A stretch of DNA of 64,000 nt, taken from positions 1-64,000 of the forward strand of contig NZ_CP033932.1 of assembly GCF_003815975.1 (NCBI RefSeq). Reading direction: 5' to 3'. Below, in pieces: positions 1 through 64,000 of the stretch; within the stretch, counting starts at the first letter, position 1; each line of letters starts with the position of its first letter. The notes beneath the pieces are model-generated. The model was not told the DNA's origin. It saw nothing but the letters and a program-made list of their open reading frames with translations, and ran no database searches. Source of the stretch: Chryseobacterium bernardetii (lineage in GTDB: Bacteria > Bacteroidota > Bacteroidia > Flavobacteriales > Weeksellaceae). Made by a program: the position numbers and the translations under genes.

Positions 1-1612
1 CCCAATACAGAAGCGTGAGAAAGTTTTTCCAAATCATTCTTACTTTTAACTTTATTATTAAGAATCTCTTTAAGGTAAATAAAAATAATTGGTAGCAAAA
101 GGCCAACTACCAATGCCCCCCCAGAAAAAGCATTTTTTTAGGTGCTACAGGAGCTGGTGATGCATATGCATAATCTATAATTCTAGCCTTATTCGCTGTA
201 ACAGCTAATGAAATTGCAGTTTCTTCTCTTTTCTGTAAAAGAAGTAAATATAAATTTTCTTTTATCTGTTGTTGCCTCTCAATACTTCTGAACATTTTTT
301 CCTGTGCAGGAATTTTAGTAATTTTTGAGCTTATATTATTTTGTTCACCCAGATATTGATTCTTAGCTAATTGTAGTCCTGTTCTATTTTTTACTAGACT
401 TTCCATAACGGAACTCCTTAGAGAAGATATTTGTTTATTAAGATCAATGATTAAAGGGTTCTGAGGGGTAGCATTTTCTAACAATCTATTTCTCTCTAAA
501 ACGAGCTGATTATAAGCTGATATATTAGTAGAGGCCGCACTATTGTTTAGTCCTACATTAGAAGGCAATACTTGTGTATTATTTTGCCTTCCCATAAAAT
601 CTATTAAGGCATTGGTAAGCTCAAGTTGTGATTCTAGCTCAATTTGTTTTGATCTAGCTTCAGCTGACGTTTCAAGATTTATTTTAGCTTCAGTGGTTAA
701 ATCTGTAATTTGGTTGCTAGATTTAAAACGTTCCTTTTCATTTTCAACCTGGCCTAATTCCTTTGAAATAAGATTGATTCTATCATCAATAAAATCTTTA
801 GTTTTTTGAGACTCAGAATTTTTATCACTTATAGCATCATTATTATATACTTTTACCAAAGTATTTACAATATCTTTAGCTTTATTAACGTTGGCATAAT
901 TTAAAGATAAATTGATAACAGTTACATCTTTGTTAGCTAAATTTACACCTAATATTCTTTGTAAATAATTCACAGTACCTTCTATAGAAGAATATGTAAA
1001 ATACATATTACTAATATCTTCAACTTTTGATTTATTGTAAGTTGGGTTTCTGCTAATCAATAAATTAGCATAAGGTAAACTGATTGTTTTATTAAACTGT
1101 GTTTTAATTTCCGGGAAAGTATTACTTGTTAGAACAATATTCTGACCAGAAATTTTAACGTTTACAGGTGTTATTCTATTTGAATAATCTTTCTCATTAA
1201 TAACTTGAATGATTATTGGAGATGTTTCTTTATAGAGTTCCACATCATTCAATTTGGATTTTGTATATATTGAAGTCTGTAAATTATTCTGTTTTACAAC
1301 CTCATACATAAGTTTTTTAGACTTGAAAATTTCTATTTCATTATCAATACTGTTTGTCCCCATTCCTCCAAAACCAGATAGGTCTTGTAAAACACCAAAC
1401 TCACCTCCAGCAGCAGGTGTCTTTTTTGCATCTTTAATAAGGACAGAAGATTGAACTTTATATATAGGGGTAACAAACTTTAAATAAAAATAAGTTGCAA
1501 TTAAACATATGATAGGAACAATAATAAACCATATCCAGTTCCTTAAATAGGGCTTAATAATCTCCTGAATATTAATTTCTTTTTCTGATTCTTCAATAAT
1601 TGGATTATCCAT
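1..1612 (-). pseudogene. Wzc/GumC-like polysaccharide co-polymerase, frameshifted, 3' end outside window
   Basis: Inner-membrane protein of the Wzz/Wzc family, which controls chain length and export of surface polysaccharide. The intact reading frame from 1612 to 107 gives 501 residues: a first membrane segment at about residues 25-44, a Wzz-type periplasmic domain, and a long coiled-coil region at about 270-330 and 400-450. The frame stops right after the start of the second membrane segment (MLFLGG). There the coding strand has a run of seven G (plus-strand C at 116-122). Adding one base, or removing two, restores a good frame that continues to the window edge with [20 protein letters not shown]. 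In the family a cytoplasmic tyrosine-kinase domain normally follows, but that part lies beyond the window. It is the last visible gene of the operon, 71 bp after the sugar dehydrogenase. Either a real off-phase allele or a base-calling error explains the break. Confidence 0.85.
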
Positions 1613-1683
1613 TATTTATTTTTAAATTTTACAAATTATTATGTTGTTAATTTAACAACGGGGGTTAATTAGTTTTTTTAATT

Positions 1684-2976
1684 TTAGAGTCTTGCATCTA
1701 CTAAATTTCTATCAATACAAGCCTTAGTATCAAAAATAATGCTACCTTCTTTTTTGATTTTTCCAAAATCTAGAGTAAGAAATTCTTTGTGAGATACAGC
1801 AATTATAATTGAATCATATTTTTTATTTTCTTCAAGCTGGTCTAGAATAGTTACACCATATTCATACCTTACTTCCTCTTTATTGGCCCAGGGATCAAAA
1901 ATATCAACATCTACTCCATAATCTTTTAACTCATTATAAATATCGATAACTTTGGTATTCCTCACATCGGGACAATTTTCTTTAAAAGTTACTCCTAAAA
2001 TTAAAGCTTGTGAATTCTTTATAACATTTCCTTTATTGATAAGGAGTTTTATCACCTTGGATGCTATAAATCTTGCGATTGAATCATTTACTCTTCGGCC
2101 GGATAATATAACGTCTGGATGATATCCCAATTGCTCTGCTTTATGTGCCAGATAATATGGATCTACAGAAATACAATGTCCACCAACAAGTCCAGGTTTA
2201 TATTTCAGAAAATTATATTTTGTACCTGCAGCTTCAAGAACATCATTGGTATCAATTCCCATTCTGTCAAAGATGAGAGCCAACTCATTAACAAAAGAAA
2301 TGTTTACATCCCTTTGAGCATTCTCAATTGCTTTTGAAGCTTCTGCTACTCTAATACTAGCTGCTTTATGAGTACCGGCTGTAATTATTTTTTTATATAA
2401 TTCGTCAACCTCCTGTGCTATTTGATCTGTAGAACCAGAAGTGACTTTCATTACGGAGACTAGAGTATTTATTTTATCTCCAGGATTTATTCTTTCAGGA
2501 GAATATCCTACAAAAAAGTCTTCATTATATTTTAATCCTGAATATTTTTCCAGAATTGGCACACATTCTTCTTCTGTGCAGCCTGGGAAAACAGTAGATT
2601 CATATATAACAATATCTCCTTTTTTAATAATTTCTCCCAGCATTTTTGATGCAGTAAGCAATGGTTTCAGATCTGGTGCATTATATTTATCAATGGGTGT
2701 AGGTACCGTTACAATAAAAACATTGCAATCGATAATTTCTTGAATATTACTTGTTCCTCTATAGCCAATATTCCCTTTTGATTCATTATAACGCTTTAAA
2801 GAATCTTTAAGTTTATCAATATCTGCTTCTAATGTGGTATCATAACCATTATTAAGTTCATTAATTCTTTCTGTATTAATATCAAAACCTAATACCGGAT
2901 AATGATAAGCAAACTCTAAAGACAAAGGTAGTCCTACATATCCTTGTCCTATAATGGCTATATTATATGATTTCAT
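1684..2976 (-). CDS. UDP-N-acetyl-D-hexosamine dehydrogenase (TviB/WbpA-like nucleotide sugar dehydrogenase)
   Basis: This 430-residue protein belongs to the UDP-glucose/UDP-GlcNAc/UDP-GalNAc 6-dehydrogenase family, which oxidises the sugar C6 alcohol to a carboxylate with two NAD+. It has the N-terminal Rossmann motif GQGYVGLPL (residues 10-18), the VPTPID motif near 91, a central dimerisation helix region, and the catalytic cysteine Cys268 within GGHCISVDPYY. The UDP-binding C-terminal domain follows with GVTFKENCPDVRN. The sequence style is closer to TviB/WbpA-type UDP-HexNAc dehydrogenases than to UDP-glucose dehydrogenase, but substrate cannot be fixed by reading. It sits between the Wza-like exporter and the Wzc-like gene on the same strand, so it probably supplies an acidic sugar for the exported polysaccharide. 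Confidence 0.9.
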   Translation of the reverse strand: MKSYNIAIIGQGYVGLPLSLEFAYHYPVLGFDINTERINELNNGYDTTLEADIDKLKDSLKRYNESKGNIGYRGTSNIQEIIDCNVFIVTVPTPIDKYNAPDLKPLLTASKMLGEIIKKGDIVIYESTVFPGCTEEECVPILEKYSGLKYNEDFFVGYSPERINPGDKINTLVSVMKVTSGSTDQIAQEVDELYKKIITAGTHKAASIRVAEASKAIENAQRDVNISFVNELALIFDRMGIDTNDVLEAAGTKYNFLKYKPGLVGGHCISVDPYYLAHKAEQLGYHPDVILSGRRVNDSIARFIASKVIKLLINKGNVIKNSQALILGVTFKENCPDVRNTKVIDIYNELKDYGVDVDIFDPWANKEEVRYEYGVTILDQLEENKKYDSIIIAVSHKEFLTLDFGKIKKEGSIIFDTKACIDRNLVDARL

Positions 2977-3038
2977 TCTTTTGTGATCCTTTTATTAATT
3001 AAATTACCAATATTATTGGTAATTTAATTATATAACTT

Positions 3039-3860
3039 TTATTTTTTAAATAAACCTATAACAACAGCAATAGCTGTAACACCAATAGAAATGGCAGTAA
3101 GATAAAGCCCTGTATTAGGATTCTGTCTTGATGCTATTTCCTTTGCTTTTGTTGACTGCACTATTATTGCATCACCTTGTTTTAAGTTATAAAACGGAGA
3201 ATTAATTAAATTGGCATCCTGTAAATTAATTCTACCATGAGTAACTGTTCCATTTTCAGTTCTTATCACCAATACATCTGTTCTTTTCCCGTATCCAGTT
3301 AAATCACCAGCAAGTCCCAGTGCATTCAAAATAGTTGCCTGTCCATTAGTAATGGTATAATCTCCTTGTCTGTTAACCTCTCCAAGTACTGTAATTTTAA
3401 AGTTAGTTAATCTTACACTTACAGTTGGATTAATAACATATTGGCTTATCTTTTCTTTTAATTCATTTTTAATATCAATCAGAGTTTTACCTGTTGTATT
3501 AATTGTACCAATAACCGGAAAATCTATATTACCATTCTTATCAACAATATAAATAGGCCCTGATACAGTGTTCATCCCCTGATTAGGCATATTTCCTCCT
3601 GCATAGGCATTATTAGTCTGAATTATTTCAGTAGAAGAGTAATTCTGATTAAATGGTCTTACAACATCCATATCTTTAGCGGTAATAAGAATAACCAACT
3701 GATCACCTGTTTGAACCGTATTAACTGAATTTTTTGCAGATGATTCAATAGCCACCTGTTCTATATTCTGCATATAATTTAAATCATTCTGAGCATTATC
3801 TTTAACCTTACATGATACTAATAAAAGTATAGAAAACAGCCCTAATATTCTACTTTTCAT
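3039..3860 (-). CDS. Polysaccharide export lipoprotein (Wza/BexD family, SLBB domain)
   Basis: Outer-membrane polysaccharide export protein, 273 residues. The N-terminus is a lipoprotein signal with the lipobox LLVSC (Cys17), followed by a polysaccharide-export (Poly_export) domain at about 45-150 with the typical string GPIYIVDKNGNIDFPVIG, and an SLBB domain at about 155-235 starting with ITVLGEVNRQGDY. A C-terminal hydrophobic helix (about 248-268) ends in GLFKK, as is common in Bacteroidota homologues. It should form the outer-membrane channel that partners the Wzc-like co-polymerase encoded two genes downstream. It is 37 bp from the upstream dehydratase gene and clearly in the same operon. 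Confidence 0.9.
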   Translation of the reverse strand: MKSRILGLFSILLLVSCKVKDNAQNDLNYMQNIEQVAIESSAKNSVNTVQTGDQLVILITAKDMDVVRPFNQNYSSTEIIQTNNAYAGGNMPNQGMNTVSGPIYIVDKNGNIDFPVIGTINTTGKTLIDIKNELKEKISQYVINPTVSVRLTNFKITVLGEVNRQGDYTITNGQATILNALGLAGDLTGYGKRTDVLVIRTENGTVTHGRINLQDANLINSPFYNLKQGDAIIVQSTKAKEIASRQNPNTGLYLTAISIGVTAIAVVIGLFKK

Positions 3861-3897
3861 ATTTTAAAATTGTACAAATATACATTTATATTTTTTC

Positions 3898-5826
3898 CTA
3901 TTTATCCAAAACCTCGTAAATGGAATTATTACTTATAAATTCCGGCACGATTAGTTTCAGAATCTTAACTACTTCTACCTTCTCCTGCTCTACAGAGGCT
4001 TCGGTTATCTGAATTACCAAACGGTCTATTTCCGAAAATGACATTGTAGGATCTTTAGAAATCATAATTTTCTCATTATGGGTAGGAAGTGTTTTTGCAT
4101 TATCGCTTAACAGTTCTTCGTATAATTTTTCTCCCGGTCTTAGCCCTGTATAAATAATCTTGATATCAATATTAGGTTCAAAACCAGATAGTTTTATCAT
4201 TCTTCTTGCTAAGTCTAGAATTTTTACAGGCTCTCCCATGTCAAAAACAAAGATTTCACCACCCTGTCCCATGGTTCCAGCCTGAAGAACAAGTTCACAT
4301 GCTTCAGGAATGGTCATGAAATATCTAACAATATCAGGGTGTGTAATCGTAACAGGACCTCCTGCTTCAATTTGTTTTTTGAAGTGAGGAATAACAGATC
4401 CGTTTGAACCCAAAACATTTCCAAACCTTGTTGTGATAAATTTTGTCGTATTACCTTCAGCATGTTGTAAAGACTGAACAAATAGTTCAGCGGCTCTTTT
4501 GGAAGCTCCCATTACATTTGTAGGATTTACAGCTTTATCTGTAGAAATCATTACAAATCTGTTTACTTTGTAACGGCTGGATAAAACGGCAATATTCTTT
4601 GATCCTAAAACATTAACACGAATTGCCTCGTTTGGATTATCTTCTACAAGAGGAACATGCTTATAAGCTGCAGCATGATATACCATGGAGAAGTTATAAG
4701 TCTGGAATAACGGCTCTACTCTATGAATGTTAGACACATCAGCTAATACAAACTTAAATCTTATATGAGGAAATTTCTCCTTCATTTCCAGTTCAATATC
4801 ATATAAAGGCGTTTCAGCCTGGTCTAATACAACAATTAAAGATGGAGTAAACTGCGCAACCTGCCTTATGATTTCACTACCAATAGACCCCGCACCACCA
4901 GTAACCAAGACATTTTTGCCATAGTGTCTGCTTTTAACCTCTTCATTTTCAATTTTAATAGGCTTTCTGTTAAGAAGGTCTTCAATCTGAAGGTTTCTGA
5001 TAGAACCACCCAGATCACTGTCTCTTAATTTACGTACTGAAGGAGCTTTAAAAACATTTAAATCCTTTTCTAAGAATAAGTTGACCCAAGAATTCATTTC
5101 ATCTTTAGCCATCATTTCTTTTATGATAATAACCCCATCAATAACAAGATCATCTTTTGTACTGTTTTCAATCCTTTCTTTGGCGTAGATTGGCTTACCA
5201 AGCAATGAAGCTCTTTTTGAATCGGTTCTTTGGGTCAGAAAACCTACTACATGATAAGGAAGATTGGGATTGTCTAAAATTGCTCTTGCAATAGCAATAG
5301 ATTGCTCATCAATTCCCAGCACTAAGATTCTTTTCTTCAATGTGCTCCTTCTGTATTCTCTTACAATATGAAAAAACTCTTTAACGTAAAGCCTGAAGAG
5401 AAATAATCCCATAAAAGAAATTACAAAATACAACACCAGATAAGGTGTTAAAATAAACTTTCCACCAGTAATCCAAAAGTATATCAGATTAATTGTACCT
5501 ACTACAAACATCGTACTGAAGCACGATACAAGTAATTTGAACAAATCTATAAAAGTAGAATGCCTGATAATCCCGGCATAGGTCTTAAAGACATACATGA
5601 AGGCCGTATTTACCAATATAATAAAAGCAAAAACAATACTTTTATCTTCATGATAAATAAATTCTTTTTGGGTAATTTTTTCTATTATGTAAGTAGAAAG
5701 GAATAAAGATATAACCAGAATAATAATATCTATTACCAATATTATCCATCTAGGAAGATATCTTACGTCTGAGAGATTGACAACATTATCTCCTCCAAAT
5801 ATTTTTTTTCTAAGAGAATTGTACAT
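3898..5826 (-). CDS. FlaA1/CapD/WbpM-type membrane nucleotide-sugar 4,6-dehydratase
   Basis: A 642-residue membrane-anchored NDP-sugar epimerase/dehydratase. The N-terminal third holds four membrane helices (about 27-46, 64-82, 94-118, 126-148), followed by a first, degenerate CoA-binding/Rossmann domain (LVLGIDEQSIAIA near 168). The catalytic SDR domain starts with VTGGAGSIGSE (308-318) and contains the family strings YHAAAYKHVPLVEDNP, ISTDKAVNPTN and MGASKR, where Met and Lys are the catalytic residues in WbpM-like enzymes. Known members convert UDP-GlcNAc to a 4-keto-6-deoxy sugar, the first step towards amino sugars such as bacillosamine or FucNAc. It is the first gene of the polysaccharide operon visible here. 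A TATTTTTG element lies about 75 bp upstream. Confidence 0.92.
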   Translation of the reverse strand: MYNSLRKKIFGGDNVVNLSDVRYLPRWIILVIDIIILVISLFLSTYIIEKITQKEFIYHEDKSIVFAFIILVNTAFMYVFKTYAGIIRHSTFIDLFKLLVSCFSTMFVVGTINLIYFWITGGKFILTPYLVLYFVISFMGLFLFRLYVKEFFHIVREYRRSTLKKRILVLGIDEQSIAIARAILDNPNLPYHVVGFLTQRTDSKRASLLGKPIYAKERIENSTKDDLVIDGVIIIKEMMAKDEMNSWVNLFLEKDLNVFKAPSVRKLRDSDLGGSIRNLQIEDLLNRKPIKIENEEVKSRHYGKNVLVTGGAGSIGSEIIRQVAQFTPSLIVVLDQAETPLYDIELEMKEKFPHIRFKFVLADVSNIHRVEPLFQTYNFSMVYHAAAYKHVPLVEDNPNEAIRVNVLGSKNIAVLSSRYKVNRFVMISTDKAVNPTNVMGASKRAAELFVQSLQHAEGNTTKFITTRFGNVLGSNGSVIPHFKKQIEAGGPVTITHPDIVRYFMTIPEACELVLQAGTMGQGGEIFVFDMGEPVKILDLARRMIKLSGFEPNIDIKIIYTGLRPGEKLYEELLSDNAKTLPTHNEKIMISKDPTMSFSEIDRLVIQITEASVEQEKVEVVKILKLIVPEFISNNSIYEVLDK

Positions 5827-5901
5827 TGTCTATGTTTGTGTTCATATTTTAGTTAGTGTAAGATCCAATTATCCATCAATGATAATTTCGATACAATCAT
5901 G

Positions 5902-5909
5902 CAAAAATA
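5902..5909 (-). promoter_or_regulatory. Promoter -7 element of the polysaccharide operon
   Basis: On the minus strand this reads TATTTTTG, a perfect TAnnTTTG Bacteroidota -7 element, 76 bp before the ATG of the FlaA1-like gene. No clear TTG -33 element sits at the expected distance. The rest of the 298-bp gap between recX and this operon (5827-6124) is very AT-rich and shows no gene. Confidence 0.5.
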
Positions 5910-6124
5910 AAATAAAATTTTATTCAGTTACTGAAATCAAAAATAAATTTGATGTTTAACTATTTTCTGAAATCATTAGAAGTCAGTTAATAGAGCAAAG
6001 GGTTGACAAAAATCATACCATAAAAATTCAGCGGAAGGTGAAATTTATGAAAAATGATCTTTTTGAAAATTATTTTCTTCTTTTTCAATTTTAAAAAGTT
6101 TATTTTTTTAAAATTAGTTAAATT

Positions 6125-6583
6125 TCAATTAAGAACATCATTTATTTTTTCATATTCAAAGCCTCTGCTCATCAAATATTTTATGGTTTTTGTTTTTTTC
6201 TGATATTCCTGCAGTCCTTTTTGTTTAGAATAGTAATCTTCATAAATTCTTGTGATGGTTTTTATATAGTCCTCTTCATATATTTCATCAAAACACATAT
6301 TAATCAGCTTTTCAGAAATTTGTTTCTGTTTAAGGTTCATTCTGATTTTATTCCTGCCCCAGTGTTTGATGTAAAATTTCCCTCTAATATAGCTTCTGGT
6401 AAATCTTTCTTCGTTAAGATAATTTTCCTTCATCAGATAAAGAATAATTTCTTCTTTCGCTTCATCAATCAGTAAAAATTCTTTCATTTTCTGTTCTACT
6501 TCGGCATGGCAACGATCCTGGTACACACAATAGTTCACCAGTTTTTGTTTGATCTCATCAAAAGTGAAAGATTTTTTTTCCAT
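6125..6583 (-). CDS. recX: RecX family regulatory protein
   Basis: RecX modulates RecA filaments. The frame is open from 6613, but the ATG at 6583 (MEKKSFTFDEIKQKL) is the more likely start: the ten extra residues (MGESSFFFIH) look unlike the family and would push the start to within 28 bp of glyA. The protein has about 152 residues, normal for RecX, and is built of three-helix repeats with recognisable strings YCVYQDRCHAEVEQKM near the N-terminus, RFTRSYIRGKFYIKHWGRNKI in the middle and YLMSRGFEYEKI at the C-terminus. It follows glyA on the same strand at short distance and may be cotranscribed with it. The symbol is based on family similarity. Confidence 0.85.
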   Translation of the reverse strand: MEKKSFTFDEIKQKLVNYCVYQDRCHAEVEQKMKEFLLIDEAKEEIILYLMKENYLNEERFTRSYIRGKFYIKHWGRNKIRMNLKQKQISEKLINMCFDEIYEEDYIKTITRIYEDYYSKQKGLQEYQKKTKTIKYLMSRGFEYEKINDVLN

Positions 6584-6640
6584 ATGAATAAAAAAGAATG
6601 AGCTTTCGCCCATTCTCTATATTATATTATAAGCTTTTTA

Positions 6641-7906
6641 TTAGTAGTTGAATAATGCTTTACCTTCCATTAATTCATTCACTTTCTTTCTTACAGATAC
6701 AAGAACTTCTTCGTTTTTGATATTATCTACTACTTCAGAGATTAATCCTGCAATTGTTTCCATATCATTTTCTTTAAGCCCTCTTGTTGTGATGGCAGCC
6801 GTTCCTAATCTGATACCAGATGTTGTAAACGGAGACTTATCATCGAAAGGAACCATGTTTTTATTACATGTAATATCAGCAAGTACTAATGCTTTTTCTG
6901 TTTCTTTACCATTTACTCCTTTATTCCTAAGGTCTACCAGCATTAAGTGGTTATCTGTACCTCCACTTACGATATCAAAACCTCTGTTGATCATCGCTTT
7001 TGATAATGCCTGAGCATTAGCTTTAACCTGTTTTGCATATGTCTCGAACTGACCATCCAAAGCTTCCCCGAAAGCAACTGCTTTACCTGCAATAACATGC
7101 TCTAACGGACCTCCCTGAATTCCTGGAAATACAGCTCCATCCAATACCTGACTCATCATTTTAATTTCTCCCTTTGGAGTTTTGTGGCCGTATGTATTTT
7201 CAAAGTCTTTCCCCATCATAATCATTCCCCCTCTTGGACCTCTTAATGTCTTATGAGTAGTAGTGGTTACAACATGGCAGTGTTCAAATGGTGAATTTAA
7301 TAATCCTTTAGCTACTAAACCAGCAGGGTGAGCGATATCTGCCCAAAGAGTGGCTCCAATCTCATCTGCAATTTCTCTGAATTTAGCATAATCAAGGTCT
7401 CTTGAATAGGCAGAGAACCCTGCAATCATCATTTTTGGTCTTTCTCTTAAAGCTACTTCTCTCATTTGATTATAGTCGATAAGACCAGTTTCTCTTTCTA
7501 CTCCGTAAGAAACTACTTGATATTGAATTCCTGAGAAGTTTACAGCAGAACCATGAGTAAGGTGCCCTCCCATTGAAAGATCCATTCCCATAATCTTATC
7601 TCCCGGCTTCAAAACAGCAAGATAAATGGCAGCATTCGCCTGAGATCCGGAATGTGGCTGTACGTTTACGTAATCTACTCCGAAAAGTTCCTTCGCTCTG
7701 TTGATCGCTAATGTTTCAACCTCATCTACTACTTCACATCCTCCGTAATATCTTTTCCCGGGATACCCTTCAGCATATTTATTTGTCAGTACACTTCCCA
7801 TTGCTTTCATCACATTTTCAGAAACAAAGTTTTCTGATGCAATAAGCTCTAATCCATGGGCCTGTCTTTGTCTTTCCTTTTCAATCAGGTCGAAAATAAT
7901 ATCCAT
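6641..7906 (-). CDS. glyA: Serine hydroxymethyltransferase
   Basis: PLP enzyme that interconverts serine + tetrahydrofolate and glycine + 5,10-methylene-THF, the main one-carbon source of the cell. The 421-residue length is normal. Visible signatures are [10 protein letters not shown] near residue 20, [17 protein letters not shown] near 43, [10 protein letters not shown] near 82 and the PLP-lysine motif [14 protein letters not shown] near 215-228. The C-terminal domain strings [13 protein letters not shown] are also present. A TAnnTTTG element lies upstream at 7937-7944. recX follows directly. Confidence 0.97.
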
Positions 7907-7936
7907 TTTACTTTTAGTTTTTGAAATTTTTCACCC

Positions 7937-7944
7937 CAAATGTA
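7937..7944 (-). promoter_or_regulatory. Probable glyA promoter -7 element
   Basis: Minus strand reads TACATTTG, matching TAnnTTTG, 31 bp upstream of the glyA start codon. A clear TTG -33 element at 19-21 bp spacing is not visible. Confidence 0.5.
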
Positions 7945-8090
7945 CGGAATTTTCGTTGAGATTTTAGCATCAAAAAACATGATTTTAGATTTGATATTTC
8001 ATAAAAGCCTTAAAGTATTGCCTATTTATAATTTTGTTCTTCATGCTATGTATAAGATTTTTTAACATCCCTATCTGTAATTCATGCACA

Positions 8091-8993
8091 CTAAAATTCT
8101 TCACCCGAAAGCTCTTTGTTAACCATAGCCCCGGTTAGATTTCCTTGTGCTACAGCATTCGCTACAGACCTCATCATCGTTACATTATCACCACATGCAA
8201 AAATTCCGGAAACTGATGTTTTCTGCATAAAGTCAACTTTGATAAATCCCTGCTCTGTCAATTCGCAACCCAGGTCCGAAACATCTATATTCTGTTCAAA
8301 AGGAATTTTAGCATACAATGCTTTTAAAACAATGAAATTTCCATTTTTAAAGATTACCCTTTGAAGTTTTCCATGTTCGTGCTCAATACTTTTTATTTCA
8401 TCTTCAATAAGGTTGATATCATGACTTTTCAGTTTTTCAGCCTGTTCTTTAGTAAGAGTAGATTTTCCATTGGTAAACAAGGTCAGTTTTTTAGTCATAT
8501 TAAAAATAAGTTTTGAAAACTCAAAAGCCATATCGCCGTTAGCTATAATTCCTGTCTTTTCATTTTTTATTTCATATCCGTGGCAATACGGGCAATGCAG
8601 TACAGAAATCCCCCAGCACTCAGCAAAACCCGGAATATCTGGCATAGTATCCTTTACTCCAGAAGCTAGAATAATTTTCTCTGCGTAAAATCTTTCACCT
8701 GAAGTGACTTCTACTTCAAAACCATTTCCTTTTTTCAATACTTTTATTGCTGTTCCATCAAAAAATTCTACAGTTTTATATTGTTCAACATCAGCTTTAG
8801 CCAGAGTTGCAATTTTCTCCGGAGTTTTCCCATCATGGGTAATGAAGTTATGAGAATGCGGCGTCTGCCTGTTACAAGGCTTTCCATCATTTACAATTAA
8901 AACATTCCTTAAGGATCTGCCTAAAGACATTCCTGCCGATAATCCGGCATAGCTTCCTCCTATAATGATTACTTCAAAGTTTTGATTTTGCAT
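8091..8993 (-). CDS. Thioredoxin reductase-like NAD(P)/FAD-dependent oxidoreductase
   Basis: A 300-residue flavoprotein of the thioredoxin-reductase fold. The N-terminal FAD-binding motif is IIIGGSYAGLSAG (residues 10-22), a CPYC redox pair occurs in VLHCPYCHGYEI near residue 133, and the C-terminal FAD motif is GIFACGDNVT. The NADPH-domain motif is weak: around GIIANGDMAFEF the usual GGG is replaced. That divergence is typical of the TrxR-like group often found next to small regulators in Bacteroidota rather than of housekeeping TrxB. The substrate is unknown. It has its own gene neighbourhood, with 184 bp on one side and a terminator-bearing gap on the other. Confidence 0.85.
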   Translation of the reverse strand: MQNQNFEVIIIGGSYAGLSAGMSLGRSLRNVLIVNDGKPCNRQTPHSHNFITHDGKTPEKIATLAKADVEQYKTVEFFDGTAIKVLKKGNGFEVEVTSGERFYAEKIILASGVKDTMPDIPGFAECWGISVLHCPYCHGYEIKNEKTGIIANGDMAFEFSKLIFNMTKKLTLFTNGKSTLTKEQAEKLKSHDINLIEDEIKSIEHEHGKLQRVIFKNGNFIVLKALYAKIPFEQNIDVSDLGCELTEQGFIKVDFMQKTSVSGIFACGDNVTMMRSVANAVAQGNLTGAMVNKELSGEEF

Positions 8994-9031
8994 GGGTCAT
9001 GAATTAATAATTGTCATTACAAAGGTAAAAT

Positions 9032-9070
9032 AAAAAACACTAATGCAACAGTATTGCGATAGTGTTTTTT
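9032..9070 (-). terminator. Terminator after the GT39 gene
   Basis: Stem-loop with outer arms AAAAAACACT and AGTGTTTTTT and an inner pairing of TGCAA with TTGC. The A/T ends make it usable on both strands. It lies 58 bp after the stop codon of the minus-strand GT39 gene and just upstream of the TrxR-like gene's start. Confidence 0.7.
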
Positions 9071-9127
9071 TATATTCTTTTTAGATTTTATTTATTGTTC
9101 TCTATTTCTAGTTCCAGCAAGAAAGTA

Positions 9128-10645
9128 TTAGTTTCTTCCTTTAATTTCAACAATTTCCTCTTGAATCCTTTTTCTGATATCTATCTTAGCACCTTCAAAA
9201 CTGAAAATTGTAGTGCCGCTTTCCCTGGCATAAGGATTAGTTACAGAATCAGCTATTACAGCATATTCAAAAAAAGGACCTGTTTCTTTAACCTCATCTT
9301 CAGAACGGTTTTTAATTCTGATCAGATTTTTATATTTCTTGCTTAAATCAAACCAATTGATATAATCTGCATTGAATGAAACAGCTTTTATTCCTTCTTT
9401 TGAATAATAATTAATTGCTCCAGCCTGACCATAATTATCACATAGCACCAAAGTATTTCCGGATTTTGACAATCTGGAATATTCTTTATCAACTTTCTGT
9501 GCTAGTTCTTTCCAGCCCAGCATATCTGCAAAATCCTGAGGCAAAGGATGATCTTTGCCATCTTCCCAACGCAGGAGCCCGAATTTCTTATAAGCTTCAG
9601 GATTTTTCACCATAGATTCGGGACTTTTATTAGGAAAAGCGAGATTATATACAGGTACAAACAGAAGCAAAGGGAGTAAAATACAGACTGGCTTAAGAAA
9701 CCTTGGCCATCCGTTTTTTAAAACATTCTCAAGATAAACAGATCCAAAACCAATATAAATAGGATAAATGCCTATGGCATAATAATCTTTGGCTTTAAAA
9801 AATAAAAATAATGATATTGTAATAACGTACCCCAGAAAGAAAAAACGGAACTTTTCAAAAGACCTGTAAAACAACAAGGCATAAAATCCAAAAACAATAA
9901 CAAAGGTTACTCCGATGAAGAACAAGAATTGAGATTTCAGAAAATCCAATCTACTAACGTTTACCAATTGGCTTTCGGAAAGTTCTTTCATATGGTGAAT
10001 CACAGGAAAACCATTCTGATACTGCCAGATGAGATTGGGAAGAATAATCAGTAAAGCTAAAATGGCTGATCCATACAAATGAGGGTTGGTAAAAATTCTT
10101 CTTTGTTTGGTTATTAAAAGGGCAGGAATGAATCCTAATGCAAGAAAAGAAATATTGTATTTATTCAAAACACCAATTCCAAAGATGATTCCACCCCAGT
10201 ACAGCCATTTTGAGTTTTCGGTATTTACATATTTTATCAGGATATAAAAAAAGGAAGTCCACGACAGGACATCCAGTGAATTAGGCTGATACAACATATT
10301 GAGCCGAAGTAAGGAAGAAAACAATAATCCTAATGAAGCAAGAACACAGGCAAAAAGACCACCTTTTAATTCTTCAATAGCTTTCCAGACAACAACCATT
10401 GTTAATGCTCCAAATAAAGCCGGAAAAAACTTTACCCAAAATACAGAATCTCCAAGCATCTTGATTAACCATGAGATCCATGAGCTTACCGGCGGAACAG
10501 AAAGATAGCCCCAGGCAAGATGATTTCCCTGATCCAAATGTAAGTATTCATCCCGCTGCAGGTCATATTCGGGACTTACCAAAAAATACTGGAGAAAAAA
10601 TTTTACAATGATAAAAAGAAACAGGATCAGATGACTTTTTTTCAT
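9128..10645 (-). CDS. GT39 family (ArnT/PMT-like) membrane glycosyltransferase
   Basis: A 505-residue polytopic membrane protein of the dolichyl-phosphate-mannose mannosyltransferase/ArnT type. The first luminal loop has the catalytic acidic pattern: SPEYDLQRDEYLHLDQGNH, with DxxRDE in place of the DE pair seen in GT39 enzymes, then WGYLSVPPVSSWI. About ten hydrophobic helices follow, to residue ~340, then a soluble C-terminal region of about 160 residues. Such enzymes transfer a sugar from a polyprenyl-phosphate carrier to a lipid or protein on the periplasmic side. The acceptor cannot be told from sequence. It stands alone between the TrxR-like gene and the efflux operon. Confidence 0.82.
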   Translation of the reverse strand: MKKSHLILFLFIIVKFFLQYFLVSPEYDLQRDEYLHLDQGNHLAWGYLSVPPVSSWISWLIKMLGDSVFWVKFFPALFGALTMVVVWKAIEELKGGLFACVLASLGLLFSSLLRLNMLYQPNSLDVLSWTSFFYILIKYVNTENSKWLYWGGIIFGIGVLNKYNISFLALGFIPALLITKQRRIFTNPHLYGSAILALLIILPNLIWQYQNGFPVIHHMKELSESQLVNVSRLDFLKSQFLFFIGVTFVIVFGFYALLFYRSFEKFRFFFLGYVITISLFLFFKAKDYYAIGIYPIYIGFGSVYLENVLKNGWPRFLKPVCILLPLLLFVPVYNLAFPNKSPESMVKNPEAYKKFGLLRWEDGKDHPLPQDFADMLGWKELAQKVDKEYSRLSKSGNTLVLCDNYGQAGAINYYSKEGIKAVSFNADYINWFDLSKKYKNLIRIKNRSEDEVKETGPFFEYAVIADSVTNPYARESGTTIFSFEGAKIDIRKRIQEEIVEIKGRN

Positions 10646-10734
10646 GGTTATATTTTATAATTTAAAAATAAGACATTTTAAACTACTGATGTATTACATT
10701 CTTAAATTTGAAGTTCATACCAAATCATTTTTAA

Positions 10735-10768
10735 TAAAAAATCCCGGATAAAAAATCTCCGGGATCTA
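10735..10768 (-). terminator. Terminator of the MacA/MacB-like operon
   Basis: Perfect 8-bp inverted repeat ATCCCGGA (10741-10748) and TCCGGGAT (10758-10765). On the minus strand it is followed by a T-rich run. It lies about 30 bp after the stop codon of the adaptor gene. Confidence 0.8.
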
Positions 10769-10794
10769 CAGTTTAAAATGTATAGTGTAGTTTA

Positions 10795-12006
10795 TTATTT
10801 TGCTTTCGCTTTTTCTTTCAGTTCTTCTTTATCTTTATCTGATGGGTTCCAAACTTTCACTTCAGAATCTTTTGTAATATTGGATCCCGGAAGAATCTGA
10901 ACATTGATCCCGTCACTGGCTCCAAGCTTTACATATACTTTCTTAAATTTCCCGTCTGGCTGCTTTACTTCTACAAAAGGAACATCTTTCCCCTGTTTTT
11001 TTTCATACTGAACTAAAGATTCATCCAGCAATAAAGCATTTTTCTGAGAGCTTAGCACGATTTCTCCGTTGGCTGAGAATCCGGCTCTGATATATTCATT
11101 ATTAGGGTTTTCCACGTTTCCTTCTACAGGGAACTTGATGGTTCCTGCATTGTCTTTTCCTTTAGGAGCAATCATAGTAAGCTTCCCAGGGAAAGTTTTA
11201 TTCTGAAGAGCACCGATAACAATATTCATATCCATTCCCTGTTTCAGCTTTCCTGCCTGTGCTTCATCAATCTCTCCTTTGAATATCAGAGAGTTTAGGT
11301 CAGCTACTGAACAGATGGTTGTTCCTGCATTAAAGTTATTCGCTTCAATTACCTGGCTTCCTAATTTTACAGGAACTTCTAGTACTGTTCCTGAAGCTTT
11401 GGAACGAATTTGAGTCGTAGCTAAACCTTGCCCCTGCAGTTCAGGAGTAGCTCCGGTTTTTGCGATCTGCAATCTTTTCTGTGCAGTATTCAATTGCTGC
11501 TGAGCGTTTTTAAGGGTTTGCTGTTGAGAGAATAACTGCTGCTGAGCATTAAGAAATTCCTGCTTGGAAGCTACTCCCTGTTTATATAACTTATCCTGCA
11601 TATCAAACTGCTTCTGCATATTGCCAACATTCATCTGTGCATTACTGATCTGAATTTGTGCATTCTGAACTTCCTGCTGAGCAGCATTCACTTCAGAGAT
11701 ACTTGGTACAATTTTCACGGTAGCAATAAGCTGGCCTACTTCTACCCGGTCTCCTTCCTTCACTAAAATTTTATCGATGATCCCTGTAATGTTAGGTTTG
11801 ATTTCAATTTCTTCCTTTGGAACAATTTTTCCGGTGGCCATTACCTTATCATCCATATTCTGGATACTTGGTTTACGGGTAAGAAAAGCTTCGCTTTCTT
11901 TAGAGTTTGATTTTACAAGATAACCAATCCCTGAGAACAATGCCACTGCAAATAAAAGCCCCAACACTATATAAATGGCTTTCTTCCAAGTGAATTTCTT
12001 TTTCAT
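10795..12006 (-). CDS. Periplasmic adaptor (membrane fusion) protein, MacA/HlyD family
   Basis: A 403-residue membrane-fusion protein. One N-terminal membrane helix (residues 11-31) anchors it. A biotinyl-lipoyl half follows (KPNITGIIDKILVKEGDRVEVGQLIA near 70), then a long alpha-helical hairpin at about 105-185 very rich in Gln (repeats of QQQLFSQQQTL type), the second lipoyl half, and beta-barrel domains. In MacAB-type efflux systems this protein links the inner-membrane ABC permease to an outer-membrane TolC-like channel. It is the last gene of the adaptor-permease-permease-ATPase cluster on the minus strand. No TolC-like gene is present in the window. Confidence 0.9.
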   Translation of the reverse strand: MKKKFTWKKAIYIVLGLLFAVALFSGIGYLVKSNSKESEAFLTRKPSIQNMDDKVMATGKIVPKEEIEIKPNITGIIDKILVKEGDRVEVGQLIATVKIVPSISEVNAAQQEVQNAQIQISNAQMNVGNMQKQFDMQDKLYKQGVASKQEFLNAQQQLFSQQQTLKNAQQQLNTAQKRLQIAKTGATPELQGQGLATTQIRSKASGTVLEVPVKLGSQVIEANNFNAGTTICSVADLNSLIFKGEIDEAQAGKLKQGMDMNIVIGALQNKTFPGKLTMIAPKGKDNAGTIKFPVEGNVENPNNEYIRAGFSANGEIVLSSQKNALLLDESLVQYEKKQGKDVPFVEVKQPDGKFKKVYVKLGASDGINVQILPGSNITKDSEVKVWNPSDKDKEELKEKAKAK

Positions 12007-12102
12007 ATGTATAGTTTATTTTTTATTAAAGATTGAATGATTTAAAAATCAAGAAGATGTTCTTTTCAATTTTTAAATGGCTCAAGTTATTTTTCCAAAT
12101 TA

Positions 12103-13374
12103 TTATTCTGTTCTTAATGCTTCAATTGGCCTGATTTTCACAGCTCTCTGCGCAGGAATCATTCCTATAATCAATCCTAAAACAACCATCACTGCCATGG
12201 CTGCAAACACATTTCCGTAGTTTACTGTTGGATTATAGAAAGGAAACGAATCCTGTCCCTGCGTGGCTATATTTAAGATCATCAGCACAAAAATTCCAAA
12301 CATAAATCCTAAAAGTCCTGAGGAGAGTGTAATCACAACACTTTCCAATAATATCTGGTTTCTAACTTCAGCTGGTTTTGCGCCCAAGGCCCTTCTGATT
12401 CCAATTTCCTTGGTTCTTTCTTTTACAGTAATCAAGAGAATGTTGGAAATGGCAATAACTCCTGCAAGAATGGTTAATGTTCCTACAATGATGGTTAAAA
12501 GCTGCATTCCGGTGAGGAACCCTGTCAGCTTTTTAAACTCTTTCCCCAAATTGAAACTTCCAAAGGCATTGGTATCATCGGGAGAAATTTTATTTTTTGC
12601 TTTTAACACCTGTTTTACTTCTTCTTCCACTCCGTTAACGTTAGCATTAGGCTTGCTTACAATAGCAAACAGATCAATCTGCTCTCCTGCATTATACATT
12701 TTAGTATAAGTAGATAGTGGAATAAATGCTGTTTGGTCATTCTCAAAACCTCCGCCTTTTTTCACTCTGAAAACGCCAATTACGTTGAAAAATATTCCTT
12801 TTATATTGATAGACTGACCTATCGGGTTTTCTTTTTTCTTGGAATCAAAAAGGTTTTTGTAGATTTCTTCTCCTATAACTACTACATTTTTATTTCCTGA
12901 AACGTCGGCATCATTAATGTAACGCCCGAAAATAAGTTTCTTTTCTGAAATTTTATTTCCTACTGCATAATCTCCTGTCAAAGAATAAGTAGCACTTTTT
13001 CCGTTTCTTGATATAGATTCTCCCGGTGTTCCTGTAAAACTTCCTCTTGCATTCTGGGGTGATATATAATCTACATCAACTACTTTTCTTTTGAGCATCT
13101 CCATATCTGATAGGTTCAAATGAACTTCTCTTCCCTTAGGAAATCCCTCATAAGGAATGGATGTCTTTTGCGCCCATAGGAAAATAGAGTTGGTAGCGAA
13201 TCCGGAAAATAATTTATCAAAACCATTCTCCATCCCTTTTGCTGCCCCAAGAAGGCTTACATACAAAAACATCCCCCATCCTACTCCAATCATGGTAAGA
13301 AATGTACGGAGCTTATTATTCCTCAATGAATAATAGATCTCCTGCCAAGTATCTTTTTTAAATATGATATTCAC
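12103..13374 (-). CDS. MacB-like ABC transporter permease (FtsX domain), second copy
   Basis: A 423-residue permease of the MacB type with an N-terminal membrane helix (LRTFLTMIGVGWGMFLYVSL near 23-42), a MacB periplasmic core domain at about 50-270, and an FtsX domain with three C-terminal helices. The signature coupling string ITVKERTKEIGIRRALGAKP precedes the second helix, and the protein ends in RPIEALRTE as usual. It has no ATPase domain; the nucleotide-binding subunit is encoded upstream at 14829-15518. It closely resembles the neighbouring permease gene, suggesting tandem duplication and a heterodimer. Confidence 0.9.
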   Translation of the reverse strand: MNIIFKKDTWQEIYYSLRNNKLRTFLTMIGVGWGMFLYVSLLGAAKGMENGFDKLFSGFATNSIFLWAQKTSIPYEGFPKGREVHLNLSDMEMLKRKVVDVDYISPQNARGSFTGTPGESISRNGKSATYSLTGDYAVGNKISEKKLIFGRYINDADVSGNKNVVVIGEEIYKNLFDSKKKENPIGQSINIKGIFFNVIGVFRVKKGGGFENDQTAFIPLSTYTKMYNAGEQIDLFAIVSKPNANVNGVEEEVKQVLKAKNKISPDDTNAFGSFNLGKEFKKLTGFLTGMQLLTIIVGTLTILAGVIAISNILLITVKERTKEIGIRRALGAKPAEVRNQILLESVVITLSSGLLGFMFGIFVLMILNIATQGQDSFPFYNPTVNYGNVFAAMAVMVVLGLIIGMIPAQRAVKIRPIEALRTE

Positions 13375-13465
13375 CTTTCTGAGTTATAAGTTATTATTAG
13401 CTTTAAAGAAGCAAACAAGCTAACTGCCGCCATTACTGCTTTTTTAAATTATCTTATTTCAATGA

Positions 13466-14698
13466 TTATTCTGTTCTTAATGCTTCAATCGGTTTAATTT
13501 TTGAAGCTCTGTATGCTGGAACAAATCCTGCGATAAGCCCTGAGCAAACCAATGCTACAAATGCCATAAAGATTGATCCCCAACCTACACTTGGATCTTT
13601 AATAAAAAATTCTTCAAGGCTGTCCCCAATCAGGCTTAATGTTAAAACTCCTACTCCTATTCCTACAAATCCGGAGATCACTGTAATGACAACACTTTCC
13701 TGAACAATCAGGGCAACAATACCTGCCGGTTTTGCACCAATGGCCTTTCTTACCCCTATTTCCTTGGTTCTTTCTTTCACGATGTATACCATGATGTTAC
13801 TGATCCCGATAATTCCGGCCAATAATGTCCCAAGTCCAATAAATCCAACAATGGCTGTTAGTACTGCCATAAAAGTGAAGGTATCGTTCATGTTTTTGGC
13901 ATTATTCCATACGCGGACTCCATTTTCGTCATCAGGAGAAACATTTTTTCTTGTCTTCAGCTTATCTCTCAGTTCGTCGCCATATTTAATAGCATCCTGG
14001 GGATTAAGGAGTTTATCATTATAGGCAATATAAATTGTATTTACTGTATCCGAGCCTTTTTTCATCTGCTGCAAAGTGGTAATCGGTACTGTAATATGCC
14101 TTTCGTCCCGGTCTCCGCCATCATCTGAAAATACGCCTACCACCTTAAACATTGTTCCGTTAATATCCAGCTCTTTGCCTATGGAACCTCCATTTTTTAT
14201 AAGGTCTCTCTGAACCATTCTTCCGATAACAGCTACATTCTGTTTTCTCGCGAGATCAAAGGAGTTAATATAACGTCCCTCAACAAGTTTTCTGTTCTCA
14301 ATAACCTGTTCTCCCGGTTCTGCACCATGAACCTGGTACAACCCGCTTTCTTTTCCATATTTCACCATTAAATTGGTGGCATATCTTGGGCTGGCTGCTG
14401 CTACTTTTTCTTTATCTGTACCGACAAGAAAATCGTAGTCATCATTATTCATACTTACACTTCTATCAGACTGCAATCCTTTATAGGCTAAGGTTGTTTT
14501 TCCTGTATAAATGGTAATAAGGTTTTTAGCATCTCCTGCAAATCCTTGTGAGAAAGCATTCTGAAGCCCTTTCCCTATTCCAAAAAGTACAATGAAAATA
14601 AACAGTCCTAAGGCTACCGTAAATCCCGAAAGTACTGTCCGAAGTACATTACTGCGGATAGAACTGAATATTTCCTGCCAACGATCTAGGTCAAACAT
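13466..14698 (-). CDS. MacB-like ABC transporter permease (FtsX domain), first copy
   Basis: A 410-residue paralogue of the permease encoded next to it. It has the same architecture: N-terminal helix (VLRTVLSGFTVALGLFIFIV), MacB periplasmic domain, then three helices with the coupling string IVKERTKEIGVRKAIGAKPAG and the ending KPIEALRTE. Two non-identical permeases with one separate ATPase is a common arrangement for this family in Bacteroidota. The transported compound is unknown; MacB-like systems handle peptides, lipoproteins or antibiotics. Confidence 0.9.
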   Translation of the reverse strand: MFDLDRWQEIFSSIRSNVLRTVLSGFTVALGLFIFIVLFGIGKGLQNAFSQGFAGDAKNLITIYTGKTTLAYKGLQSDRSVSMNNDDYDFLVGTDKEKVAAASPRYATNLMVKYGKESGLYQVHGAEPGEQVIENRKLVEGRYINSFDLARKQNVAVIGRMVQRDLIKNGGSIGKELDINGTMFKVVGVFSDDGGDRDERHITVPITTLQQMKKGSDTVNTIYIAYNDKLLNPQDAIKYGDELRDKLKTRKNVSPDDENGVRVWNNAKNMNDTFTFMAVLTAIVGFIGLGTLLAGIIGISNIMVYIVKERTKEIGVRKAIGAKPAGIVALIVQESVVITVISGFVGIGVGVLTLSLIGDSLEEFFIKDPSVGWGSIFMAFVALVCSGLIAGFVPAYRASKIKPIEALRTE

Positions 14699-14828
14699 AG
14701 TTTTTATTTTTTACGATGTAAAAAGTCAATGGACTGCACTGTCAATTTCTTATCTTTTAAATTCAGTTACAGAGCAATATTACTTTTCACCTTTCTACTC
14801 TTTTTTCAACATTTTGCTTAATTCAGCT

Positions 14829-15518
14829 CTACAGCACAATCTGCTTAATAAACTCATCACTTTCAATGATTCCGTCTTTTAGCACTACATTTCTTTTGGT
14901 CTGTGCTGCTACATCCGGTTCGTGGGTTACTACAATGATTGTTTTTCCTTCATTGTTAATATCCTGAAGAAGCTTCATAATATCATGTGTAGTCTTTGAA
15001 TCCAATGCCCCGGTAGGTTCATCAGCCAAAACCACTTTTGGATTAGTAATCAATGCCCTTGCAATGGCTACTCTTTGTTTCTGCCCCCCTGAAAGTTCAT
15101 TCGGAAGGTGATTTGCCCATTGCGCCAGTCCTACTTTTTCAAGGTATTCCAGTGCCTTCTGGTTACGCTCCTTTCTTGGTACATTCTGATAATATAATGG
15201 AAGAGCTACATTTTCAAGCGCTGTTTTATAGCTGATAAGGTTAAAAGACTGGAAAATAAATCCTAAAAACTTACTTCTGTATTCTGCCGCTTTTACTTCT
15301 GATAGATGTTCAATAGGAACACCATCCAATTCATAGGTTCCTGAATCTTTTTCGTCCAGAATACCAATAATATTAAGAAGAGTAGATTTTCCGGAACCGG
15401 AACTTCCCATAATTGAAACAAACTCTCCTTCTGAAATATTCAGATTGATTCCCTTCAAAACATGAAGTTTGCTTTTTCCTGTATCGTATGACTTATGTAA
15501 ATCCTGAATTACTAACAT
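14829..15518 (-). CDS. ABC transporter ATP-binding protein (LolD/MacB type)
   Basis: A 229-residue nucleotide-binding subunit. Walker A is GSSGSGKST (residues 38-46), the Q-loop follows in FIFQSFNL, the ABC signature is LSGGQKQRVAIARAL, and Walker B is VVLADEPTGALDSKT with the H-loop in VVTHEPDVA. This is the typical MacB/LolD/FtsE-like subgroup. It is the first gene of the operon with the two permeases and the adaptor. The start codon faces the 423-bp gap shared with nrdB. Confidence 0.95.
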   Translation of the reverse strand: MLVIQDLHKSYDTGKSKLHVLKGINLNISEGEFVSIMGSSGSGKSTLLNIIGILDEKDSGTYELDGVPIEHLSEVKAAEYRSKFLGFIFQSFNLISYKTALENVALPLYYQNVPRKERNQKALEYLEKVGLAQWANHLPNELSGGQKQRVAIARALITNPKVVLADEPTGALDSKTTHDIMKLLQDINNEGKTIIVVTHEPDVAAQTKRNVVLKDGIIESDEFIKQIVL

Positions 15519-15597
15519 TAAGTGATGTATGTTTTATACCCAATAAGTAGATGATATTTTGAAATTGTTACAAGAATGAAAATTTATTCAAATATTT

Positions 15598-15655
15598 TTT
15601 TGTTTAACTGTTTAATCCTTTATTTAAAGCATTTTATTGAATTTTGTTTAACTGT
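15598..15655. repeat. 14-bp direct repeat in the ABC/nrdB divergent gap
   Basis: TTTTGTTTAACTGT occurs twice, at 15598-15611 and 15642-15655, 44 bp apart (about four helical turns). It lies 80-137 bp upstream of the ABC ATPase gene and about 290 bp upstream of nrdB. The spacing suggests binding of a protein to the same face of the helix; the protein is unknown. The rest of the gap (15519-15941) contains the DnaA boxes listed separately and no gene. Confidence 0.45.
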
Positions 15656-15726
15656 AACTTAAGTTTTCCATGTATTTGTCCCCTATATTCCCTTCCAGCC
15701 TATTATTCGAGGCTGTTTCATGTAAA

Positions 15727-15735
15727 TGTGGAAAA
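15727..15735 (-). promoter_or_regulatory. DnaA-box-like site, one mismatch
   Basis: Plus strand TGTGGAAAA is the complement of TTTTCCACA, one base off the DnaA box TTATNCACA. It is the weakest of the three such sites in this gap. Confidence 0.35.
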
Positions 15736-15838
15736 CTTTTACAGCTAAAAGTCAGCCTATTAGTATTTACCTCTTTCAAAATCAGTTCTTTTTTTCGAAC
15801 TTTGTCATTAGATTGTGCTCAGAAAAGTAAACTTATAA

Positions 15839-15847
15839 TGTGAATAA
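15839..15847 (-). promoter_or_regulatory. DnaA box, consensus
   Basis: Plus strand TGTGAATAA is the exact complement of TTATTCACA, a consensus DnaA box (TTATNCACA). It lies 95 bp upstream of the chosen nrdB start. Confidence 0.5.
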
Positions 15848-15897
15848 CTCAAATTCACAAACATCACAGAAACAAAAAGTTACACAACTTCTGAACA

Positions 15898-15906
15898 TTA
15901 TCCACA
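15898..15906 (+). promoter_or_regulatory. DnaA box, consensus
   Basis: TTATCCACA, the best-known strong DnaA box, 36 bp upstream of the nrdB ATG and in opposite orientation to the box at 15839. Together they flank 50 bp of A-rich sequence. In E. coli the nrdAB promoter is DnaA-regulated through two boxes, so a regulatory role is plausible. Confidence 0.5.
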
Positions 15907-15941
15907 GAGATCTGAATTATTTAATTATAAAGATATTTAAT

Positions 15942-16916
15942 ATGGGAATTTTTGATAAGAGAGTAAGCTATAAGCCATTTGAATACCCGGAGGTTCTTCA
16001 ATTTGTAGAAGCCATCAACAAATCGTTCTGGGTACATTCGGAAGTGGACTTTACTGCAGATGTACAAGATTTTCATTCGCAGTTGGAACCGCATGAAAAG
16101 AATGCTGTGAAAAATGCGCTTTTAGCCATTGCACAGATTGAGGTGTCTGTAAAGACATTCTGGGGGAATTTATACAACCACCTTCCGAAACCGGAATTCA
16201 ATGGATTAGGATCTACTTTCGCAGAATGTGAGTTCCGTCATTCTGAAGCATATTCCCGTTTATTAGAAGTTTTAGGATATAACGACGAATTCCTTAATGT
16301 AATTGAAATTCCGGCAGTAAAAGGTAGAATTGAGTTCCTGGGTAACGCTTTAAAACATGCTAATTCTGCTACTCCTAAAGAGTATGTATCTGCATTATTG
16401 TTATTCAGTATCTTAGTAGAAAATGTTTCTCTTTTTTCTCAGTTTGCCATCATCCTTTCTTTCACAAGATTCAAAGGATTCATGAAAAACGTTTCCAATA
16501 TCATCGCATGGACTTCTGTGGATGAGCAAATTCATGCTAACGCAGGAATCTACCTTATCAACAAAATCCGTGAAGAGCAACCTGACCTGTTAACAGACAG
16601 TGATATTGAAGATATTTACACCCTTGTTGACGAATCTATCGCAAGAGAAGGAGATATCCTTAGCTGGATCTTTGAACTAGGTGAAATTGATAACGTATCT
16701 AAAGAAGACCTGTTGAACTTCATGAAATACCGCGTAGATGACAGCTTGAAGAAAATCAACATGAAAACAAGATACAACATCACTCCGGAACAATACAGAC
16801 CAATGGTATGGTTCGAAGAGGAAGTTTTTGCCAATTCATTAGATGATTTCTTTGCAAAAAGACCTGTGGATTACACCAAACACGATAAGAGTATTACAGC
16901 AAACGACTTGTTCTAA
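15942..16916 (+). CDS. nrdB: Ribonucleoside-diphosphate reductase beta subunit (class Ia)
   Basis: Radical-generating small subunit of ribonucleotide reductase, which makes dNDPs for DNA synthesis. The frame is open from a GTG at 15840, but the ATG at 15942 (MGIFDKRVSYKPFEYPE) matches the usual N-terminus and gives 324 residues; the upstream part overlaps the DnaA boxes. Diiron ligands are visible in FAECEFRHSEAYSRLLE (Glu and His), ILVENVSLF and WTSVDEQIHANAGIYL. The C-terminal tail FAKRPVDYTKHDKSITANDLF would dock into NrdA. The order is nrdB, a small ABM-fold gene, then nrdA, so beta precedes alpha. Confidence 0.95.
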   Translation: MGIFDKRVSYKPFEYPEVLQFVEAINKSFWVHSEVDFTADVQDFHSQLEPHEKNAVKNALLAIAQIEVSVKTFWGNLYNHLPKPEFNGLGSTFAECEFRHSEAYSRLLEVLGYNDEFLNVIEIPAVKGRIEFLGNALKHANSATPKEYVSALLLFSILVENVSLFSQFAIILSFTRFKGFMKNVSNIIAWTSVDEQIHANAGIYLINKIREEQPDLLTDSDIEDIYTLVDESIAREGDILSWIFELGEIDNVSKEDLLNFMKYRVDDSLKKINMKTRYNITPEQYRPMVWFEEEVFANSLDDFFAKRPVDYTKHDKSITANDLF

Positions 16917-16925
16917 AATAAAGGC

Positions 16926-16977
16926 GCGAGCGAAGCGAGCGTCAAAACAGGGCGTATCAGGATCATGAGTTCCCTGT
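16926..16977 (+). repeat. GC-rich direct repeat and hairpin between nrdB and the ABM gene
   Basis: GCGAGCGAAGCGAGCG (16926-16941) is a tandem of GCGAGCG units and stands out in AT-rich DNA. Directly after it, ACAGGG (16947-16952) and CCCTGT (16972-16977) can pair around a 19-nt loop. It may act as an RNA processing or attenuating element inside the nrd operon. Similar GCGAGCGAA words occur as small dispersed repeats in many genomes, so a mobile origin is possible. Confidence 0.4.
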
Positions 16978-17021
16978 ACTTTTAAAAAGAGAGCAACAGT
17001 TACTTAATAAACACAAATAAT

Positions 17022-17312
17022 ATGATTAATGTAATCGTAAGCTATACTGTAAAAACTGAATTTGTTTCTGCAAATAAAGCCAATATTGAAAAGTTTCTGA
17101 ATGATTTCAAAAATCTGGATCAGTCAACATTTGAATACAAGGTTTTCGTAAAGGAGGATGGCGTTACTTTTCTGCATTATTCAAACTACGCTAATGAAGA
17201 AGTTCAGCATGAAGTTTTGAATGTTCCGTCTTTTAAGGAATTTCAAAGATTGAGAGATGAAAGCGGGCTGAACGGTTCTCACAAAGTAGAATTTTTACAA
17301 TCAATAATATAA
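17022..17312 (+). CDS. ABM-fold small protein (putative quinol monooxygenase-like)
   Basis: A 96-residue protein resembling the antibiotic biosynthesis monooxygenase (ABM) dimeric alpha-beta barrel fold: an N-terminal beta strand (INVIVSYTVK), the helix NKANIEKFLNDF, the central strands TFEYKVFVKEDGVTFLHYSNY and the helix SFKEFQRLRD. Members of this superfamily are small oxidoreductases or simply dimeric stress proteins. It lies between nrdB and nrdA in the same direction, which suggests cotranscription with the reductase. No function in nucleotide reduction can be read from the sequence. Confidence 0.7.
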   Translation: MINVIVSYTVKTEFVSANKANIEKFLNDFKNLDQSTFEYKVFVKEDGVTFLHYSNYANEEVQHEVLNVPSFKEFQRLRDESGLNGSHKVEFLQSII

Positions 17313-17370
17313 TAAAAAAACAAAATTCCGGAGTGGGAGTCTCATTCCGGAATTCGAAAATATAACATCT

Positions 17371-19029
17371 ATGGAAGAGCAAAATTCAAATATATGGTGG
17401 CTCAACGAAGAGTCTGAGCAAATGCTGAACAGAGGATATCTGTTGAAAGGTGAAACGGTAGACGGAGCTATCGACAGAATTACCACTGCTGCTGCAAAAA
17501 GGTTATATAAGCCGGAACTTCAGCCAGCTTTTAAAGAAATGATCACAAAAGGATGGATCAGTTTCTCTTCTCCTGTATGGGCTAATATGGGAACACAGAG
17601 AGGCCTTCCGATCTCTTGTTTCAACGCTCACATCCCAGACAGCATTGAAGGAATTACTCATAAAATGGGTGAGGTAATCATGCAGACAAAAATTGGCGGA
17701 GGAACGTCTGGTTATTTCGGAGAACTTAGAAACAGAGGTACAGCTGTAACAGATAACGGAAAATCCTCCGGAGCAGTTTCATTCATGAAGCTTTTTGACA
17801 CGGCTATGGATGTTGTTTCCCAGGGAGGAGTAAGAAGAGGAGCATTTGCTGCTTATCTTGATATTGACCACGGAGATATTGAAGAATTTTTATCCATTAA
17901 AGATATCGGTAGCCCTATTCAAAACCTGTTCACCGGAGTTTGTGTTCCGGATTACTGGATGCAGGATATGATTGATGGTGATATGGACAAACGTAAAATC
18001 TGGGCAAGAGTGTTGGAAAGCCGTCAGCAAAAAGGACTTCCTTATATTTTCTTCACAGATAATGTAAACAGAAACAAACCACAGGTATATAAAGACCTTG
18101 GAATGACGATCAACGCAAGTAACCTTTGCTCAGAGATCATGCTTCCTTCTACCATGGAAGAATCATTCATCTGCTGTCTGTCTTCCATGAACCTTGAACT
18201 GTATGATGAGTGGAAAGATACAGATGCTGTTAAATTAGCAATATACTTCCTGGATGCCGTATTATCTGAATTCATTGACAAAACTGAAGGCAACTACTAT
18301 TTACAGGGAGCAAGAAACTTTGCAATGCGTCACAGAGCTCTTGGATTGGGAGTTTTAGGATACCATTCTTACCTACAGAAAAATATGATCCCGTTTGAAA
18401 GCTTTGAAGCAACCCAATTCAACGCAAGAGCATTCAGACATATCAAAGAACAGGCTGAGCAGGCTTCAAGAGAACTTGCCAATATCTACGGAGAGCCGGA
18501 AGTATTGAAAGGATACGGGTTAAGAAATACCACTACAATGGCTATTGCCCCTACCACTTCAAGTTCTGCCATCTTAGGCCAAACTTCTCCTGGAATTGAG
18601 CCTTTCTCTTCAAACTATTACAAAGCAGGTTTAGCTAAAGGTAACTTCATGCGTAAGAACAAATACCTGGCTAAATTATTAGAAGAAAAAGGATTGGATA
18701 ATGAGGAAACATGGAGAACAATCATGTTGAACCACGGATCCGTACAACATCTGAATGAGCTTACTCCTGAAGAAAAAGCAGTATTCAAAACATTCAAGGA
18801 AATCTCTCCAATGGAGATTATTTCCCAGGCTGCGCAAAGACAGCAATATATAGACCAGGCACAGTCTCTGAACCTTCAGATTCCATCTACAATGCCTGTA
18901 AAAGATGTAAACTATCTGTATATCGAAGCTTGGAAAAAAGGAGTAAAAACCCTTTACTACCAAAGAAGTTCTTCTGTTTCAAAAGAAATGATGGTGAACT
19001 TTGTATCATGCTCAAGCTGTGAGGCATAA
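17371..19029 (+). CDS. nrdA: Ribonucleoside-diphosphate reductase alpha subunit, short form
   Basis: Catalytic large subunit of class Ia ribonucleotide reductase. At 552 residues it is much shorter than the E. coli enzyme (about 760): it starts near the catalytic barrel and lacks an N-terminal ATP-cone, so no dATP overall-activity switch of the usual kind is present on this chain. Active-site elements are visible: GLPISCFNAHIPDS (first active-site Cys), NASNLCSEIMLPS with the thiyl-radical Cys, CCLSSMNLELYDEW, and the C-terminal CSSC redox pair in VSCSSCEA. The Tyr pair in LYYQRSSS fits the radical path. A strong terminator follows at 19059-19083. Confidence 0.93.
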   Translation: MEEQNSNIWWLNEESEQMLNRGYLLKGETVDGAIDRITTAAAKRLYKPELQPAFKEMITKGWISFSSPVWANMGTQRGLPISCFNAHIPDSIEGITHKMGEVIMQTKIGGGTSGYFGELRNRGTAVTDNGKSSGAVSFMKLFDTAMDVVSQGGVRRGAFAAYLDIDHGDIEEFLSIKDIGSPIQNLFTGVCVPDYWMQDMIDGDMDKRKIWARVLESRQQKGLPYIFFTDNVNRNKPQVYKDLGMTINASNLCSEIMLPSTMEESFICCLSSMNLELYDEWKDTDAVKLAIYFLDAVLSEFIDKTEGNYYLQGARNFAMRHRALGLGVLGYHSYLQKNMIPFESFEATQFNARAFRHIKEQAEQASRELANIYGEPEVLKGYGLRNTTTMAIAPTTSSSAILGQTSPGIEPFSSNYYKAGLAKGNFMRKNKYLAKLLEEKGLDNEETWRTIMLNHGSVQHLNELTPEEKAVFKTFKEISPMEIISQAAQRQQYIDQAQSLNLQIPSTMPVKDVNYLYIEAWKKGVKTLYYQRSSSVSKEMMVNFVSCSSCEA

Positions 19030-19058
19030 GATCAAATAATAAACGCACTATATAGTGG

Positions 19059-19083
19059 AGCACACCTTTGGGTGTGCTTTTTT
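19059..19083 (+). terminator. Terminator of the nrd operon
   Basis: Perfect 8-bp stem AGCACACC/GGTGTGCT with a 4-nt loop followed by a T run, 30 bp after the nrdA stop codon. Just upstream (19046-19057) is the palindrome CACTATATAGTG. Confidence 0.9.
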
Positions 19084-19216
19084 ATTTTGGGATCATGAAA
19101 TAAGTTCTGTCTGAAGCTATTAAACCTAACTTACGTATAAAATGAACTAAATCCGTTTCTATTGAATTCAATCGAACAATTATATTTTCAGAAAGACCAT
19201 TTCCACTCATTACTGA

Positions 19217-19250
19217 TAAAAAGGCCCGGAAATAAAATCCGGACCTTTGA
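19217..19250 (-). terminator. Terminator of the Oar-like receptor gene
   Basis: Inverted repeat AAAGGCCCGGA (19220-19230) and TCCGGACCTTT (19238-19248), one G-T pair, flanked by A/T. It lies 25 bp beyond the stop codon of the minus-strand receptor gene. Confidence 0.75.
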
Positions 19251-19274
19251 AAGAAGTATTTGTAAAAAGAAGTA

Positions 19275-22200
19275 TTAAAAATTATATCTCACACCCAACT
19301 GTGCCTGAAACCTTGATGCAAACTGATCAATAGTGTAAGCCGGCCCCGGTGTTTTGAAGTTATAAGTAGGATCTCCTGCTGACGGTTGCCCTGCCGCTAC
19401 GTTTCCAACTTTTGTAAGTCCCACACTTGCTGTAGAGTTGAATGTATTAGGTACAAAATACACTTTACCCCAATCTTTATTTAATAAGTTCGTGAAATTA
19501 ATGATACTTAAAGAAATCTGGATATTATTCTTAGATTTTTCGCTCAGCCTTATCTCATCCATAATTCTGATATCAGCCTGAACATTCCAAGGGGTATTAT
19601 CTCCATTTCTTTCAGTAAATTTTCCTCTTCTGGATTTCAGATAATCATTGTTATTAACAAAGTTTTCATAATCTGCAACCTGCTGTTGAGCAGTTACCAA
19701 TATATTTCCTGATCCGTCTTTTATAGGAACAATATATTTGACAGCTTCCGCAGCATCTTTAAAGATATAAGCAAGACCTGCTGCCTGCCCTGTATTCGCA
19801 ATGGTACTGTTTACAAATCCCCAAGAGAAAGGATTTCCAGACTGTGCATTAAAATATACATTGGTATATAACCTGTTAGATTTTGAAATATTAAAGGCAT
19901 ATCCAAGGTTTGCAACAATCCTGTGCTTAATTGCAAAATTGGAAGTCGTTAATTTAGGATCATTTGGAGTCAGCGATTGGTTCATCTGCCAGTTACTTTC
20001 CATAGAATTTCTGATTCCGTTGGTAATATCCTTAGCATCGCCATAAGTATAAGCTGCAAAGAAATTAAATCCAAAATTATAAGATTTTGAGATCTGGGCA
20101 GTCAGGTTATAACGGTATCCTTCTTTTGTATTTGATAAAAGATAAGCATTAGAGAAGTTGCTATTGATATTCGTAGTATAGATTGGCATTTCATGATTCA
20201 CATCATAACTGTAATACGTCACATTATCTGTCTTATTCACCTGCTGGAATTTCAGATCATACAATACTTTCGTATAAATTCCTTCCAGCGTCAGCTTATA
20301 TCCTGCAAGCGTATAATCTAATGCCAGGGAACTTCTCCAGACTCTTGGCATCTTGAAGTTATTATCGATAAGGTCAACCTGTACTTTTGATGAATTCTGC
20401 CATTTCGAGAAATTAGCTCCCACCAAAGGATCTCCGTTAGCTGCAATCTGTGCTGCTGTTGGGGCATTATAATCATAACTTCCAAAACCAACACCATCAT
20501 TATAATAAGCATAACCTAACCATGCAAACGGAATTCTTCCTACGAAAATCCCTGAACCTCCTCTCAGCACTACAGATCTGTCTTCCGTAACATCAATCGT
20601 AAATCCTAATCTTGGTGATATAGTGGGTTTATTAAGATAACTATTCGTTAACTGGCTTAATGGAGTATAGCTGTAAGTATTTCCGAAATAAGGATCCTGA
20701 GGAGATTTGTTAACCTGTGGACTTAACTGTGGTTTATTCGGCAAGTCTGTGTAATCAACTCTTATTCCCGGGGAAAGCCTTACTCTTCCCCAATTGATCT
20801 CATCCTGCAAGTATAATGAAAGAAGATTTACTTTATACTGTGCATAAGGATTATCAAAAAGAGTTTGTCTGCTGTCTCCGTTAAAAGGATAAGTTCCTCT
20901 TATTCTGGCAGGAGTTCCATTATAAAAATCGTTTAATGATTTATAAGATATTCTTCCGTTTAAGGCATTTACAAAACCATAATTGATATTATATAACTCA
21001 TTGTGAGTTCCTAATAAGAAAGTATGGTTTCCTGTTTTATAGGTCAGGTTATCGGTAATTTCAAAAGTCTTCTGTTTCATATTGAAAACAGTGGCTTCCC
21101 TGTCATTTCCAAACAGGATCGTTCCGCCGTTATGAGTAATCTCCACCTGTGGAAACATTGCATTGCCGGAAGTAGGGTCTCTGTAATCATGAATAGAAGA
21201 ATATCCAACTACTAAATTATTGTTCCATTTATCATTAAAACGGCTCTTCAGCTCAAGAGTAGTAGTGGACGCTGTATTTTTCTGAACAAAATCCATACTG
21301 GCAAACCTGAAATTCGCGCCATCCCTTTCAAGATTGGAAGCCTGAGAAAATACTGTATTATTTTTGATGGATAAAGTGTGTTTATCATTGATCTTCCAGT
21401 CTAACTTATTGAACAGTTTAGCACTTTCAGAAAAGTTATTGTACCCGTTAAAACTTCCTACATTAAAGCCATATTTCTTTTGTACAAAGTCTGAAAGTTT
21501 CTGCGCCACCGATTCATCGATCAATGCATTAGGATCATTCGCATTATAAAATATAGGATCTACCCTTTTGGTATATTCGAGGTTAGTGAATAAAAACACC
21601 TTATCCCTCACCACAGGCAGCCCTACTCTTCCACCATAAATAAAATCGGAGAAATCACTCGGCATTTTGGAATTGTCACCTACCCTGTTTCTCCCGGTAA
21701 TAGAAGCATTTCTACCATACACATACATGGAGCCTGTAACATCATTACTCCCACTTCTGGTGACAGCATTGATACTACCTCCAAGAAAGTTTCCAAGCTT
21801 CACGTCGTATGGTGCAATATAAACCTGTACGTCCTGAATAGCATCCAGACTGATTGAATTGGAACGGGTACTGCTTCCCGGCATTCCCGAAGTTCCCGTT
21901 TGTCCTCCCAATGAAGGGCTGAAACCTATCGCATCATTGTTGATAGAACCGTCAATAGTAACATTATTGTAACGGAAGTTTGTTCCGTTGAAAGAGTTAT
22001 TGGCACTTTGTGGAATGAGTTTGGTTACATCCTGAATACCACGGTTAATATTGGGTAATCCGGAAATCTGAGCCTGGTTAATTCCCACCCCGTATTTTAC
22101 ATTGGTCTTTTTGGAAGTGATTTTTACCTCATCAATAGTCTTTTCCTTATTGCCAACTTCCACCACAGGCAAGTCATTATTTCCTAAAGAAAGCTGCAGA

Positions 22201-22460
22201 TTCGGATTCTCATAAATAACCTGTGAGCCATCCAATATCTCAATCTTATAAGGACCGCCAGGCTGAAGGTTATCTAAGCTAAACTGCCCTTTGCTGTTAC
22301 TTTTTGTTTCAAAAGTACTGTTGGTAGGAATATGCACTACTTTCACAGTAACTTCCGAAGACGTTCCTTTTAATCTTCCGAAAATTTTAGAACTGGTTTC
22401 CTGTGAAAATGCAAATCCAAAAGATAACAAAGCAAAAGCACAGATCAATTTTTTCTTCAT
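19275..22460 (-). CDS. Oar-like TonB-dependent outer-membrane receptor
   Basis: A 1061-residue outer-membrane protein. A signal peptide (MKKKLICAFALLSFGFAFSQ) precedes a CarboxypepD_reg-like N-terminal domain at about 25-110, then a TonB plug with SLDAIQDVQVYIAPYDVKLGNFLGGSINAV at about 200-230, and a long beta-barrel ending in an aromatic residue (QLGVRYNF). The order and the phrase around NAVTRSGSNDVTGSMYVYGRN match the Oar family first described in Myxococcus. Family members move proteins or other large substrates across the outer membrane; the cargo here is unknown. A 21-bp-spaced direct repeat lies 56-91 bp upstream. Confidence 0.92.
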   Translation of the reverse strand: MKKKLICAFALLSFGFAFSQETSSKIFGRLKGTSSEVTVKVVHIPTNSTFETKSNSKGQFSLDNLQPGGPYKIEILDGSQVIYENPNLQLSLGNNDLPVVEVGNKEKTIDEVKITSKKTNVKYGVGINQAQISGLPNINRGIQDVTKLIPQSANNSFNGTNFRYNNVTIDGSINNDAIGFSPSLGGQTGTSGMPGSSTRSNSISLDAIQDVQVYIAPYDVKLGNFLGGSINAVTRSGSNDVTGSMYVYGRNASITGRNRVGDNSKMPSDFSDFIYGGRVGLPVVRDKVFLFTNLEYTKRVDPIFYNANDPNALIDESVAQKLSDFVQKKYGFNVGSFNGYNNFSESAKLFNKLDWKINDKHTLSIKNNTVFSQASNLERDGANFRFASMDFVQKNTASTTTLELKSRFNDKWNNNLVVGYSSIHDYRDPTSGNAMFPQVEITHNGGTILFGNDREATVFNMKQKTFEITDNLTYKTGNHTFLLGTHNELYNINYGFVNALNGRISYKSLNDFYNGTPARIRGTYPFNGDSRQTLFDNPYAQYKVNLLSLYLQDEINWGRVRLSPGIRVDYTDLPNKPQLSPQVNKSPQDPYFGNTYSYTPLSQLTNSYLNKPTISPRLGFTIDVTEDRSVVLRGGSGIFVGRIPFAWLGYAYYNDGVGFGSYDYNAPTAAQIAANGDPLVGANFSKWQNSSKVQVDLIDNNFKMPRVWRSSLALDYTLAGYKLTLEGIYTKVLYDLKFQQVNKTDNVTYYSYDVNHEMPIYTTNINSNFSNAYLLSNTKEGYRYNLTAQISKSYNFGFNFFAAYTYGDAKDITNGIRNSMESNWQMNQSLTPNDPKLTTSNFAIKHRIVANLGYAFNISKSNRLYTNVYFNAQSGNPFSWGFVNSTIANTGQAAGLAYIFKDAAEAVKYIVPIKDGSGNILVTAQQQVADYENFVNNNDYLKSRRGKFTERNGDNTPWNVQADIRIMDEIRLSEKSKNNIQISLSIINFTNLLNKDWGKVYFVPNTFNSTASVGLTKVGNVAAGQPSAGDPTYNFKTPGPAYTIDQFASRFQAQLGVRYNF

Positions 22461-22515
22461 ATTTTTATTGCTACAAAACTTGCTGTAAAATTAGACCGAC
22501 TCAACATGAAGTGTG

Positions 22516-22551
22516 GTAACATAGAGTTAACATTGCGTAACATAAAGTTTA
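22516..22551 (-). promoter_or_regulatory. 21-bp-spaced direct repeat upstream of the Oar-like receptor
   Basis: GTAACATAGAGTTAA (22516-22530) and GTAACATAAAGTTTA (22537-22551) share 13 of 15 bases and are spaced exactly 21 bp, two helical turns. On the gene's strand the core is TATGTTAC. Such spacing is typical of AraC, LytTR or response-regulator tandem sites. The binding protein is unknown. Confidence 0.5.
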
Positions 22552-22666
22552 ATATTTCCTTAAAAAAAACTTAATCTTTATCACAGATTTCCACCTTGAT
22601 TTTGTGTCTTTTCTATGAAATTTACAGCAAAAAAATGACTAATTTTAAACATTAAAACCGCTTAAT

Positions 22667-23557
22667 ATGAAATTCGGACAAGTAGAAGACCCTTCAAAAA
22701 TAGACTTCACCCTTCCCAAAGATCACTCCAGAACCAAAGAAATTTTAAGCCTTAATAAAAAAGGGCTGGAAAATATTTCTATAGGATGCGCCAAATGGAA
22801 TAAAACAGACCTCAAAGGGTTTTATCCCAAAGGAACCAAAGATGAGCTAACTTATTATGCTACTCAATTTAACTCCATTGAATTAAATGCTACCTTTTAT
22901 GGAATGCCTACTCCGGATCAGGTAAAAACATGGAAGGAAAAAACTCCGGAAAATTTCAAGTTTTTCCCTAAAATTACCAATACCGTATCTCACTTCAGAA
23001 GACTGATTGATGTCACAGATCCGGTTACCCATTTTGCATCAGCAGTTATTAATTTTGATGAAAAACTGGGAATGGCTTTTCTTCAGCTTCATGATAATTT
23101 TAAACCTAAAGATTATGACAGGCTAGAGAAATTTGTAAAGGAATGGCCTAAGGAAGTACCTCTTGCGATAGAGCTCAGAAATACGGAATGGTTTACTGAT
23201 GAGGAAATTCTGAATACTACGTGTGAGCTTTTTGAAGCCTATAATATCACCAACATTATTGTAGATACTGCCGGAAGAAGAGATATGCTTCATATGCGTC
23301 TTACCACTCCCAATGCGTTCATCCGTTATGTAGGAGCCAATGCTGAAAGTGATTATGAAAGGCTGGATGACTGGTTAAAACACCTTACCCAATGGAAAAA
23401 AGACGGTCTTCAGAATCTGTACTTTTTCGTTCATCAAAATATTGAAAAGGCTTCGCCACTTCTTTCCGCCTATTTCATCAAAAAAATGAATGAAGAATGG
23501 AAAACCGGCCTTCATATTCCTAAAATGGCCACTGAAACTACAGGTACTTTGTTTTAA
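22667..23557 (+). CDS. DUF72 domain protein
   Basis: A 296-residue protein of the DUF72 (YecE-like) family, a TIM-barrel fold of unknown biochemical role. Characteristic strings are ISIGCAKWNKTDLKGFYPKG near 37, the core LTYYATQFNSIELNATFYGMP near 61, FKFFPKITNTVSH near 97, LAIELRNTEWF near 166 and LYFFVHQN near 252. It is divergent from the Oar receptor and not in an obvious operon. The family has a few hints of a link to nucleic-acid or metal metabolism, but nothing in this sequence settles it. Confidence 0.88.
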   Translation: MKFGQVEDPSKIDFTLPKDHSRTKEILSLNKKGLENISIGCAKWNKTDLKGFYPKGTKDELTYYATQFNSIELNATFYGMPTPDQVKTWKEKTPENFKFFPKITNTVSHFRRLIDVTDPVTHFASAVINFDEKLGMAFLQLHDNFKPKDYDRLEKFVKEWPKEVPLAIELRNTEWFTDEEILNTTCELFEAYNITNIIVDTAGRRDMLHMRLTTPNAFIRYVGANAESDYERLDDWLKHLTQWKKDGLQNLYFFVHQNIEKASPLLSAYFIKKMNEEWKTGLHIPKMATETTGTLF

Positions 23558-23692
23558 TTAAGATTTTAAATAGACTAATTTTAATTTACCTCCTAAATTA
23601 CAATTAAAGCCTTTTCATAACGGAAAATTTTATACATTAGAGTAGTACCCTATTCAGTTTGAAAGAGGTATGTTTAAAAAAAAATAAATGTC

Positions 23693-23923
23693 ATGAAAAA
23701 GGAAATTTGTACAATCAGTGTCTCCAGCAACTGGCTTGGAGATGAATATACCTTCTATGAAGACCATACCATAAAAAGAGTATATGACAATCACAGTCTG
23801 AATTCTAACAAAACAGAATGGCTGGAACCTCATCAAATCAGTAAACAGAATAAGGATAAATTAATAAGAGAATGTCCTGAGGAAGTTAAAGAACAGGTTA
23901 TGCAGATTCTGGATTATCCTTAA
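23693..23923 (+). CDS. Small conserved-looking hypothetical protein
   Basis: A 76-residue soluble protein with no signal peptide or membrane segment. It has a strand-rich N-terminus (EICTISVSSNWLGDEYTFYE) and a charged helical C-terminus (KDKLIRECPEEVKEQVMQIL). Coding is supported by a clean start, an upstream purine-rich stretch, and a strong bidirectional terminator 8 bp after the stop. The family is not recognised. Confidence 0.65.
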   Translation: MKKEICTISVSSNWLGDEYTFYEDHTIKRVYDNHSLNSNKTEWLEPHQISKQNKDKLIRECPEEVKEQVMQILDYP

Positions 23924-23930
23924 TAAAAAA

Positions 23931-24002
23931 CTCTCGCAGATTTTACAAATACAGCAGACTGATAAAGACAATCATCCGCCGGATCAATAAAATCTGCGAG
24001 AG
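23931..24002. terminator. Long-arm bidirectional terminator / interspersed repeat
   Basis: Perfect 15-bp inverted repeat: CTCTCGCAGATTTTA (23931-23945) and TAAAATCTGCGAGAG (23988-24002) with a 42-bp spacer. It sits between two convergent genes and can end transcription from both. The CTCGCAGATTTT word is familiar from intergenic repeats of flavobacteria, so it may be a member of a dispersed family; that part is from memory, not shown by this window alone. Confidence 0.65.
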
Positions 24003-24012
24003 AATATATAAT

Positions 24013-24612
24013 TTAATTTTTATTATTTTTCTTCAGAAGCAATACCAGATTCAGGAATAGAAGCAAAAAGTCCAGCGTAATCCAGATCCCCAGCTTTGTA
24101 TTTTCATAATTGTAAGCATCAACCTGTTTTTTAGCGGCATCAGACAGCTTCATACTTTGGTTGATATAATTCTGTACTTCCACAATCTGATCTATGTTCT
24201 TATTAGGGACAGAATGCTGTGAAAAATACACCAGATTCTTCTTTCCAAGATATCCAACAATCCAGTACTCATCAGACTTGTCCATTTTCAGGTATTCTAT
24301 TCTGTAATATTCCGGACGTATTTTACCGATATGTTTAGGATCAAGCCTAGTGGTACCATCAATTTTATTAACATTGATAAGATAAAAATCCAAGGCTTGC
24401 GGAAGCTTATTGATGACCTGCAGACCTACAGAGTTATCAACGAATGCCACAGCACTTTTCTTTATAAACCAATAGGTAAAAACTGAGATGGAAGAAACCA
24501 CTGTTACAATACGGAACAGTCTTGCCCATTTTGCCATTCTTCCCGATTTTACTTTATATAAAACCAGGGAAAATATACACGCCCAAAAGATAACAAGAAT
24601 GAAAAATACCAT
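24013..24612 (-). CDS. Hypothetical membrane protein
   Basis: A 199-residue protein with two N-terminal membrane helices (residues 2-20 and about 33-52), a soluble domain of some 110 residues that contains KIRPEYYRIEYLKMDKSDEYWIVGYLG-like beta-rich sequence, and a C-terminal helix (WITLDFLLLFLNLVLLL). The ends of the protein are therefore both at the membrane. No family recognised. It is 38 bp after the HD-domain gene on the same strand and may be cotranscribed. Confidence 0.7.
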   Translation of the reverse strand: MVFFILVIFWACIFSLVLYKVKSGRMAKWARLFRIVTVVSSISVFTYWFIKKSAVAFVDNSVGLQVINKLPQALDFYLINVNKIDGTTRLDPKHIGKIRPEYYRIEYLKMDKSDEYWIVGYLGKKNLVYFSQHSVPNKNIDQIVEVQNYINQSMKLSDAAKKQVDAYNYENTKLGIWITLDFLLLFLNLVLLLKKNNKN

Positions 24613-24650
24613 ACTGCAAAGATACTGATTTCAGATTTTTTCAGAGCATG

Positions 24651-25298
24651 TTAACTTACATTCCACTCTTTGTAAAACTGATCCAGGAAATTCAGCATAT
24701 AATCATGCCTTTCCTGAGCCATTTTTTTCCCATGTTCGGTATTCATCAAGTCCTTAAGCAGCAATAATTTTTCATAAAAATGATTGATGGTTGTTCCGTT
24801 AGATTTTTTGTACTGTTCTTTAGACATATTTAAATCTGGCTGAACATTGGGATCATACATCAGATTATTTTTAAATCCTCCAAAATTGAAGGTTCTGGCA
24901 ATTCCTATTGCTCCGATAGCATCAATGCGGTCGGCATCCTGTACAATTCTCAGTTCAATAGGAGGATTAGCCGGTGCCTGGCTTCTGTTTTTAAATGAAA
25001 TATTTTCAATCACAAATAAAACCTTTTCAATAGTTTCATTGGGAACATTTTGGCTTTCTAAAAATTCTCTGGATATTCTAGGAGCAATCGTTTCGTCTCC
25101 GTTATGAAATTTAGGATCGGCTATATCATGCAATAGTGCTGAGAGTTCTACCACGTCCGGGTCACAATCTTTTTCTGTTTCCGCTATTTTTTTTGCCAGC
25201 TTCCATACCCTTTCAATATGAAACCAGTCGTGTCCGGCTTCTGCTCCTTCTAATTTCTTTTTTACAAATTCTACGGTGTTGTTAATCGTGCTTTTCAT
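24651..25298 (-). CDS. HD-domain phosphohydrolase
   Basis: A 215-residue HD-superfamily metal-dependent phosphohydrolase similar to E. coli YedJ. The metal ligands are visible: His in AGHDWFHIERVWKLA (residues 22-36), the HD pair in LSALLHDIADPKF (near 52-53), and Asp in VQDADRIDAIGAIG near 118. The substrate is not known; relatives act on nucleotides. The start codon overlaps the stop of the upstream alpha/beta hydrolase by one base (25298), which indicates translational coupling. Confidence 0.88.
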   Translation of the reverse strand: MKSTINNTVEFVKKKLEGAEAGHDWFHIERVWKLAKKIAETEKDCDPDVVELSALLHDIADPKFHNGDETIAPRISREFLESQNVPNETIEKVLFVIENISFKNRSQAPANPPIELRIVQDADRIDAIGAIGIARTFNFGGFKNNLMYDPNVQPDLNMSKEQYKKSNGTTINHFYEKLLLLKDLMNTEHGKKMAQERHDYMLNFLDQFYKEWNVS

Positions 25299-26140
25299 TA
25301 ATCTATCAGTTCATTTAAAATAATATTCCATAGTTTGTGATTATAGCTTCTAAAAAAATTAATGTGCCCGATTTCTTTTTTCTCAGACTCTGCAGTTTTT
25401 ACCAGCCTGTAAGTTGGTTTAAGATTAGGATAAGTATTATTTAAAAGACTCTGAACCCCTTTTTCTGTTAACCAGATGTCATCTTCTGCACGAACTACAA
25501 ATACTTTCTGCGTTAAATTTTTAGAATAATCATCAATTTTCTCCAACAGTCTGTTGGTTGATTTTTTGTTTAAAATTAAGGTTCTCCAGTCATATGCACA
25601 ATTTTTTGGAAGACTTTCTCCAAGCCCAAACCAATGGGCAGGAAAGTATCCTAACAATGAAGTGGTTAATGGCTGTACAATTCCAAATCCAAGGTAAGCT
25701 TCAATCTTCGTTCTTAATCTGAGGTTTCCTACAAAAGCATTCTGAGTTCCTACAAAAACTAATTCTTCAAATATATTGGAATCTTTATTCATTCCTAAAA
25801 TCAAAGCCCCTACAGAGTGTCCCAGACAGAATTTTCTATACTCAGGAAACTCATTTTTAATATACGCTGTTACGGCTTTATAATCTTTTGAACCCCAAAT
25901 CCTCATAGATCCATGAAAGCCTTTCATATTATCAGGTTTAGACAGTCCTATTCCTCTGTAATCATAAGTAATCACAGTAAAACCCTGCTCAGAAAAATAT
26001 TGGGCAAAAGAAAAATAGACCTGCTGCTTTACCCCCGTTGCAGAGTTAATAAGCAATAATTTCCCATTGCTTATCTCGGGCTGAAAAAGATGAGCAGTTA
26101 ATGAAGTATGGTCTTCTGTGGTAAATATTAGTTTTTCCAT
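25298..26140 (-). CDS. Alpha/beta hydrolase
   Basis: About 280 residues. The frame is open from 26176, but the ATG at 26140 (MEKLIFTTEDHTSLTAHLF) fits the family better, and the extra 12 residues are hydrophobic and overlap the upstream terminator. The nucleophile elbow is CLGHSVGAL (GHSVG), preceded by VITYDYRGIGLSK as in serine-aminopeptidase-like hydrolases; the acid is probably in VVRAEDDIWLTEKG and the His in IGHINFFR. It is coupled to the HD-domain gene downstream. Substrate unknown. Confidence 0.85.
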   Translation of the reverse strand: MEKLIFTTEDHTSLTAHLFQPEISNGKLLLINSATGVKQQVYFSFAQYFSEQGFTVITYDYRGIGLSKPDNMKGFHGSMRIWGSKDYKAVTAYIKNEFPEYRKFCLGHSVGALILGMNKDSNIFEELVFVGTQNAFVGNLRLRTKIEAYLGFGIVQPLTTSLLGYFPAHWFGLGESLPKNCAYDWRTLILNKKSTNRLLEKIDDYSKNLTQKVFVVRAEDDIWLTEKGVQSLLNNTYPNLKPTYRLVKTAESEKKEIGHINFFRSYNHKLWNIILNELID

Positions 26141-26145
26141 AGATA

Positions 26146-26174
26146 AAAAGAAAAAATCCACTATAAAAGTGGAC
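26146..26174 (-). terminator. Terminator after ribokinase gene
   Basis: TCCACT (26157-26162) pairs with AGTGGA (26168-26173). On the minus strand the stem is followed by T6, and it lies between the ribokinase stop and the alpha/beta hydrolase start. Confidence 0.65.
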
Positions 26175-26229
26175 ATTTTCAGTATATTATTATGTTTAGT
26201 TTTAAACTTTCGATATGCCGTAAATAGCT

Positions 26230-27120
26230 TTAAGAAATAAAATCTGACATTCTTGGCAAGCCGGTCTGTGAACCTTTATTTCCTGAAACACGCGATGAAA
26301 CCTCATTTCCGAACTTCACACAATCTTCAATAGAGTTCCCATGGCAAAGCGCGATGGCAAACCCTGCAGTAAATGCATCACCCATTCCCATCTTATAAAC
26401 GGTTTTTTCTTTATTCTTTCTGTAGTACTTCATTTCAGTACCGTCAAAATAAACGGTAGAATTTGTATCATCCCGTACAAAAACCTTATTAAAGTATTTT
26501 TTAAGAACCTCTTCTCTTTTTTCTTCTCCAAAAATGATGAACAGTTCATTACTTTTGGCTACAATAAAATCTACTTCTTCAAGGATGGCATCATTGACTC
26601 TCATGGCAGGAGAAGCATACAATCCTACTTTTTTACCATATTTTTTAGCCTTTTTTACTGTATATTCTACAACCTCCATTGAAACCTCAAGCTGTACAAG
26701 AACAAGGTCTGACGAATGAAAATAGCGGTCTGCTTCGTCAATATGTGAGATATTGAGATATTTATTGGCTGCAGGCACTACCACAATTGCAGCATTTCCT
26801 TCAGAAGTGGTTACATAAGCTGTTCCCGTTGCCTCTTTATCTGTTTCATGCACAAAGCCTACATTCACACTTTCGCTCACAAGATTTCTCATGATTTGCT
26901 GTCCCAGGGGATCCATTCCAACACAACCTATAAAATAAACACTGGCGCCTAATCTTGCAGTTGCTACGGCCTGGTTAGCCCCCTTCCCACCAAAATAGCT
27001 CTCTGAATTGACAGCCAGAACGGTTTCATTAGGTGAAGGAAGTTTATCGGTTTCCAAAACAAGATCTATTGAGGAGCTGCCTACAACAATAATTTTTGGT
27101 TGTTCTGATGAGAAGTTCAT
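26230..27120 (-). CDS. rbsK: Ribokinase (PfkB family)
   Basis: A 296-residue PfkB carbohydrate kinase that phosphorylates ribose at O5. The N-terminal signature is FGGKGANQAVATARLGA (residues 42-58), where the GGKGANQA string is typical of ribokinase. The C-terminal PfkB signature with the catalytic Asp is MGMGDAFTAGFAIAL (Asp in GDAF). No transporter or rbsD lies next to it, so ribose is probably salvaged from nucleosides, but other sugars are possible. Confidence 0.88.
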   Translation of the reverse strand: MNFSSEQPKIIVVGSSSIDLVLETDKLPSPNETVLAVNSESYFGGKGANQAVATARLGASVYFIGCVGMDPLGQQIMRNLVSESVNVGFVHETDKEATGTAYVTTSEGNAAIVVVPAANKYLNISHIDEADRYFHSSDLVLVQLEVSMEVVEYTVKKAKKYGKKVGLYASPAMRVNDAILEEVDFIVAKSNELFIIFGEEKREEVLKKYFNKVFVRDDTNSTVYFDGTEMKYYRKNKEKTVYKMGMGDAFTAGFAIALCHGNSIEDCVKFGNEVSSRVSGNKGSQTGLPRMSDFIS

Positions 27121-27185
27121 TGTGTTTGATATTAGTTTAAAAATTATAACAGACTAAATTCCGTGCCAAAAATAACTAATTTTAC

Positions 27186-27821
27186 CTAACTTATTTCAAT
27201 AAATTCTGTAATAATCTTCACCGGCGATTGATTTTTATCATAAGCGATATAGCTGGCATAAAAACCTTCTCCGTATCCTGTCTCAAAAGCAAATATAGTC
27301 CCGGGATGAGTCTCGGAAGGCTTTAAAAATGCATATTGATCTATAGCTCCCTTTTCATCAAAGAAATATTCATGGAAAAACTCTTCATAGATTCCCATAA
27401 AGTCTCCGCCTTTTTTATGATAAAGTTTCTGTTCCAGTTCATTAAGGCTGTTTTGAGTATCTACATCCATGAAACAGCCCATACCGCTTTCTACCGGATA
27501 TCCAAAAACTTCTCCTTCTGCCAGTTCCTTAATATTCTGCCCAGCAGTAGTTGCCAGCTTCCAGTCTTTAATTTCTGCAGTCTTGAAAATAATTTCTGCA
27601 TAGGCTACACAATTACTGTCTCTTTCCTTATGCAGCATTACAGAGAATTCCCCTTTTGGAAACTCTGCAGAAAAAGGAAGCATATCATTGGTGATTAAAG
27701 GATCACAAGCGACCAACTTTCCGCTGGAAAGATAGATCTTGCCTACTTCAAAACTTTCTAATAAGGGACTTTCTACAAAATCCTTCGAAAATAGCTTTTT
27801 TATGTTTTCTATATGTGTCAT
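27186..27821 (-). CDS. DUF4241 protein
   Basis: A 211-residue soluble protein of the DUF4241 family. The recognisable parts are SGKLVACDPL near residue 33, the central PVESGMGCFMDV near 109 and the C-terminal THPGTIFAFETGYGEGFYASYIAYD. Members are often found as predicted immunity or accessory proteins of polymorphic-toxin loci, but no toxin gene is seen here. It stands alone between ribokinase and valS. Confidence 0.8.
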   Translation of the reverse strand: MTHIENIKKLFSKDFVESPLLESFEVGKIYLSSGKLVACDPLITNDMLPFSAEFPKGEFSVMLHKERDSNCVAYAEIIFKTAEIKDWKLATTAGQNIKELAEGEVFGYPVESGMGCFMDVDTQNSLNELEQKLYHKKGGDFMGIYEEFFHEYFFDEKGAIDQYAFLKPSETHPGTIFAFETGYGEGFYASYIAYDKNQSPVKIITEFIEIS

Positions 27822-27840
27822 TTTATATCTTTTTTAAACC

Positions 27841-27880
27841 ATCAGGCTGGATACAAGTCTTCATCTGTACCCAGCCTGAT
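27841..27880. terminator. Strong stem-loop after valS
   Basis: Perfect 10-bp arms ATCAGGCTGG (27841-27850) and CCAGCCTGAT (27871-27880) with a 20-nt loop that can pair further. There is no clear T run on either strand, so it may be a 3'-end protecting or weak termination structure for valS (minus strand). Confidence 0.55.
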
Positions 27881-27911
27881 ATTAAGACAACGCATTGTCT
27901 TTATTTTAAAG

Positions 27912-30527
27912 TTACAAACTTTTCAGCTTCTCTTCTAAGATCGCAATCTTGTCAAGAGCATCTTTTTGCTTCTTGCGTTCTACCTCTACAATTTCCGGTT
28001 TAGCATTGGCCACAAACTTTTCGTTGGAAAGCTTTTTATCTACTGAAATCAGGAATCCTTTCAGATACTTTAATTCTTCTTCAGTTTTCGCTTTTTCTTC
28101 TCCTAAATCTAAGTTTTCACTTAAAGGAATTGAAACTTCCGTTGCTCCAACAAGGAATGTAAAGCTTGGCTTATCTGTTTTCTGTCCGAAATAAATTTCA
28201 GAAACATTGGCCAGCTTTCTTACTACCGCTTCATTCGCAAATTCAGCAGCATTGGTATATATTTCAGCAGCTTCTCTCGGTGAAATACCTTTTGTCTGGC
28301 GGTAATTTCTAACTCCGGAGATCAGTTCTGCTGCAGTTTCAAAGTTTTTAATAATCGTCTCATCAAATACCCCCGCTTCTTTCTGCTGAGCAACCACCAG
28401 AGCATCTTCAATATTCCTTTCTGAAATTGTCTGCCATAGCTCTTCCGTTAAGAAAGGCATGAATGGGTGAAGCAGTTTCATGAGTTCTTCAAAGAAGTAT
28501 ATTGTTTTATTGTAAACTTCTTTAGAAATACCTTCTCCATAGTTAGGCTTGATTGCTTCAAGGTACCAACCACAAAAATCATCCCAAATTAATTTATAGA
28601 TCAAATGCAGTGCATCAGAAATTCTGAATTTCTCGAACTGATCATTGATCTCAACAATGGTTTTATTTAATTTATTTTCGAACCACTCGATAGCCTGATT
28701 ATCTGTAGCAACAGCCGGTTTATCTTCATGATTCCACATATTGATCAAACGGAAGGCATTCCAGATCTTCGTCATGAAGTTTCTTCCCTGAAGCATTAGA
28801 TCTTCATCAAAAAGAAGGTCATTTCCGGCTGCAGAGCTTAACAGGATACCAACACGTACTCCGTCTGCTCCATATTTATCCATCAGTTCAAGCGGATCCG
28901 GAGAGTTTCCTAAAGATTTTGACATCTTTCTTCTCTGCTTGTCTCTTACAATTCCTGTGAAATAAACATTCTTAAACGGGACTTCTTTTCTGTATTCCAA
29001 TCCCGCCATAATCATTCTGGCTACCCAGAAGAAGATAATATCCGGGCCTGTAACCAGATCAGAAGTTGGATAGTAATAATTGATGTCTTTATTATCAGGA
29101 TCAAGTAATCCATCAAATACAGACATTGGCCACAGCCATGAAGAGAACCATGTGTCTAATGCATCATCATCTTGTCTAAGACCATCAATAGTCATCTCTT
29201 GATTTCCTGTTTTTTGTTTTGCTAATTCCAAAGCTTCTTCTTTGGTTTCAGCTACTACAAAATCCTCATCTCCTGTACCATAATAGTAAGCAGGGATTTG
29301 CTGTCCCCACCAAAGCTGACGGGAAATATTCCAGTCACGGATGTTTTCCATCCAGTATTTGTAAGTATTTTTAAACTTATCCGGATAGAATTTAACTTTG
29401 TCATCCATTACCACATCCAATGCAGGCTTAGCAATTTCAGACATTTTAAGAAACCACTGTACTGAAACCTTTGGCTCAATAACAGCTCCTGTTCTTTCCG
29501 ATGTTCCTACTTTATTTACGTAATCTTCTGCTTTCAGTAAAAGATCTTTTTCTTCTAATTCCTTCGCGATCTGCTTTCTTACATCAAATCTGTTCTGCCC
29601 GGCGTAGTGAAGACCATGCTCGTTAAGATTTCCATCATCATCTAACGCATCAATCATTTTCAACTGATGCTTCTGCCCAATCTCATAGTCATTGGTATCG
29701 TGTGCAGGAGTTATTTTTAAAGCTCCCGTTCCAAATTCAATGTCAACATATTCATCTTCGATAATAGGAATTACCCTGTCAACGATAGGTACAATTACAT
29801 TTTTACCTTTTAAATGAGCATATCTCTCGTCATTAGGATTGATACATACCGCAGTATCCCCAAAAATAGTTTCAGGGCGGGTTGTAGCTACTGAAAGGAA
29901 CTCTTCAGAACCTTCAATCTTATATTTAAGGAAATACAGTTTTCCGTTCTGCTCTTTAAAAATTACTTCTTCATCTGAAATATTGGTCTTTGCTTCCGGA
30001 TCCCAGTTTACCATTCTGTATCCTCTGTAGATCAATCCTTTGTTATAAAGATCCACAAAGCTTTTGATAACCTGTTGGGAAAGCTTATCTTCCATGGTAA
30101 AACGGGTTCTGTCCCAGTCGCATGAACATCCTAATTTTTTTAGCTGCTCAAGGATTGTTCCTCCGTATTTATTGGTCCATTCCCAGGCATGTTCAAGGAA
30201 TTGTTCACGGGTAATATCAGACTTACTGATTCCTTCAGACTTCAGTTTAGCAACAACTTTAGCTTCAGTGGCAATAGAAGCGTGATCTGTTCCCGGAATC
30301 CAGCAAGCGTTAAACCCGCGCATTCTTGCACGACGGACCAGAACATCTTGAATGGTATTGTTCAACATATGTCCCATGTGTAATATCCCCGTTACGTTTG
30401 GCGGCGGAATGACCACGGTATACGGTGGTTTGTCATTAGGTTCTGAGTGGAAATATTTGTTTTCCAACCAGTAATTGTACCATTTCTGTTCTGTTTCCTG
30501 TGGATTGTACTTTTCTGAAATCTGCAT
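27912..30527 (-). CDS. valS: Valine--tRNA ligase
   Basis: Class Ia aminoacyl-tRNA synthetase that charges tRNA-Val and edits threonine. About 871 residues from the ATG at 30527 (MQISEKYNPQETEQKWYNYW); the frame is open eight codons further but MQISEKYNP is the usual Bacteroidota start. HIGH motif: PPNVTGILHMGHML. KMSKS motif: RRKMSKSLGNSPDP. The editing domain (TTRPETIFGDTAV) and the C-terminal coiled coil (EEKAKTEEELKYLKGFLIS) are present. A TATTTTTG element at 30556-30563 lies just upstream and is divergent from the DUF1573 promoter. Confidence 0.97.
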   Translation of the reverse strand: MQISEKYNPQETEQKWYNYWLENKYFHSEPNDKPPYTVVIPPPNVTGILHMGHMLNNTIQDVLVRRARMRGFNACWIPGTDHASIATEAKVVAKLKSEGISKSDITREQFLEHAWEWTNKYGGTILEQLKKLGCSCDWDRTRFTMEDKLSQQVIKSFVDLYNKGLIYRGYRMVNWDPEAKTNISDEEVIFKEQNGKLYFLKYKIEGSEEFLSVATTRPETIFGDTAVCINPNDERYAHLKGKNVIVPIVDRVIPIIEDEYVDIEFGTGALKITPAHDTNDYEIGQKHQLKMIDALDDDGNLNEHGLHYAGQNRFDVRKQIAKELEEKDLLLKAEDYVNKVGTSERTGAVIEPKVSVQWFLKMSEIAKPALDVVMDDKVKFYPDKFKNTYKYWMENIRDWNISRQLWWGQQIPAYYYGTGDEDFVVAETKEEALELAKQKTGNQEMTIDGLRQDDDALDTWFSSWLWPMSVFDGLLDPDNKDINYYYPTSDLVTGPDIIFFWVARMIMAGLEYRKEVPFKNVYFTGIVRDKQRRKMSKSLGNSPDPLELMDKYGADGVRVGILLSSAAGNDLLFDEDLMLQGRNFMTKIWNAFRLINMWNHEDKPAVATDNQAIEWFENKLNKTIVEINDQFEKFRISDALHLIYKLIWDDFCGWYLEAIKPNYGEGISKEVYNKTIYFFEELMKLLHPFMPFLTEELWQTISERNIEDALVVAQQKEAGVFDETIIKNFETAAELISGVRNYRQTKGISPREAAEIYTNAAEFANEAVVRKLANVSEIYFGQKTDKPSFTFLVGATEVSIPLSENLDLGEEKAKTEEELKYLKGFLISVDKKLSNEKFVANAKPEIVEVERKKQKDALDKIAILEEKLKSL

Positions 30528-30555
30528 AAATTCTATTTCTTTGGCTTGCAATTTG

Positions 30556-30563
30556 CAAAAATA
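30556..30563 (-). promoter_or_regulatory. Probable valS promoter -7 element
   Basis: Minus strand TATTTTTG (TAnnTTTG), 29 bp upstream of the valS start. It faces away from the similar element for the DUF1573 gene, 43 bp apart. Confidence 0.5.
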
Positions 30564-30605
30564 GTCTAAAGAAAAAAATTTTTAAGCATGAATTAAAATA
30601 ATTTT

Positions 30606-30613
30606 TAACTTTG
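30606..30613 (+). promoter_or_regulatory. Probable promoter -7 element of the DUF1573 gene
   Basis: TAACTTTG, a perfect TAnnTTTG element 43 bp upstream of the ATG at 30656. Confidence 0.55.
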
Positions 30614-30655
30614 TTTCACAAAATTTATCTAACAAACATATTAACATTCAAGAAT

Positions 30656-31120
30656 ATGAAGAAATTAATCGCAGGAATTGCATTATTCGGAACATTTGCT
30701 CTTGCATCTGCACAAACTATTACGTTTGATAAAACTACTTTCGACTATGGTACAATTAAACCTAGTTCTGATGGTACAAGATTCTTTACAGTAACAAACA
30801 CCGGTGATAAGCCTTTGATCATTTCAAATGTAAAACCATCTTGTGGATGTACAACTCCTGAATTTAGCCAGGATCCGATCATGCCGGGAAAATCTGCTAA
30901 GATCAAAGTTGGATATAACACAGCTCTTACAGGAGGTTTCAACAAAATGATTGAGGTTTTCTCTAACGACCCTGCCAACAGCAGAAGCGTAATCTACATC
31001 AAAGGAAACGTAGATGCTAACGCTCCTGAGCCAAAAGTATTAACTCCTGCTGAACAGAAAGAAGCTGCTAAAGCTGAGAAAAAGGCTGCAAAAATTGCTA
31101 AAAAAGCTGCTGCGAAATAA
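30656..31120 (+). CDS. DUF1573 secreted protein
   Basis: About 154 residues from the ATG at 30656; the frame is open from 30611 but the signal peptide MKKLIAGIALFGTFALASAQ begins here. After it comes a DUF1573 immunoglobulin-like domain with the signature SNVKPSCGCTTPEFSQDPIMPGKS, where the CGC pair is typical. The C-terminus is an Ala/Lys-rich tail (EKKAAKIAKKAAAK). Function unknown; abundant in Bacteroidota envelopes. A terminator follows at 31139. Confidence 0.88.
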   Translation: MKKLIAGIALFGTFALASAQTITFDKTTFDYGTIKPSSDGTRFFTVTNTGDKPLIISNVKPSCGCTTPEFSQDPIMPGKSAKIKVGYNTALTGGFNKMIEVFSNDPANSRSVIYIKGNVDANAPEPKVLTPAEQKEAAKAEKKAAKIAKKAAAK

Positions 31121-31138
31121 TTCTCTACTCAAAATAAA

Positions 31139-31167
31139 GAAACCGTCTCTATTGAGGCGGTTTTTTT
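31139..31167 (+). terminator. Terminator of the DUF1573 gene
   Basis: AACCGTCTC and GAGGCGGTT pair (31141-31159, one G-T pair) and are followed by T7, 20 bp after the stop. Confidence 0.9.
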
Positions 31168-31249
31168 ATTACATTTATATTGGATTAGGTTGCAGATGAT
31201 AAGTAATGGACGGCAGTAAATGTATTGACATTGACATTATTTAGGTTTT

Positions 31250-31293
31250 GGCTGAAGCCTTTGGATTTACATTTTAATGACCAGGCTAAAGCC
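31250..31293. repeat. GGCTAAAGCC-type intergenic repeat
   Basis: GGCTGAAGCC (31250-31259) and GGCTAAAGCC (31284-31293) are near-identical small hairpins in the 214-bp gap before the PPK2 gene. This word is familiar from Chryseobacterium intergenic regions, so it may be a degenerate member of a dispersed repeat family. Confidence 0.4.
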
Positions 31294-31334
31294 CCCTATT
31301 GAATTTTAATAACAAAATCTTTTAATCTTAATAT

Positions 31335-32204
31335 ATGGACACTAATTTCTCAGATGACTTTAAGGTAAACGGAAAATTTTCAATAAAAAAAACTTCAACT
31401 TCTTATAAAGGTAAGCTTACAAAAGAAGAAGGGGAACAAATGCTGATTCAGGAGAAAGAAAAACTCCGTGAACTGCAGGAAAAATTATATGCTGACGGAA
31501 GCCAGTCTCTGCTGGTTGTATTGCAGGCTATGGATGCAGCAGGAAAAGACAGTATGATAGAGCATGTTTTCGGAGGAGTGAATCCGCAGGGATGCAATGT
31601 AACGAGTTTTAAAACACCAAGTCCGAAAGAATATTCCCATGATTTTCTGTGGAGGCATTATCTGGCACTTCCACAGAAAGGAATGATCGGAATTTTTAAC
31701 CGTTCCCATTATGAAAGTGTTCTCGTATGCAAAGTACACCCTGAATATAACCTGAGTGAAAAAACATGGTCTTCAGTAAAAGACTTTGACAGCAAATTCT
31801 GGGAAAACAGATATGAAAGTATCCGGAATTTCGAAAAACACCTTTCGCAAAACGGAACAACGGTAGTAAAAATCTTTTTGAACGTATCCAAAGACGAGCA
31901 GAAAAAAAGGCTTTTAGACAGAATTGACGAACAGGAAAAAAACTGGAAATTCTCTGCAGGAGATCTTCCCGAAAGAGCATTATTTGATCAGTATATGGAA
32001 GCTTATGAAACCGCTATTAATGAAACATCAAAGGATTATGCACCTTGGTATGTACTTCCTGCCGACAATAAGTGGTTTGCAAGAGTTGCCGCTATACAAA
32101 TTATCATAGACACTTTGGAAAAAATGCATCTTAAGTATCCCCAGCTTACAGAAAAAGACAGACTGGAATTACAGGAAGCAAAAAAACAATTGGAAAGTGA
32201 ATAA
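31335..32204 (+). CDS. Polyphosphate kinase 2 family protein
   Basis: A 289-residue PPK2-family enzyme (P-loop kinase), which phosphorylates nucleotides with polyphosphate. Walker A is QAMDAAGKDSMIEHV near residues 61-75; the family strings GVNPQGCNVTSFKTPS and HDFLWRHYLALPQKGMIGIFNRSHYE (Walker B and lid region) follow, then FLNVSKDEQKKRLLDRI. By length and motifs it is a single-domain PPK2; the subclass (ADP or AMP as acceptor) cannot be decided by reading. It is convergent with the RNase P RNA gene, with a shared terminator between them. Confidence 0.9.
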   Translation: MDTNFSDDFKVNGKFSIKKTSTSYKGKLTKEEGEQMLIQEKEKLRELQEKLYADGSQSLLVVLQAMDAAGKDSMIEHVFGGVNPQGCNVTSFKTPSPKEYSHDFLWRHYLALPQKGMIGIFNRSHYESVLVCKVHPEYNLSEKTWSSVKDFDSKFWENRYESIRNFEKHLSQNGTTVVKIFLNVSKDEQKKRLLDRIDEQEKNWKFSAGDLPERALFDQYMEAYETAINETSKDYAPWYVLPADNKWFARVAAIQIIIDTLEKMHLKYPQLTEKDRLELQEAKKQLESE

Positions 32205-32243
32205 AAAAAATCCTCAGATCATTTTGAACCTGAGGATTTTTAT
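32205..32243. terminator. Bidirectional terminator between PPK2 gene and rnpB
   Basis: AAATCCTCAG (32208-32217) and CTGAGGATTT (32230-32239) form a perfect 10-bp stem, flanked by A and T runs, right after the PPK2 stop. Confidence 0.85.
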
Positions 32244-32271
32244 AAGTTTATCACTGAACTTATATTCTTCA

Positions 32272-32598
32272 AAAAACACGAGAAAATCTATAAGCCGGAT
32301 TCTGTACTTCCGAAGAAGCGCCTGTTATTTATCTGCGTGGTACATTGCTGCAACACTTGAGCTGATTACCCCTCGGTTTTCAGGACGAGCCGCCCCTATT
32401 TCCATTGCTGGAAAGAACCGATATACTTACCATTGCACCGCAAAGAGTTTACCTGGTTTCACTACAGCCGAACTGTACCTGCTTTCTGTTGCACTTGTCC
32501 TACCCTCACGGGTGACGGATGTTATCCGCTTTGCTGCTCTGTGGTGTCCGGACTTTCCTACCTCCCAAACGGGAGATCAACAGGCCGATTTTCTCGCG
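32272..32598 (-). ncRNA. rnpB: RNase P RNA
   Basis: Catalytic RNA of RNase P, which trims tRNA 5' ends. On the minus strand the conserved core GGTAGGAAAGTCCGGACA appears near the 5' end, the CRIV-like stretch with GAGGGTAGGACAAGTGCAAC in the middle, and ACAGAATCCGGCTTAT at the 3' end, all hallmarks of bacterial RNase P RNA. The ends pair perfectly as helix P1: CGAGAAAATC at the 5' end (minus strand from about 32596) with GATTTTCTCG at the 3' end (to 32279), followed by a U run. A TATCTTTG promoter element lies 6 bp upstream. The open frames on the plus strand here are not genes. Confidence 0.95.
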
Positions 32599-32602
32599 GG
32601 TG

Positions 32603-32610
32603 CAAAGATA
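32603..32610 (-). promoter_or_regulatory. rnpB promoter -7 element
   Basis: Minus strand TATCTTTG matches TAnnTTTG and lies at the right distance from the P1 5' end of RNase P RNA. Confidence 0.65.
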
Positions 32611-32866
32611 CATAAATTTTACGGTAAAAGTATCAGGGCTGGAAGTGAAAGACCGGAAGTTATTGAGGTACGAAGGTTTAGCAATAAGACATTTTTTAGT
32701 ATTTTTTCAAGTCTGCATGATCAGATTTTAAGGTTTCTGTTAAAATAAGTCTCCAGAATGAATTCCGGTTTCAGGCTTCGTGGCATAATCAGAATTATCC
32801 TTGATTTCATAATAATTATTCTTCCTAATTACCACATTATTATTATCTTCGTGGCATTATACATCT

Positions 32867-33358
32867 ATGGATTCCAGAGAAAAAGAATTTGCGCAGCTCA
32901 TCAAAGATAATCAGGGTCTGATTATTAAAGTATCGCGCTTATACACCAATTCGCTGGAAGACGAAGAGGATCTTTTCCAGGAAATCGTATTACAGCTTTG
33001 GAGAAGTTATGATTCGTTCAAAGGAAATTCCAAGATTTCAACATGGATGTACCGTGTAGCGCTTAATACAGCCATTACCCTCTTTAGAAAAAAAAGCAAA
33101 AGCCTTCCTACCAATGAGCTGGACATCGACCACAAGGATTTTGTGGAGGATGATGATGAAAAACAGCAACAGATCTCGCTTTTGTATACTGTAATCAAGA
33201 CTCTTCCTAATGTAGAAAGAGCCATTGTCATGATGTATCTTGACGATCTGCCTTACAAGGACATTGCAGAAAACCTCGGAATTACTGAAGTTAATGCCCG
33301 CGTGAAAATGAACAGATTAAAGAAAACCCTTAAAGAACAGATGGAAAAATATGCCTGA
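32867..33358 (+). CDS. ECF-type RNA polymerase sigma factor
   Basis: A 163-residue sigma-70 family protein with only regions 2 and 4. Region 2 includes EDEEDLFQEIVLQLWRSYDSF and ISTWMYRVALNTAITLFRK; region 4 has PNVERAIVMMYLDDLPYKDIAENLGITEVNARVKMNRLKKTL, a helix-turn-helix for -35 recognition. It overlaps by 8 bp the next gene, which encodes a membrane protein and is probably its partner (anti-sigma or sensor). No obvious target promoter is repeated in the window. Confidence 0.9.
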   Translation: MDSREKEFAQLIKDNQGLIIKVSRLYTNSLEDEEDLFQEIVLQLWRSYDSFKGNSKISTWMYRVALNTAITLFRKKSKSLPTNELDIDHKDFVEDDDEKQQQISLLYTVIKTLPNVERAIVMMYLDDLPYKDIAENLGITEVNARVKMNRLKKTLKEQMEKYA

Positions 33359-34025
33359 ATTTGATTTAGATAGCTTTAAAAAGACATGGCAGGAACAACC
33401 TGTACAGCCAAAATATGATAACAGCGAGATTCTTCAGATGCTGAATAAAAAATCACGTAATTATGTAAAGTATATTTTCTGGATCAGTGTTTTTGAATTC
33501 CTGTTCTTTTCTGTTTTGGGCTTATTCTACTTCTTTCAGGATGACGAGTCTGATGGATTCCGTAAAATACTTGAAAAACTGGGCACCCATGAAGCACCTG
33601 AAGTAGAAAATAATTTCGGACACTTTTATTTAGCTATTAAAATTCTAAGCGTCTTAATTACCGCTTATTTTGTTCTGAAGTTCTATCAGAATTACCGTAA
33701 AATAAAAATTGAGGAAAATCTTAAAGGGCTTATTACGAGAATCATTAACTTCAAAAAAACAGTCAATGCTTTTATTCTGATCAGTATTGTATTATTGCTT
33801 GCATTTACTTTTGTATTGGTTGCTTTTATATTTTACACCTTAAATTCTCAAAATATACAGCCATCCGGATCTGATCTTACTGTTATTATTGTAGCCATTA
33901 CCATCAGTACCTTATTGGCTATATCAATGATCTGGGTATATTACAGGCTGGTGTATGGAAGTATCATCAAAAAACTTGATAAAAATTTAAAACAGCTTAG
34001 AGAGATAGATTCTCAGGAAAATTAG
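33351..34025 (+). CDS. Membrane protein, probable partner of the ECF sigma factor
   Basis: A 224-residue protein with a soluble N-terminal part of about 40 residues, then four hydrophobic helices (about 43-62, 93-111, 139-164, 178-202). The start ATG lies inside the end of the sigma gene (8-bp overlap), which implies coupled translation. The layout of a cytoplasmic N-terminus and membrane domain right after an ECF sigma gene is what an anti-sigma factor would look like, but no zinc-binding (ZAS) motif is visible, so this is inference from context. Confidence 0.75.
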   Translation: MPEFDLDSFKKTWQEQPVQPKYDNSEILQMLNKKSRNYVKYIFWISVFEFLFFSVLGLFYFFQDDESDGFRKILEKLGTHEAPEVENNFGHFYLAIKILSVLITAYFVLKFYQNYRKIKIEENLKGLITRIINFKKTVNAFILISIVLLLAFTFVLVAFIFYTLNSQNIQPSGSDLTVIIVAITISTLLAISMIWVYYRLVYGSIIKKLDKNLKQLREIDSQEN

Positions 34026-34085
34026 CATTCATAGGCGATAGTTCAAGATATTATTGTTAATTTTATTTCACCAAATCTTTTTACT

Positions 34086-35708
34086 ATGCCTTTATCATAC
34101 GTTTATGGAACATCTGAGGTTCCATTATTAGGACAGACTATTGGTGGAAACCTTAAAAGCACTGTCGAAAAATTTCCCAACCAAGAAGCTCTTGTCTGTG
34201 TTCATCAGGGTTACAGGGCTACCTACCAGGAATTTTACAATCAAACAACCGCAGTTTCCAAAGCTTTACTGTTTTTAGGAGCAAAAGCAGGAGACAGAAT
34301 AGGAATCTGGTCTTCTAACCGTTATGAATGGGTCCTTCTGCAATATGCTACAGCCAGGATCGGAACTATTTTAGTGAATATCAACCCGGCTTACAGAACC
34401 CATGAACTTACGTATGTACTCAATCAGTCTGAAGTCCGTTTTATTTTTTCTTCCTTAAGCTTTAAAACCAGTAACTACAAAGAAATGGTAGAGTATGCCA
34501 AGGAAGTTTGTCCTGCTTTGGAACATGAAATTTTCTTTGATGATAACTGGGAAGACTTCGTAAATAACGGCCAGGAAATTTCCGATGAGGTTCTTCACAG
34601 CTTCGAAGAACATGTACAGTTTGACGATCCTGTCAACATTCAATATACATCAGGAACTACAGGCTTCCCTAAAGGAGTTACGCTTTCCCATCACAATATT
34701 TTAAATAACGGATATTTTATTGGTATCCGATTGAAATATACAGAAAAAGACCGGGTATGCATTCCTGTTCCTTTCTATCACTGCTTTGGAATGGTAATCG
34801 GGAATATATGCTGTACAGCCCACGGTGCCTGCATGATAATCCCTAATGACAGTTTTGATCCTGATCTTACGTTAAAAGCAGTTTCTGAAGAAAAATGTAC
34901 ATCTCTTTACGGCGTTCCTACCATGTTTATTGCTGAACTTGCTGTAAAAGATTTTGACTCGTATGATTTCTCAAGTTTAAGGACCGGTGTTATGGCCGGC
35001 TCTGTATGCCCTCCGGAAATTATGAAGAAAGTGGAAAGCCTTATGAATATTAAAGAAATGAGCATCTGCTATGGAATGACAGAAACTTCCCCGGTGTCTA
35101 CACAAACTTTAATAGGAACTCCATTAGACAAACAGGTCAGTACAGTAGGAACTGTTCAGGATCACCTCGAAATAAAAATTATTGACGAAAATGGAAAAAT
35201 CCTGAAACGTGGTGAACATGGTGAGCTTTGTACAAGAGGCTACTCTGTGATGCTGAAATACTGGAATGATCCCGAAAACACTAAAAAAGTACTGGACGAT
35301 GCCCGGTGGATGCATACCGGCGACATGGCTGTAATGGATAAAGATGGCTATATTACCATTTCCGGAAGAATTAAAGATCTGATCATCCGTGGCGGGGAAA
35401 ATATTTCTCCTAAAGAAATTGAAGACTTCTTATACACTTACACTAATATTCTGGATGTTCAGATCATTGGAGTGCCAAGTGAAAAATTTGGAGAAGAAGT
35501 GATGGCATGGGTAAAAGTAAGGAAAGGCTTTACGATTACAGAACAGGAGTTATTAGACTACTGTAAAGGGAGAATTGCCCACTATAAAGTTCCTAAATAC
35601 TGGAAATTTGTGGATGAATTCCCAATGACCATTTCCGGGAAAATAAGAAAAGTGGAAATGAGGGAGATTTCTATGAAAGAATTAGGATTGGAAAGCCACA
35701 AAGCTTAA
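34086..35708 (+). CDS. AMP-binding acyl-CoA synthetase
   Basis: A 540-residue ANL-superfamily adenylating enzyme, probably a medium/long-chain fatty acid--CoA ligase. The P-loop is IQYTSGTTGFPKGVTLSH (near residue 185), the A5 string is CYGMTETSPVS, the A7/A8 region has MHTGDMAVMDKDGYITISGRIKDLIIRGGENISP, and the catalytic lysine is in MTISGKIRK near the C-terminus. No adjacent fatty-acid gene was seen. It is followed by a bidirectional terminator shared with rpoN. Confidence 0.92.
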   Translation: MPLSYVYGTSEVPLLGQTIGGNLKSTVEKFPNQEALVCVHQGYRATYQEFYNQTTAVSKALLFLGAKAGDRIGIWSSNRYEWVLLQYATARIGTILVNINPAYRTHELTYVLNQSEVRFIFSSLSFKTSNYKEMVEYAKEVCPALEHEIFFDDNWEDFVNNGQEISDEVLHSFEEHVQFDDPVNIQYTSGTTGFPKGVTLSHHNILNNGYFIGIRLKYTEKDRVCIPVPFYHCFGMVIGNICCTAHGACMIIPNDSFDPDLTLKAVSEEKCTSLYGVPTMFIAELAVKDFDSYDFSSLRTGVMAGSVCPPEIMKKVESLMNIKEMSICYGMTETSPVSTQTLIGTPLDKQVSTVGTVQDHLEIKIIDENGKILKRGEHGELCTRGYSVMLKYWNDPENTKKVLDDARWMHTGDMAVMDKDGYITISGRIKDLIIRGGENISPKEIEDFLYTYTNILDVQIIGVPSEKFGEEVMAWVKVRKGFTITEQELLDYCKGRIAHYKVPKYWKFVDEFPMTISGKIRKVEMREISMKELGLESHKA

Positions 35709-35730
35709 CTTAAGAACACTTATAAAAACA

Positions 35731-35757
35731 AAAAGCATTTCAAATTGAAATGCTTTT
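35731..35757. terminator. Bidirectional terminator between acyl-CoA synthetase gene and rpoN
   Basis: AAAAGCATTTC (35731-35741) pairs with GAAATGCTTTT (35747-35757) around AAATT, flanked by T and A runs, between two convergent genes. Confidence 0.85.
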
Positions 35758-35764
35758 TTATTTT

Positions 35765-37228
35765 TTAAAGTTCTTTTCTTAATCTGGCAACAGGAATATT
35801 GAGCTGTTCACGATATTTTGCAATCGTTCTTCTGGCAATATTATAGCCCTGTTCTTTTAAGATCACCACTAATGCATCATCCGTAAGTGGTTTTCTCTTA
35901 TTTTCTTTATCAATAACTTCCTGAAGGTGGGTTTTAATCTCTTTAGTGGAAACCTCTTCCCCGTCATCATTGGTTAAACTGTCTGAGAACAGATCCTTAA
36001 GGTAAACAATACCGTTTGGTGTATCTGCATATTTACTTTTTACCACTCTTGAAATTGTAGAGATATCAAAGCCGGTAATATCTGCCACATCCTTCAAGAT
36101 CATTGGCTTCAGAGATTTTTCATCACCGGTAATAAAATAATCTTTCTGGAATTTAACAATAGCTGTAATGGTCTGCAGCAAAGTGTTCTGACGCTGGTTA
36201 ATGGCATCAATATACCATTTCGCAGCATCTAACTTCTGCTTGATAAACAATGCAGCCTGCTTGTGTTCAGAAGAGTTTTTATCGTGTGAATACGTGGTAA
36301 GAATATCTTTGTATTCTTCGGAAACCCTTAACGTTGGAGCATTTTTACTGTTAAGCATCGGAATAACCTGTCCATCCTTCACCTGAATAACAAAATCCGG
36401 AATAATTTCCTGGTTGATGGTAATGGTTTGGGTATCAAAATTTCCACCTACTTTTGGTGATAGTTTTGAAATCTCCTCTAATGCATCCTTCAGATCTTCT
36501 TCCTCAATGTCATATTTCTGAATGATCTTATTGTAATGCTTATTGGTCAAAGCATCAAACTGATATCTCAGAATATTGGCAGCTAAGGAAACAGCTTTAT
36601 CAGAGCTTACTTTCTTTTCGATCTGTAATAATAAACATTCCTGAAGGCCTCTTGCTCCCACTCCAGGCGGATCCAGCTTCTGAACATAGTTCTCAAGGAT
36701 ATCATCTACTTTTTCTTTGGTAGTATAAATTCCCTGTGAGAAAGCAAGGTCATCTACAATAGATTTGATTTCTCTTCTCAGATATCCGTCTGTATCAAGG
36801 TTACCGATCAGGTATTCTGCAATTCTCAGATCTTCTTCACTGATATTAACCAGGTGAATCTGTTCAGTAAGATAATCATATAATGACTGTCCTTCGGTTA
36901 AAAGACTTTCATTGTCAAATTCTTCATCATCCGGAGAGTAGTTGCTGGATGCGGTTTTATAGCTAGGTTCATCGTCGTAAAGATATTCGTTAACGTCGAA
37001 ATCTGTTTCAATGCTTTCTGTACCCTCATCCTGATAAGCATCTTCCAGGGAAGAATACTCGTCTTCCTTAGAATCCTCCTTTACAATTTCCAAAGCAGGG
37101 TTTTCTTCTAACTCTCTCTCCAACTCCTCTTCAAATTCAAGAGTATGAAGCTGAATAAGCTTCATTAACTGGATCTGCTGAGGGGCCAGCTTCTGTCCTA
37201 ATTTGAGTTGTAAGTGTTGTTTAAGCAT
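35765..37228 (-). CDS. rpoN: RNA polymerase sigma-54 factor
   Basis: A 487-residue sigma-54. Region I is Gln/Leu-rich (LKQHLQLKLGQKLAPQQIQLM), followed by an acidic linker with many Glu and Asp (residues 50-105). The core-binding domain has LNDPGVGARGLQECL-like sequence (LDPPGVGARGLQECLLLQ), and the C-terminus contains the RpoN box ARRTIAKYRE (consensus ARRTVAKYRE). Such factors need an activator ATPase, none of which is present in the window. Confidence 0.96.
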   Translation of the reverse strand: MLKQHLQLKLGQKLAPQQIQLMKLIQLHTLEFEEELERELEENPALEIVKEDSKEDEYSSLEDAYQDEGTESIETDFDVNEYLYDDEPSYKTASSNYSPDDEEFDNESLLTEGQSLYDYLTEQIHLVNISEEDLRIAEYLIGNLDTDGYLRREIKSIVDDLAFSQGIYTTKEKVDDILENYVQKLDPPGVGARGLQECLLLQIEKKVSSDKAVSLAANILRYQFDALTNKHYNKIIQKYDIEEEDLKDALEEISKLSPKVGGNFDTQTITINQEIIPDFVIQVKDGQVIPMLNSKNAPTLRVSEEYKDILTTYSHDKNSSEHKQAALFIKQKLDAAKWYIDAINQRQNTLLQTITAIVKFQKDYFITGDEKSLKPMILKDVADITGFDISTISRVVKSKYADTPNGIVYLKDLFSDSLTNDDGEEVSTKEIKTHLQEVIDKENKRKPLTDDALVVILKEQGYNIARRTIAKYREQLNIPVARLRKEL

Positions 37229-37344
37229 ATTAATATTGGCGTTTTAACATAACATATTCTACGAATTTAATAAATTTATTTGATAAAAAATACATTTAGC
37301 ATGATTTTTGCATTATACATCTTACATAATAAACTATTTAAAAA

Positions 37345-37384
37345 TAAAAAAAGCCTTAACTTGATGATTAAGGCTTTTTTTTAT
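37345..37384 (-). terminator. asnS terminator
   Basis: AAGCCTTAA (37351-37359) pairs with TTAAGGCTT (37368-37376), flanked by A and T runs. It is between the asnS stop and the rpoN start, both on the minus strand. Confidence 0.85.
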
Positions 37385-37388
37385 GCTT

Positions 37389-38837
37389 CTAGAATTCAGC
37401 GCTTTTCGGTGTCCTTGGGAAAGGAATTACGTCTCTGATATTCGTCATTCCTGTTACGAAAAGAACTAATCTTTCTAACCCCAGACCGAAACCTGCATGC
37501 GGTACAGAACCGAATTTTCTGGTATCCAAATACCACCAAAGTTCATGCTCATCTACATGCATATCTGCCATTTTCTGTTTTAAAACGTCTAGTCTTGCTT
37601 CTCTTTCAGATCCACCGATGATTTCACCGATACCCGGGAAAAGAACGTCCATTGCAGCAACCGTTTTGTTGTCTTCGTTCAGCTTCATATAGAAAGCTTT
37701 GATCTCTTTCGGATAATCGAACAATACAACCGGGCATTCAAAATGTTTTTCAACTAAATACCTTTCGTGCTCAGACTGAAGATCTGCACCCCATTTTTCA
37801 ACAGGATACACAAATTTCCCTTTCTTGTTTTCTTTTGAGTTCAGTAAGATTTCTATAGCTTCTGTATAACTTACACGCTTGAAACGCTTAGCCACTACAT
37901 TCTGAAGCTTTTCGATAAGACCTTCTTTGGCTCTTTCTTTTTCCGGTTTTGATTTTTGTTCTTCTTCAAAACGCTTATCTAAAAATTCAAGATCGTCTTT
38001 ACAGTGATCCAATACATATTGAATTACATATTTTAAGAAGTCTTCTGCAAGATCGATGTTATCTTCAAGGTTGTTGAAAGCCACTTCCGGTTCAATCATC
38101 CAGAATTCTGCAAGGTGTCTTGTAGTGTTTGAGTTCTCTGCGCGGAATGTAGGCCCGAATGTATAGATTCGTCCTAATCCCATAGCAGCAGTTTCTCCTT
38201 CAAGCTGTCCGGAAACCGTAAGATTGGTTTTTCTGCCAAAGAAATCCTGAGTGAAATCAATTTCTCCTTCTTCAGTTCTCGGCATATTATTCAGATCGAA
38301 GTTGGTAACTCCGAACATTTCTCCTGCCCCTTCGGCATCAGCACCAGTAATAACCGGTGTGTTGATATAGAAGAACTGGTTTTGGTTGAAGAATGAATGA
38401 ACTGCAAAACTTACTGCGTGACGTACTCTGAAAACAGCCCCAAATAAGTTGGTTCTGAATCTTAAGTGTGCCTGCTCACGAAGTTTCTCTAAGCTGTGTT
38501 TTTTAGGCTGAAGAATGGTGCTTTGAAGCTCCTCTGTAAAATTATCTCCTAAAATAATGATCTTTTTAGCAACAATTTCTACAGATTGCCCTGCTCCCTG
38601 GCTTTCCACTACTTCCCCCACTACTTTAAGAGAAGAAGCTGTACTAATATTCTTGATAAGTTCTTCATCAAAATTTTCGAAATCAACAACTATCTGCAAA
38701 TTATTAATCGTAGAACCATCATTAAGTGCAATAAAGCGATTAGCACGGAATGATCTTACCCATCCGTAAACTGTAATGTCATGATGTAATACTTTCTTGT
38801 AATCCCTTAGGATTTCTTTGATCGTTTGCTTTTTCAT
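37389..38837 (-). CDS. asnS: Asparagine--tRNA ligase
   Basis: Class IIb aminoacyl-tRNA synthetase of 482 residues. An N-terminal OB-fold anticodon-binding domain ([21 protein letters not shown]) precedes the class II core with motif 2 [21 protein letters not shown] and motif 3 [15 protein letters not shown]. The AsnRS/AspRS distinction favours AsnRS by the insertion around residues 290-350, which holds [19 protein letters not shown] perfect -7 element (TAACTTTG on the minus strand) is 39 bp upstream. Confidence 0.95.
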
Positions 38838-38875
38838 TTGTTGATAATAAATTTTTGTATAAAAATTAATGGTTG

Positions 38876-38883
38876 CAAAGTTA
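38876..38883 (-). promoter_or_regulatory. Probable asnS promoter -7 element
   Basis: Minus strand TAACTTTG, perfect TAnnTTTG, 39 bp before the asnS ATG and directly after the terminator at 38883-38917. Confidence 0.55.
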
Positions 38884-38917
38884 CAAAAAAATGGTGCAAC
38901 TTAATGATTGCACCATT
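38883..38917 (-). terminator. Terminator upstream of asnS
   Basis: AATGGTGCAA (38890-38899) and TTGCACCATT (38908-38917) form a perfect 10-bp stem, and on the minus strand a run of seven T follows. It must end a transcript coming from the 38.9-39.2 kb region; the only coding candidate there is the remnant at 38973-39116. Confidence 0.8.
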
Positions 38918-38972
38918 CTTAAATATCATTTATATACCATAAATTGTTAAGTAACAACTAATATTAACACAA

Positions 38973-39116
38973 CTACTTTTCATTTGTTGTTTCGGGCCAG
39001 GCAAATCCTACTCCGCCATGTCTGTATCGTTCAGTTTCCTGCAAGTAGAAAGTATTTACTCCCTGAATGCCAATTCTACAATAATATATAAGTTGATCCC
39101 CATGTTTCTGATAAGA
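38973..39116 (-). pseudogene. Possible gene remnant (C-terminal fragment without start codon)
   Basis: In the 426-bp gap between asnS and the AraC gene, one minus-strand frame is open for about 48 codons from a stop at 39117-39119 to a stop at 38973-38975, but it has no ATG. Its translation (ending ETERYRHGGVGFAWPETTNE) reads like real protein, with a balanced composition, and a strong terminator follows 56 bp later. An ATG in another frame (at about 39103) would need a frameshift to join it. It may be the tail of a decayed gene. The family is not recognised and coding by chance is possible. The remaining 150 bp before the AraC gene hold only the promoter element at 39157. Confidence 0.35.
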
Positions 39117-39156
39117 TCAGTTTGACTATTCAGTCGTTATTCACCAAAAAAAACAT

Positions 39157-39164
39157 TATATTTG
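39157..39164 (+). promoter_or_regulatory. Probable promoter -7 element of the AraC-family gene
   Basis: TATATTTG matches TAnnTTTG, about 100 bp upstream of the ATG at 39264. Confidence 0.4.
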
Positions 39165-39263
39165 TGAAAATCAAAAAGTTATACTTCAAAAATTTACTAA
39201 AGTAAATATGGAATGACATCCCATTAATGTATAAACAGAGTGAACAGCTAAACAGAATTTATC

Positions 39264-40067
39264 ATGAATACTTTACGCAACGGCGAATATTTTGGTAAGA
39301 CCAATGGTATTGTTACTATTGAAGGACTCACCATCACAGATACTGAATACACTCATCCGTATGTAGACTGGCACTATCATGAAAATGCTTATTTTACATT
39401 TCTTCTTCAGGGAAATATGATAGAGGGAAACAAAAAAGAGACCTACGAATGTTCAGCAGGCACATTACTTTATCATCAGTGGGAAGATCCGCATTACAAT
39501 ATAAAACCTGATATATTTACACGGGGATTCCATATTGAAATCTCCCAGAACTGGTTTGATCAGTTTGATGTTCAGAAAAATGAGGCAGAAGGCAGCTTCA
39601 ATATACAGGATCCCTCTTTAAAATTGTTGGTCTATAAAATTTTTAAGGAAAATCAAGACAGGGATCAAACCTTTGAAGTGGCTGTCAATCAGCTTCTGCT
39701 AAACCTATTCAGTCAATTGGTTATTCAGAAAAACAAAACTGAAAAGAAACCTGTGTGGGTTGGGGTCATCAATGAAATTTTACATGAATGCTTTACAGAA
39801 AAATTAAGTCTTGCAGAACTTTCTGCAACAGCAAATATTCATCCGATCCATTTAAGCAGGGATTTTCAAAAATACTTTCATTGTACTTTAGGAGAATATC
39901 TCAGAAAGCTGAAGCTGAACAGATCATTAGAGCTGCTTACAAAACCGGTTTCTTTAACAGATATAGCTCTGGAAAGTGGATTTGCTGATCAAAGCCATTT
40001 TATCCGTTGTTTTAAAGAAAATATTGGAATAACTCCTCTAAAATATAGAAATCTCCTAAGAAAATGA
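39264..40067 (+). CDS. AraC-family transcriptional regulator
   Basis: A 267-residue regulator with an N-terminal cupin-like sensing domain (HYHENAYFTFLLQGNMIEG) and a C-terminal double helix-turn-helix AraC domain (SLAELSATANIHPIHLSRDFQKYFHCTLGEYLRKLKLNRSLELL and LTDIALESGFADQSHFIRCFKENIGITPLKYR). It precedes a secreted serine hydrolase in the same direction (61 bp), which is a likely target. The inducer is unknown. Confidence 0.88.
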   Translation: MNTLRNGEYFGKTNGIVTIEGLTITDTEYTHPYVDWHYHENAYFTFLLQGNMIEGNKKETYECSAGTLLYHQWEDPHYNIKPDIFTRGFHIEISQNWFDQFDVQKNEAEGSFNIQDPSLKLLVYKIFKENQDRDQTFEVAVNQLLLNLFSQLVIQKNKTEKKPVWVGVINEILHECFTEKLSLAELSATANIHPIHLSRDFQKYFHCTLGEYLRKLKLNRSLELLTKPVSLTDIALESGFADQSHFIRCFKENIGITPLKYRNLLRK

Positions 40068-40107
40068 TGATGTTAATTTCATTCTATTTTATAAAATAAA
40101 GAGCTGT

Positions 40108-40115
40108 TATTTTTG
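40108..40115 (+). promoter_or_regulatory. Possible promoter -7 element of the serine hydrolase gene
   Basis: TATTTTTG (TAnnTTTG) 13 bp before the ATG at 40129, which would give a very short leader. Confidence 0.4.
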
Positions 40116-40128
40116 CTAAAACATTAAA

Positions 40129-41769
40129 ATGAAAACTCTGATTCTACTGATCTTTATTTTCACATTTTCTTTTTATCCGGCTCAAAGCCAAAATATTGTC
40201 ACACCTGAGAAAATTGAAAACCCAATTCAAAAGAAATATTCCGGAAAAATTATATTTCTTGACCACACTATCAGTCCCGAAAATTTAAAAGAGCAGGATA
40301 TTCTTTCCTCTGCTACACTAAGAGAGGATGGAAGTCTTGGTATTCATGCCTTCTTTGATAATTCTTTAGTGAATTATCTACATCAGCTTGGGCCGTCACT
40401 CACCGTTGATCAATTGCTGAAAAACGGCAACTATCAGTTTTCATTTTATGTGGACGGGAGAATGATTTACAAAGAAAACCTGAATACAGGAGCAGGTACT
40501 GCAGAAAATAAAAAACTCAAAACATCTTTTAGAATTCCTCTTATCAGCAGCAGCAATGAAGATTCATGGGGAAGGTATTTATGGATGCGGTTTTATTTAC
40601 TTCATGACGGCATTGATGCTTTGTCAAGCGGAAATCATATTTTGAAAATAGAAATCCGTCCTTACCTGAAAACAACAACATTACAGACAGGAGAAATTAT
40701 TGCAGAAGGAGAAATAAAAATGAATGTTCCGGAAAAAAATATTCCGGAAAGGCTAACAGCTATTCAGCCTATTCAGCCAAACAGCGGATGGGAAGTTTCC
40801 AAGGAAAAAATAGACAACAAGATCATTAAAAATTTAAATAAAAAAATAGCAGAAGAAAGATTCAAAAATATAACAGGTATCGCTGTAATCAAAAACGGAA
40901 AGCTTCTGTTAGAAGAATATTTTAATCATTCCGGAAGAGATTCTTTACAGGATACACGGTCTGTGGGTAAATCTTTTGCTTCCGCGTTAATGGGAATTGC
41001 GATAAAAGAGAAGTACATAAAAAGCGAGTATCAAAACTTAAAAGATTTTTATAACATACAACAATTTAAAAACTACTCTCCTAAAAAAGATAGTGTCACC
41101 ATCAAAAGTTTATTAACAATGAGTTCCGGCTTTGACGGAAATGATGACGATAATGAATCTCCAGGTGATGAAGAAAATATGTATCCTACTGAAAATTGGG
41201 TAAAATTTGCGCTGGATATACCCATGACAAATAATATAATTGGAAAAGTATGGAATTATTTCACTGCCGGTGTTGTAATAACCGGAGATATTTTAGACAA
41301 GAGTGTACCTAAAGGCCTGGAAAATTATGCTGATAAAAAACTATTTCAACCTCTTGGCATCATCAATTATCAATGGCAGTTTACTCCTCAGCATAAGCCA
41401 TCTCTGGCCGGAGGACTGAGAATGAAGATGTTAGATTTTGCTAAATTTGGACAGTTATATAAAAACAATGGACTCTGGAATGGAAAAAGGGTATTAGATA
41501 AAACCTGGATTCAAAAATCTTTTACCAACTATTTTGCCGGTCATCCAGATTTTGAAGGCTATGGATATTTATTCTGGAGAAAAGTATATAAAGTTGCAAA
41601 TCAAAATTTTGAAGCTTATCAATCCAGTGGTAATGGCGGTAATAAAATTATCGTATTCACTCATATTCCTATAGTAATAGTAATTACTGCAACAGCTTAC
41701 AATAAGCCTTATGGCCATTCACAAGCTGATAAAATTGTAGAGCAATACCTTTTGCCTGCACTTAAATAA
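40129..41769 (+). CDS. Secreted class-C beta-lactamase-like serine hydrolase
   Basis: A 546-residue exported protein. A signal peptide (MKTLILLIFIFTFSFYPAQS) is followed by a domain of about 190 residues of unknown fold, then a serine beta-lactamase-like domain. The SxxK catalytic motif is SVGK (278-281) in TRSVGKSFASALMG. A Tyr motif follows in VWNYFTAGVVIT, and a final GNGG (in SSGNGGNKII) stands in for the KTG triad. It is more likely an esterase or peptidase than a true beta-lactamase. It follows an AraC-family regulator. Confidence 0.85.
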   Translation: MKTLILLIFIFTFSFYPAQSQNIVTPEKIENPIQKKYSGKIIFLDHTISPENLKEQDILSSATLREDGSLGIHAFFDNSLVNYLHQLGPSLTVDQLLKNGNYQFSFYVDGRMIYKENLNTGAGTAENKKLKTSFRIPLISSSNEDSWGRYLWMRFYLLHDGIDALSSGNHILKIEIRPYLKTTTLQTGEIIAEGEIKMNVPEKNIPERLTAIQPIQPNSGWEVSKEKIDNKIIKNLNKKIAEERFKNITGIAVIKNGKLLLEEYFNHSGRDSLQDTRSVGKSFASALMGIAIKEKYIKSEYQNLKDFYNIQQFKNYSPKKDSVTIKSLLTMSSGFDGNDDDNESPGDEENMYPTENWVKFALDIPMTNNIIGKVWNYFTAGVVITGDILDKSVPKGLENYADKKLFQPLGIINYQWQFTPQHKPSLAGGLRMKMLDFAKFGQLYKNNGLWNGKRVLDKTWIQKSFTNYFAGHPDFEGYGYLFWRKVYKVANQNFEAYQSSGNGGNKIIVFTHIPIVIVITATAYNKPYGHSQADKIVEQYLLPALK

Positions 41770-41846
41770 GGAAGAAAAAAGCTAGTGTAAGTAAAAAAAA
41801 TATATTTTACAAAAGAGTATATGGATTTTACCCGCTTTTAAATTAT

Positions 41847-41885
41847 CATTCACGATTTGGATACATCATTCCCCGATTTGGATAC
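41847..41885 (+). promoter_or_regulatory. AraC-like direct repeat upstream of the SDR gene
   Basis: CGATTTGGATAC occurs at 41853-41864 and 41874-41885, exactly 21 bp apart, and both copies are preceded by ATCATTC. Direct repeats with 21-bp spacing are the classical form of AraC-family half-sites. The site is 60-98 bp upstream of the SDR start, and an AraC-family gene follows the SDR. Confidence 0.6.
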
Positions 41886-41944
41886 TTTTTCAATTCCTTA
41901 ACGCTCCATCTTTGTACCATCATTTAAACAAAAAATTATTTAAA

Positions 41945-42784
41945 ATGGAAACAAAAAAAGTTTGGTTCGTAACAGGAGCATCAAAAGGCTTAGGGTTTGA
42001 GCTGGTGAAGAAATTATTATCTGAAGGGTTCAGGGTAGCTGCAACAAGCCGTACCGTAGAATCCCTGATTACTGCCTTCGGAAAGACCTCAGAAAATTTC
42101 CTTCCGCTCAGCGTCAACATTAAAGACAACAGTGATATAAAATCTGTAATTTCAAAAACGGTGGAACATTTCGGACGAATTGATGTGGTTGTCAACAATG
42201 CAGGTTATGGGCAGATCGGAACACTGGAAGAACTTACCGATGAAGAAACGAGGGAAAATTATGCAGTAAATGTTTTCGGGACCTTAAATGTGATTAGAAA
42301 TGTCCTTCCTTACCTCCGTGAGCAAAAATCAGGAAACATCTTCAATATATCTTCTGTTGGCGGATACTCAGCCAATTTTCCGGGCTGGGGAATTTACTGT
42401 TCTACAAAATTTGCGGTTGCCGGATTTACGGAAGCACTGGCTGAAGAAGTAAAAGATTTCGGAATTTATGCTACTGTTGTTTATCCAGGCTATTTCCGCA
42501 CAGACTTTTTAACGAAGGATTCCGTAAAAACTCCTGCTAATCCTATTCAGGCTAATGAAGCAGCAAGAATTTCCGAGCAGGCCCATCTTAATGAGATCAA
42601 TGGTAATCAGCCTAATGATCCGGAAAAAGCAGCAGATGTACTGATCCAGATCAGCAAAGAGAAAAACCCGCCGGTACATTTGTTATTAGGAGTTGGAACA
42701 ATGGAACTTCTGAATCAGAAAATTGATATTTTAACAAAAGATGCCCAAAAATGGGAAAACCTGTCCGTTTCAACTGCAATCTGA
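41945..42784 (+). CDS. SDR family oxidoreductase
   Basis: About 279 residues from the ATG at 41945 (METKKVWFVTGASKGLGFE); the frame is open from 41912 but the extra 11 residues lack the family pattern. It is a classical short-chain dehydrogenase: the nucleotide motif is TGASKGLG (10-17), NNAGYG is near 92, and the catalytic Ser/Tyr/Lys are in ISSVGG and the YCSTK string. Substrate unknown. It is preceded by a 21-bp-spaced direct repeat and followed by an AraC-family gene that may control it. Confidence 0.9.
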   Translation: METKKVWFVTGASKGLGFELVKKLLSEGFRVAATSRTVESLITAFGKTSENFLPLSVNIKDNSDIKSVISKTVEHFGRIDVVVNNAGYGQIGTLEELTDEETRENYAVNVFGTLNVIRNVLPYLREQKSGNIFNISSVGGYSANFPGWGIYCSTKFAVAGFTEALAEEVKDFGIYATVVYPGYFRTDFLTKDSVKTPANPIQANEAARISEQAHLNEINGNQPNDPEKAADVLIQISKEKNPPVHLLLGVGTMELLNQKIDILTKDAQKWENLSVSTAI

Positions 42785-42805
42785 TCTTGTAATTAGCTTA
42801 ATACC

Positions 42806-42867
42806 CTTCGGTTCTGCAAAAATGCATCAATTTTAAAGTTACCAGCCTGAACAGAGCCGAAGTTTTT
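42806..42867 (+). terminator. Terminator after the SDR gene
   Basis: CTTCGGTTCTG (42806-42816) pairs with CAGAGCCGAAG (42852-42862) with one G-T pair, followed by T5. The loop is long (35 nt). Confidence 0.55.
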
Positions 42868-42915
42868 CTGAAACAATAAATTTAAAAATTCAGCCAAAAC
42901 AATTAACTTGCTTAT

Positions 42916-43830
42916 ATGAAACAGCTCTTTCGTTTTAATTCTATTTCAGATTTTCATGCTTTCTGCAATCTTCCGAAACCTGATCACCTGCTGATAAGCT
43001 TAGTAGATTACAGCAAGGTACGGTATACCATAGATGATGATGAGCTGAGATGGATTCAGAGTTTTTATTCAATTGGCCTTAAAAAAAACGTTAATCTAAA
43101 ATTCAACTATGGACAGGAACAATATGATTTTGATTCCGGAGTACTGTGTTTTGTTTCTCCGCAGCAGATTTTGAGCCTGGAAATAAAACAGGATATTGAA
43201 GTAGAGCCTACCGGTTTCTTATTACTTATTCATCCTGATTTTTTGTGGAGTACTTCTTTAACAAAAAAAATAAAATCTTATGATTTCTTCAGCTACCGGG
43301 TAAAAGAAGCTCTTTTTCTTTCTGACAGAGAGGAAAGCATTATTGTTGATATCTTTAAAAATATTGAGCGTGAATATCAGTCGAACATTGATAAATTCAC
43401 TCAGGAACTTATTATAGCACAGATGGAGTTATTATTAATTTATTCTGAGCGCTTCTATGAGCGTCAGTTTTTAACCCGGAAAAAATCGAGCCATGAATTA
43501 CTCCATAAATTTGAAGAAATCCTTTCACAGTATTTCAACCATGGAAATCTTCTGGAAAATGGAATCCCGTCTGTAAAAGTTCTCGCTGAGCAAATGAATA
43601 TTTCTCCCAATTATCTTGGATCTTTGCTGCGTATTCATACACAACAAAGTACACAACAGCATATTCAGAATAAATTAATTGATATGGCTAAGGAACGTTT
43701 GAGTACAACAGGTTTATCTGTAAGTGAAATTGCTTATGAGCTGGGATTCGAACATCCGCAGTCTTTCAGTAAGCTCTTTAAACAGAAGACAAAGCAGTCG
43801 CCTGGAGAATTCAGAAAATTGTTTAACTAA
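42916..43830 (+). CDS. AraC-family transcriptional regulator
   Basis: A 304-residue protein with an N-terminal sensing part (FHAFCNLPKPDHLLISLVDY) of the type seen in Bacteroidota AraC regulators, and a C-terminal AraC double HTH (SVKVLAEQMNISPNYLGSLLR and LSVSEIAYELGFEHPQSFSKLFKQKTKQSPGEFRKLF). It lies downstream of the SDR gene and is the best candidate for binding the direct repeat upstream of it. Confidence 0.88.
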   Translation: MKQLFRFNSISDFHAFCNLPKPDHLLISLVDYSKVRYTIDDDELRWIQSFYSIGLKKNVNLKFNYGQEQYDFDSGVLCFVSPQQILSLEIKQDIEVEPTGFLLLIHPDFLWSTSLTKKIKSYDFFSYRVKEALFLSDREESIIVDIFKNIEREYQSNIDKFTQELIIAQMELLLIYSERFYERQFLTRKKSSHELLHKFEEILSQYFNHGNLLENGIPSVKVLAEQMNISPNYLGSLLRIHTQQSTQQHIQNKLIDMAKERLSTTGLSVSEIAYELGFEHPQSFSKLFKQKTKQSPGEFRKLFN

Positions 43831-43834
43831 ATAC

Positions 43835-43873
43835 CTCTTTATCTTGCCTGATAATAGATAAATAGAGTTTTTT
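43835..43873 (+). terminator. Terminator between the AraC gene and rimM
   Basis: CTCTTTATCT and AGATAAATAGAG form an imperfect stem followed by T6. It lies between convergent genes. Confidence 0.5.
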
Positions 43874-43904
43874 GGAATAATAATAGAAAATAAGACGGAA
43901 GAAA

Positions 43905-44447
43905 TTACTCGTCTTTCTTAGAAGGAACCAGGAAAACATCAATAAGGCCTTCAGGAAGTTGCATTTTGATTACTCTTTCCTCTCTGTCAACGTCAAGAAT
44001 CCAATCTTTAATCATAGGAATCACCACTTCTTTTCCATCCAGATTGGTAATGAAATATACCTGTGCCGTCTGATCATTTACAGATCTGATCACTCCACAG
44101 TTGTTATTATTTTCATCAAAAATTTCAAATCCGATGATTTCATGGTAATAGAATTGCTTCCCTGTAAGTTTTGGGAGGGTAGATAGCGGAAGGTAAACAC
44201 TTTTACCTAAAACCTGGTCTACCATTGCTTCAGAAGAGTTTTTGAAGGCAATATTCAGAGCATCTAATTTGCTCCATGATGATTTTTCAATAAAAAAAGG
44301 AACCAATAATCCGTTGATTTCAACGAATATTGATTCCAATTTATTGTAAAGCTCGGGCTGGTCGGTATCCAATTTAAGGATAACGTTTCCCGCAAGTCCA
44401 TGTCTGCGTGTGATTTTCCCCAACAAATAGCAATCTTCTTTACGCAT
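43905..44447 (-). CDS. rimM: Ribosome maturation factor RimM
   Basis: A 180-residue 16S rRNA-processing factor needed for 30S head assembly. The N-terminal RimM domain starts with YLLGKITRRHGLAGNVILKL, and the C-terminal PRC-barrel domain contains FYYHEIIGFEIFDENN and VVIPMIKDWILDVDREERVI. It is the second gene of the rpsP-rimM operon, 14 bp after the rpsP stop, as in most bacteria. Confidence 0.92.
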   Translation of the reverse strand: MRKEDCYLLGKITRRHGLAGNVILKLDTDQPELYNKLESIFVEINGLLVPFFIEKSSWSKLDALNIAFKNSSEAMVDQVLGKSVYLPLSTLPKLTGKQFYYHEIIGFEIFDENNNNCGVIRSVNDQTAQVYFITNLDGKEVVIPMIKDWILDVDREERVIKMQLPEGLIDVFLVPSKKDE

Positions 44448-44461
44448 AACAGGAAATGTTC

Positions 44462-45016
44462 TTAAGCTTCAGTGTTTTCTTCAGTTTCAGCAGCAGCTTC
44501 TCCTTCTGTAGCAACTTCTTCAGCAGGTGCGTTTGCAGCTTCTTCAGCAGCTTTAGCATCAGCTTCAGCTTGTGCAACAGCAGCAATTCTAGCTTCGTTT
44601 ACTTTTACTTCAGCTTCTAAAGCAGCTTTCTTAGCATCAGCTTTAGCAGTAGCTAAACCTTCAACTTTACCTTGTACTTTAGATTCTTTAGCTTCTAACC
44701 AAGCGTTAAATCTTTTTTCAGCTTCAGCCTGATCAAAAGCTCCTTTAGCAACACCACCTTGTAAGTGTTTTTTGTAAAGAGCACCTTTATAAGATAGAAT
44801 AGCTCTAGCAGTATCAGTAGGCTGAGCACCGTTGTTTAACCACTGTACAGCAGAATCAACGTTCAACTCGATAGTTGCTGGGTTAGTAATTGGGTTGTAA
44901 GTTCCTAGTTTTTCGATGAATCTACCATCTCTTCTAGCTCTAGAATCTGCAACCACGATGTGGAAGAAAGGTTTTCCTTTTTTACCGTGTCTTTGTAATC
45001 TGATTTTTACTGACAT
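44462..45016 (-). CDS. rpsP: 30S ribosomal protein S16 with C-terminal extension
   Basis: The first ~80 residues are the conserved S16 domain (MSVKIRLQRHGKKGKPFFHIVVADSR in two parts, then DGRFIEKLGTYNP). The protein has 184 residues, so about 100 residues form an Ala/Glu/Lys-rich C-terminal extension with many AEADAKAAEEA-type repeats, which is characteristic of Bacteroidota S16. The operon starts from a well-formed promoter at 45065-45095. Confidence 0.95.
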   Translation of the reverse strand: MSVKIRLQRHGKKGKPFFHIVVADSRARRDGRFIEKLGTYNPITNPATIELNVDSAVQWLNNGAQPTDTARAILSYKGALYKKHLQGGVAKGAFDQAEAEKRFNAWLEAKESKVQGKVEGLATAKADAKKAALEAEVKVNEARIAAVAQAEADAKAAEEAANAPAEEVATEGEAAAETEENTEA

Positions 45017-45064
45017 AATGTTTGAATTTTACGGGAACTCGTCCCAGTTAAATATTTAAGAGTG

Positions 45065-45095
45065 CAAAGATAGTAAAAAATTTTATTTGAACAAT
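45065..45095 (-). promoter_or_regulatory. rpsP-rimM promoter
   Basis: On the minus strand: TTG (45095-45093), 20-bp spacer, TATCTTTG (45072-45065). This is a perfect match to the Bacteroidota TTG-N19-21-TAnnTTTG promoter, 49 bp before the rpsP ATG, and the best-defined promoter in the window. Confidence 0.7.
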
Positions 45096-45197
45096 TAATA
45101 AATATAACAATTTATCAATCTAACAGTGTAACAATATTTAATTTGTTTTTTAACCATTGTTACATTGGTAAATTTTCAGATTGTTACATTAAAAATA

Positions 45198-45707
45198 TTA
45201 TACTGTCCCCATGTAGAAAAGGCCCAGGCATTTCTGGTTTTCCTCAATTGTAAGAGATTCTTTCAGATAATCAACAATTTTGGGAGAACTCCAGTAGCAG
45301 CCAATATTATTGGCCGTGCAGCTTAAATACATATTCTGAACCGCCATTGAAGTAGCCGCAATTTCTTCCCATTCAGGGACCATACCACTGAAATTAACAA
45401 TGATAGAAACAACAACATTAGCTTTATTGATCTTAAAGCCAATATCATTATATTTTTTCTCTAAAAATAACTGTTCAGGCTGAGTAGATTTATAGATTTC
45501 CTGCATTTCTAAAGCTAGTTTTGCTTTTTCTTCTCCTTTAAATATTTTGAAACGCCAGGGTTTAGTACGCTTATGGTTGGGAGCTAAAGTTGCTGAATGT
45601 AAAATTTCATCAATAACTTCCTGAGAGATTTCTGCGTCTGTATAATCTTTTGGGAAAATACTTCTTCTCTGCTCTATGATTTCTTTTAAAACTTCTGCTT
45701 TATTCAT
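45198..45707 (-). CDS. Nitroreductase family protein
   Basis: A 169-residue FMN-dependent nitroreductase-fold protein, similar to the YdjA/short group. The FMN-binding start RRSIFPKDYTDAEIS and the string LAPNHKRTKPWRFKIFKGEEK are visible, and VQNMYLSCTANNIGCYWSSP is the family's second conserved stretch. It is at the short end of the family, which is normal for this subgroup. Natural substrate unknown. Confidence 0.87.
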   Translation of the reverse strand: MNKAEVLKEIIEQRRSIFPKDYTDAEISQEVIDEILHSATLAPNHKRTKPWRFKIFKGEEKAKLALEMQEIYKSTQPEQLFLEKKYNDIGFKINKANVVVSIIVNFSGMVPEWEEIAATSMAVQNMYLSCTANNIGCYWSSPKIVDYLKESLTIEENQKCLGLFYMGTV

Positions 45708-45817
45708 AGAAGCAAAAATACAACATGTTGATTAATTTCAGGGAGGAAGGGCTAAGAATTTGAGATGAGATTTAAAAGGGTGTTATATCGTAAATTGAAA
45801 AATTGTAAAAGTTAATC

Positions 45818-45897
45818 GTGAATGGTCAATTCACTGTGCCTGTCAATTTTATGATATTATTAATTCACAATTCACCTGCAAAGCAAATTCACTATTG
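45818..45897. repeat. Degenerate AATTCAC repeat cluster
   Basis: In the 200-bp gap between two minus-strand genes, AATTCAC occurs four times, once as the inverted repeat GTGAATGGTCAATTCAC (45818-45834). It resembles the low-complexity TCAATTCAC-like filler seen in flavobacterial intergenic DNA. No gene seen here. Confidence 0.4.
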
Positions 45898-45907
45898 ACA
45901 ATAAAAG

Positions 45908-46357
45908 CTATAGCACTTCCACAATTTTCTGGTGAATTTTGTTCAATGTAAATTCGTCTCCGGCTTTCATTCCCATCATTTTTTTAGCCATGGGACTTTC
46001 AGAAGAAATGGCATAGAAGCGGTCTCCTTCAAAGAAGAATTCTCCTAATGACACAGAAATGTAGAAGCGGGCTTTATTGGTAATCACCAGAGACCCCAGC
46101 TGAATCCGGTCTGTGGAAGTATTCAGGACTTTTCCCATATTTCGTTTGAGATCATTTAAAGCACCAAGCTGTCTCTGCATCTGGTATATTTCTTCCTGCA
46201 TTTCTTCCCGCATGCTGTCATACTTTGGTGTTTTTTTAATGTCACGGCTAGCCTCCAGAGTAAATTCGATGAAATTTTTAAGTTTCTCAATTTTTTCTGC
46301 AATGGTGTTTTTTACGAAATCTCTGATATCACTTTTTTCAAATACAATCTTCTCCAT
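45908..46357 (-). CDS. GreA/GreB-like elongation factor family protein
   Basis: A 149-residue protein with an N-terminal coiled coil (residues 10-75, including MREEMQEEIYQMQRQLGALND) and a C-terminal domain with GSLVITNKARFYISVSLGEFF and SPMAKKMMGMKAGDEF, the latter being the SPLGxALxGKKxGDE motif of Gre factors. This is the GreA-like layout, though the N-terminal part is shorter and its acidic tip is not obvious. It could act at the RNA polymerase secondary channel; that part is inference. Confidence 0.7.
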   Translation of the reverse strand: MEKIVFEKSDIRDFVKNTIAEKIEKLKNFIEFTLEASRDIKKTPKYDSMREEMQEEIYQMQRQLGALNDLKRNMGKVLNTSTDRIQLGSLVITNKARFYISVSLGEFFFEGDRFYAISSESPMAKKMMGMKAGDEFTLNKIHQKIVEVL

Positions 46358-46480
46358 ACAATCGTTTCTTTATATAAAGATAACATTTTTAGAATAATAT
46401 TTATTCTTTTAATTCTTGTACAAAAAACAAACCATCAGCAGTAACAGTTCTTTATTATACCATTATTTTCATTACACCAT

Positions 46481-46512
46481 TAAAAAGCCTTGTATTTTTC
46501 TACAAGGCTTCC
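46481..46512 (-). terminator. Terminator of the SRPBCC gene
   Basis: AAGCCTTGTA (46485-46494) and TACAAGGCTT (46501-46510) form a perfect 10-bp stem around TTTTTC, followed on the minus strand by T-rich sequence. It begins 4 bp after the gene's stop codon. Confidence 0.85.
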
Positions 46513-46515
46513 ATT

Positions 46516-47040
46516 TTATTTTTCAGCTAATTTCTTCAGATCTCCTAATCCCTGGCCAAACATTTTATCCATATTGCTGTCCATCATAGGTTTCATGATC
46601 TTCATCATCGTATTCAGTTCATTATCAATCATCCATGTCACTTTGGTTCCGTTTCCTTCAGGGGTTAGTACAAAAGTACCTTTGGCATTCCCTTCAAAAG
46701 GCTTTATAAAATGAAGCTGGGTGACCATTTTTTCGTTCGGAACTGTTTCCATAATAGCCTGTTCACCTTCACTGTCATCTCCTTTCCAATGATAGGAATC
46801 TCCCATTTTAGTACCTTCTCCGGAATAAGTAATCTTAATATTTTTTATTTCTTTTGAAAAAGGATCCCACATATTATATCCTTTTAACGAACCTACATAT
46901 TGCCATACTTTTTCTTTGGGAGCATTAATGACAACAGTTTTTTCATAATGATAATCTTTACTGAAGGCCAACATGGCAATTACAGCATATACGATAATCA
47001 GCAAAATGATAATGCCAATAAATTTCAGGAGTGTTTTCAT
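46516..47040 (-). CDS. SRPBCC (polyketide cyclase/START-like) protein
   Basis: A 174-residue protein with one N-terminal membrane helix (residues 7-26, FIGIIILLIIVYAVIAMLAF), followed by an SRPBCC hydrophobic-ligand domain that starts EKTVVINAPKEKVWQYVGSLKGY and includes GDSYHWKGDD and GTKVTWMIDNEL. Ligand unknown. It stands alone. Confidence 0.85.
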   Translation of the reverse strand: MKTLLKFIGIIILLIIVYAVIAMLAFSKDYHYEKTVVINAPKEKVWQYVGSLKGYNMWDPFSKEIKNIKITYSGEGTKMGDSYHWKGDDSEGEQAIMETVPNEKMVTQLHFIKPFEGNAKGTFVLTPEGNGTKVTWMIDNELNTMMKIMKPMMDSNMDKMFGQGLGDLKKLAEK

Positions 47041-47252
47041 AGTCTATATATTTAAGGTTATTTACTTCAAAATGAGTCTCTCATCTGCTTTCAAAATTAA
47101 ATATTCTGACATCATCCCCTCTTTGCATAGGACAAGATTATTTAAAGATAAGGTATTTTTGTCATAACTTGGCTTTCAGGCATTATTTTTGAGCATTTCA
47201 GCTGTGATTCTCCGATGAATCCTTACATTTACGTTTAACTAAAAATCGAAAA

Positions 47253-49271
47253 ATGAATATTTTAACAGAAAAATTTAACACACCATATCACTCAGCACCG
47301 TTCGGTGAGATTAAAAATGAAGATTATCTTCCTGCTTTCAAAGAATTAATTCAGAAATCTGAGGAAGAGATCAATGCTATTGTTGATAATCCTGAAGCCC
47401 CTACTTTTGAAAATGTTATTGAAGCATTAGCGTATTCCGGAGAGCAGCTGGATGTGGTGTCAAATATCTTTTTCAATTTAAATTCTGCAGAAACCAGTGA
47501 TGAGATCCAACAGATCGCTCAGGAAGTTTCTCCGATTTTAACTGAATATTCTTCAAAAATCTCTCAAAATGAAGCCCTTTTCAACAAAATCAAAAAGGTT
47601 TATGATGAAAAGGAGAAATATAATCTCAATGAAGAGCAGGAAATGCTTTTGAATGAAACTTATAAAGGTTTTGTAAGAAGCGGCGCCCTATTAAACGAAG
47701 AAGATAAAGAAAAATTAAAGAAGATCAGCATGGATCTTTCTTTAAAATCTTTACAGTTCGGGCAGAATGTACTGGCTTCTACCAATGCCTATTTCAAACA
47801 TATTACAGATAAAGAACAGTTAGCCGGAATTCCTGAAGCAATTATTGAACAATTTGCAGAGGAAGCTAAAGAAAGAAATCTTGAAGGCTGGGTAGTTACT
47901 TTACAATATCCAAGCTATATTCCATTTATGACTTATGCTGAAAACCGCGAATTAAGAAAGGAGCTTGCGTTGGCTAATGGCAAAAAATCCTTTGACGGTG
48001 GTGAATATGACAACCAGAACCTCATCAAAGAGCTTCTTCAGTTAAAACAGCAGAAAGCAAAGCTTTTAGGGTATAAGGATTATGCAGATTTCGTACTGGA
48101 AGAAAGAATGGCAAAATCTCCTGTAAAAGTTTTTGATTTTTTAAGTGAACTTTTAACAAAGGCAAAACCTTATGCTGATCAAGAGATTGAGGAATTAAAA
48201 TCTCTTGCAAAAGCCGATGGAATTGAGGATATGCAAAGCTATGACCACGCTTTTTACGCTGAAAAGCTTCGTAAGCAGAAATTTGATCTTAATGATGAAG
48301 AACTAAAGCCTTATTTCCCTTTAAACCAGGTTCAGGATGCCGTTTTCGGACTGGCTGGCCAATTATTCGGGTTAACTTTTGAAGAAAGAAATGATATTCC
48401 GAAATACCACGAAGATGTAAAGGTTTATGAAGTTAAAGAAAACGGAACTTATAAATCTTTATTATACGTTGATTATTTCCCAAGAAAAGGGAAAAGAGCA
48501 GGAGCTTGGATGACAAGCTATAAAAACCAGTACAAACAGAATGGTGAAAACTCCCGTCCGCATATTTCAATTGTTTGCAATTTCAGCAAACCTACGAAAG
48601 ACACTCCTAGCTTATTAACATTCCAGGAAGTAACCACTTTATTCCATGAATTTGGGCATGCCCTTCACGGAATGATGGCAGATACGCAATACCCTACTCT
48701 TTCAGGAACTTCTGTAAAATGGGATTTTGTGGAACTTCCGTCCCAGTTTTTGGAAAACTTTTGCTATGAACCTGAATTCCTGAAAACTTTTGCGAAACAT
48801 TATAAAACGGGCGAGGTTCTTCCTGACGAAAAGATTGAAAAAATAGAGCAGTCTAAAAATTTTATGGAAGGGTATCAGACCTTAAGACAATTAGGTTTTG
48901 GTTTACTGGATATGAACTACCATACAAAAGTATCAGAGTTAGAGAACAAAAGTATAAAGGAATTTGAAGATCAATATACCCAAGCTACAACCCTTTATCC
49001 TATAAATCCTGAGACAGCAATGAGCCCAAGTTTCTCCCATATTTTCCAAGGTGGATATTCTGCTGGATATTATTCTTACAAATGGGCGGAAGTATTGGAT
49101 GCTGATGCTTTCCAGTATTTTAAAGAAAACGGTATTTTCAATCCTGAAATTGCAGCAAAATATAAAGTGCTTCTTTCTGCCGGCGGAACAAAAGATCCTA
49201 TGGAACTGTATAAAGCCTTCAGAGGAAGCGAGCCGAAGGTAGAAAGTCTGTTGAAAAGAGCTTTTGGATAG
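47253..49271 (+). CDS. M3 family metallopeptidase (peptidyl-dipeptidase Dcp-like)
   Basis: A 672-residue zinc peptidase of the thimet oligopeptidase family, probably a cytosolic oligopeptidase. The zinc motif is HEFGH (465-469) in LFHEFGHALHGMM, and the family string SQFLENFCYEPEFL follows with the third ligand. There is no signal peptide, which fits a cytosolic Dcp/OpdA-like role in peptide turnover. It starts a four-gene run on the plus strand with short gaps. Confidence 0.92.
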   Translation: MNILTEKFNTPYHSAPFGEIKNEDYLPAFKELIQKSEEEINAIVDNPEAPTFENVIEALAYSGEQLDVVSNIFFNLNSAETSDEIQQIAQEVSPILTEYSSKISQNEALFNKIKKVYDEKEKYNLNEEQEMLLNETYKGFVRSGALLNEEDKEKLKKISMDLSLKSLQFGQNVLASTNAYFKHITDKEQLAGIPEAIIEQFAEEAKERNLEGWVVTLQYPSYIPFMTYAENRELRKELALANGKKSFDGGEYDNQNLIKELLQLKQQKAKLLGYKDYADFVLEERMAKSPVKVFDFLSELLTKAKPYADQEIEELKSLAKADGIEDMQSYDHAFYAEKLRKQKFDLNDEELKPYFPLNQVQDAVFGLAGQLFGLTFEERNDIPKYHEDVKVYEVKENGTYKSLLYVDYFPRKGKRAGAWMTSYKNQYKQNGENSRPHISIVCNFSKPTKDTPSLLTFQEVTTLFHEFGHALHGMMADTQYPTLSGTSVKWDFVELPSQFLENFCYEPEFLKTFAKHYKTGEVLPDEKIEKIEQSKNFMEGYQTLRQLGFGLLDMNYHTKVSELENKSIKEFEDQYTQATTLYPINPETAMSPSFSHIFQGGYSAGYYSYKWAEVLDADAFQYFKENGIFNPEIAAKYKVLLSAGGTKDPMELYKAFRGSEPKVESLLKRAFG

Positions 49272-49295
49272 TAAAAATTAATAAGGAGCATTATT

Positions 49296-49703
49296 ATGAA
49301 GGAAGACCTTCAAAAAGAAATGAAAAGTATATCGCAAAGACTGGAAAATGTAAAAAAACTTCAGGCTAAAAGATGGGAAAATGAAGACCATTGGGACACT
49401 TTAAACGAGCTTTTGGTTAAAGAGTTAGATGAAATCTTACTTATTGAACCTGAGAATACCTCTGCGCTCATCAACATTGGGGCAATCTATTCTGATATGG
49501 GAGAAAATGAGAAAGCTTTGGAGTATTTAAGAATGGCGCTGAATCTGGGTTCTGAAGATAAAAACCTTTTTGTAAACCTGGCCATCGTTATGATTTATAT
49601 GGAAAAACATCAGGCTGAATATTTAGAATATCTGGAAGATGCCGAGGGAAAAGTTGAGAATCCACTTACTTTTAAAGCCTATTTCGACCCTCAATCTCAT
49701 TAA
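49296..49703 (+). CDS. Small TPR-repeat protein
   Basis: A 135-residue helical protein. Residues 55-105 carry TPR-like repeats (NTSALINIGAIYSDMGENEKALEYLRMALNLG is the clearest, with the usual spacing of G, Y and A). It is 24 bp after the M3 peptidase gene and 3 bp before the next gene, so these are probably cotranscribed. Function unknown. Confidence 0.7.
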   Translation: MKEDLQKEMKSISQRLENVKKLQAKRWENEDHWDTLNELLVKELDEILLIEPENTSALINIGAIYSDMGENEKALEYLRMALNLGSEDKNLFVNLAIVMIYMEKHQAEYLEYLEDAEGKVENPLTFKAYFDPQSH

Positions 49704-49706
49704 AAT

Positions 49707-50120
49707 ATGATAGAGAAATTAAAAAAATTAGAGGCAGCTTTTAATACTTCATTAAAAGCTGCTCTTGATACTATTGATCCTGAAAAGATTGATGAAATTC
49801 TGGACAACAGGGATTTACCAGCATTTTCGGATACATGGATGGAAGCTTATCAGGCTATTGAAGAGAAAATAGTAGATGAAGCAACTGAAGATGCTGTTAC
49901 CCATATCAGAAAAGAGATTTTCATCTCCACTTTCAAAGCTACAGGTTCCTCTGAACTGCCCGCTTATATTTCTGATGATTTCGGACTGATATCTTCTTAT
50001 TATATTCAAGGTATCGAAAACAGTTGGGTAACCCATTTGCTGTATACTTATCTTAACCATCAGATTCCTCAGGGAGAACTCATGAAAACGGATAAGACAA
50101 TAAAAGAATTAATTTTATAA
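49707..50120 (+). CDS. Hypothetical protein
   Basis: A 137-residue soluble, acidic, mostly helical protein with no recognised domain. Its N-terminus (MIEKLKKLEAAFNTSLKAAL) is helical, the middle has EDAVTHIRKEIFISTFKATGSSELPAYISDDFGLIS. Starts 3 bp after the TPR gene and 40 bp before the next; likely same operon. Strongly supported as coding by context, function unknown. Confidence 0.7.
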   Translation: MIEKLKKLEAAFNTSLKAALDTIDPEKIDEILDNRDLPAFSDTWMEAYQAIEEKIVDEATEDAVTHIRKEIFISTFKATGSSELPAYISDDFGLISSYYIQGIENSWVTHLLYTYLNHQIPQGELMKTDKTIKELIL

Positions 50121-50160
50121 ATAGGGAAATCTCAGTAATTTTCAAAACAACAGGAAAGAA

Positions 50161-51471
50161 ATGAACACTATTGAACAGCTTTACCAAACCTTAGATCAAC
50201 GCTGTCGTCCCGAAGATGTTGCGGAACTGATTGTTGAACTGATGAGAGGGCAACTGTCCATTCATGAGCTGGCGACTTTAAGTAAAGCAGCCAACCGTTC
50301 TCTGAAAAACAGTGTTTATGGGTATACCTCGATGCTTGGAACTTTTGGAAAAGCTGTTGGTGCGGAAAAACAGATCAAAAAAGCCATTGAGATCTTTAAA
50401 CTGAATGAAAAAGAAAACTCCGTTTATCATAGCATAAAGGCAATTGAAACATTTTTAAAAGAAGTTTCCCCATTAATTCATAAAGAAGTTGGAGAAAATA
50501 ATTTTAAAAGTGACCGGCTTAATAAAGATCTGAGAAAACTGGCCGGACTGGATATTTCTAAGCGAAATTACAATAAGAAATGGAGGCTTTTAAAACGTAT
50601 TGAAATCAGACTCCAAAAGTTCATTCATGAATCAAAAAAGATTGAACTTCAGAAAATAGCCAAACATGGACTTTCCCACACCATCAGTTTTGAAGGTTTC
50701 AGCAAAGATCTGAATACAGCCTGCTTTATTGCCTATTTCAATGCAAAGAGTAATCTCAGAAGTACATTTACCAATCAAAGCCAGGAAAGACCGTTTGATG
50801 AGATATGTGAAATGCTGTTTAACAGATGTCTGAAAAATCCAAATGAAGCCAATTGGGAAGTCATTTCCTATATTTATACTGACCCTAAAGTTTTAGTCCA
50901 TCTGAATGATGAACAAAAGGGAAAACTCTTAGGGAAATGGATGGCAATTCTTCAGGAGCTTTCCGAATTCCTTGAAGAACTTTGGAATGAGAACGATATT
51001 TACAGAAAAACAATGGCGGTAAAAAAAGGAAATGATTCCACTACCTGGAATAATACTGCCGGAGCATGGAATAAAGCACGGGATAACTGGATGAATTTAA
51101 TCTATGCTCTTGATCTTGATTTTATTCTTGATGATATTTGTTTTGGAAAAGTGATGCGGTTAATGGCTGCAGACGTTATTGCATGGCATCTATCATCCGG
51201 AGGAAAGATTGATCCCAACACAGAAGTCTGGAATGTAGTACCTTTGCCATGGGAGGTTTTTCAGGAAAAGGCTTTCTGTAATAAAGAAATAATCATCAGG
51301 GCCTGTAAGGATGCAGGTATTGATCCTGAAAAATCAGGCTGGATTGCTCCCCGTACTCATGGAGTAAGTGAATTTAAACCTACTCCGGAGCTCGTTCATG
51401 GAATAACTGTTTCCAATCCTTTTATGGCCAAGATTTTAAGACAAAACAAATATTTTTCAGGAAAACTCTGA
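50161..51471 (+). CDS. Unrecognised 436-residue protein
   Basis: Rich in helices and in Lys/Glu; no signal peptide or membrane segment. Two parts are suggested by composition: an N-terminal helical domain (residues 1-190, with SKAANRSLKNSVYGYTSML) and a C-terminal domain (about 200-436) with WNNTAGAWNKARDNWMNLIYALDLDFILDDICFG and an ending HGVSEFKPTPELVHGITVSNP. I do not recognise the family. It precedes two tRNA genes by 12 bp and follows the M3/TPR/hypothetical genes, so an operon reading into the tRNAs is possible. Confidence 0.75.
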   Translation: MNTIEQLYQTLDQRCRPEDVAELIVELMRGQLSIHELATLSKAANRSLKNSVYGYTSMLGTFGKAVGAEKQIKKAIEIFKLNEKENSVYHSIKAIETFLKEVSPLIHKEVGENNFKSDRLNKDLRKLAGLDISKRNYNKKWRLLKRIEIRLQKFIHESKKIELQKIAKHGLSHTISFEGFSKDLNTACFIAYFNAKSNLRSTFTNQSQERPFDEICEMLFNRCLKNPNEANWEVISYIYTDPKVLVHLNDEQKGKLLGKWMAILQELSEFLEELWNENDIYRKTMAVKKGNDSTTWNNTAGAWNKARDNWMNLIYALDLDFILDDICFGKVMRLMAADVIAWHLSSGGKIDPNTEVWNVVPLPWEVFQEKAFCNKEIIIRACKDAGIDPEKSGWIAPRTHGVSEFKPTPELVHGITVSNPFMAKILRQNKYFSGKL

Positions 51472-51483
51472 AACAAAATATAG

Positions 51484-51556
51484 GATAGGTTAGTTCAGTG
51501 GTAGAACTCCTGGCTCTTTAACCGGGTTGACGCAGGTTCGAGCCCTGTACCTATCC
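51484..51556 (+). tRNA. tRNA with 8-nt anticodon loop (Lys-like, CTT or quadruplet CTTT)
   Basis: Full cloverleaf: acceptor GATAGGT/ACCTATC, TA at 8-9, D arm GTTC/GAAC with AGTGGTA loop, anticodon stem CCTGG/CCGGG, variable loop TTGAC, T arm GCAGG/CCTGT with TTCGAGC. The anticodon loop is CTCTTTAA, eight nucleotides instead of seven. It looks like a Lys(CTT) loop CTCTTAA with one extra T, so U33 could present CTTT. The discriminator base is C, and a G at -1 can pair with it, unusual for Lys and reminiscent of tRNA-His. CCA is not encoded. Five bases separate it from the next tRNA, which shows the same loop expansion. Confidence 0.75.
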
Positions 51557-51561
51557 TGATT

Positions 51562-51634
51562 TCTGATATAGCTCAGTGGCAGAGCACCCGGCTCTTGGAC
51601 CGGGAGGACACAGGTTCGAGCCCTGTTATCAGAC
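51562..51634 (+). tRNA. tRNA with 8-nt anticodon loop (Gln-like, TTG/CTG or quadruplet CTTG)
   Basis: Cloverleaf: acceptor TCTGATA/TATCAGA, TA, D arm GCTC/GAGC with AGTGGCA, anticodon stem CCCGG/CCGGG, variable loop AGGAC, T arm ACAGG/CCTGT with TTCGAGC. The anticodon loop is CTCTTGGA, again eight nucleotides, as if T had been inserted into CTCTGGA (Gln CTG). The base after the acceptor is C. The T arm and much of the D arm match the upstream tRNA, so the two are probable duplicates. Standard tools may call it Gln(TTG) or undetermined. Confidence 0.75.
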
Positions 51635-51654
51635 CAATAAGAAATATAATAATT

Positions 51655-52350
51655 GTGAAAAAAACATACTTCCTTTATACCCTCCCATTCCTATTCTTTT
51701 TAAGCTGTAAAAATGAAAAGAAAGATTCAATGGCTGAAACAAAAGCTCCGGAAATTAATCAGGTAGAAAAAACAGATTCCTTAACTGCTGCAAGAATTGA
51801 TTCTGCCCAGGTTCCAAAAGCATTGAAATATAAAGGTAATTTTAAAGACGGATTCCGATGGAAGGATAAAACAGGAGAATATATAATACTTACTTCGGAA
51901 ACAGGAGTTTATTTCAATGAAAAGTTTCAGCATGAAAATGACGGCAGTGACGCTGAAATTTTTGCCCATTGTTATTCTTTGGAAAATAACCAGCAAATAT
52001 GGAAGGTAAATGACTTTATCAAAGACTGCATGGTAGATATTGATGCTGCATTCAAGAAAAATACTCTAAGCGTAACCGATCTTGATAAGAACGGTACTGC
52101 TGAAGTCTGGATGATGTATGAATTAGCCTGTAAAGGTGATGTAAGTCCCTCGGATTTAAAAGTCATCATGTATGAAGGAAATCAAAAATTCGCCATGCGT
52201 GGAGAATCAAAAATACAAACAGGAATGGAAACCCATGGAAAACCTGTATTTGAAGGAGGAACCTATACTTTTGACAAGGCATTCAAAGAAGGGCCAAAAG
52301 TTTTTAGAGAATATGCTGAAAAATTATGGAAGAAAAATATGGAAGAATAA
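51655..52350 (+). CDS. Lipoprotein, possibly of the M949_RS01915-like surface polysaccharide family
   Basis: The open frame runs from 51595, inside the tRNA gene, so a downstream start is needed: the GTG at 51655 gives MKKTYFLYTLPFLFFLSC (initiator Met), a clean lipoprotein signal with lipobox LFFLSC. The mature part has about 210 residues with FRWKDKTGEYIILTSETGVYF, then ELACKGDVSPSDLKVIMYEG near the end. I recall a Riemerella LPS-linked family of this style, but this is a memory-level guess. It may be at the cell surface. Confidence 0.6.
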   Translation: MKKTYFLYTLPFLFFLSCKNEKKDSMAETKAPEINQVEKTDSLTAARIDSAQVPKALKYKGNFKDGFRWKDKTGEYIILTSETGVYFNEKFQHENDGSDAEIFAHCYSLENNQQIWKVNDFIKDCMVDIDAAFKKNTLSVTDLDKNGTAEVWMMYELACKGDVSPSDLKVIMYEGNQKFAMRGESKIQTGMETHGKPVFEGGTYTFDKAFKEGPKVFREYAEKLWKKNMEE

Positions 52351-52566
52351 TTTGTAAATTAGTCCTATCAAACAGACTATGAAATAAGTTTGAAGCTGGG
52401 AGCTAGAAGCAGTAAGTTATGAAAAACATAACCAATAACTGTTTTTTTTATATAACTTAATTAGGTAATGACCATAATTTTGTGCTAAAAGTAACATCCA
52501 ACTTTCCTCTTCCAGCCCCTCAATCTTAGTTTTTGAAACGAATTAAAGTACTTTAAAATTTTAACT

Positions 52567-52767
52567 ATGTTATTAGCTATCATACTTCCCTTTTTATCTT
52601 TTATTGTCCGCGGAAAAATTCTTACAGGAATTATCTGTTTTATTTTACAGATTACCGTCATTGGCTGGCTTCCAGCGGCCATTTGGGCTGTGATGTCTTT
52701 AAATAATGATAGAGCCAATAAGCGTAACGAAGATTTAATACGTGCTGTACGCGAAGGCCGGAAATAA
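52567..52767 (+). CDS. YqaE/Pmp3-like small membrane protein
   Basis: A 66-residue protein with two membrane helices (LLAIILPFLSFIVRGK and ITGIICFILQITVIGWLPAAIWA) of the YqaE/Pmp3 family, which is often stress-inducible and helps control membrane potential. Residues 47-66 form a charged tail (NNDRANKRNEDLIRAVREGRK). Confidence 0.75.
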   Translation: MLLAIILPFLSFIVRGKILTGIICFILQITVIGWLPAAIWAVMSLNNDRANKRNEDLIRAVREGRK

Positions 52768-52918
52768 AATCATTTTACATCTATACATTGAGTCCTTTAT
52801 TTCGGTAAAGGATTTTTTTTGGAAAATTTTGGATCAGCATTTTAAATTTTTTCCATCTAATAATTGTAAATTTATTGTTGAGTAATCCCGGCCGTAAAAA
52901 CTGTAAATTTTTCCTGCT

Positions 52919-53650
52919 ATGAAAGAAAATAAATACGACGACCCGTCATTTTTTAACCAGTATGAGAAAATGCTCCGCTCCCAATTAGGGCTGGAAGGAG
53001 CAGGAGAATGGCACGCCCTGAAAAATATATTACCGGATTTTAAAGGAAAAAAAGTATTAGACCTTGGCTGCGGGTTCGGATGGCATTGCCGGTATGCCAT
53101 AGAAAATGGAGCAAAATCTGTAATCGGGATCGATCTTTCTGAGAAAATGCTGGCCAGGGCAAAGGAAATCAATAATCTCGAAGGCATCCTGTATGAAAGG
53201 AAAGCACTGGAGGATGTTAATTATCCTGCAGAACATTTTGATATTGTTTTAAGCTCTTTAACATTGCATTATGTGGAGTCATTCGATACCATTGTGCAAA
53301 ACATTTATCAGTGGCTGACTTCGGGCGGGTATTTTGTATTTTCTGTAGAACATCCTGTTTTTACTGCTGAAGGAAGCCAGGACTGGAACTATGATAAGAA
53401 TGGAGAGAAAACAAGCTGGCCTGTTGACAGGTATTTTATCGAAGGAAAAAGAAATACAACATTCTTAGGAGAAAATGTCATTAAATATCACAGAACCTTA
53501 ACTTCCTATTTAAACACATTATTGAAACACAACTTCAAAATAAAGGAAATCATTGAACCGGAACCAAGCCCTGGAATGCTGAAAGAAATTCCGGAAATGA
53601 AAGAGGAACTCCGAAGACCTATGATGCTACTGATCTCTGCAGAAAAATAA
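52919..53650 (+). CDS. Class I SAM-dependent methyltransferase
   Basis: A 243-residue methyltransferase. Motif I is KVLDLGCGFGWHCRYA (residues 42-57), followed by VIGIDLSEKMLARAKE, and motif II-like LSSLTLHYVESFDTIVQNIYQWLTSGG. The C-terminal part (about 130-243) is less conserved and may give acceptor specificity. No substrate can be read. It is convergent with the broken MFS gene. Confidence 0.85.
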   Translation: MKENKYDDPSFFNQYEKMLRSQLGLEGAGEWHALKNILPDFKGKKVLDLGCGFGWHCRYAIENGAKSVIGIDLSEKMLARAKEINNLEGILYERKALEDVNYPAEHFDIVLSSLTLHYVESFDTIVQNIYQWLTSGGYFVFSVEHPVFTAEGSQDWNYDKNGEKTSWPVDRYFIEGKRNTTFLGENVIKYHRTLTSYLNTLLKHNFKIKEIIEPEPSPGMLKEIPEMKEELRRPMMLLISAEK

Positions 53651-53699
53651 TCTGCCTAAGATTCAAATATTTCAATAACTGAATATACTGTTATAAACA

Positions 53700-55101
53700 T
53701 TATTTTTTGCTTTTAGGAAGAATATAATCAGGTACTTTAAAAACAGCAGCAAGGACAATAATCAGACATACAATATTCGTCAGGATAGCTACTGTAAAAG
53801 CTTTATAGTAATGTTGTGCTAAAGGCCTTTCATCCAGAAAGTAATAAAAAACGCTTCCCACCGCTACAATTCCTATGATAGCAGCAATTTGCTGAAAAGT
53901 ATTGTAAACACCGGAAGCATTTCCTATTAGTTTCTCTGGCACACCCGACAAAGCAATATTGGCCAGCGATGGAATGACAGAACCCACTCCTATTCCATGT
54001 AAAAATAATAACAGGTATAATTGGTAAAACTCAGTAGAATTGGTGAATAAGATAATCTGAAGAATTAAAATAAGCACAATAAAAAACTAGTCCTGCCATC
54101 AAGGCTTTTTTTCCGTATTTCAGGATTAATTTTACAGAAAAAGCTGAAGCCAGAATAAAACCCAATCCCTGAAAAACAATTATCTCTCCTGCTTTCAGAG
54201 GACTAATTATTAATCCATCCTGAAAAAATAAAGAGAGAATATAAAAATAGGAATCCAACATAATAAAAAAGAAAAAAACAGCCATAATTCCCAGATAGAA
54301 ATTTTTATAGCGGAATAACCCAAAGTCAATAAGATAAGGCTTTTTATTTTTCAGTTTATTTTTCTGATTTTTAATAAAGTATACTAAAATGCCTACAGAA
54401 ATAGTAATGAGCAATAAATTCCGGGCAGAAAAAATTTCCTTCTCGGAGACTGTAAGAGTGTACGTCATGCCAAAAAGCCCTATAGACAAAAGAAGAACAC
54501 CCCAATTATCGAAAGATTTCCTGATGCTGAACCTTGATTCTTCCAATAATTTTATGCTTAAAAAAATAGCGATAAGACCTATCGGAATGTTGATAAAAAA
54601 AATTAACCTCCACGGCTCCTGTAAAACACTTAGCGATGAGAAATATCCGCCCAGAAACTGCCCAAGAACGGTTCCAATCCCGATGGTAATTCCGTACCAG
54701 CCCATAGCTTTTGTGCGTTCTTCATGAGCAGGAAATAAAATCTGAATCATAGAAAGAACCTGCGGAGCCATAAATGCCGCGCTTATTCCCTGCACCAATC
54801 TTGAAATCATCAGCTGGGCTACTCCGTGTGAGATTCCACAGGCTATGGAGCTTAATATAAAAAAGGCCAATCCGAGAATGAAAACCTTTTTTCTTCCGTA
54901 TACATCCCCCAATCGCCCACCTGTAATAAGAAAAGAAGCAAACCCGATAAGATAGGCCGATATCATCAATTGCATTTCTCCATTAGAAGCATGAATATCA
55001 TGCTGTATGGACGGTATGGATACATTAATGATAAAGATATCCATAATTGTCAGCAACTGCCCAAATAATATAATAAACAATTTCAGATAATTACATTTCA
55101 T
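53700..55101 (-). pseudogene. MFS transporter, DHA2-like, broken by one frameshift
   Basis: Drug/proton antiporter of about 467 residues in two frames. The first frame (55101-54031) starts MKCNYLKLFIILFGQLLTIMD and includes the GGRLGDVYGRKK motif A and GTVLGQFLGGYFSSL; the second (53700-54077) carries the last membrane helices. The frames meet in a T6 run on the coding strand (plus A6 at 54081-54086): with five T the reading is continuous through GLVFIVLILILQIILFTNST. Nothing else is damaged. It follows a TetR-family gene on the same strand, whose likely operator lies between them. Confidence 0.85.
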
Positions 55102-55107
55102 TTTTAT

Positions 55108-55121
55108 ATAGATATATCTAT
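55108..55121. promoter_or_regulatory. TetR operator candidate before the MFS gene
   Basis: Perfect palindrome ATAGATATATCTAT, arms ATAGA and TCTAT with 4-bp spacer, seven bases before the MFS start codon. The same arm pair occurs at 55736 and 55762 upstream of the TetR gene. Confidence 0.65.
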
Positions 55122-55140
55122 TTTTTTATATTTAAAAAAA

Positions 55141-55704
55141 TTAAGGTAACAAACCCTGGATCATTTTTTTGATCTGATCAAAAGAATGATTATTTCTGGT
55201 AATGGTTGAGGTTACTACCGCTCCTTCTATCAGTAAAAATATATTTTCAGTTACTAACTCCGGATCGGGTAACGGATGCAGCTCACTATATTCCTTAACA
55301 ATATCATGAATAACTACTTTCTGTTTTTCCTTATGTTTTTTTACAAAACCGGATACAGCTGCATTTGCCTCTCCTGTTTCAGAGGTAATTTTAATGAAAT
55401 GACAGCCTGCAAACGTTGAGGATTCCTGAAGTTTTTTGCGATAATCAATAATAGCAAACATCTTTTCTCTGGGATCTGCAATAGAGACAGTGCTTTTTTC
55501 AAGACCTTCAAACCATTCCTGCTCCTCCTTAATCAAATAAGCCTGAAGAAGATCATTTTTGGATGCAAAATGATTATATAGTGAACCGATCGCAATATCA
55601 GCTTCTGCAATGATCTGATTAATTCCTGTTGAATTATATCCCTGCTTATAAAATAATTCTGAAGCTACCCTGATGATCCTTTCGCGTACTTTTTCTTTTT
55701 TCAT
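55141..55704 (-). CDS. TetR/AcrR-family repressor of the MFS transporter
   Basis: About 187 residues from the ATG at 55704 (MKKEKVRERIIRVASELFY); the open frame extends to 55722, but the six extra residues are not typical. The N-terminal HTH is RERIIRVASELFYKQGYNSTGINQIIAEADIAIGSLYNHFASKNDLLQAYL. The C-terminal ligand-binding half has the AcrR-like CHFIKITSETGEANAAV. It is upstream of the MFS gene on the same strand (39-bp gap), and both are flanked by ATAGA-N4-TCTAT sites, so auto-regulation with the pump is likely. Confidence 0.88.
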   Translation of the reverse strand: MKKEKVRERIIRVASELFYKQGYNSTGINQIIAEADIAIGSLYNHFASKNDLLQAYLIKEEQEWFEGLEKSTVSIADPREKMFAIIDYRKKLQESSTFAGCHFIKITSETGEANAAVSGFVKKHKEKQKVVIHDIVKEYSELHPLPDPELVTENIFLLIEGAVVTSTITRNNHSFDQIKKMIQGLLP

Positions 55705-55735
55705 TCCTGAAAATTTTAACAAATCTAAACAAAAA

Positions 55736-55776
55736 ATAGAGAAGTCTATCTATTTTTAATCATAGAGAATTTCTAT
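55736..55776. promoter_or_regulatory. Two TetR operator candidates before the TetR gene
   Basis: ATAGAGAAGTCTAT (55736-55749, arms ATAGA/TCTAT, N4) and ATAGAGAATTTCTAT (55762-55776, N5). They share both arms with the perfect palindrome in front of the MFS gene. Confidence 0.55.
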
Positions 55777-55873
55777 CTGTATCTTAAAATGCTAATAACC
55801 AAATCAAAATTCTTTTAAAAAGGCTTTTGTTATTGACAAAATAGAACGATCTTTAAGCTGTAAAAGACCAGCC

Positions 55874-56539
55874 ATGTTCAAATTTTTTAAGAAAAAGAAA
55901 ATTAAAGCCAACCTTCACTCCGTAACCATTCCGGATCAGGGGTGGACTAAAGTTTCAGAGGACGATGAAGCGATCCGATGGGTAAATCCTCAGCAATCCG
56001 CACTTATTGTCCTTCATTTTTTTGATAAAGAACCCGATCTTCCTACGGCAAAAGATCTTGATTATCTGAAAAAATTCTACCGAAATATTGCAGCAGCATC
56101 CAATGGTGGTATTATTGAAACAGACATCATTAATCTTCACAATATTCCTTGTGTAAAAACCATAATCAAAATTCCACAGCAGGAAACGGGAATGGCGTAT
56201 ATTGCTTCCATTACCATTCCTTTTGAAAACTGCAGCTATGTAGTAAAAATTCAGGCTGATGAAATTGGAATTACAGGCATGAGAGATGCGCTTATCCTTG
56301 ACAGATTACATAAAGCCGGAGAAGTTGAAATTGAAGAGGAAAATATAAAAAACTGGTTCGAAGATCCTTATGATCCGGATTTCAGGCAGGGAACTTTAAT
56401 GAATCAATCTGAACTGGAAAAATATGATCCTGAATTTCCTGAACACCCGCTTTCCGTTGCCAGATCTCTCATCAGATCAACCGCCGAAACCATCATTTTC
56501 AAAAAAGAAATAAAAGAACTTCCTGCATTTAAAAGATAA
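55874..56539 (+). CDS. Hypothetical protein
   Basis: A 221-residue soluble protein with a basic N-terminal tail (KFFKKKKIKANLHSV) and an alpha/beta body; PQQSALIVLHFFDKEPDLP and CSYVVKIQADEIGITGMRDALILDRL are the most ordered-looking parts. No family recognised. Divergent from the TetR gene. Confidence 0.7.
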   Translation: MFKFFKKKKIKANLHSVTIPDQGWTKVSEDDEAIRWVNPQQSALIVLHFFDKEPDLPTAKDLDYLKKFYRNIAAASNGGIIETDIINLHNIPCVKTIIKIPQQETGMAYIASITIPFENCSYVVKIQADEIGITGMRDALILDRLHKAGEVEIEEENIKNWFEDPYDPDFRQGTLMNQSELEKYDPEFPEHPLSVARSLIRSTAETIIFKKEIKELPAFKR

Positions 56540-56695
56540 AAAGCCGCTCTGGATTCATCCAATCCTGATTATTTTGAAAAAATTATTCAGGAAGCAAAAA
56601 GCCATTCCATTCTCAGCATAATATTTTTTAACTTATGTTTCAGCATATTTTGTATCTTTAATTACCATTTCAATAAAAATATTTGGTAATTCGTT

Positions 56696-57310
56696 ATGAC
56701 AGAAGAACTTTATTTCATCAAAACCAACCCAAATATTGCCAAAATTAATTTGTACAATAAGCTTTGCCGTGAGGAAGAGAATTTTCAGAACTTTCTCCCA
56801 TCCGATGCTAAAATCAATCTTGAAGTCATCAAAGATAAAGTGAAAGATTCTGTGGAAGAGCTTACCCGTGAAGAGCTTTTCAATATATTTTTATGGTTCA
56901 GCAAAAGATACCCTTCTGACCATGAAGAAATAAAAACTCAGCTGTACATCAATGGAATAGATCTTTTTTACGAAATTCAATCACCCAAGCACAGAGAGAC
57001 TTTTCTAAAAATACTTTCTGATTATGAGAAACTTTCCAGTGAAAACATGAATTACATTGTTAATGCACAGAATTTTAACCAATTCCTGATCTACGGAATA
57101 TTCCTTACGGAAATAATCAGCAGAGAACAGGGAAAAGAAAATATCCTTTCCGACTATCTGAAGCCCGATTACCCTTCTTTATATGCATTGGCAGAAAAAC
57201 AATCTGAACTTAAAAATCCTGTTGATAAAAACAATACAGACCTTCAAAAATATTTTAACGATCTGTATGACCTGACTAGATTTTATAAAGGTTCTATTAT
57301 TCAGTTATAA
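56696..57310 (+). CDS. Hypothetical protein
   Basis: A 204-residue, highly charged, mainly helical soluble protein with no signal or membrane segment. The N-terminal half includes VKDSVEELTREELFNIFLWFSKRYPSDHEE; the C-terminal half LIYGIFLTEIISREQGKENIL. The start is preceded by a TATCTTTA element (56653-56660), close to TAnnTTTG. No family recognised. Confidence 0.7.
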   Translation: MTEELYFIKTNPNIAKINLYNKLCREEENFQNFLPSDAKINLEVIKDKVKDSVEELTREELFNIFLWFSKRYPSDHEEIKTQLYINGIDLFYEIQSPKHRETFLKILSDYEKLSSENMNYIVNAQNFNQFLIYGIFLTEIISREQGKENILSDYLKPDYPSLYALAEKQSELKNPVDKNNTDLQKYFNDLYDLTRFYKGSIIQL

Positions 57311-57318
57311 TATTAAAC

Positions 57319-58341
57319 TCATTGTAAAAGTCCGGGATTCTTCAGTAAATAGTCAAATGCTTCTTTTACAGCCATTTCAGGACTCTTTGGATTAAAACCA
57401 AGCTCATTTCTTGCCTTGGAAATATCAAAATCCTGCTGTAATCCGGAAAACATGGAAATATCTTTTCTTGTCAGTACAGGAGCTTTTCCACTTAATTTTG
57501 CAGTAAATTCCATGAGCGCTGCGATAGTGTAAAGAATACCCTTAGGTACAGAATCAGGAATTTTCAGTTTCAAATCCGGATATAATTTATTGGCCAGAAC
57601 AGTAGTATCAGTAATCGTCATACATTTTTCATTAGCAAGGATATAACGCTCACCCGGCCGGCCTTTTTGAGCGGCAAGATAACATCCTTCTGCAACATCT
57701 TTCACATCTACCCAATTCAGGGTAATTTTTGTATCTACCGGAATCTGTCTGTTCAGAATAAGCTTCAATACTCCGTAAGAAACATTCAAAGGTAAAAATG
57801 CTTCACTGCCGATCATGGCAGCAGGCATTACAGAAACAAGCTCTACTCCAAGTTTTGCTGCCAGTTCAAAGGCCAGCTTTTCACCATCGTTTTTGGAATT
57901 ATAGTACATATCTCTCCGGTCAGGATTATAGCCGTTACTTTCCTTTGTGGGTAATTGGGTATAATTGAGAGCAGCAATAGAGCTTACATAAACAATCCTT
58001 TTCACTCCGGCCTCAGCTGCTGCTTCGATAGTATTTTGTGTCCCTTTGATATTCACATCATAGATTTCCTTCTTAGGATCTTTGGCCCATAATTTAAAGG
58101 AGGCACCCACAGCATAAAAGGTTTCAACTCCCTGAAGGGCTTTTACAAAAGAGGCTTTATCTGTAATATCCGCTTGCACCACCTCACAGCTAAGCCCATC
58201 AAAAGGTTTTGTATTCCGGATATTGCGGACTGTTGCCCTTACCGGAATCCCCTGTCCGGTTAAAAATCTGACTAAATTATTTCCCAAATGTCCATTAGCT
58301 CCTGAAACGAGGCTTAGATTATTATTTATCATTGCATTCAT
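57319..58341 (-). CDS. NAD-dependent epimerase/dehydratase (extended SDR, dihydroflavonol-reductase-like)
   Basis: A 340-residue extended short-chain dehydrogenase. The cofactor motif is LVSGANGHLGNNLVRFL (residues 11-27), a catalytic Ser region is VYVSSIAALNY and the Tyr/Lys pair is YYNSKNDGEKLAFEL. The closest style is the dihydroflavonol-4-reductase / cinnamoyl-CoA-reductase-like group. Two ATGs are close at the N-terminus; either is possible. Downstream of a Crp/Fnr-type regulator gene on the same strand (51 bp), which may control it. Confidence 0.88.
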   Translation of the reverse strand: MNAMINNNLSLVSGANGHLGNNLVRFLTGQGIPVRATVRNIRNTKPFDGLSCEVVQADITDKASFVKALQGVETFYAVGASFKLWAKDPKKEIYDVNIKGTQNTIEAAAEAGVKRIVYVSSIAALNYTQLPTKESNGYNPDRRDMYYNSKNDGEKLAFELAAKLGVELVSVMPAAMIGSEAFLPLNVSYGVLKLILNRQIPVDTKITLNWVDVKDVAEGCYLAAQKGRPGERYILANEKCMTITDTTVLANKLYPDLKLKIPDSVPKGILYTIAALMEFTAKLSGKAPVLTRKDISMFSGLQQDFDISKARNELGFNPKSPEMAVKEAFDYLLKNPGLLQ

Positions 58342-58392
58342 TTTTAATGCAACAAAGTTCTGCCTATTGGCTTCAGATCCGCTTGACTTTTG

Positions 58393-58968
58393 TTAGTTAA
58401 TTATTTTTCTCCTGATCCTGCTCAGACTTTCCGGCTTCATCCCCAAAAACGATGCAATATACTGAATAGGAACATGCTGAATAATCTCCGGATAATCTTT
58501 TAAAAGCTTAAGATAACGTTCTTCCGCATTCAAAGCTGACAATTCCCTGGAACGGTTCTCATTATATGCAATTGACTGCTGAAATACAGAAATACTAAAG
58601 TCCTTCATACCCTGGCTCTCATTCACCAGATAGTCGAGATCTTTTTTCGTAATTCTTAAAAGCTCACACGCTGTAATACATTCTACATTATGTTCTGATA
58701 CTGTTCTGCTTATAAAATGAGAATAGGAGGTAAAAAATCCGGGTGGGCAATTGATATGGGTGGTTACTTCATTTCCATTCTGATCCATATAAAACAGTCT
58801 CAGATATCCGGAAACAATATAATAAAGGTAATCAGGAACCTTACCGGCGGCTTCAATCACGGTATTTTTTGAAAAAGATACGGGCTCAAAATACTCTTTA
58901 ACCATCTCAATTTCTTTTTGGGAGAAATGATGTCCGGAGCCAATGTACTGTAAAAGTTTCTCGTGCAT
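58393..58968 (-). CDS. Crp/Fnr family regulator
   Basis: About 191 residues. The frame is open from 59007, but the ATG at 58968 (MHEKLLQYIGSGHHFSQKEI) is the usual beginning. A cyclic-nucleotide-binding-type beta barrel (SFSKNTVIEAAGKVPDYLYYIVSGYLRLFY) and a C-terminal helix-turn-helix (VPIQYIASFLGMKPESLSRIRRKII) are visible. It lacks the Fnr cysteine set. It lies upstream of the SDR gene at 57319-58341. Confidence 0.85.
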   Translation of the reverse strand: MHEKLLQYIGSGHHFSQKEIEMVKEYFEPVSFSKNTVIEAAGKVPDYLYYIVSGYLRLFYMDQNGNEVTTHINCPPGFFTSYSHFISRTVSEHNVECITACELLRITKKDLDYLVNESQGMKDFSISVFQQSIAYNENRSRELSALNAEERYLKLLKDYPEIIQHVPIQYIASFLGMKPESLSRIRRKIIN

Positions 58969-59102
58969 TGAAGTTAATTTTTTAATATCTGTTACAAAAA
59001 TAACCAAAAGAAAATTCAGATACTTTTTAAATAATCAAAAGATTTTTCACAAATGCATGTAATATTCCCTGCAAAATAATTGTCTTGTATTAAAAGCTAA
59101 AT

Positions 59103-61475
59103 ATGAACCGGAAAATTATTCTTCTTTTAAGTCTTGCCGCCTCTTCATTCTTTTTTGCACAAAGTGTGGAAGGAACGGTTACAGATAAAGAAAATAAGCC
59201 AGTAGCAGAAACTGAAGTGCTTATTACCAGGAACAATGTTAAATTTTCTGCTATTACAGATGAAAAGGGATTGTTTAAAATTCCTTTAAAAGAGAATGGA
59301 GATTATATACTTGAGATAATTAAAGACGGGGTAAAAACCAATAGTGAAAAAATTGCTGTAAAGGGAAATGCCAGAAAAGACATTCAGATTAAGGATGAAC
59401 CTTTAGTTCAGAAGGTAGAAGGTGTAACCATCACAGCAAAGAAAAAATTATTCGAGAGAAAAGTAGACCGCCTGGTCTTCAATGTAGAAAATTCTGTAGC
59501 CTCTCAGGGAATTGACGCCATCGAAGCTCTAGCCAAAACACCAATGGTAAAAACCAGTGATGAAGCGATAAGTATTGCCGGAAAAAGCAATGTTGCGGTT
59601 ATGATTAACGACAGATTACTGAATCTGAACGGGCAGGAACTTATCAATTATCTGAAGACACTCCGTTCCGATGACATTCTTAAAATAGAAGTGATTACCA
59701 CGCCTCCTGCTAAGTATGACGCGGAAGGAAAAAGCGGATTAATTAATATCATCCTTAAGAAAAATGCCAATCTGGGCTGGAACGGATCTATTCAGACGTC
59801 AGGAAACTATTTTTGGGGAAAGCCCACTGTTTCTGCAAGAAGTGGTGCCACATTCAATTACCAGGGAGAAAAGCTTTCATTAAGCACCAACTTATCTGTT
59901 GGTGATAATTACTGGCAATATAATATCTACAATAATATGTCCGGTATATCAAATAATAATTACTGGAACAAGAATGGTGATAATCTTAATAACTACAAAT
60001 ACAAAAGCGGAAATATAAAAGCAGAATATAAGATCAATGATAAGAATCTTTTCGGTATCAATTATAACTATTCACATAGTAATCCTAAAGAAACGGGAGA
60101 AAGTGAATCTGTACGGTTCAATGGGAATGGTTTAACTCATATTATTTCCGATTTCAACAACAGAAACAGCCGGGATGTTCATAATGCAACGGCATTTTAT
60201 GAAACTAAAATAGACAGTGCCGGAGGAAAGCTGAACGTAACTGCCAATATGATGCTTAACAATTCCAACGCAAGAAATTTTTCAAATACAATTACCCCGG
60301 AATTGATTAACACAATGGCTAACCCTATCAGTAAATACAGGATTTATTCAGGACAGGCTGATCTGGAAAAAACATTTGGAAAAATAAAAACGGAATCCGG
60401 ATTAAAGTATACAAAGATCAAAAATGATTCTGAATTCAATTTCTTCGATATTAAAAATGGTGTATATGAACTGAACACCGGTAAAACCAATACTTTCTTT
60501 TATAACGAAGAAAATTATGCAGCTTATGTTTCAACCAATTTTAAGATCAGTGAGCAATGGGATGCTAAAGCCGGGCTTCGCTATGAATATACCACTTTGG
60601 AAGGTATTTCCATGAATGATAATACCTCAGCAAAGATCAAATATGGTAAATTCTTCCCTACTGCCTATTTAAGTTATAAGCCTAATGAAAACAATGCATT
60701 TTCATTAAGCTATTCCCGCAGAATTTCACGTCCGTATTTCGGGAACCTGAATCCGTTTAAGTATTTCACATCCAACTTTGAATATACTACAGGTAACCCT
60801 TATCTCTTACCTTCATTTTCAGATAACTTTGAATTCGGATATGTTTTAAACAATAACCTCAACATTACATTATATCACAGCTATAACAAAGATAGCTGGG
60901 ACAGGATTCAAATGATTGATGATAATTACAGATATACCATTGCCAAGAATTTCTATAATGAAAACCAGACGGGTATTAACATCAGTTATAATTACAATAA
61001 ACTGAAATGGCTGGAATCCAACATCTTTGTAAATGGTTACTATACGAAGGCAAAATCTTATGACCCTGCTATTCTGCCTGTTCCACCGGGATACAGTGCC
61101 AACGTAAACATCGATAATAATTTCTTCCTTAATAAAGAAAAAACAGTGACTTTTCTATTGGGCTTGTGGGGAAGTCTTCCCAACAGGGACGGAAATACTT
61201 ATTATTATACCAATGCCTCATTATACACAGGGCTGAAGCTGGCACTGATGGATAAAAAACTTCTTCTTAACCTTTATTTAAATGATGTCCTAAATACCAA
61301 CCGTGAAAAAGGAATAGAATATTATCCGGATTACAATATTGATTATCAATACAAAGGAATTACGAGAAATGTTCACCTTTCTCTCACTTATAAATTCGGA
61401 AATAATAATGTGAAAGGTGCAACTAAACAGGTGAAATTTGAAGAATCCAACAGAGCCGGTGGTGGCAATAATTAA
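59103..61475 (+). CDS. Outer membrane beta-barrel family receptor (OMP_b-brl_3)
   Basis: A 790-residue exported protein. After a signal peptide (MNRKIILLLSLAASSFFFAQS) comes a carboxypeptidase-regulatory-like domain (about 22-110), then a plug-like TonB-receptor region with GIDAIEALAKTPMVKTSD and EVITTPPAKYDAEGKSGLINIILKKN, and a long C-terminal beta-barrel. The lack of a canonical TonB box and of some plug parts fits the OMP_b-brl_3 family of Bacteroidota. Substrate unknown. Divergent from the Crp/Fnr gene. Confidence 0.9.
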   Translation: MNRKIILLLSLAASSFFFAQSVEGTVTDKENKPVAETEVLITRNNVKFSAITDEKGLFKIPLKENGDYILEIIKDGVKTNSEKIAVKGNARKDIQIKDEPLVQKVEGVTITAKKKLFERKVDRLVFNVENSVASQGIDAIEALAKTPMVKTSDEAISIAGKSNVAVMINDRLLNLNGQELINYLKTLRSDDILKIEVITTPPAKYDAEGKSGLINIILKKNANLGWNGSIQTSGNYFWGKPTVSARSGATFNYQGEKLSLSTNLSVGDNYWQYNIYNNMSGISNNNYWNKNGDNLNNYKYKSGNIKAEYKINDKNLFGINYNYSHSNPKETGESESVRFNGNGLTHIISDFNNRNSRDVHNATAFYETKIDSAGGKLNVTANMMLNNSNARNFSNTITPELINTMANPISKYRIYSGQADLEKTFGKIKTESGLKYTKIKNDSEFNFFDIKNGVYELNTGKTNTFFYNEENYAAYVSTNFKISEQWDAKAGLRYEYTTLEGISMNDNTSAKIKYGKFFPTAYLSYKPNENNAFSLSYSRRISRPYFGNLNPFKYFTSNFEYTTGNPYLLPSFSDNFEFGYVLNNNLNITLYHSYNKDSWDRIQMIDDNYRYTIAKNFYNENQTGINISYNYNKLKWLESNIFVNGYYTKAKSYDPAILPVPPGYSANVNIDNNFFLNKEKTVTFLLGLWGSLPNRDGNTYYYTNASLYTGLKLALMDKKLLLNLYLNDVLNTNREKGIEYYPDYNIDYQYKGITRNVHLSLTYKFGNNNVKGATKQVKFEESNRAGGGNN

Positions 61476-61587
61476 ATTTTCTTCAATAATAGCCATATAA
61501 ATACAAAAAACAGGATAAGAACAATAACCCGGCCGGCAGTTCCTTTCAAATAAGGTTCTGTTGGTCTTTTTATTTGGAAATTAAAAA

Positions 61588-61760
61588 ATTCGTAAATGTA
61601 AAAGGTGTTGATCTTACCAATTATACCATGAAAAAAGAGCTGATAACATGATAAAAAACATGTAAAGCATTTTTAACAGATTATGGCACAGAATTAGCTT
61701 AAGAAATGGCAAGTAAAATTGTTTTGAACCATTATTTTAGACCATTAAGATTCGTAAATG
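61588..61760 (+). repeat. ATTCGTAAATG direct repeat in the gap before tyrS
   Basis: ATTCGTAAATG appears at 61588-61598 and 61750-61760. Around the second copy, ACCATT and AATGGT arms form several small hairpins (61741-61819). The stretch 61476-61866 holds no gene I can support; its function is unknown, though it may carry further control of tyrS. Confidence 0.35.
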
Positions 61761-61826
61761 GTTAAGTTTTTTCTAAAAAAACAAATCTTGTTATAACCAC
61801 TACAATACATCTTAATGGTTTAAATA

Positions 61827-61858
61827 TTGGAACTTCAGGAAAAACCCTGCTATATTTA
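61827..61858 (+). promoter_or_regulatory. Possible promoter of the tyrS leader
   Basis: TTG (61827-61829), 21-bp gap, then TATATTTA (61851-61858), close to TAnnTTTG. Transcription would start about 61863-61865, only a few bases before the leader ATG, so either the leader is nearly leaderless or the real start is further upstream. Confidence 0.4.
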
Positions 61859-61866
61859 CCGTATTA

Positions 61867-61962
61867 ATGAAACACTTAAACAGCATATTGCGTCTTCCAT
61901 TCTTCAGTGAATATTATACTCCGAATTATCGTTCGGGAAGACTTTCTATATCTGTAATCTAA
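61867..61962 (+). CDS. Tyr-rich leader peptide of the tyrS attenuator
   Basis: A 31-codon open frame with ATG at 61867 and TAA at 61960-61962, too short to be called by ordinary tools. Its middle reads SEYYTPNYRSGR: adjacent Tyr codons 16 and 17 (61912-61917) and another at 21 (61927-61929). The stop codon lies in the loop of the antiterminator, 26 bp before the terminator stem. A ribosome halted on Tyr16/17 would cover CCGAA (61921-61925) and leave 61931 onward free. The position, the control codons and the downstream synthetase are those expected of an amino-acid leader. Coding itself is inferred from this fit. Confidence 0.65.
   Translation: MKHLNSILRLPFFSEYYTPNYRSGRLSISVI
61921..61936 (+). 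promoter_or_regulatory. Pause-like hairpin 1:2 in the tyrS leader
   Basis: CCGAA (61921-61925) pairs with TTCGG (61932-61936) around TTATCG. This is the segment 1:2 hairpin, which competes with the antiterminator for TTCGG and overlaps codons 19-24. Confidence 0.5.
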
Positions 61963-61996
61963 ATTAAATAATCGACTTAACATATAGAGCCCGGAC
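61931..61996 (+). promoter_or_regulatory. Antiterminator of the tyrS attenuator
   Basis: GTTCGGG (61931-61937) pairs with CCCGGAC (61990-61996) with one G-T pair, and TCTATAT (61945-61951) with ATATAGA (61982-61988): a bipartite 14-bp helix that takes up nine of the ten bases of the terminator's left arm. Both structures cannot form together. Confidence 0.6.
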
Positions 61997-62015
61997 AGTA
62001 TTGTCCGGGCTTTTT
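61988..62015 (+). terminator. tyrS attenuator terminator
   Basis: Perfect 10-bp stem AGCCCGGACA (61988-61997) and TGTCCGGGCT (62002-62011) with loop GTAT, followed by T5, only 20 bp upstream of the tyrS ATG and on the same strand. The position immediately before a synthetase gene, after a Tyr-rich short frame, argues for conditional termination. Confidence 0.85.
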
Positions 62016-62034
62016 CATTTAAAACTATTACAAC

Positions 62035-63234
62035 ATGATCCGTACATTAAAAGAAAATGTCTCTATTATCCTTCCGGAAAACGGATTGGAAGAGAAATTA
62101 AAACAGGCTAAAGAAGAAAACAGAAAACTCTCCATTAAACTGGGTTTTGATCCAACGGCTCCCGATCTGCATCTGGGACATGCTGTTGTACTTAAAAAAC
62201 TGAAAGAATTCCAGGATTGGGGACACCAGATTATTATTGTGGTAGGAAGCTTTACGGCAAGAATTGGCGACCCTACAGGAAAAAATAAGGCCAGAAAGCC
62301 ATTAAGTGCCGAAGACGTTCAGTATAATGCACAAACTTATATTAATCAATTGTCAAAAATCATTGATGTTGAAAAAACAAGAATTGTTTTCAACTCAGAT
62401 TGGCTCGATGCATTGAATTTCTCGGAGGTTATTCAACTGTTATCGAAAGTTACAGTGGCTCAGCTGATGCACAGAAATGATTTCAGCAAACGCTTTACAG
62501 AAAATACACCTATTGCCATGCATGAACTTGTATACCCAATTCTGCAGGGATTTGACTCTGTAAAAATTGAATGTGATATTGAAATGGGCGGAACAGATCA
62601 GCTTTTTAATTGTACCATGGGAAGACAGCTTCAGGAAGCTCATCAGATGCCTGCCCAAATTGTGATGTGTATGCCTCTGCTGAAAGGGCTTGACGGAAAA
62701 GAAAAAATGAGTAAATCCTTAAACAATATCATAGGACTAACCGATGCCCCTAATGAAATGTTTGGAAAAACCATGTCTATTCCGGATTCTTTAGTTGAAG
62801 AGTTTATTGATCTTACCACAGACTTTTCAACAGAAGAAAAAAACAGTTTAAAATTAAAAATGGAAGCCGGTGAAAATCCAATGAACATTAAAAAAATAAT
62901 TGCCAGAAATATCATCAGCCAATACCACAATGCTGAAGCTGCGGAAAATGCAGAAATATTTTTCAATAACCAATTCCAGAATAAGAATTTTGATAAAAAA
63001 AGCTTTGAACCTGTCCCCATTAGTATTTTACATCATGTTCAGAAGAAAACAACCGTTCTTGAGCTTTGCTACCAGTTAAAAAATGAACTCAGCAAATCAG
63101 CAGTCAGAAGGCTTATTGAAAGTGGCGGGGTTCAGATCAATTCTGCTAAAATCATAAATCCGGATCAGGAAATAGAACTTACACAAGAGATCAGGATAAA
63201 GATTGGCAAAAGAAACTTTTTTGAGCTTATCTAA
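62035..63234 (+). CDS. tyrS: Tyrosine--tRNA ligase, TyrZ-like type
   Basis: A 399-residue class Ic synthetase. The HIGH motif is PDLHLGHAVVL (46-49), the KMSKS motif is GKEKMSKSLNN, and the Tyr pocket strings IGDPTGKNKARKPL and MGGTDQLFNCTMGRQ are visible. The C-terminal S4 RNA-binding domain (KSAVRRLIESGGVQINSAKI) is present. In length and sequence style it resembles the TyrZ/short TyrRS group (about 400 residues) rather than the ~430-residue TyrRS usual in Flavobacteria, so a second TyrRS may exist elsewhere in the genome; that cannot be seen from here. It sits directly behind the attenuator. Confidence 0.93.
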   Translation: MIRTLKENVSIILPENGLEEKLKQAKEENRKLSIKLGFDPTAPDLHLGHAVVLKKLKEFQDWGHQIIIVVGSFTARIGDPTGKNKARKPLSAEDVQYNAQTYINQLSKIIDVEKTRIVFNSDWLDALNFSEVIQLLSKVTVAQLMHRNDFSKRFTENTPIAMHELVYPILQGFDSVKIECDIEMGGTDQLFNCTMGRQLQEAHQMPAQIVMCMPLLKGLDGKEKMSKSLNNIIGLTDAPNEMFGKTMSIPDSLVEEFIDLTTDFSTEEKNSLKLKMEAGENPMNIKKIIARNIISQYHNAEAAENAEIFFNNQFQNKNFDKKSFEPVPISILHHVQKKTTVLELCYQLKNELSKSAVRRLIESGGVQINSAKIINPDQEIELTQEIRIKIGKRNFFELI

Positions 63235-63348
63235 AGGAATTTAACTGCCGGGAGAATATACAGCTTCCGGCATTAATCTCTTATCTGTGTCAACTTTTTC
63301 GTCCAAATCCAATTAAATCAATATCTTCGCCCCAAGAAATAAAAAGCA

Positions 63349-63897
63349 ATGACGCAGGCTGAAATCCTTACCCTGATTGATGAAGAATTGTTTACTGACA
63401 ATATTAGAACGGAAGTCAGTGAACAAAAGATTGTATGGATGGATCCTTCAGGTATAGAAAATTCGGTATCTCCCCATCAGACGGCAATCAATAGCAATGG
63501 TGTTATTGCATGGTGGCAATGTAACGAAGCAGGAAAAGAAGAAGTCCGTATCAGGCTGAGGGAAAAGAAAGTGATCACATGGAAACCTCCCATCACTACA
63601 TTGGAACGGCCAGCCTTCCGGGATGGGCTTTTATATTTTTATGAAGACCATCTGATCATTAAGTATAAAGACACACATTATCAAAGGCTCTTTATTTTTA
63701 ATATTACAACTTTAAAAGACGAAGAAATTCTTATCAATGCCCTTACCATACAGGTAAAAATAATAGAAAATGAATTATTTTTAGGTGGGTTTTACCATGA
63801 TGAAGAGTTTGTAAAGATCACTATGTATCCGGATCATTTTGAAAAAGAAAATATTGATGAAGCTTATCTTCACCAAAGAAATATTACATTTGATTAA
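63349..63897 (+). CDS. Hypothetical protein
   Basis: A 182-residue, beta-rich soluble protein. Repeated strand-like segments (SEQKIVWMDPSGIENSV, LLYFYEDHLIIKYKDTHYQRLFIFNI, ELFLGGFYHDEEFVKITMY) suggest a beta-propeller-like or beta-sandwich fold. No family recognised. A TATCTTCG element lies shortly upstream. Confidence 0.7.
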   Translation: MTQAEILTLIDEELFTDNIRTEVSEQKIVWMDPSGIENSVSPHQTAINSNGVIAWWQCNEAGKEEVRIRLREKKVITWKPPITTLERPAFRDGLLYFYEDHLIIKYKDTHYQRLFIFNITTLKDEEILINALTIQVKIIENELFLGGFYHDEEFVKITMYPDHFEKENIDEAYLHQRNITFD

Positions 63898-63980
63898 CTT
63901 TACATTCAAGAGTTATTATTCAAGCATTAATTCTTTCCTATAATGGGGGAAGTATGGTCTCAAATCCGAATTCAGAAACT

Positions 63981-64000
63981 ATGAAAACTTTACTTACCTA
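63981..64000 (+). CDS. Possible start of a gene cut by the window edge
   Basis: ATG at 63981 opens MKTLLT, with the hydrophobic beginning of a possible signal peptide, and runs off the end. Too short for a family call. Confidence 0.3.

Follow-up and report, generated by a model that had tools for sequence, protein, structure and literature searches.

In Chryseobacterium bernardetii the gene tyrS2, which encodes an accessory tyrosyl-tRNA synthetase (TyrRS), is very probably controlled by a ribosome-mediated transcription attenuator that reports the charging of tyrosyl-tRNA. The locus lies in the window, by which we mean the whole 64,000-nucleotide stretch of DNA that was analysed, and all its features described here are on the forward (+) strand. 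The leader and the RNA elements at this locus are real and go beyond chance. Sequence comparison gives good support to a Tyr-codon, ribosome-mediated attenuator, in which the spare TyrRS is probably turned on only when a ribosome stalls at the leader Tyr codons; stalling, termination and induction by tyrosine limitation are what such an arrangement would entail, and its alternative pairings are predictions.

The leader ORF (61867-61962) has 31 codons and encodes MKHLNSILRLPFFSEYYTPNYRSGRLSISVI, with the regulatory Tyr16-Tyr17 codons TAT TAT at 61912-61917, a Tyr21 codon at 61927-61929 and a stop codon at 61960. A small hairpin, CCGAA/TTCGG (61921-61936), would mask the beginning of element 2 once a ribosome has moved past it. 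Element 2 consists of GTTCGGG (61931-61937) and TCTATAT (61945-61951), which pair respectively with CCCGGAC (61990-61996; this helix includes one U-G pair) and with ATATAGA (61982-61988); these two segments form element 3, which overlaps the left arm of the terminator and can therefore pair with element 2 or with element 4. The intrinsic terminator (61988-62015) has a perfect 10-bp stem at 61988-62011 with a loop of 4, followed by T5, and ends 19 nt before the ATG of tyrS2 at 62035. The initial annotation had read this region as a tyrosine leader-peptide attenuator on the basis of the frame, the hairpin, the two-part antiterminator and the terminator; all of these were found again where it had placed them, and the reading is supported, having passed the sequence-based attempts at refutation.

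Three features go beyond that annotation, namely element 1, a -7 box of the TAnnTTTG type and a second TyrRS in the genome. Element 1 (61880-61883, 61885-61888 and 61892-61898, within codons 5-11) is composed of ACAG/ATAT at 61880-61888 and GTCTTCC at 61892-61898, and in the predicted fold it pairs with element 2 at 61936-61942 and 61948-61955, giving an anti-antiterminator. With this element the set of 1:2, 2:3 and 3:4 pairings is complete, as in classical four-element attenuators. The region 61864-62020 (157 nt) has a folding energy of -40.9 kcal/mol; 200 dinucleotide shuffles averaged -23.0 (sd 3.1), and not one was as good (z -5.7). The minimum-energy fold of the region contains both the terminator and the helix between elements 1 and 2.

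The same arrangement was found in relatives. We compared 102 tyrS2 loci, comprising the window, the best 80 of 143 relatives obtained from a TyrRS scan of named genome contigs, one further locus and 20 loci from a set of 296 genomes; some of them represent the same species in two collections, and 93 leaders are distinct. Most loci are from Chryseobacterium, followed by Flavobacterium, Gelidibacter, Arenibacter and other Flavobacteriales. In all 102 a homologous leader (MKxLNxILRLPFFSxYY) and a terminator precede tyrS2. The peptide motif, which was written after the sequences had been read, matched 101 of the 102, and locus L003 has the same leader peptide with a GTG start. The leaders fall into two classes, with 79 loci of Chryseobacterium type and 23 of Flavobacterium type. 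Conservation of the frame and of its Tyr codons was among the checks proposed with the initial annotation, and Tyr16 and Tyr17 are both present in 93/93 distinct leaders. The residues K2, L8, P11, F13, Y16 and Y17 are invariant in these leaders, and five of the six codons vary synonymously. The Tyr16 codon is TAT in all 93, and Tyr17 is encoded by TAT in 54 and TAC in 39. In three loci (L149, L154 and L158) a one-base indel after the Tyr codons gives rise to a new C-terminal peptide and another stop codon, with the core of element 2 intact.

This core, G[UC]UCGG, is kept in 93/93 distinct leaders. The core of the 2:3 pairing is formed by GUUCGG with CCG(G/A)AC in the Chryseobacterium-type class and by GCUCGG with CCG(G/A)GC in the Flavobacterium-type class; it is likewise intact in all 93, so that the pairing is not broken in relatives, and the few C-to-U changes retain a G-U pair. 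Among 43 representatives all six positions are 100% paired, and 14 of 258 cells are changed on both sides, against a shuffled mean of 4.6 (0/500 shuffles as high), all 14 at one pair and as a single event on a quick TyrRS tree. At the variable position of element 2 the letters of elements 2, 3 and 4 co-vary in 102/102 loci (79 U-A-U, 12 C-G-U and 11 C-G-C); on the same tree position 4 of element 3 changes 4 times and its partner in element 4 changes 6 times. Pairing in the terminator amounts to 98.8%, and five of its pairs have two-sided changes among the representatives. Compensatory changes, which had been named as a check, are thus seen in both stems, one two-sided change in the antiterminator and five pairs in the terminator.

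The proposal of a two-part antiterminator held for its core half; the second half is weaker, with 91% pairing for the Chryseobacterium class and 60-75% for the corresponding Flavobacterium-class helices, and the outer 2:3 helices of the latter class showed covariation no better than slid controls. The 1:2 helix is paired in 89.1% of the cells in A1 and 90.1% in A2, above every slid control, and its covariation did not exceed that of shuffles, 209/500 of which were as high in A1 and 114/500 in A2. The CCG:CGG of the small hairpin is kept in 69-70 of the 70 A1 rows, without covariation, and a CCG at its place occurs in 1 of the 23 leaders of the Flavobacterium-type class. Of the Flavobacterium-class leaders (L061-L082), 15 of 23 have, just before GCTCGG, a hairpin (TATTATT/AATAATA) whose left arm consists of the Tyr codons.

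The predicted folds were compared with and without a mimic of the stalled ribosome, in which nucleotides 1-58 were masked, as by a ribosome positioned at Tyr16/Tyr17, and element 4 was not yet made. The minimum-energy fold of this masked RNA holds the 2:3 pairing in 93/93 leaders. In the full-length RNA the 3:4 pairing is found in 91/93 and the 1:2 pairing in 73/93 of the minimum-energy folds. Once element 4 is present, 2:3 is missing from the masked minimum-energy fold in 93/93, which means that the switch must work by timing, like classical attenuators. Compared with composition shuffles the masked fold has a mean z of -2.1 in the Chryseobacterium-type class and -1.5 in the Flavobacterium-type class; alone it is weak evidence, because 5% and 13% of the shuffles, respectively, reach the observed energy.

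A promoter of the Bacteroidota type lies just upstream of the leader, with TTGG at 61827-61830 and the -7 box TATATTTA at 61851-61858 (TAnnTTTG). The box ends 8 nt upstream of the leader ATG and the leader 5' UTR would therefore be about 4 nt, with a putative transcription start expected near 61863. In Flavobacterium psychrophilum the TAnnTTTG box is placed at -12 to -5 relative to the start (PMC9723704), from which a 5' UTR of 1-5 nt is predicted for the tyrS2 leader; the same source gives 5.5% of mRNAs as leaderless in that species. Among 94 distinct upstream regions, 84 have a TAnnTTTG match of at least 5/6 within 3-15 nt of the leader start (score 6 in 54, score 5 in 30), and in 88 the best match is 5-9 nt from the start codon. 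In five control windows farther upstream, score 6 was reached in 0-1/94 and score 5 in 1-43/94.

A repeat scan also identified an inverted repeat upstream of this promoter, adjoining the -33 region, with arms at 61736-61751 and 61809-61824 (TTTAGACCATTAAGAT / ATCTTAATGGTTTAAA). The arms hold TAATGGTT-like half-sites, the right-hand one being conserved in 51 of 94 loci. The block CTTAATGGTTTAAATATTGG (at most 2 mismatches) occurs in these 51/94 distinct loci, only in the Chryseobacterium-type class (51/71), and 48 of the 51 also have the inverted half, which, in the three loci examined for repeats, lies at a distance of 53-57 nt. The genome has a single copy of the region 61690-61850, the other matches among those listed being 16-30 nt long. 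The inverted repeat 61736-61824 is possibly the operator of some regulator, optional to the system, and the CTTAATGGTTTAAATATTGG block may add a second layer of control in the Chryseobacterium-type class.

Gene tyrS2 (62035-63234) encodes a protein of 399 aa with the motifs HLGH and KMSKS, assigned to NCBIfam TIGR00234, whose closest solved structures are 6bqy and 1h3e. The catalytic motifs H[LI]GH and KMSKS are intact in 102/102 loci. The initial annotation had named the target tyrS; the gene does encode a TyrRS, but it is not the housekeeping one, since a second, strongly conserved TyrRS is present in all carriers. In the same genome this other TyrRS is encoded at 2.7 Mb and is 29% identical; its start is closely preceded by a promoter-like TAnnTTTG box, and no leader was found upstream of it. 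Among 296 Flavobacteriales genomes tyrS2 was found in 22, all of them in the genus of the window (41 sampled), and a wider scan of relatives found it also outside the genus, more rarely. All 22 genomes hold both enzymes, 28-30% identical to each other. Relative to C. bernardetii, the housekeeping TyrRS of the other 21 genomes is 95-99% identical and the tyrS2 type 74-88%. By these comparisons tyrS2 encodes an accessory TyrRS that is patchily distributed and evolves faster.

The gene neighbourhoods of tyrS2 differ between loci, and in flanks of up to 2.5 kb at 81 loci none of the 25 largest flanking families was common to loci below and above L061. Chryseobacterium tagetis (L059) has a Flavobacterium-class leader and a tyrS2 that clusters with those of Vaginella and Arenibacter in the quick tree of TyrRS sequences. 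This placement within the Flavobacterium-class clade suggests transfer, and the whole leader-tyrS2 unit of C. tagetis was likely acquired horizontally. A plasmid search for tyrS2 matched 13 records, all below 60% identity, and ten genera were named among these matches, none of which we take to be a genus of Bacteroidota.

In the 296 Flavobacteriales genomes the leader is found with tyrS2 and nowhere else at full strength. When they were scanned with a covariance model of the leader, under stricter filters at the cost of some weak matches, 22 strong matches (at least 119.9 bits) were obtained, in exactly the 22 genomes with tyrS2 and always directly upstream of it; the next best match scored 51.7 bits. 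As the model was built partly from the same sequences, the informative part is the absence of the leader elsewhere. The best leader-model score was 27.3 bits at the housekeeping TyrRS (22), hisG, pheS and trpS loci, which indicates that these have no such leader, and by eye no cognate leader was seen in the 420 nt upstream of pheS and trpS of the window's own genome. Outside the order, at 28 loci of related TyrRS from other members of the phylum (45-48% identical), the sequence immediately before the gene holds no YY-containing ORF; five of them have Y-x-Y in a frame resembling the end of the upstream gene. A search for the LRLPFF pattern in 25 genomes gave 150 matches, versus 143 in the reversed control, and is thus uninformative on whether the leader serves as a module of other genes.

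Besides the strong matches there were 71 weak rows (at most 51.7 bits), nine of which were read. Seven are at the ends of other genes, including two ribosomal protein L7/L12 genes, one of them in the same genome as the window, and one TatA-like gene, and look like ordinary terminators. In G314, a genome of the same genus without tyrS2, a decayed Flavobacterium-class leader (MKTLNNILLLTFSPYYYRVIFARR...) is present on the minus strand of L234 (3384-3496; also L196), where GCTCGG is kept and the terminator is truncated in its right arm; it is a relic of a lost leader-tyrS2 unit. In G441, of the same order, a weak match on the minus strand of L198 (about 977-1108) contains an ORF, MKTIKCHTNFYTMWISSARASME, that includes GCAAGGGC, a repeat of the right arm of the terminator standing behind it. 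Farther along come a second T-run hairpin and a gene lacking a Pfam match. This may be another leader element.

From these elements we propose the following mechanism. Transcription would begin about 4 nt upstream of the leader AUG. When Tyr-tRNA is ample, the ribosome would reach the stop codon and cover the 3' part of element 2, the rest of which would be held by the CCG hairpin, or by element 1 after the ribosome departs; with element 2 occupied, element 3 would be free for element 4 and transcription would terminate at 62015. When Tyr-tRNA is scarce, be it by tyrosine shortage or because the housekeeping TyrRS is blocked or saturated, a ribosome stalled at Tyr16/Tyr17 would cover element 1, allowing element 2 to pair with element 3 ahead of the synthesis of element 4, so that tyrS2 would be transcribed. 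In an untranslated leader the 1:2 and 3:4 pairings would form, keeping tyrS2 off.

The two halves of this leader are under different constraint. Codons 2-17 (61870-61917; KxLNxILRLPFFSxYY) have a pN/pS of 0.08 in the Chryseobacterium-type class, 0.21 in the Flavobacterium-type class and 0.19 between classes (overall range 0.06-0.21), as calculated from the 70 distinct rows of the first class less L149, L154, L158 and L056 and from the 23 of the second. For the ILRLPFF segment the ratio is 0.05 in the Chryseobacterium-type class (pS 0.54), again 0.05 between classes (pS 0.55) and 0.08 in the Flavobacterium-type class, and the other two frames of this N-terminal part give ratios of at least 1.0. 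Moreover Leu10 is kept through the codons CTT, TTA, TTG and CTC, and Pro11 through CCT, CCA and CCG. For codons 18-27 the ratio is 1.06 in the Chryseobacterium-type and 0.95 in the Flavobacterium-type class, and in the former class the synonymous sites of this 3' half are conserved too (pS 0.17-0.19). This contrast, together with the tolerated frameshifts, indicates that the N-terminal half is selected as a peptide, and that the second half is not, its RNA elements being kept.

A histidine leader before hisG was used as a control. Of 39 Chryseobacterium hisG loci found, 30 were inspected, and all 30 have the leader, with 22 distinct sequences; that of C. bernardetii itself, MKPIFLALHHYHHHLC (L201, G000:C1 near 3831200), precedes hisG and is followed, as seen by eye, by a hairpin and a T-run. 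The pN/pS of the His leader is 0.30 for codons 2-16, 0.42 before the His run and 0.16 within it. For the Tyr leader the ratio over codons 2-15 is 0.07, as calculated from 62 distinct rows with nine divergent or frameshifted loci excluded; the comparison involves one control leader, 22 distinct short sequences and a lower pS (0.30). The much lower constraint on the His peptide hints at a nascent-chain role for the Tyr leader, and a contribution of the nascent chain to the stall would be the simplest reason for the N-terminal peptide constraint.

It is therefore possible, although we regard it as doubtful, that the nascent ILRLPFF makes or strengthens the arrest at the Tyr codons and perhaps senses free tyrosine or an inhibitor besides Tyr-tRNA. 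The low ratios of this segment and of codons 2-17, the retention of Leu10 and Pro11 through varied codons and the difference from the His leader favour this idea, but the overlap with element 1 and the presence of Phe12-Phe13 complicate the reading of the constraint. In such a hybrid sensor, which we put forward tentatively, ILRLPFF in the exit tunnel would set an arrest that is released by Tyr-tRNA at Tyr16/Tyr17, and the spare TyrRS would come on when the housekeeping enzyme fails through an inhibitor, a tyrosine analogue or tyrosine shortage. The constraint on codons 2-17 would also suit a leader peptide that acts in trans after its release, the RNA switch being only part of its role, as has a precedent in peTrpL of Sinorhizobium meliloti (PMC7298713); however, the C-terminal half frameshifts freely in L149, L154 and L158, and across the 296 genomes the full-strength leader is never apart from tyrS2, so that we consider this improbable.

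Two further explanations dispense with a stalled ribosome as the sensor. If TyrRS2 or another factor bound the leader RNA, making the small ORF secondary, then the ratio close to 1 in codons 18-27 and their conserved synonymous sites in the Chryseobacterium-type class would fit, but the Tyr codons in 93/93 leaders and the coding-type substitutions in codons 2-17 would lack a reason. Such a protein-binding or autogenous switch is thus very unlikely, and the leader also matches no T-box or other Rfam family: in 60000-64000 the T-box model gave nothing up to E = 1, the only two matches at the locus up to that value are sub-threshold ones to eukaryotic RNAs, taken as chance, and no family reached the gathering threshold in L066, L061 and L196. 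A T-box riboswitch was rejected on the same grounds. The least probable explanation, to which we give almost no credence, is that the terminator ends an unrelated small RNA and that tyrS2 has its own promoter. A strong terminator does stand between the leader and tyrS2, and a scan for E. coli-type promoters, which gave 20 sites in the scanned region versus 12.9 expected, found one weak site (9/12) at 61977-62004, overlapping the terminator. Nevertheless no TAnnTTTG-like box was seen by eye at 61990-62035, directly before tyrS2, the pairing of element 3 with element 2 as well as with element 4 is under constraint, and in the 296 genomes the full-strength leader and the gene always go together. 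The attenuator governed by translation of the leader Tyr codons is the reading that we retain.

Classical attenuators of aminoacyl-tRNA synthetase genes have been described for trpS and leuS in Streptomyces and for pheST in gamma-proteobacteria; none of those named in PMC1262725 is for tyrosine, for which that source names T-boxes in other species. In Flavobacterium psychrophilum clues of attenuation have been reported ahead of amino-acid operons, along with structured 5' UTRs in synthetase mRNAs, the examples named being pheA, hisG and alaS, and tyrS does not appear in the main text (PMC9723704). The initial annotation took a leader-peptide attenuator for TyrRS to be undescribed in Bacteroidota, and we found no description of one; attenuation by leader peptides in general is not new to the phylum, given these clues and the His leaders before hisG. 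We recognised no tyrosine leader attenuator, nor one before a tyrS of Bacteroidota, in the open-access literature searched; Table S7 of PMC9723704 and Lopatovskaya et al. 2010, on attenuation of aminoacyl-tRNA operons, may hold a mention. As far as checked, the class of mechanism is known, and the novelty lies in the use of tyrosine, in the lineage, in an accessory gene as the target and in a leader constrained as a peptide.

The 93 distinct leaders form a very regular natural series in which one half is constrained as a peptide and the other is not, so that codon sensing and nascent-chain effects are directly separable. Moreover, since about half of the sampled genomes of the genus (22/41) keep tyrS2, always behind the switch, the question arises of what attacks tyrosine charging in these bacteria.

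One of the nearest parallels is trpRS1 of Streptomyces coelicolor, which Vecchione and Sello are said to have described in 2010 as an auxiliary, antibiotic-resistant TrpRS under ribosome-mediated attenuation. There too a second, non-housekeeping synthetase is placed under this type of control; the systems differ in that trpRS1 concerns Trp and Actinobacteria, whereas tyrS2 concerns Tyr and Bacteroidota and has a near-leaderless leader whose N-terminal half is constrained as a peptide. Present in the same organisms, the His leader of hisG is likewise a short ORF with cognate codons, there before a biosynthetic gene; it differs in its predicted 5' UTR of about 12-17 nt, compared with 1-5 nt, and in the weaker peptide constraint on the codons before its His run. 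In Bacillus subtilis, tyrZ is under a T box and a MarR regulator (Williams-Wagner 2015, via PMC9437257), and is likewise a second TyrRS whose control reads tRNA charging; the T-box reads the tRNA directly, whereas at tyrS2, where no T-box was found, a translated leader would do so. If this is true, Bacteroidota would gain a leader-peptide counterpart to the Bacillus tyrZ T-box, with unrelated RNA mechanisms coupling a spare TyrRS to the charging of tRNA.
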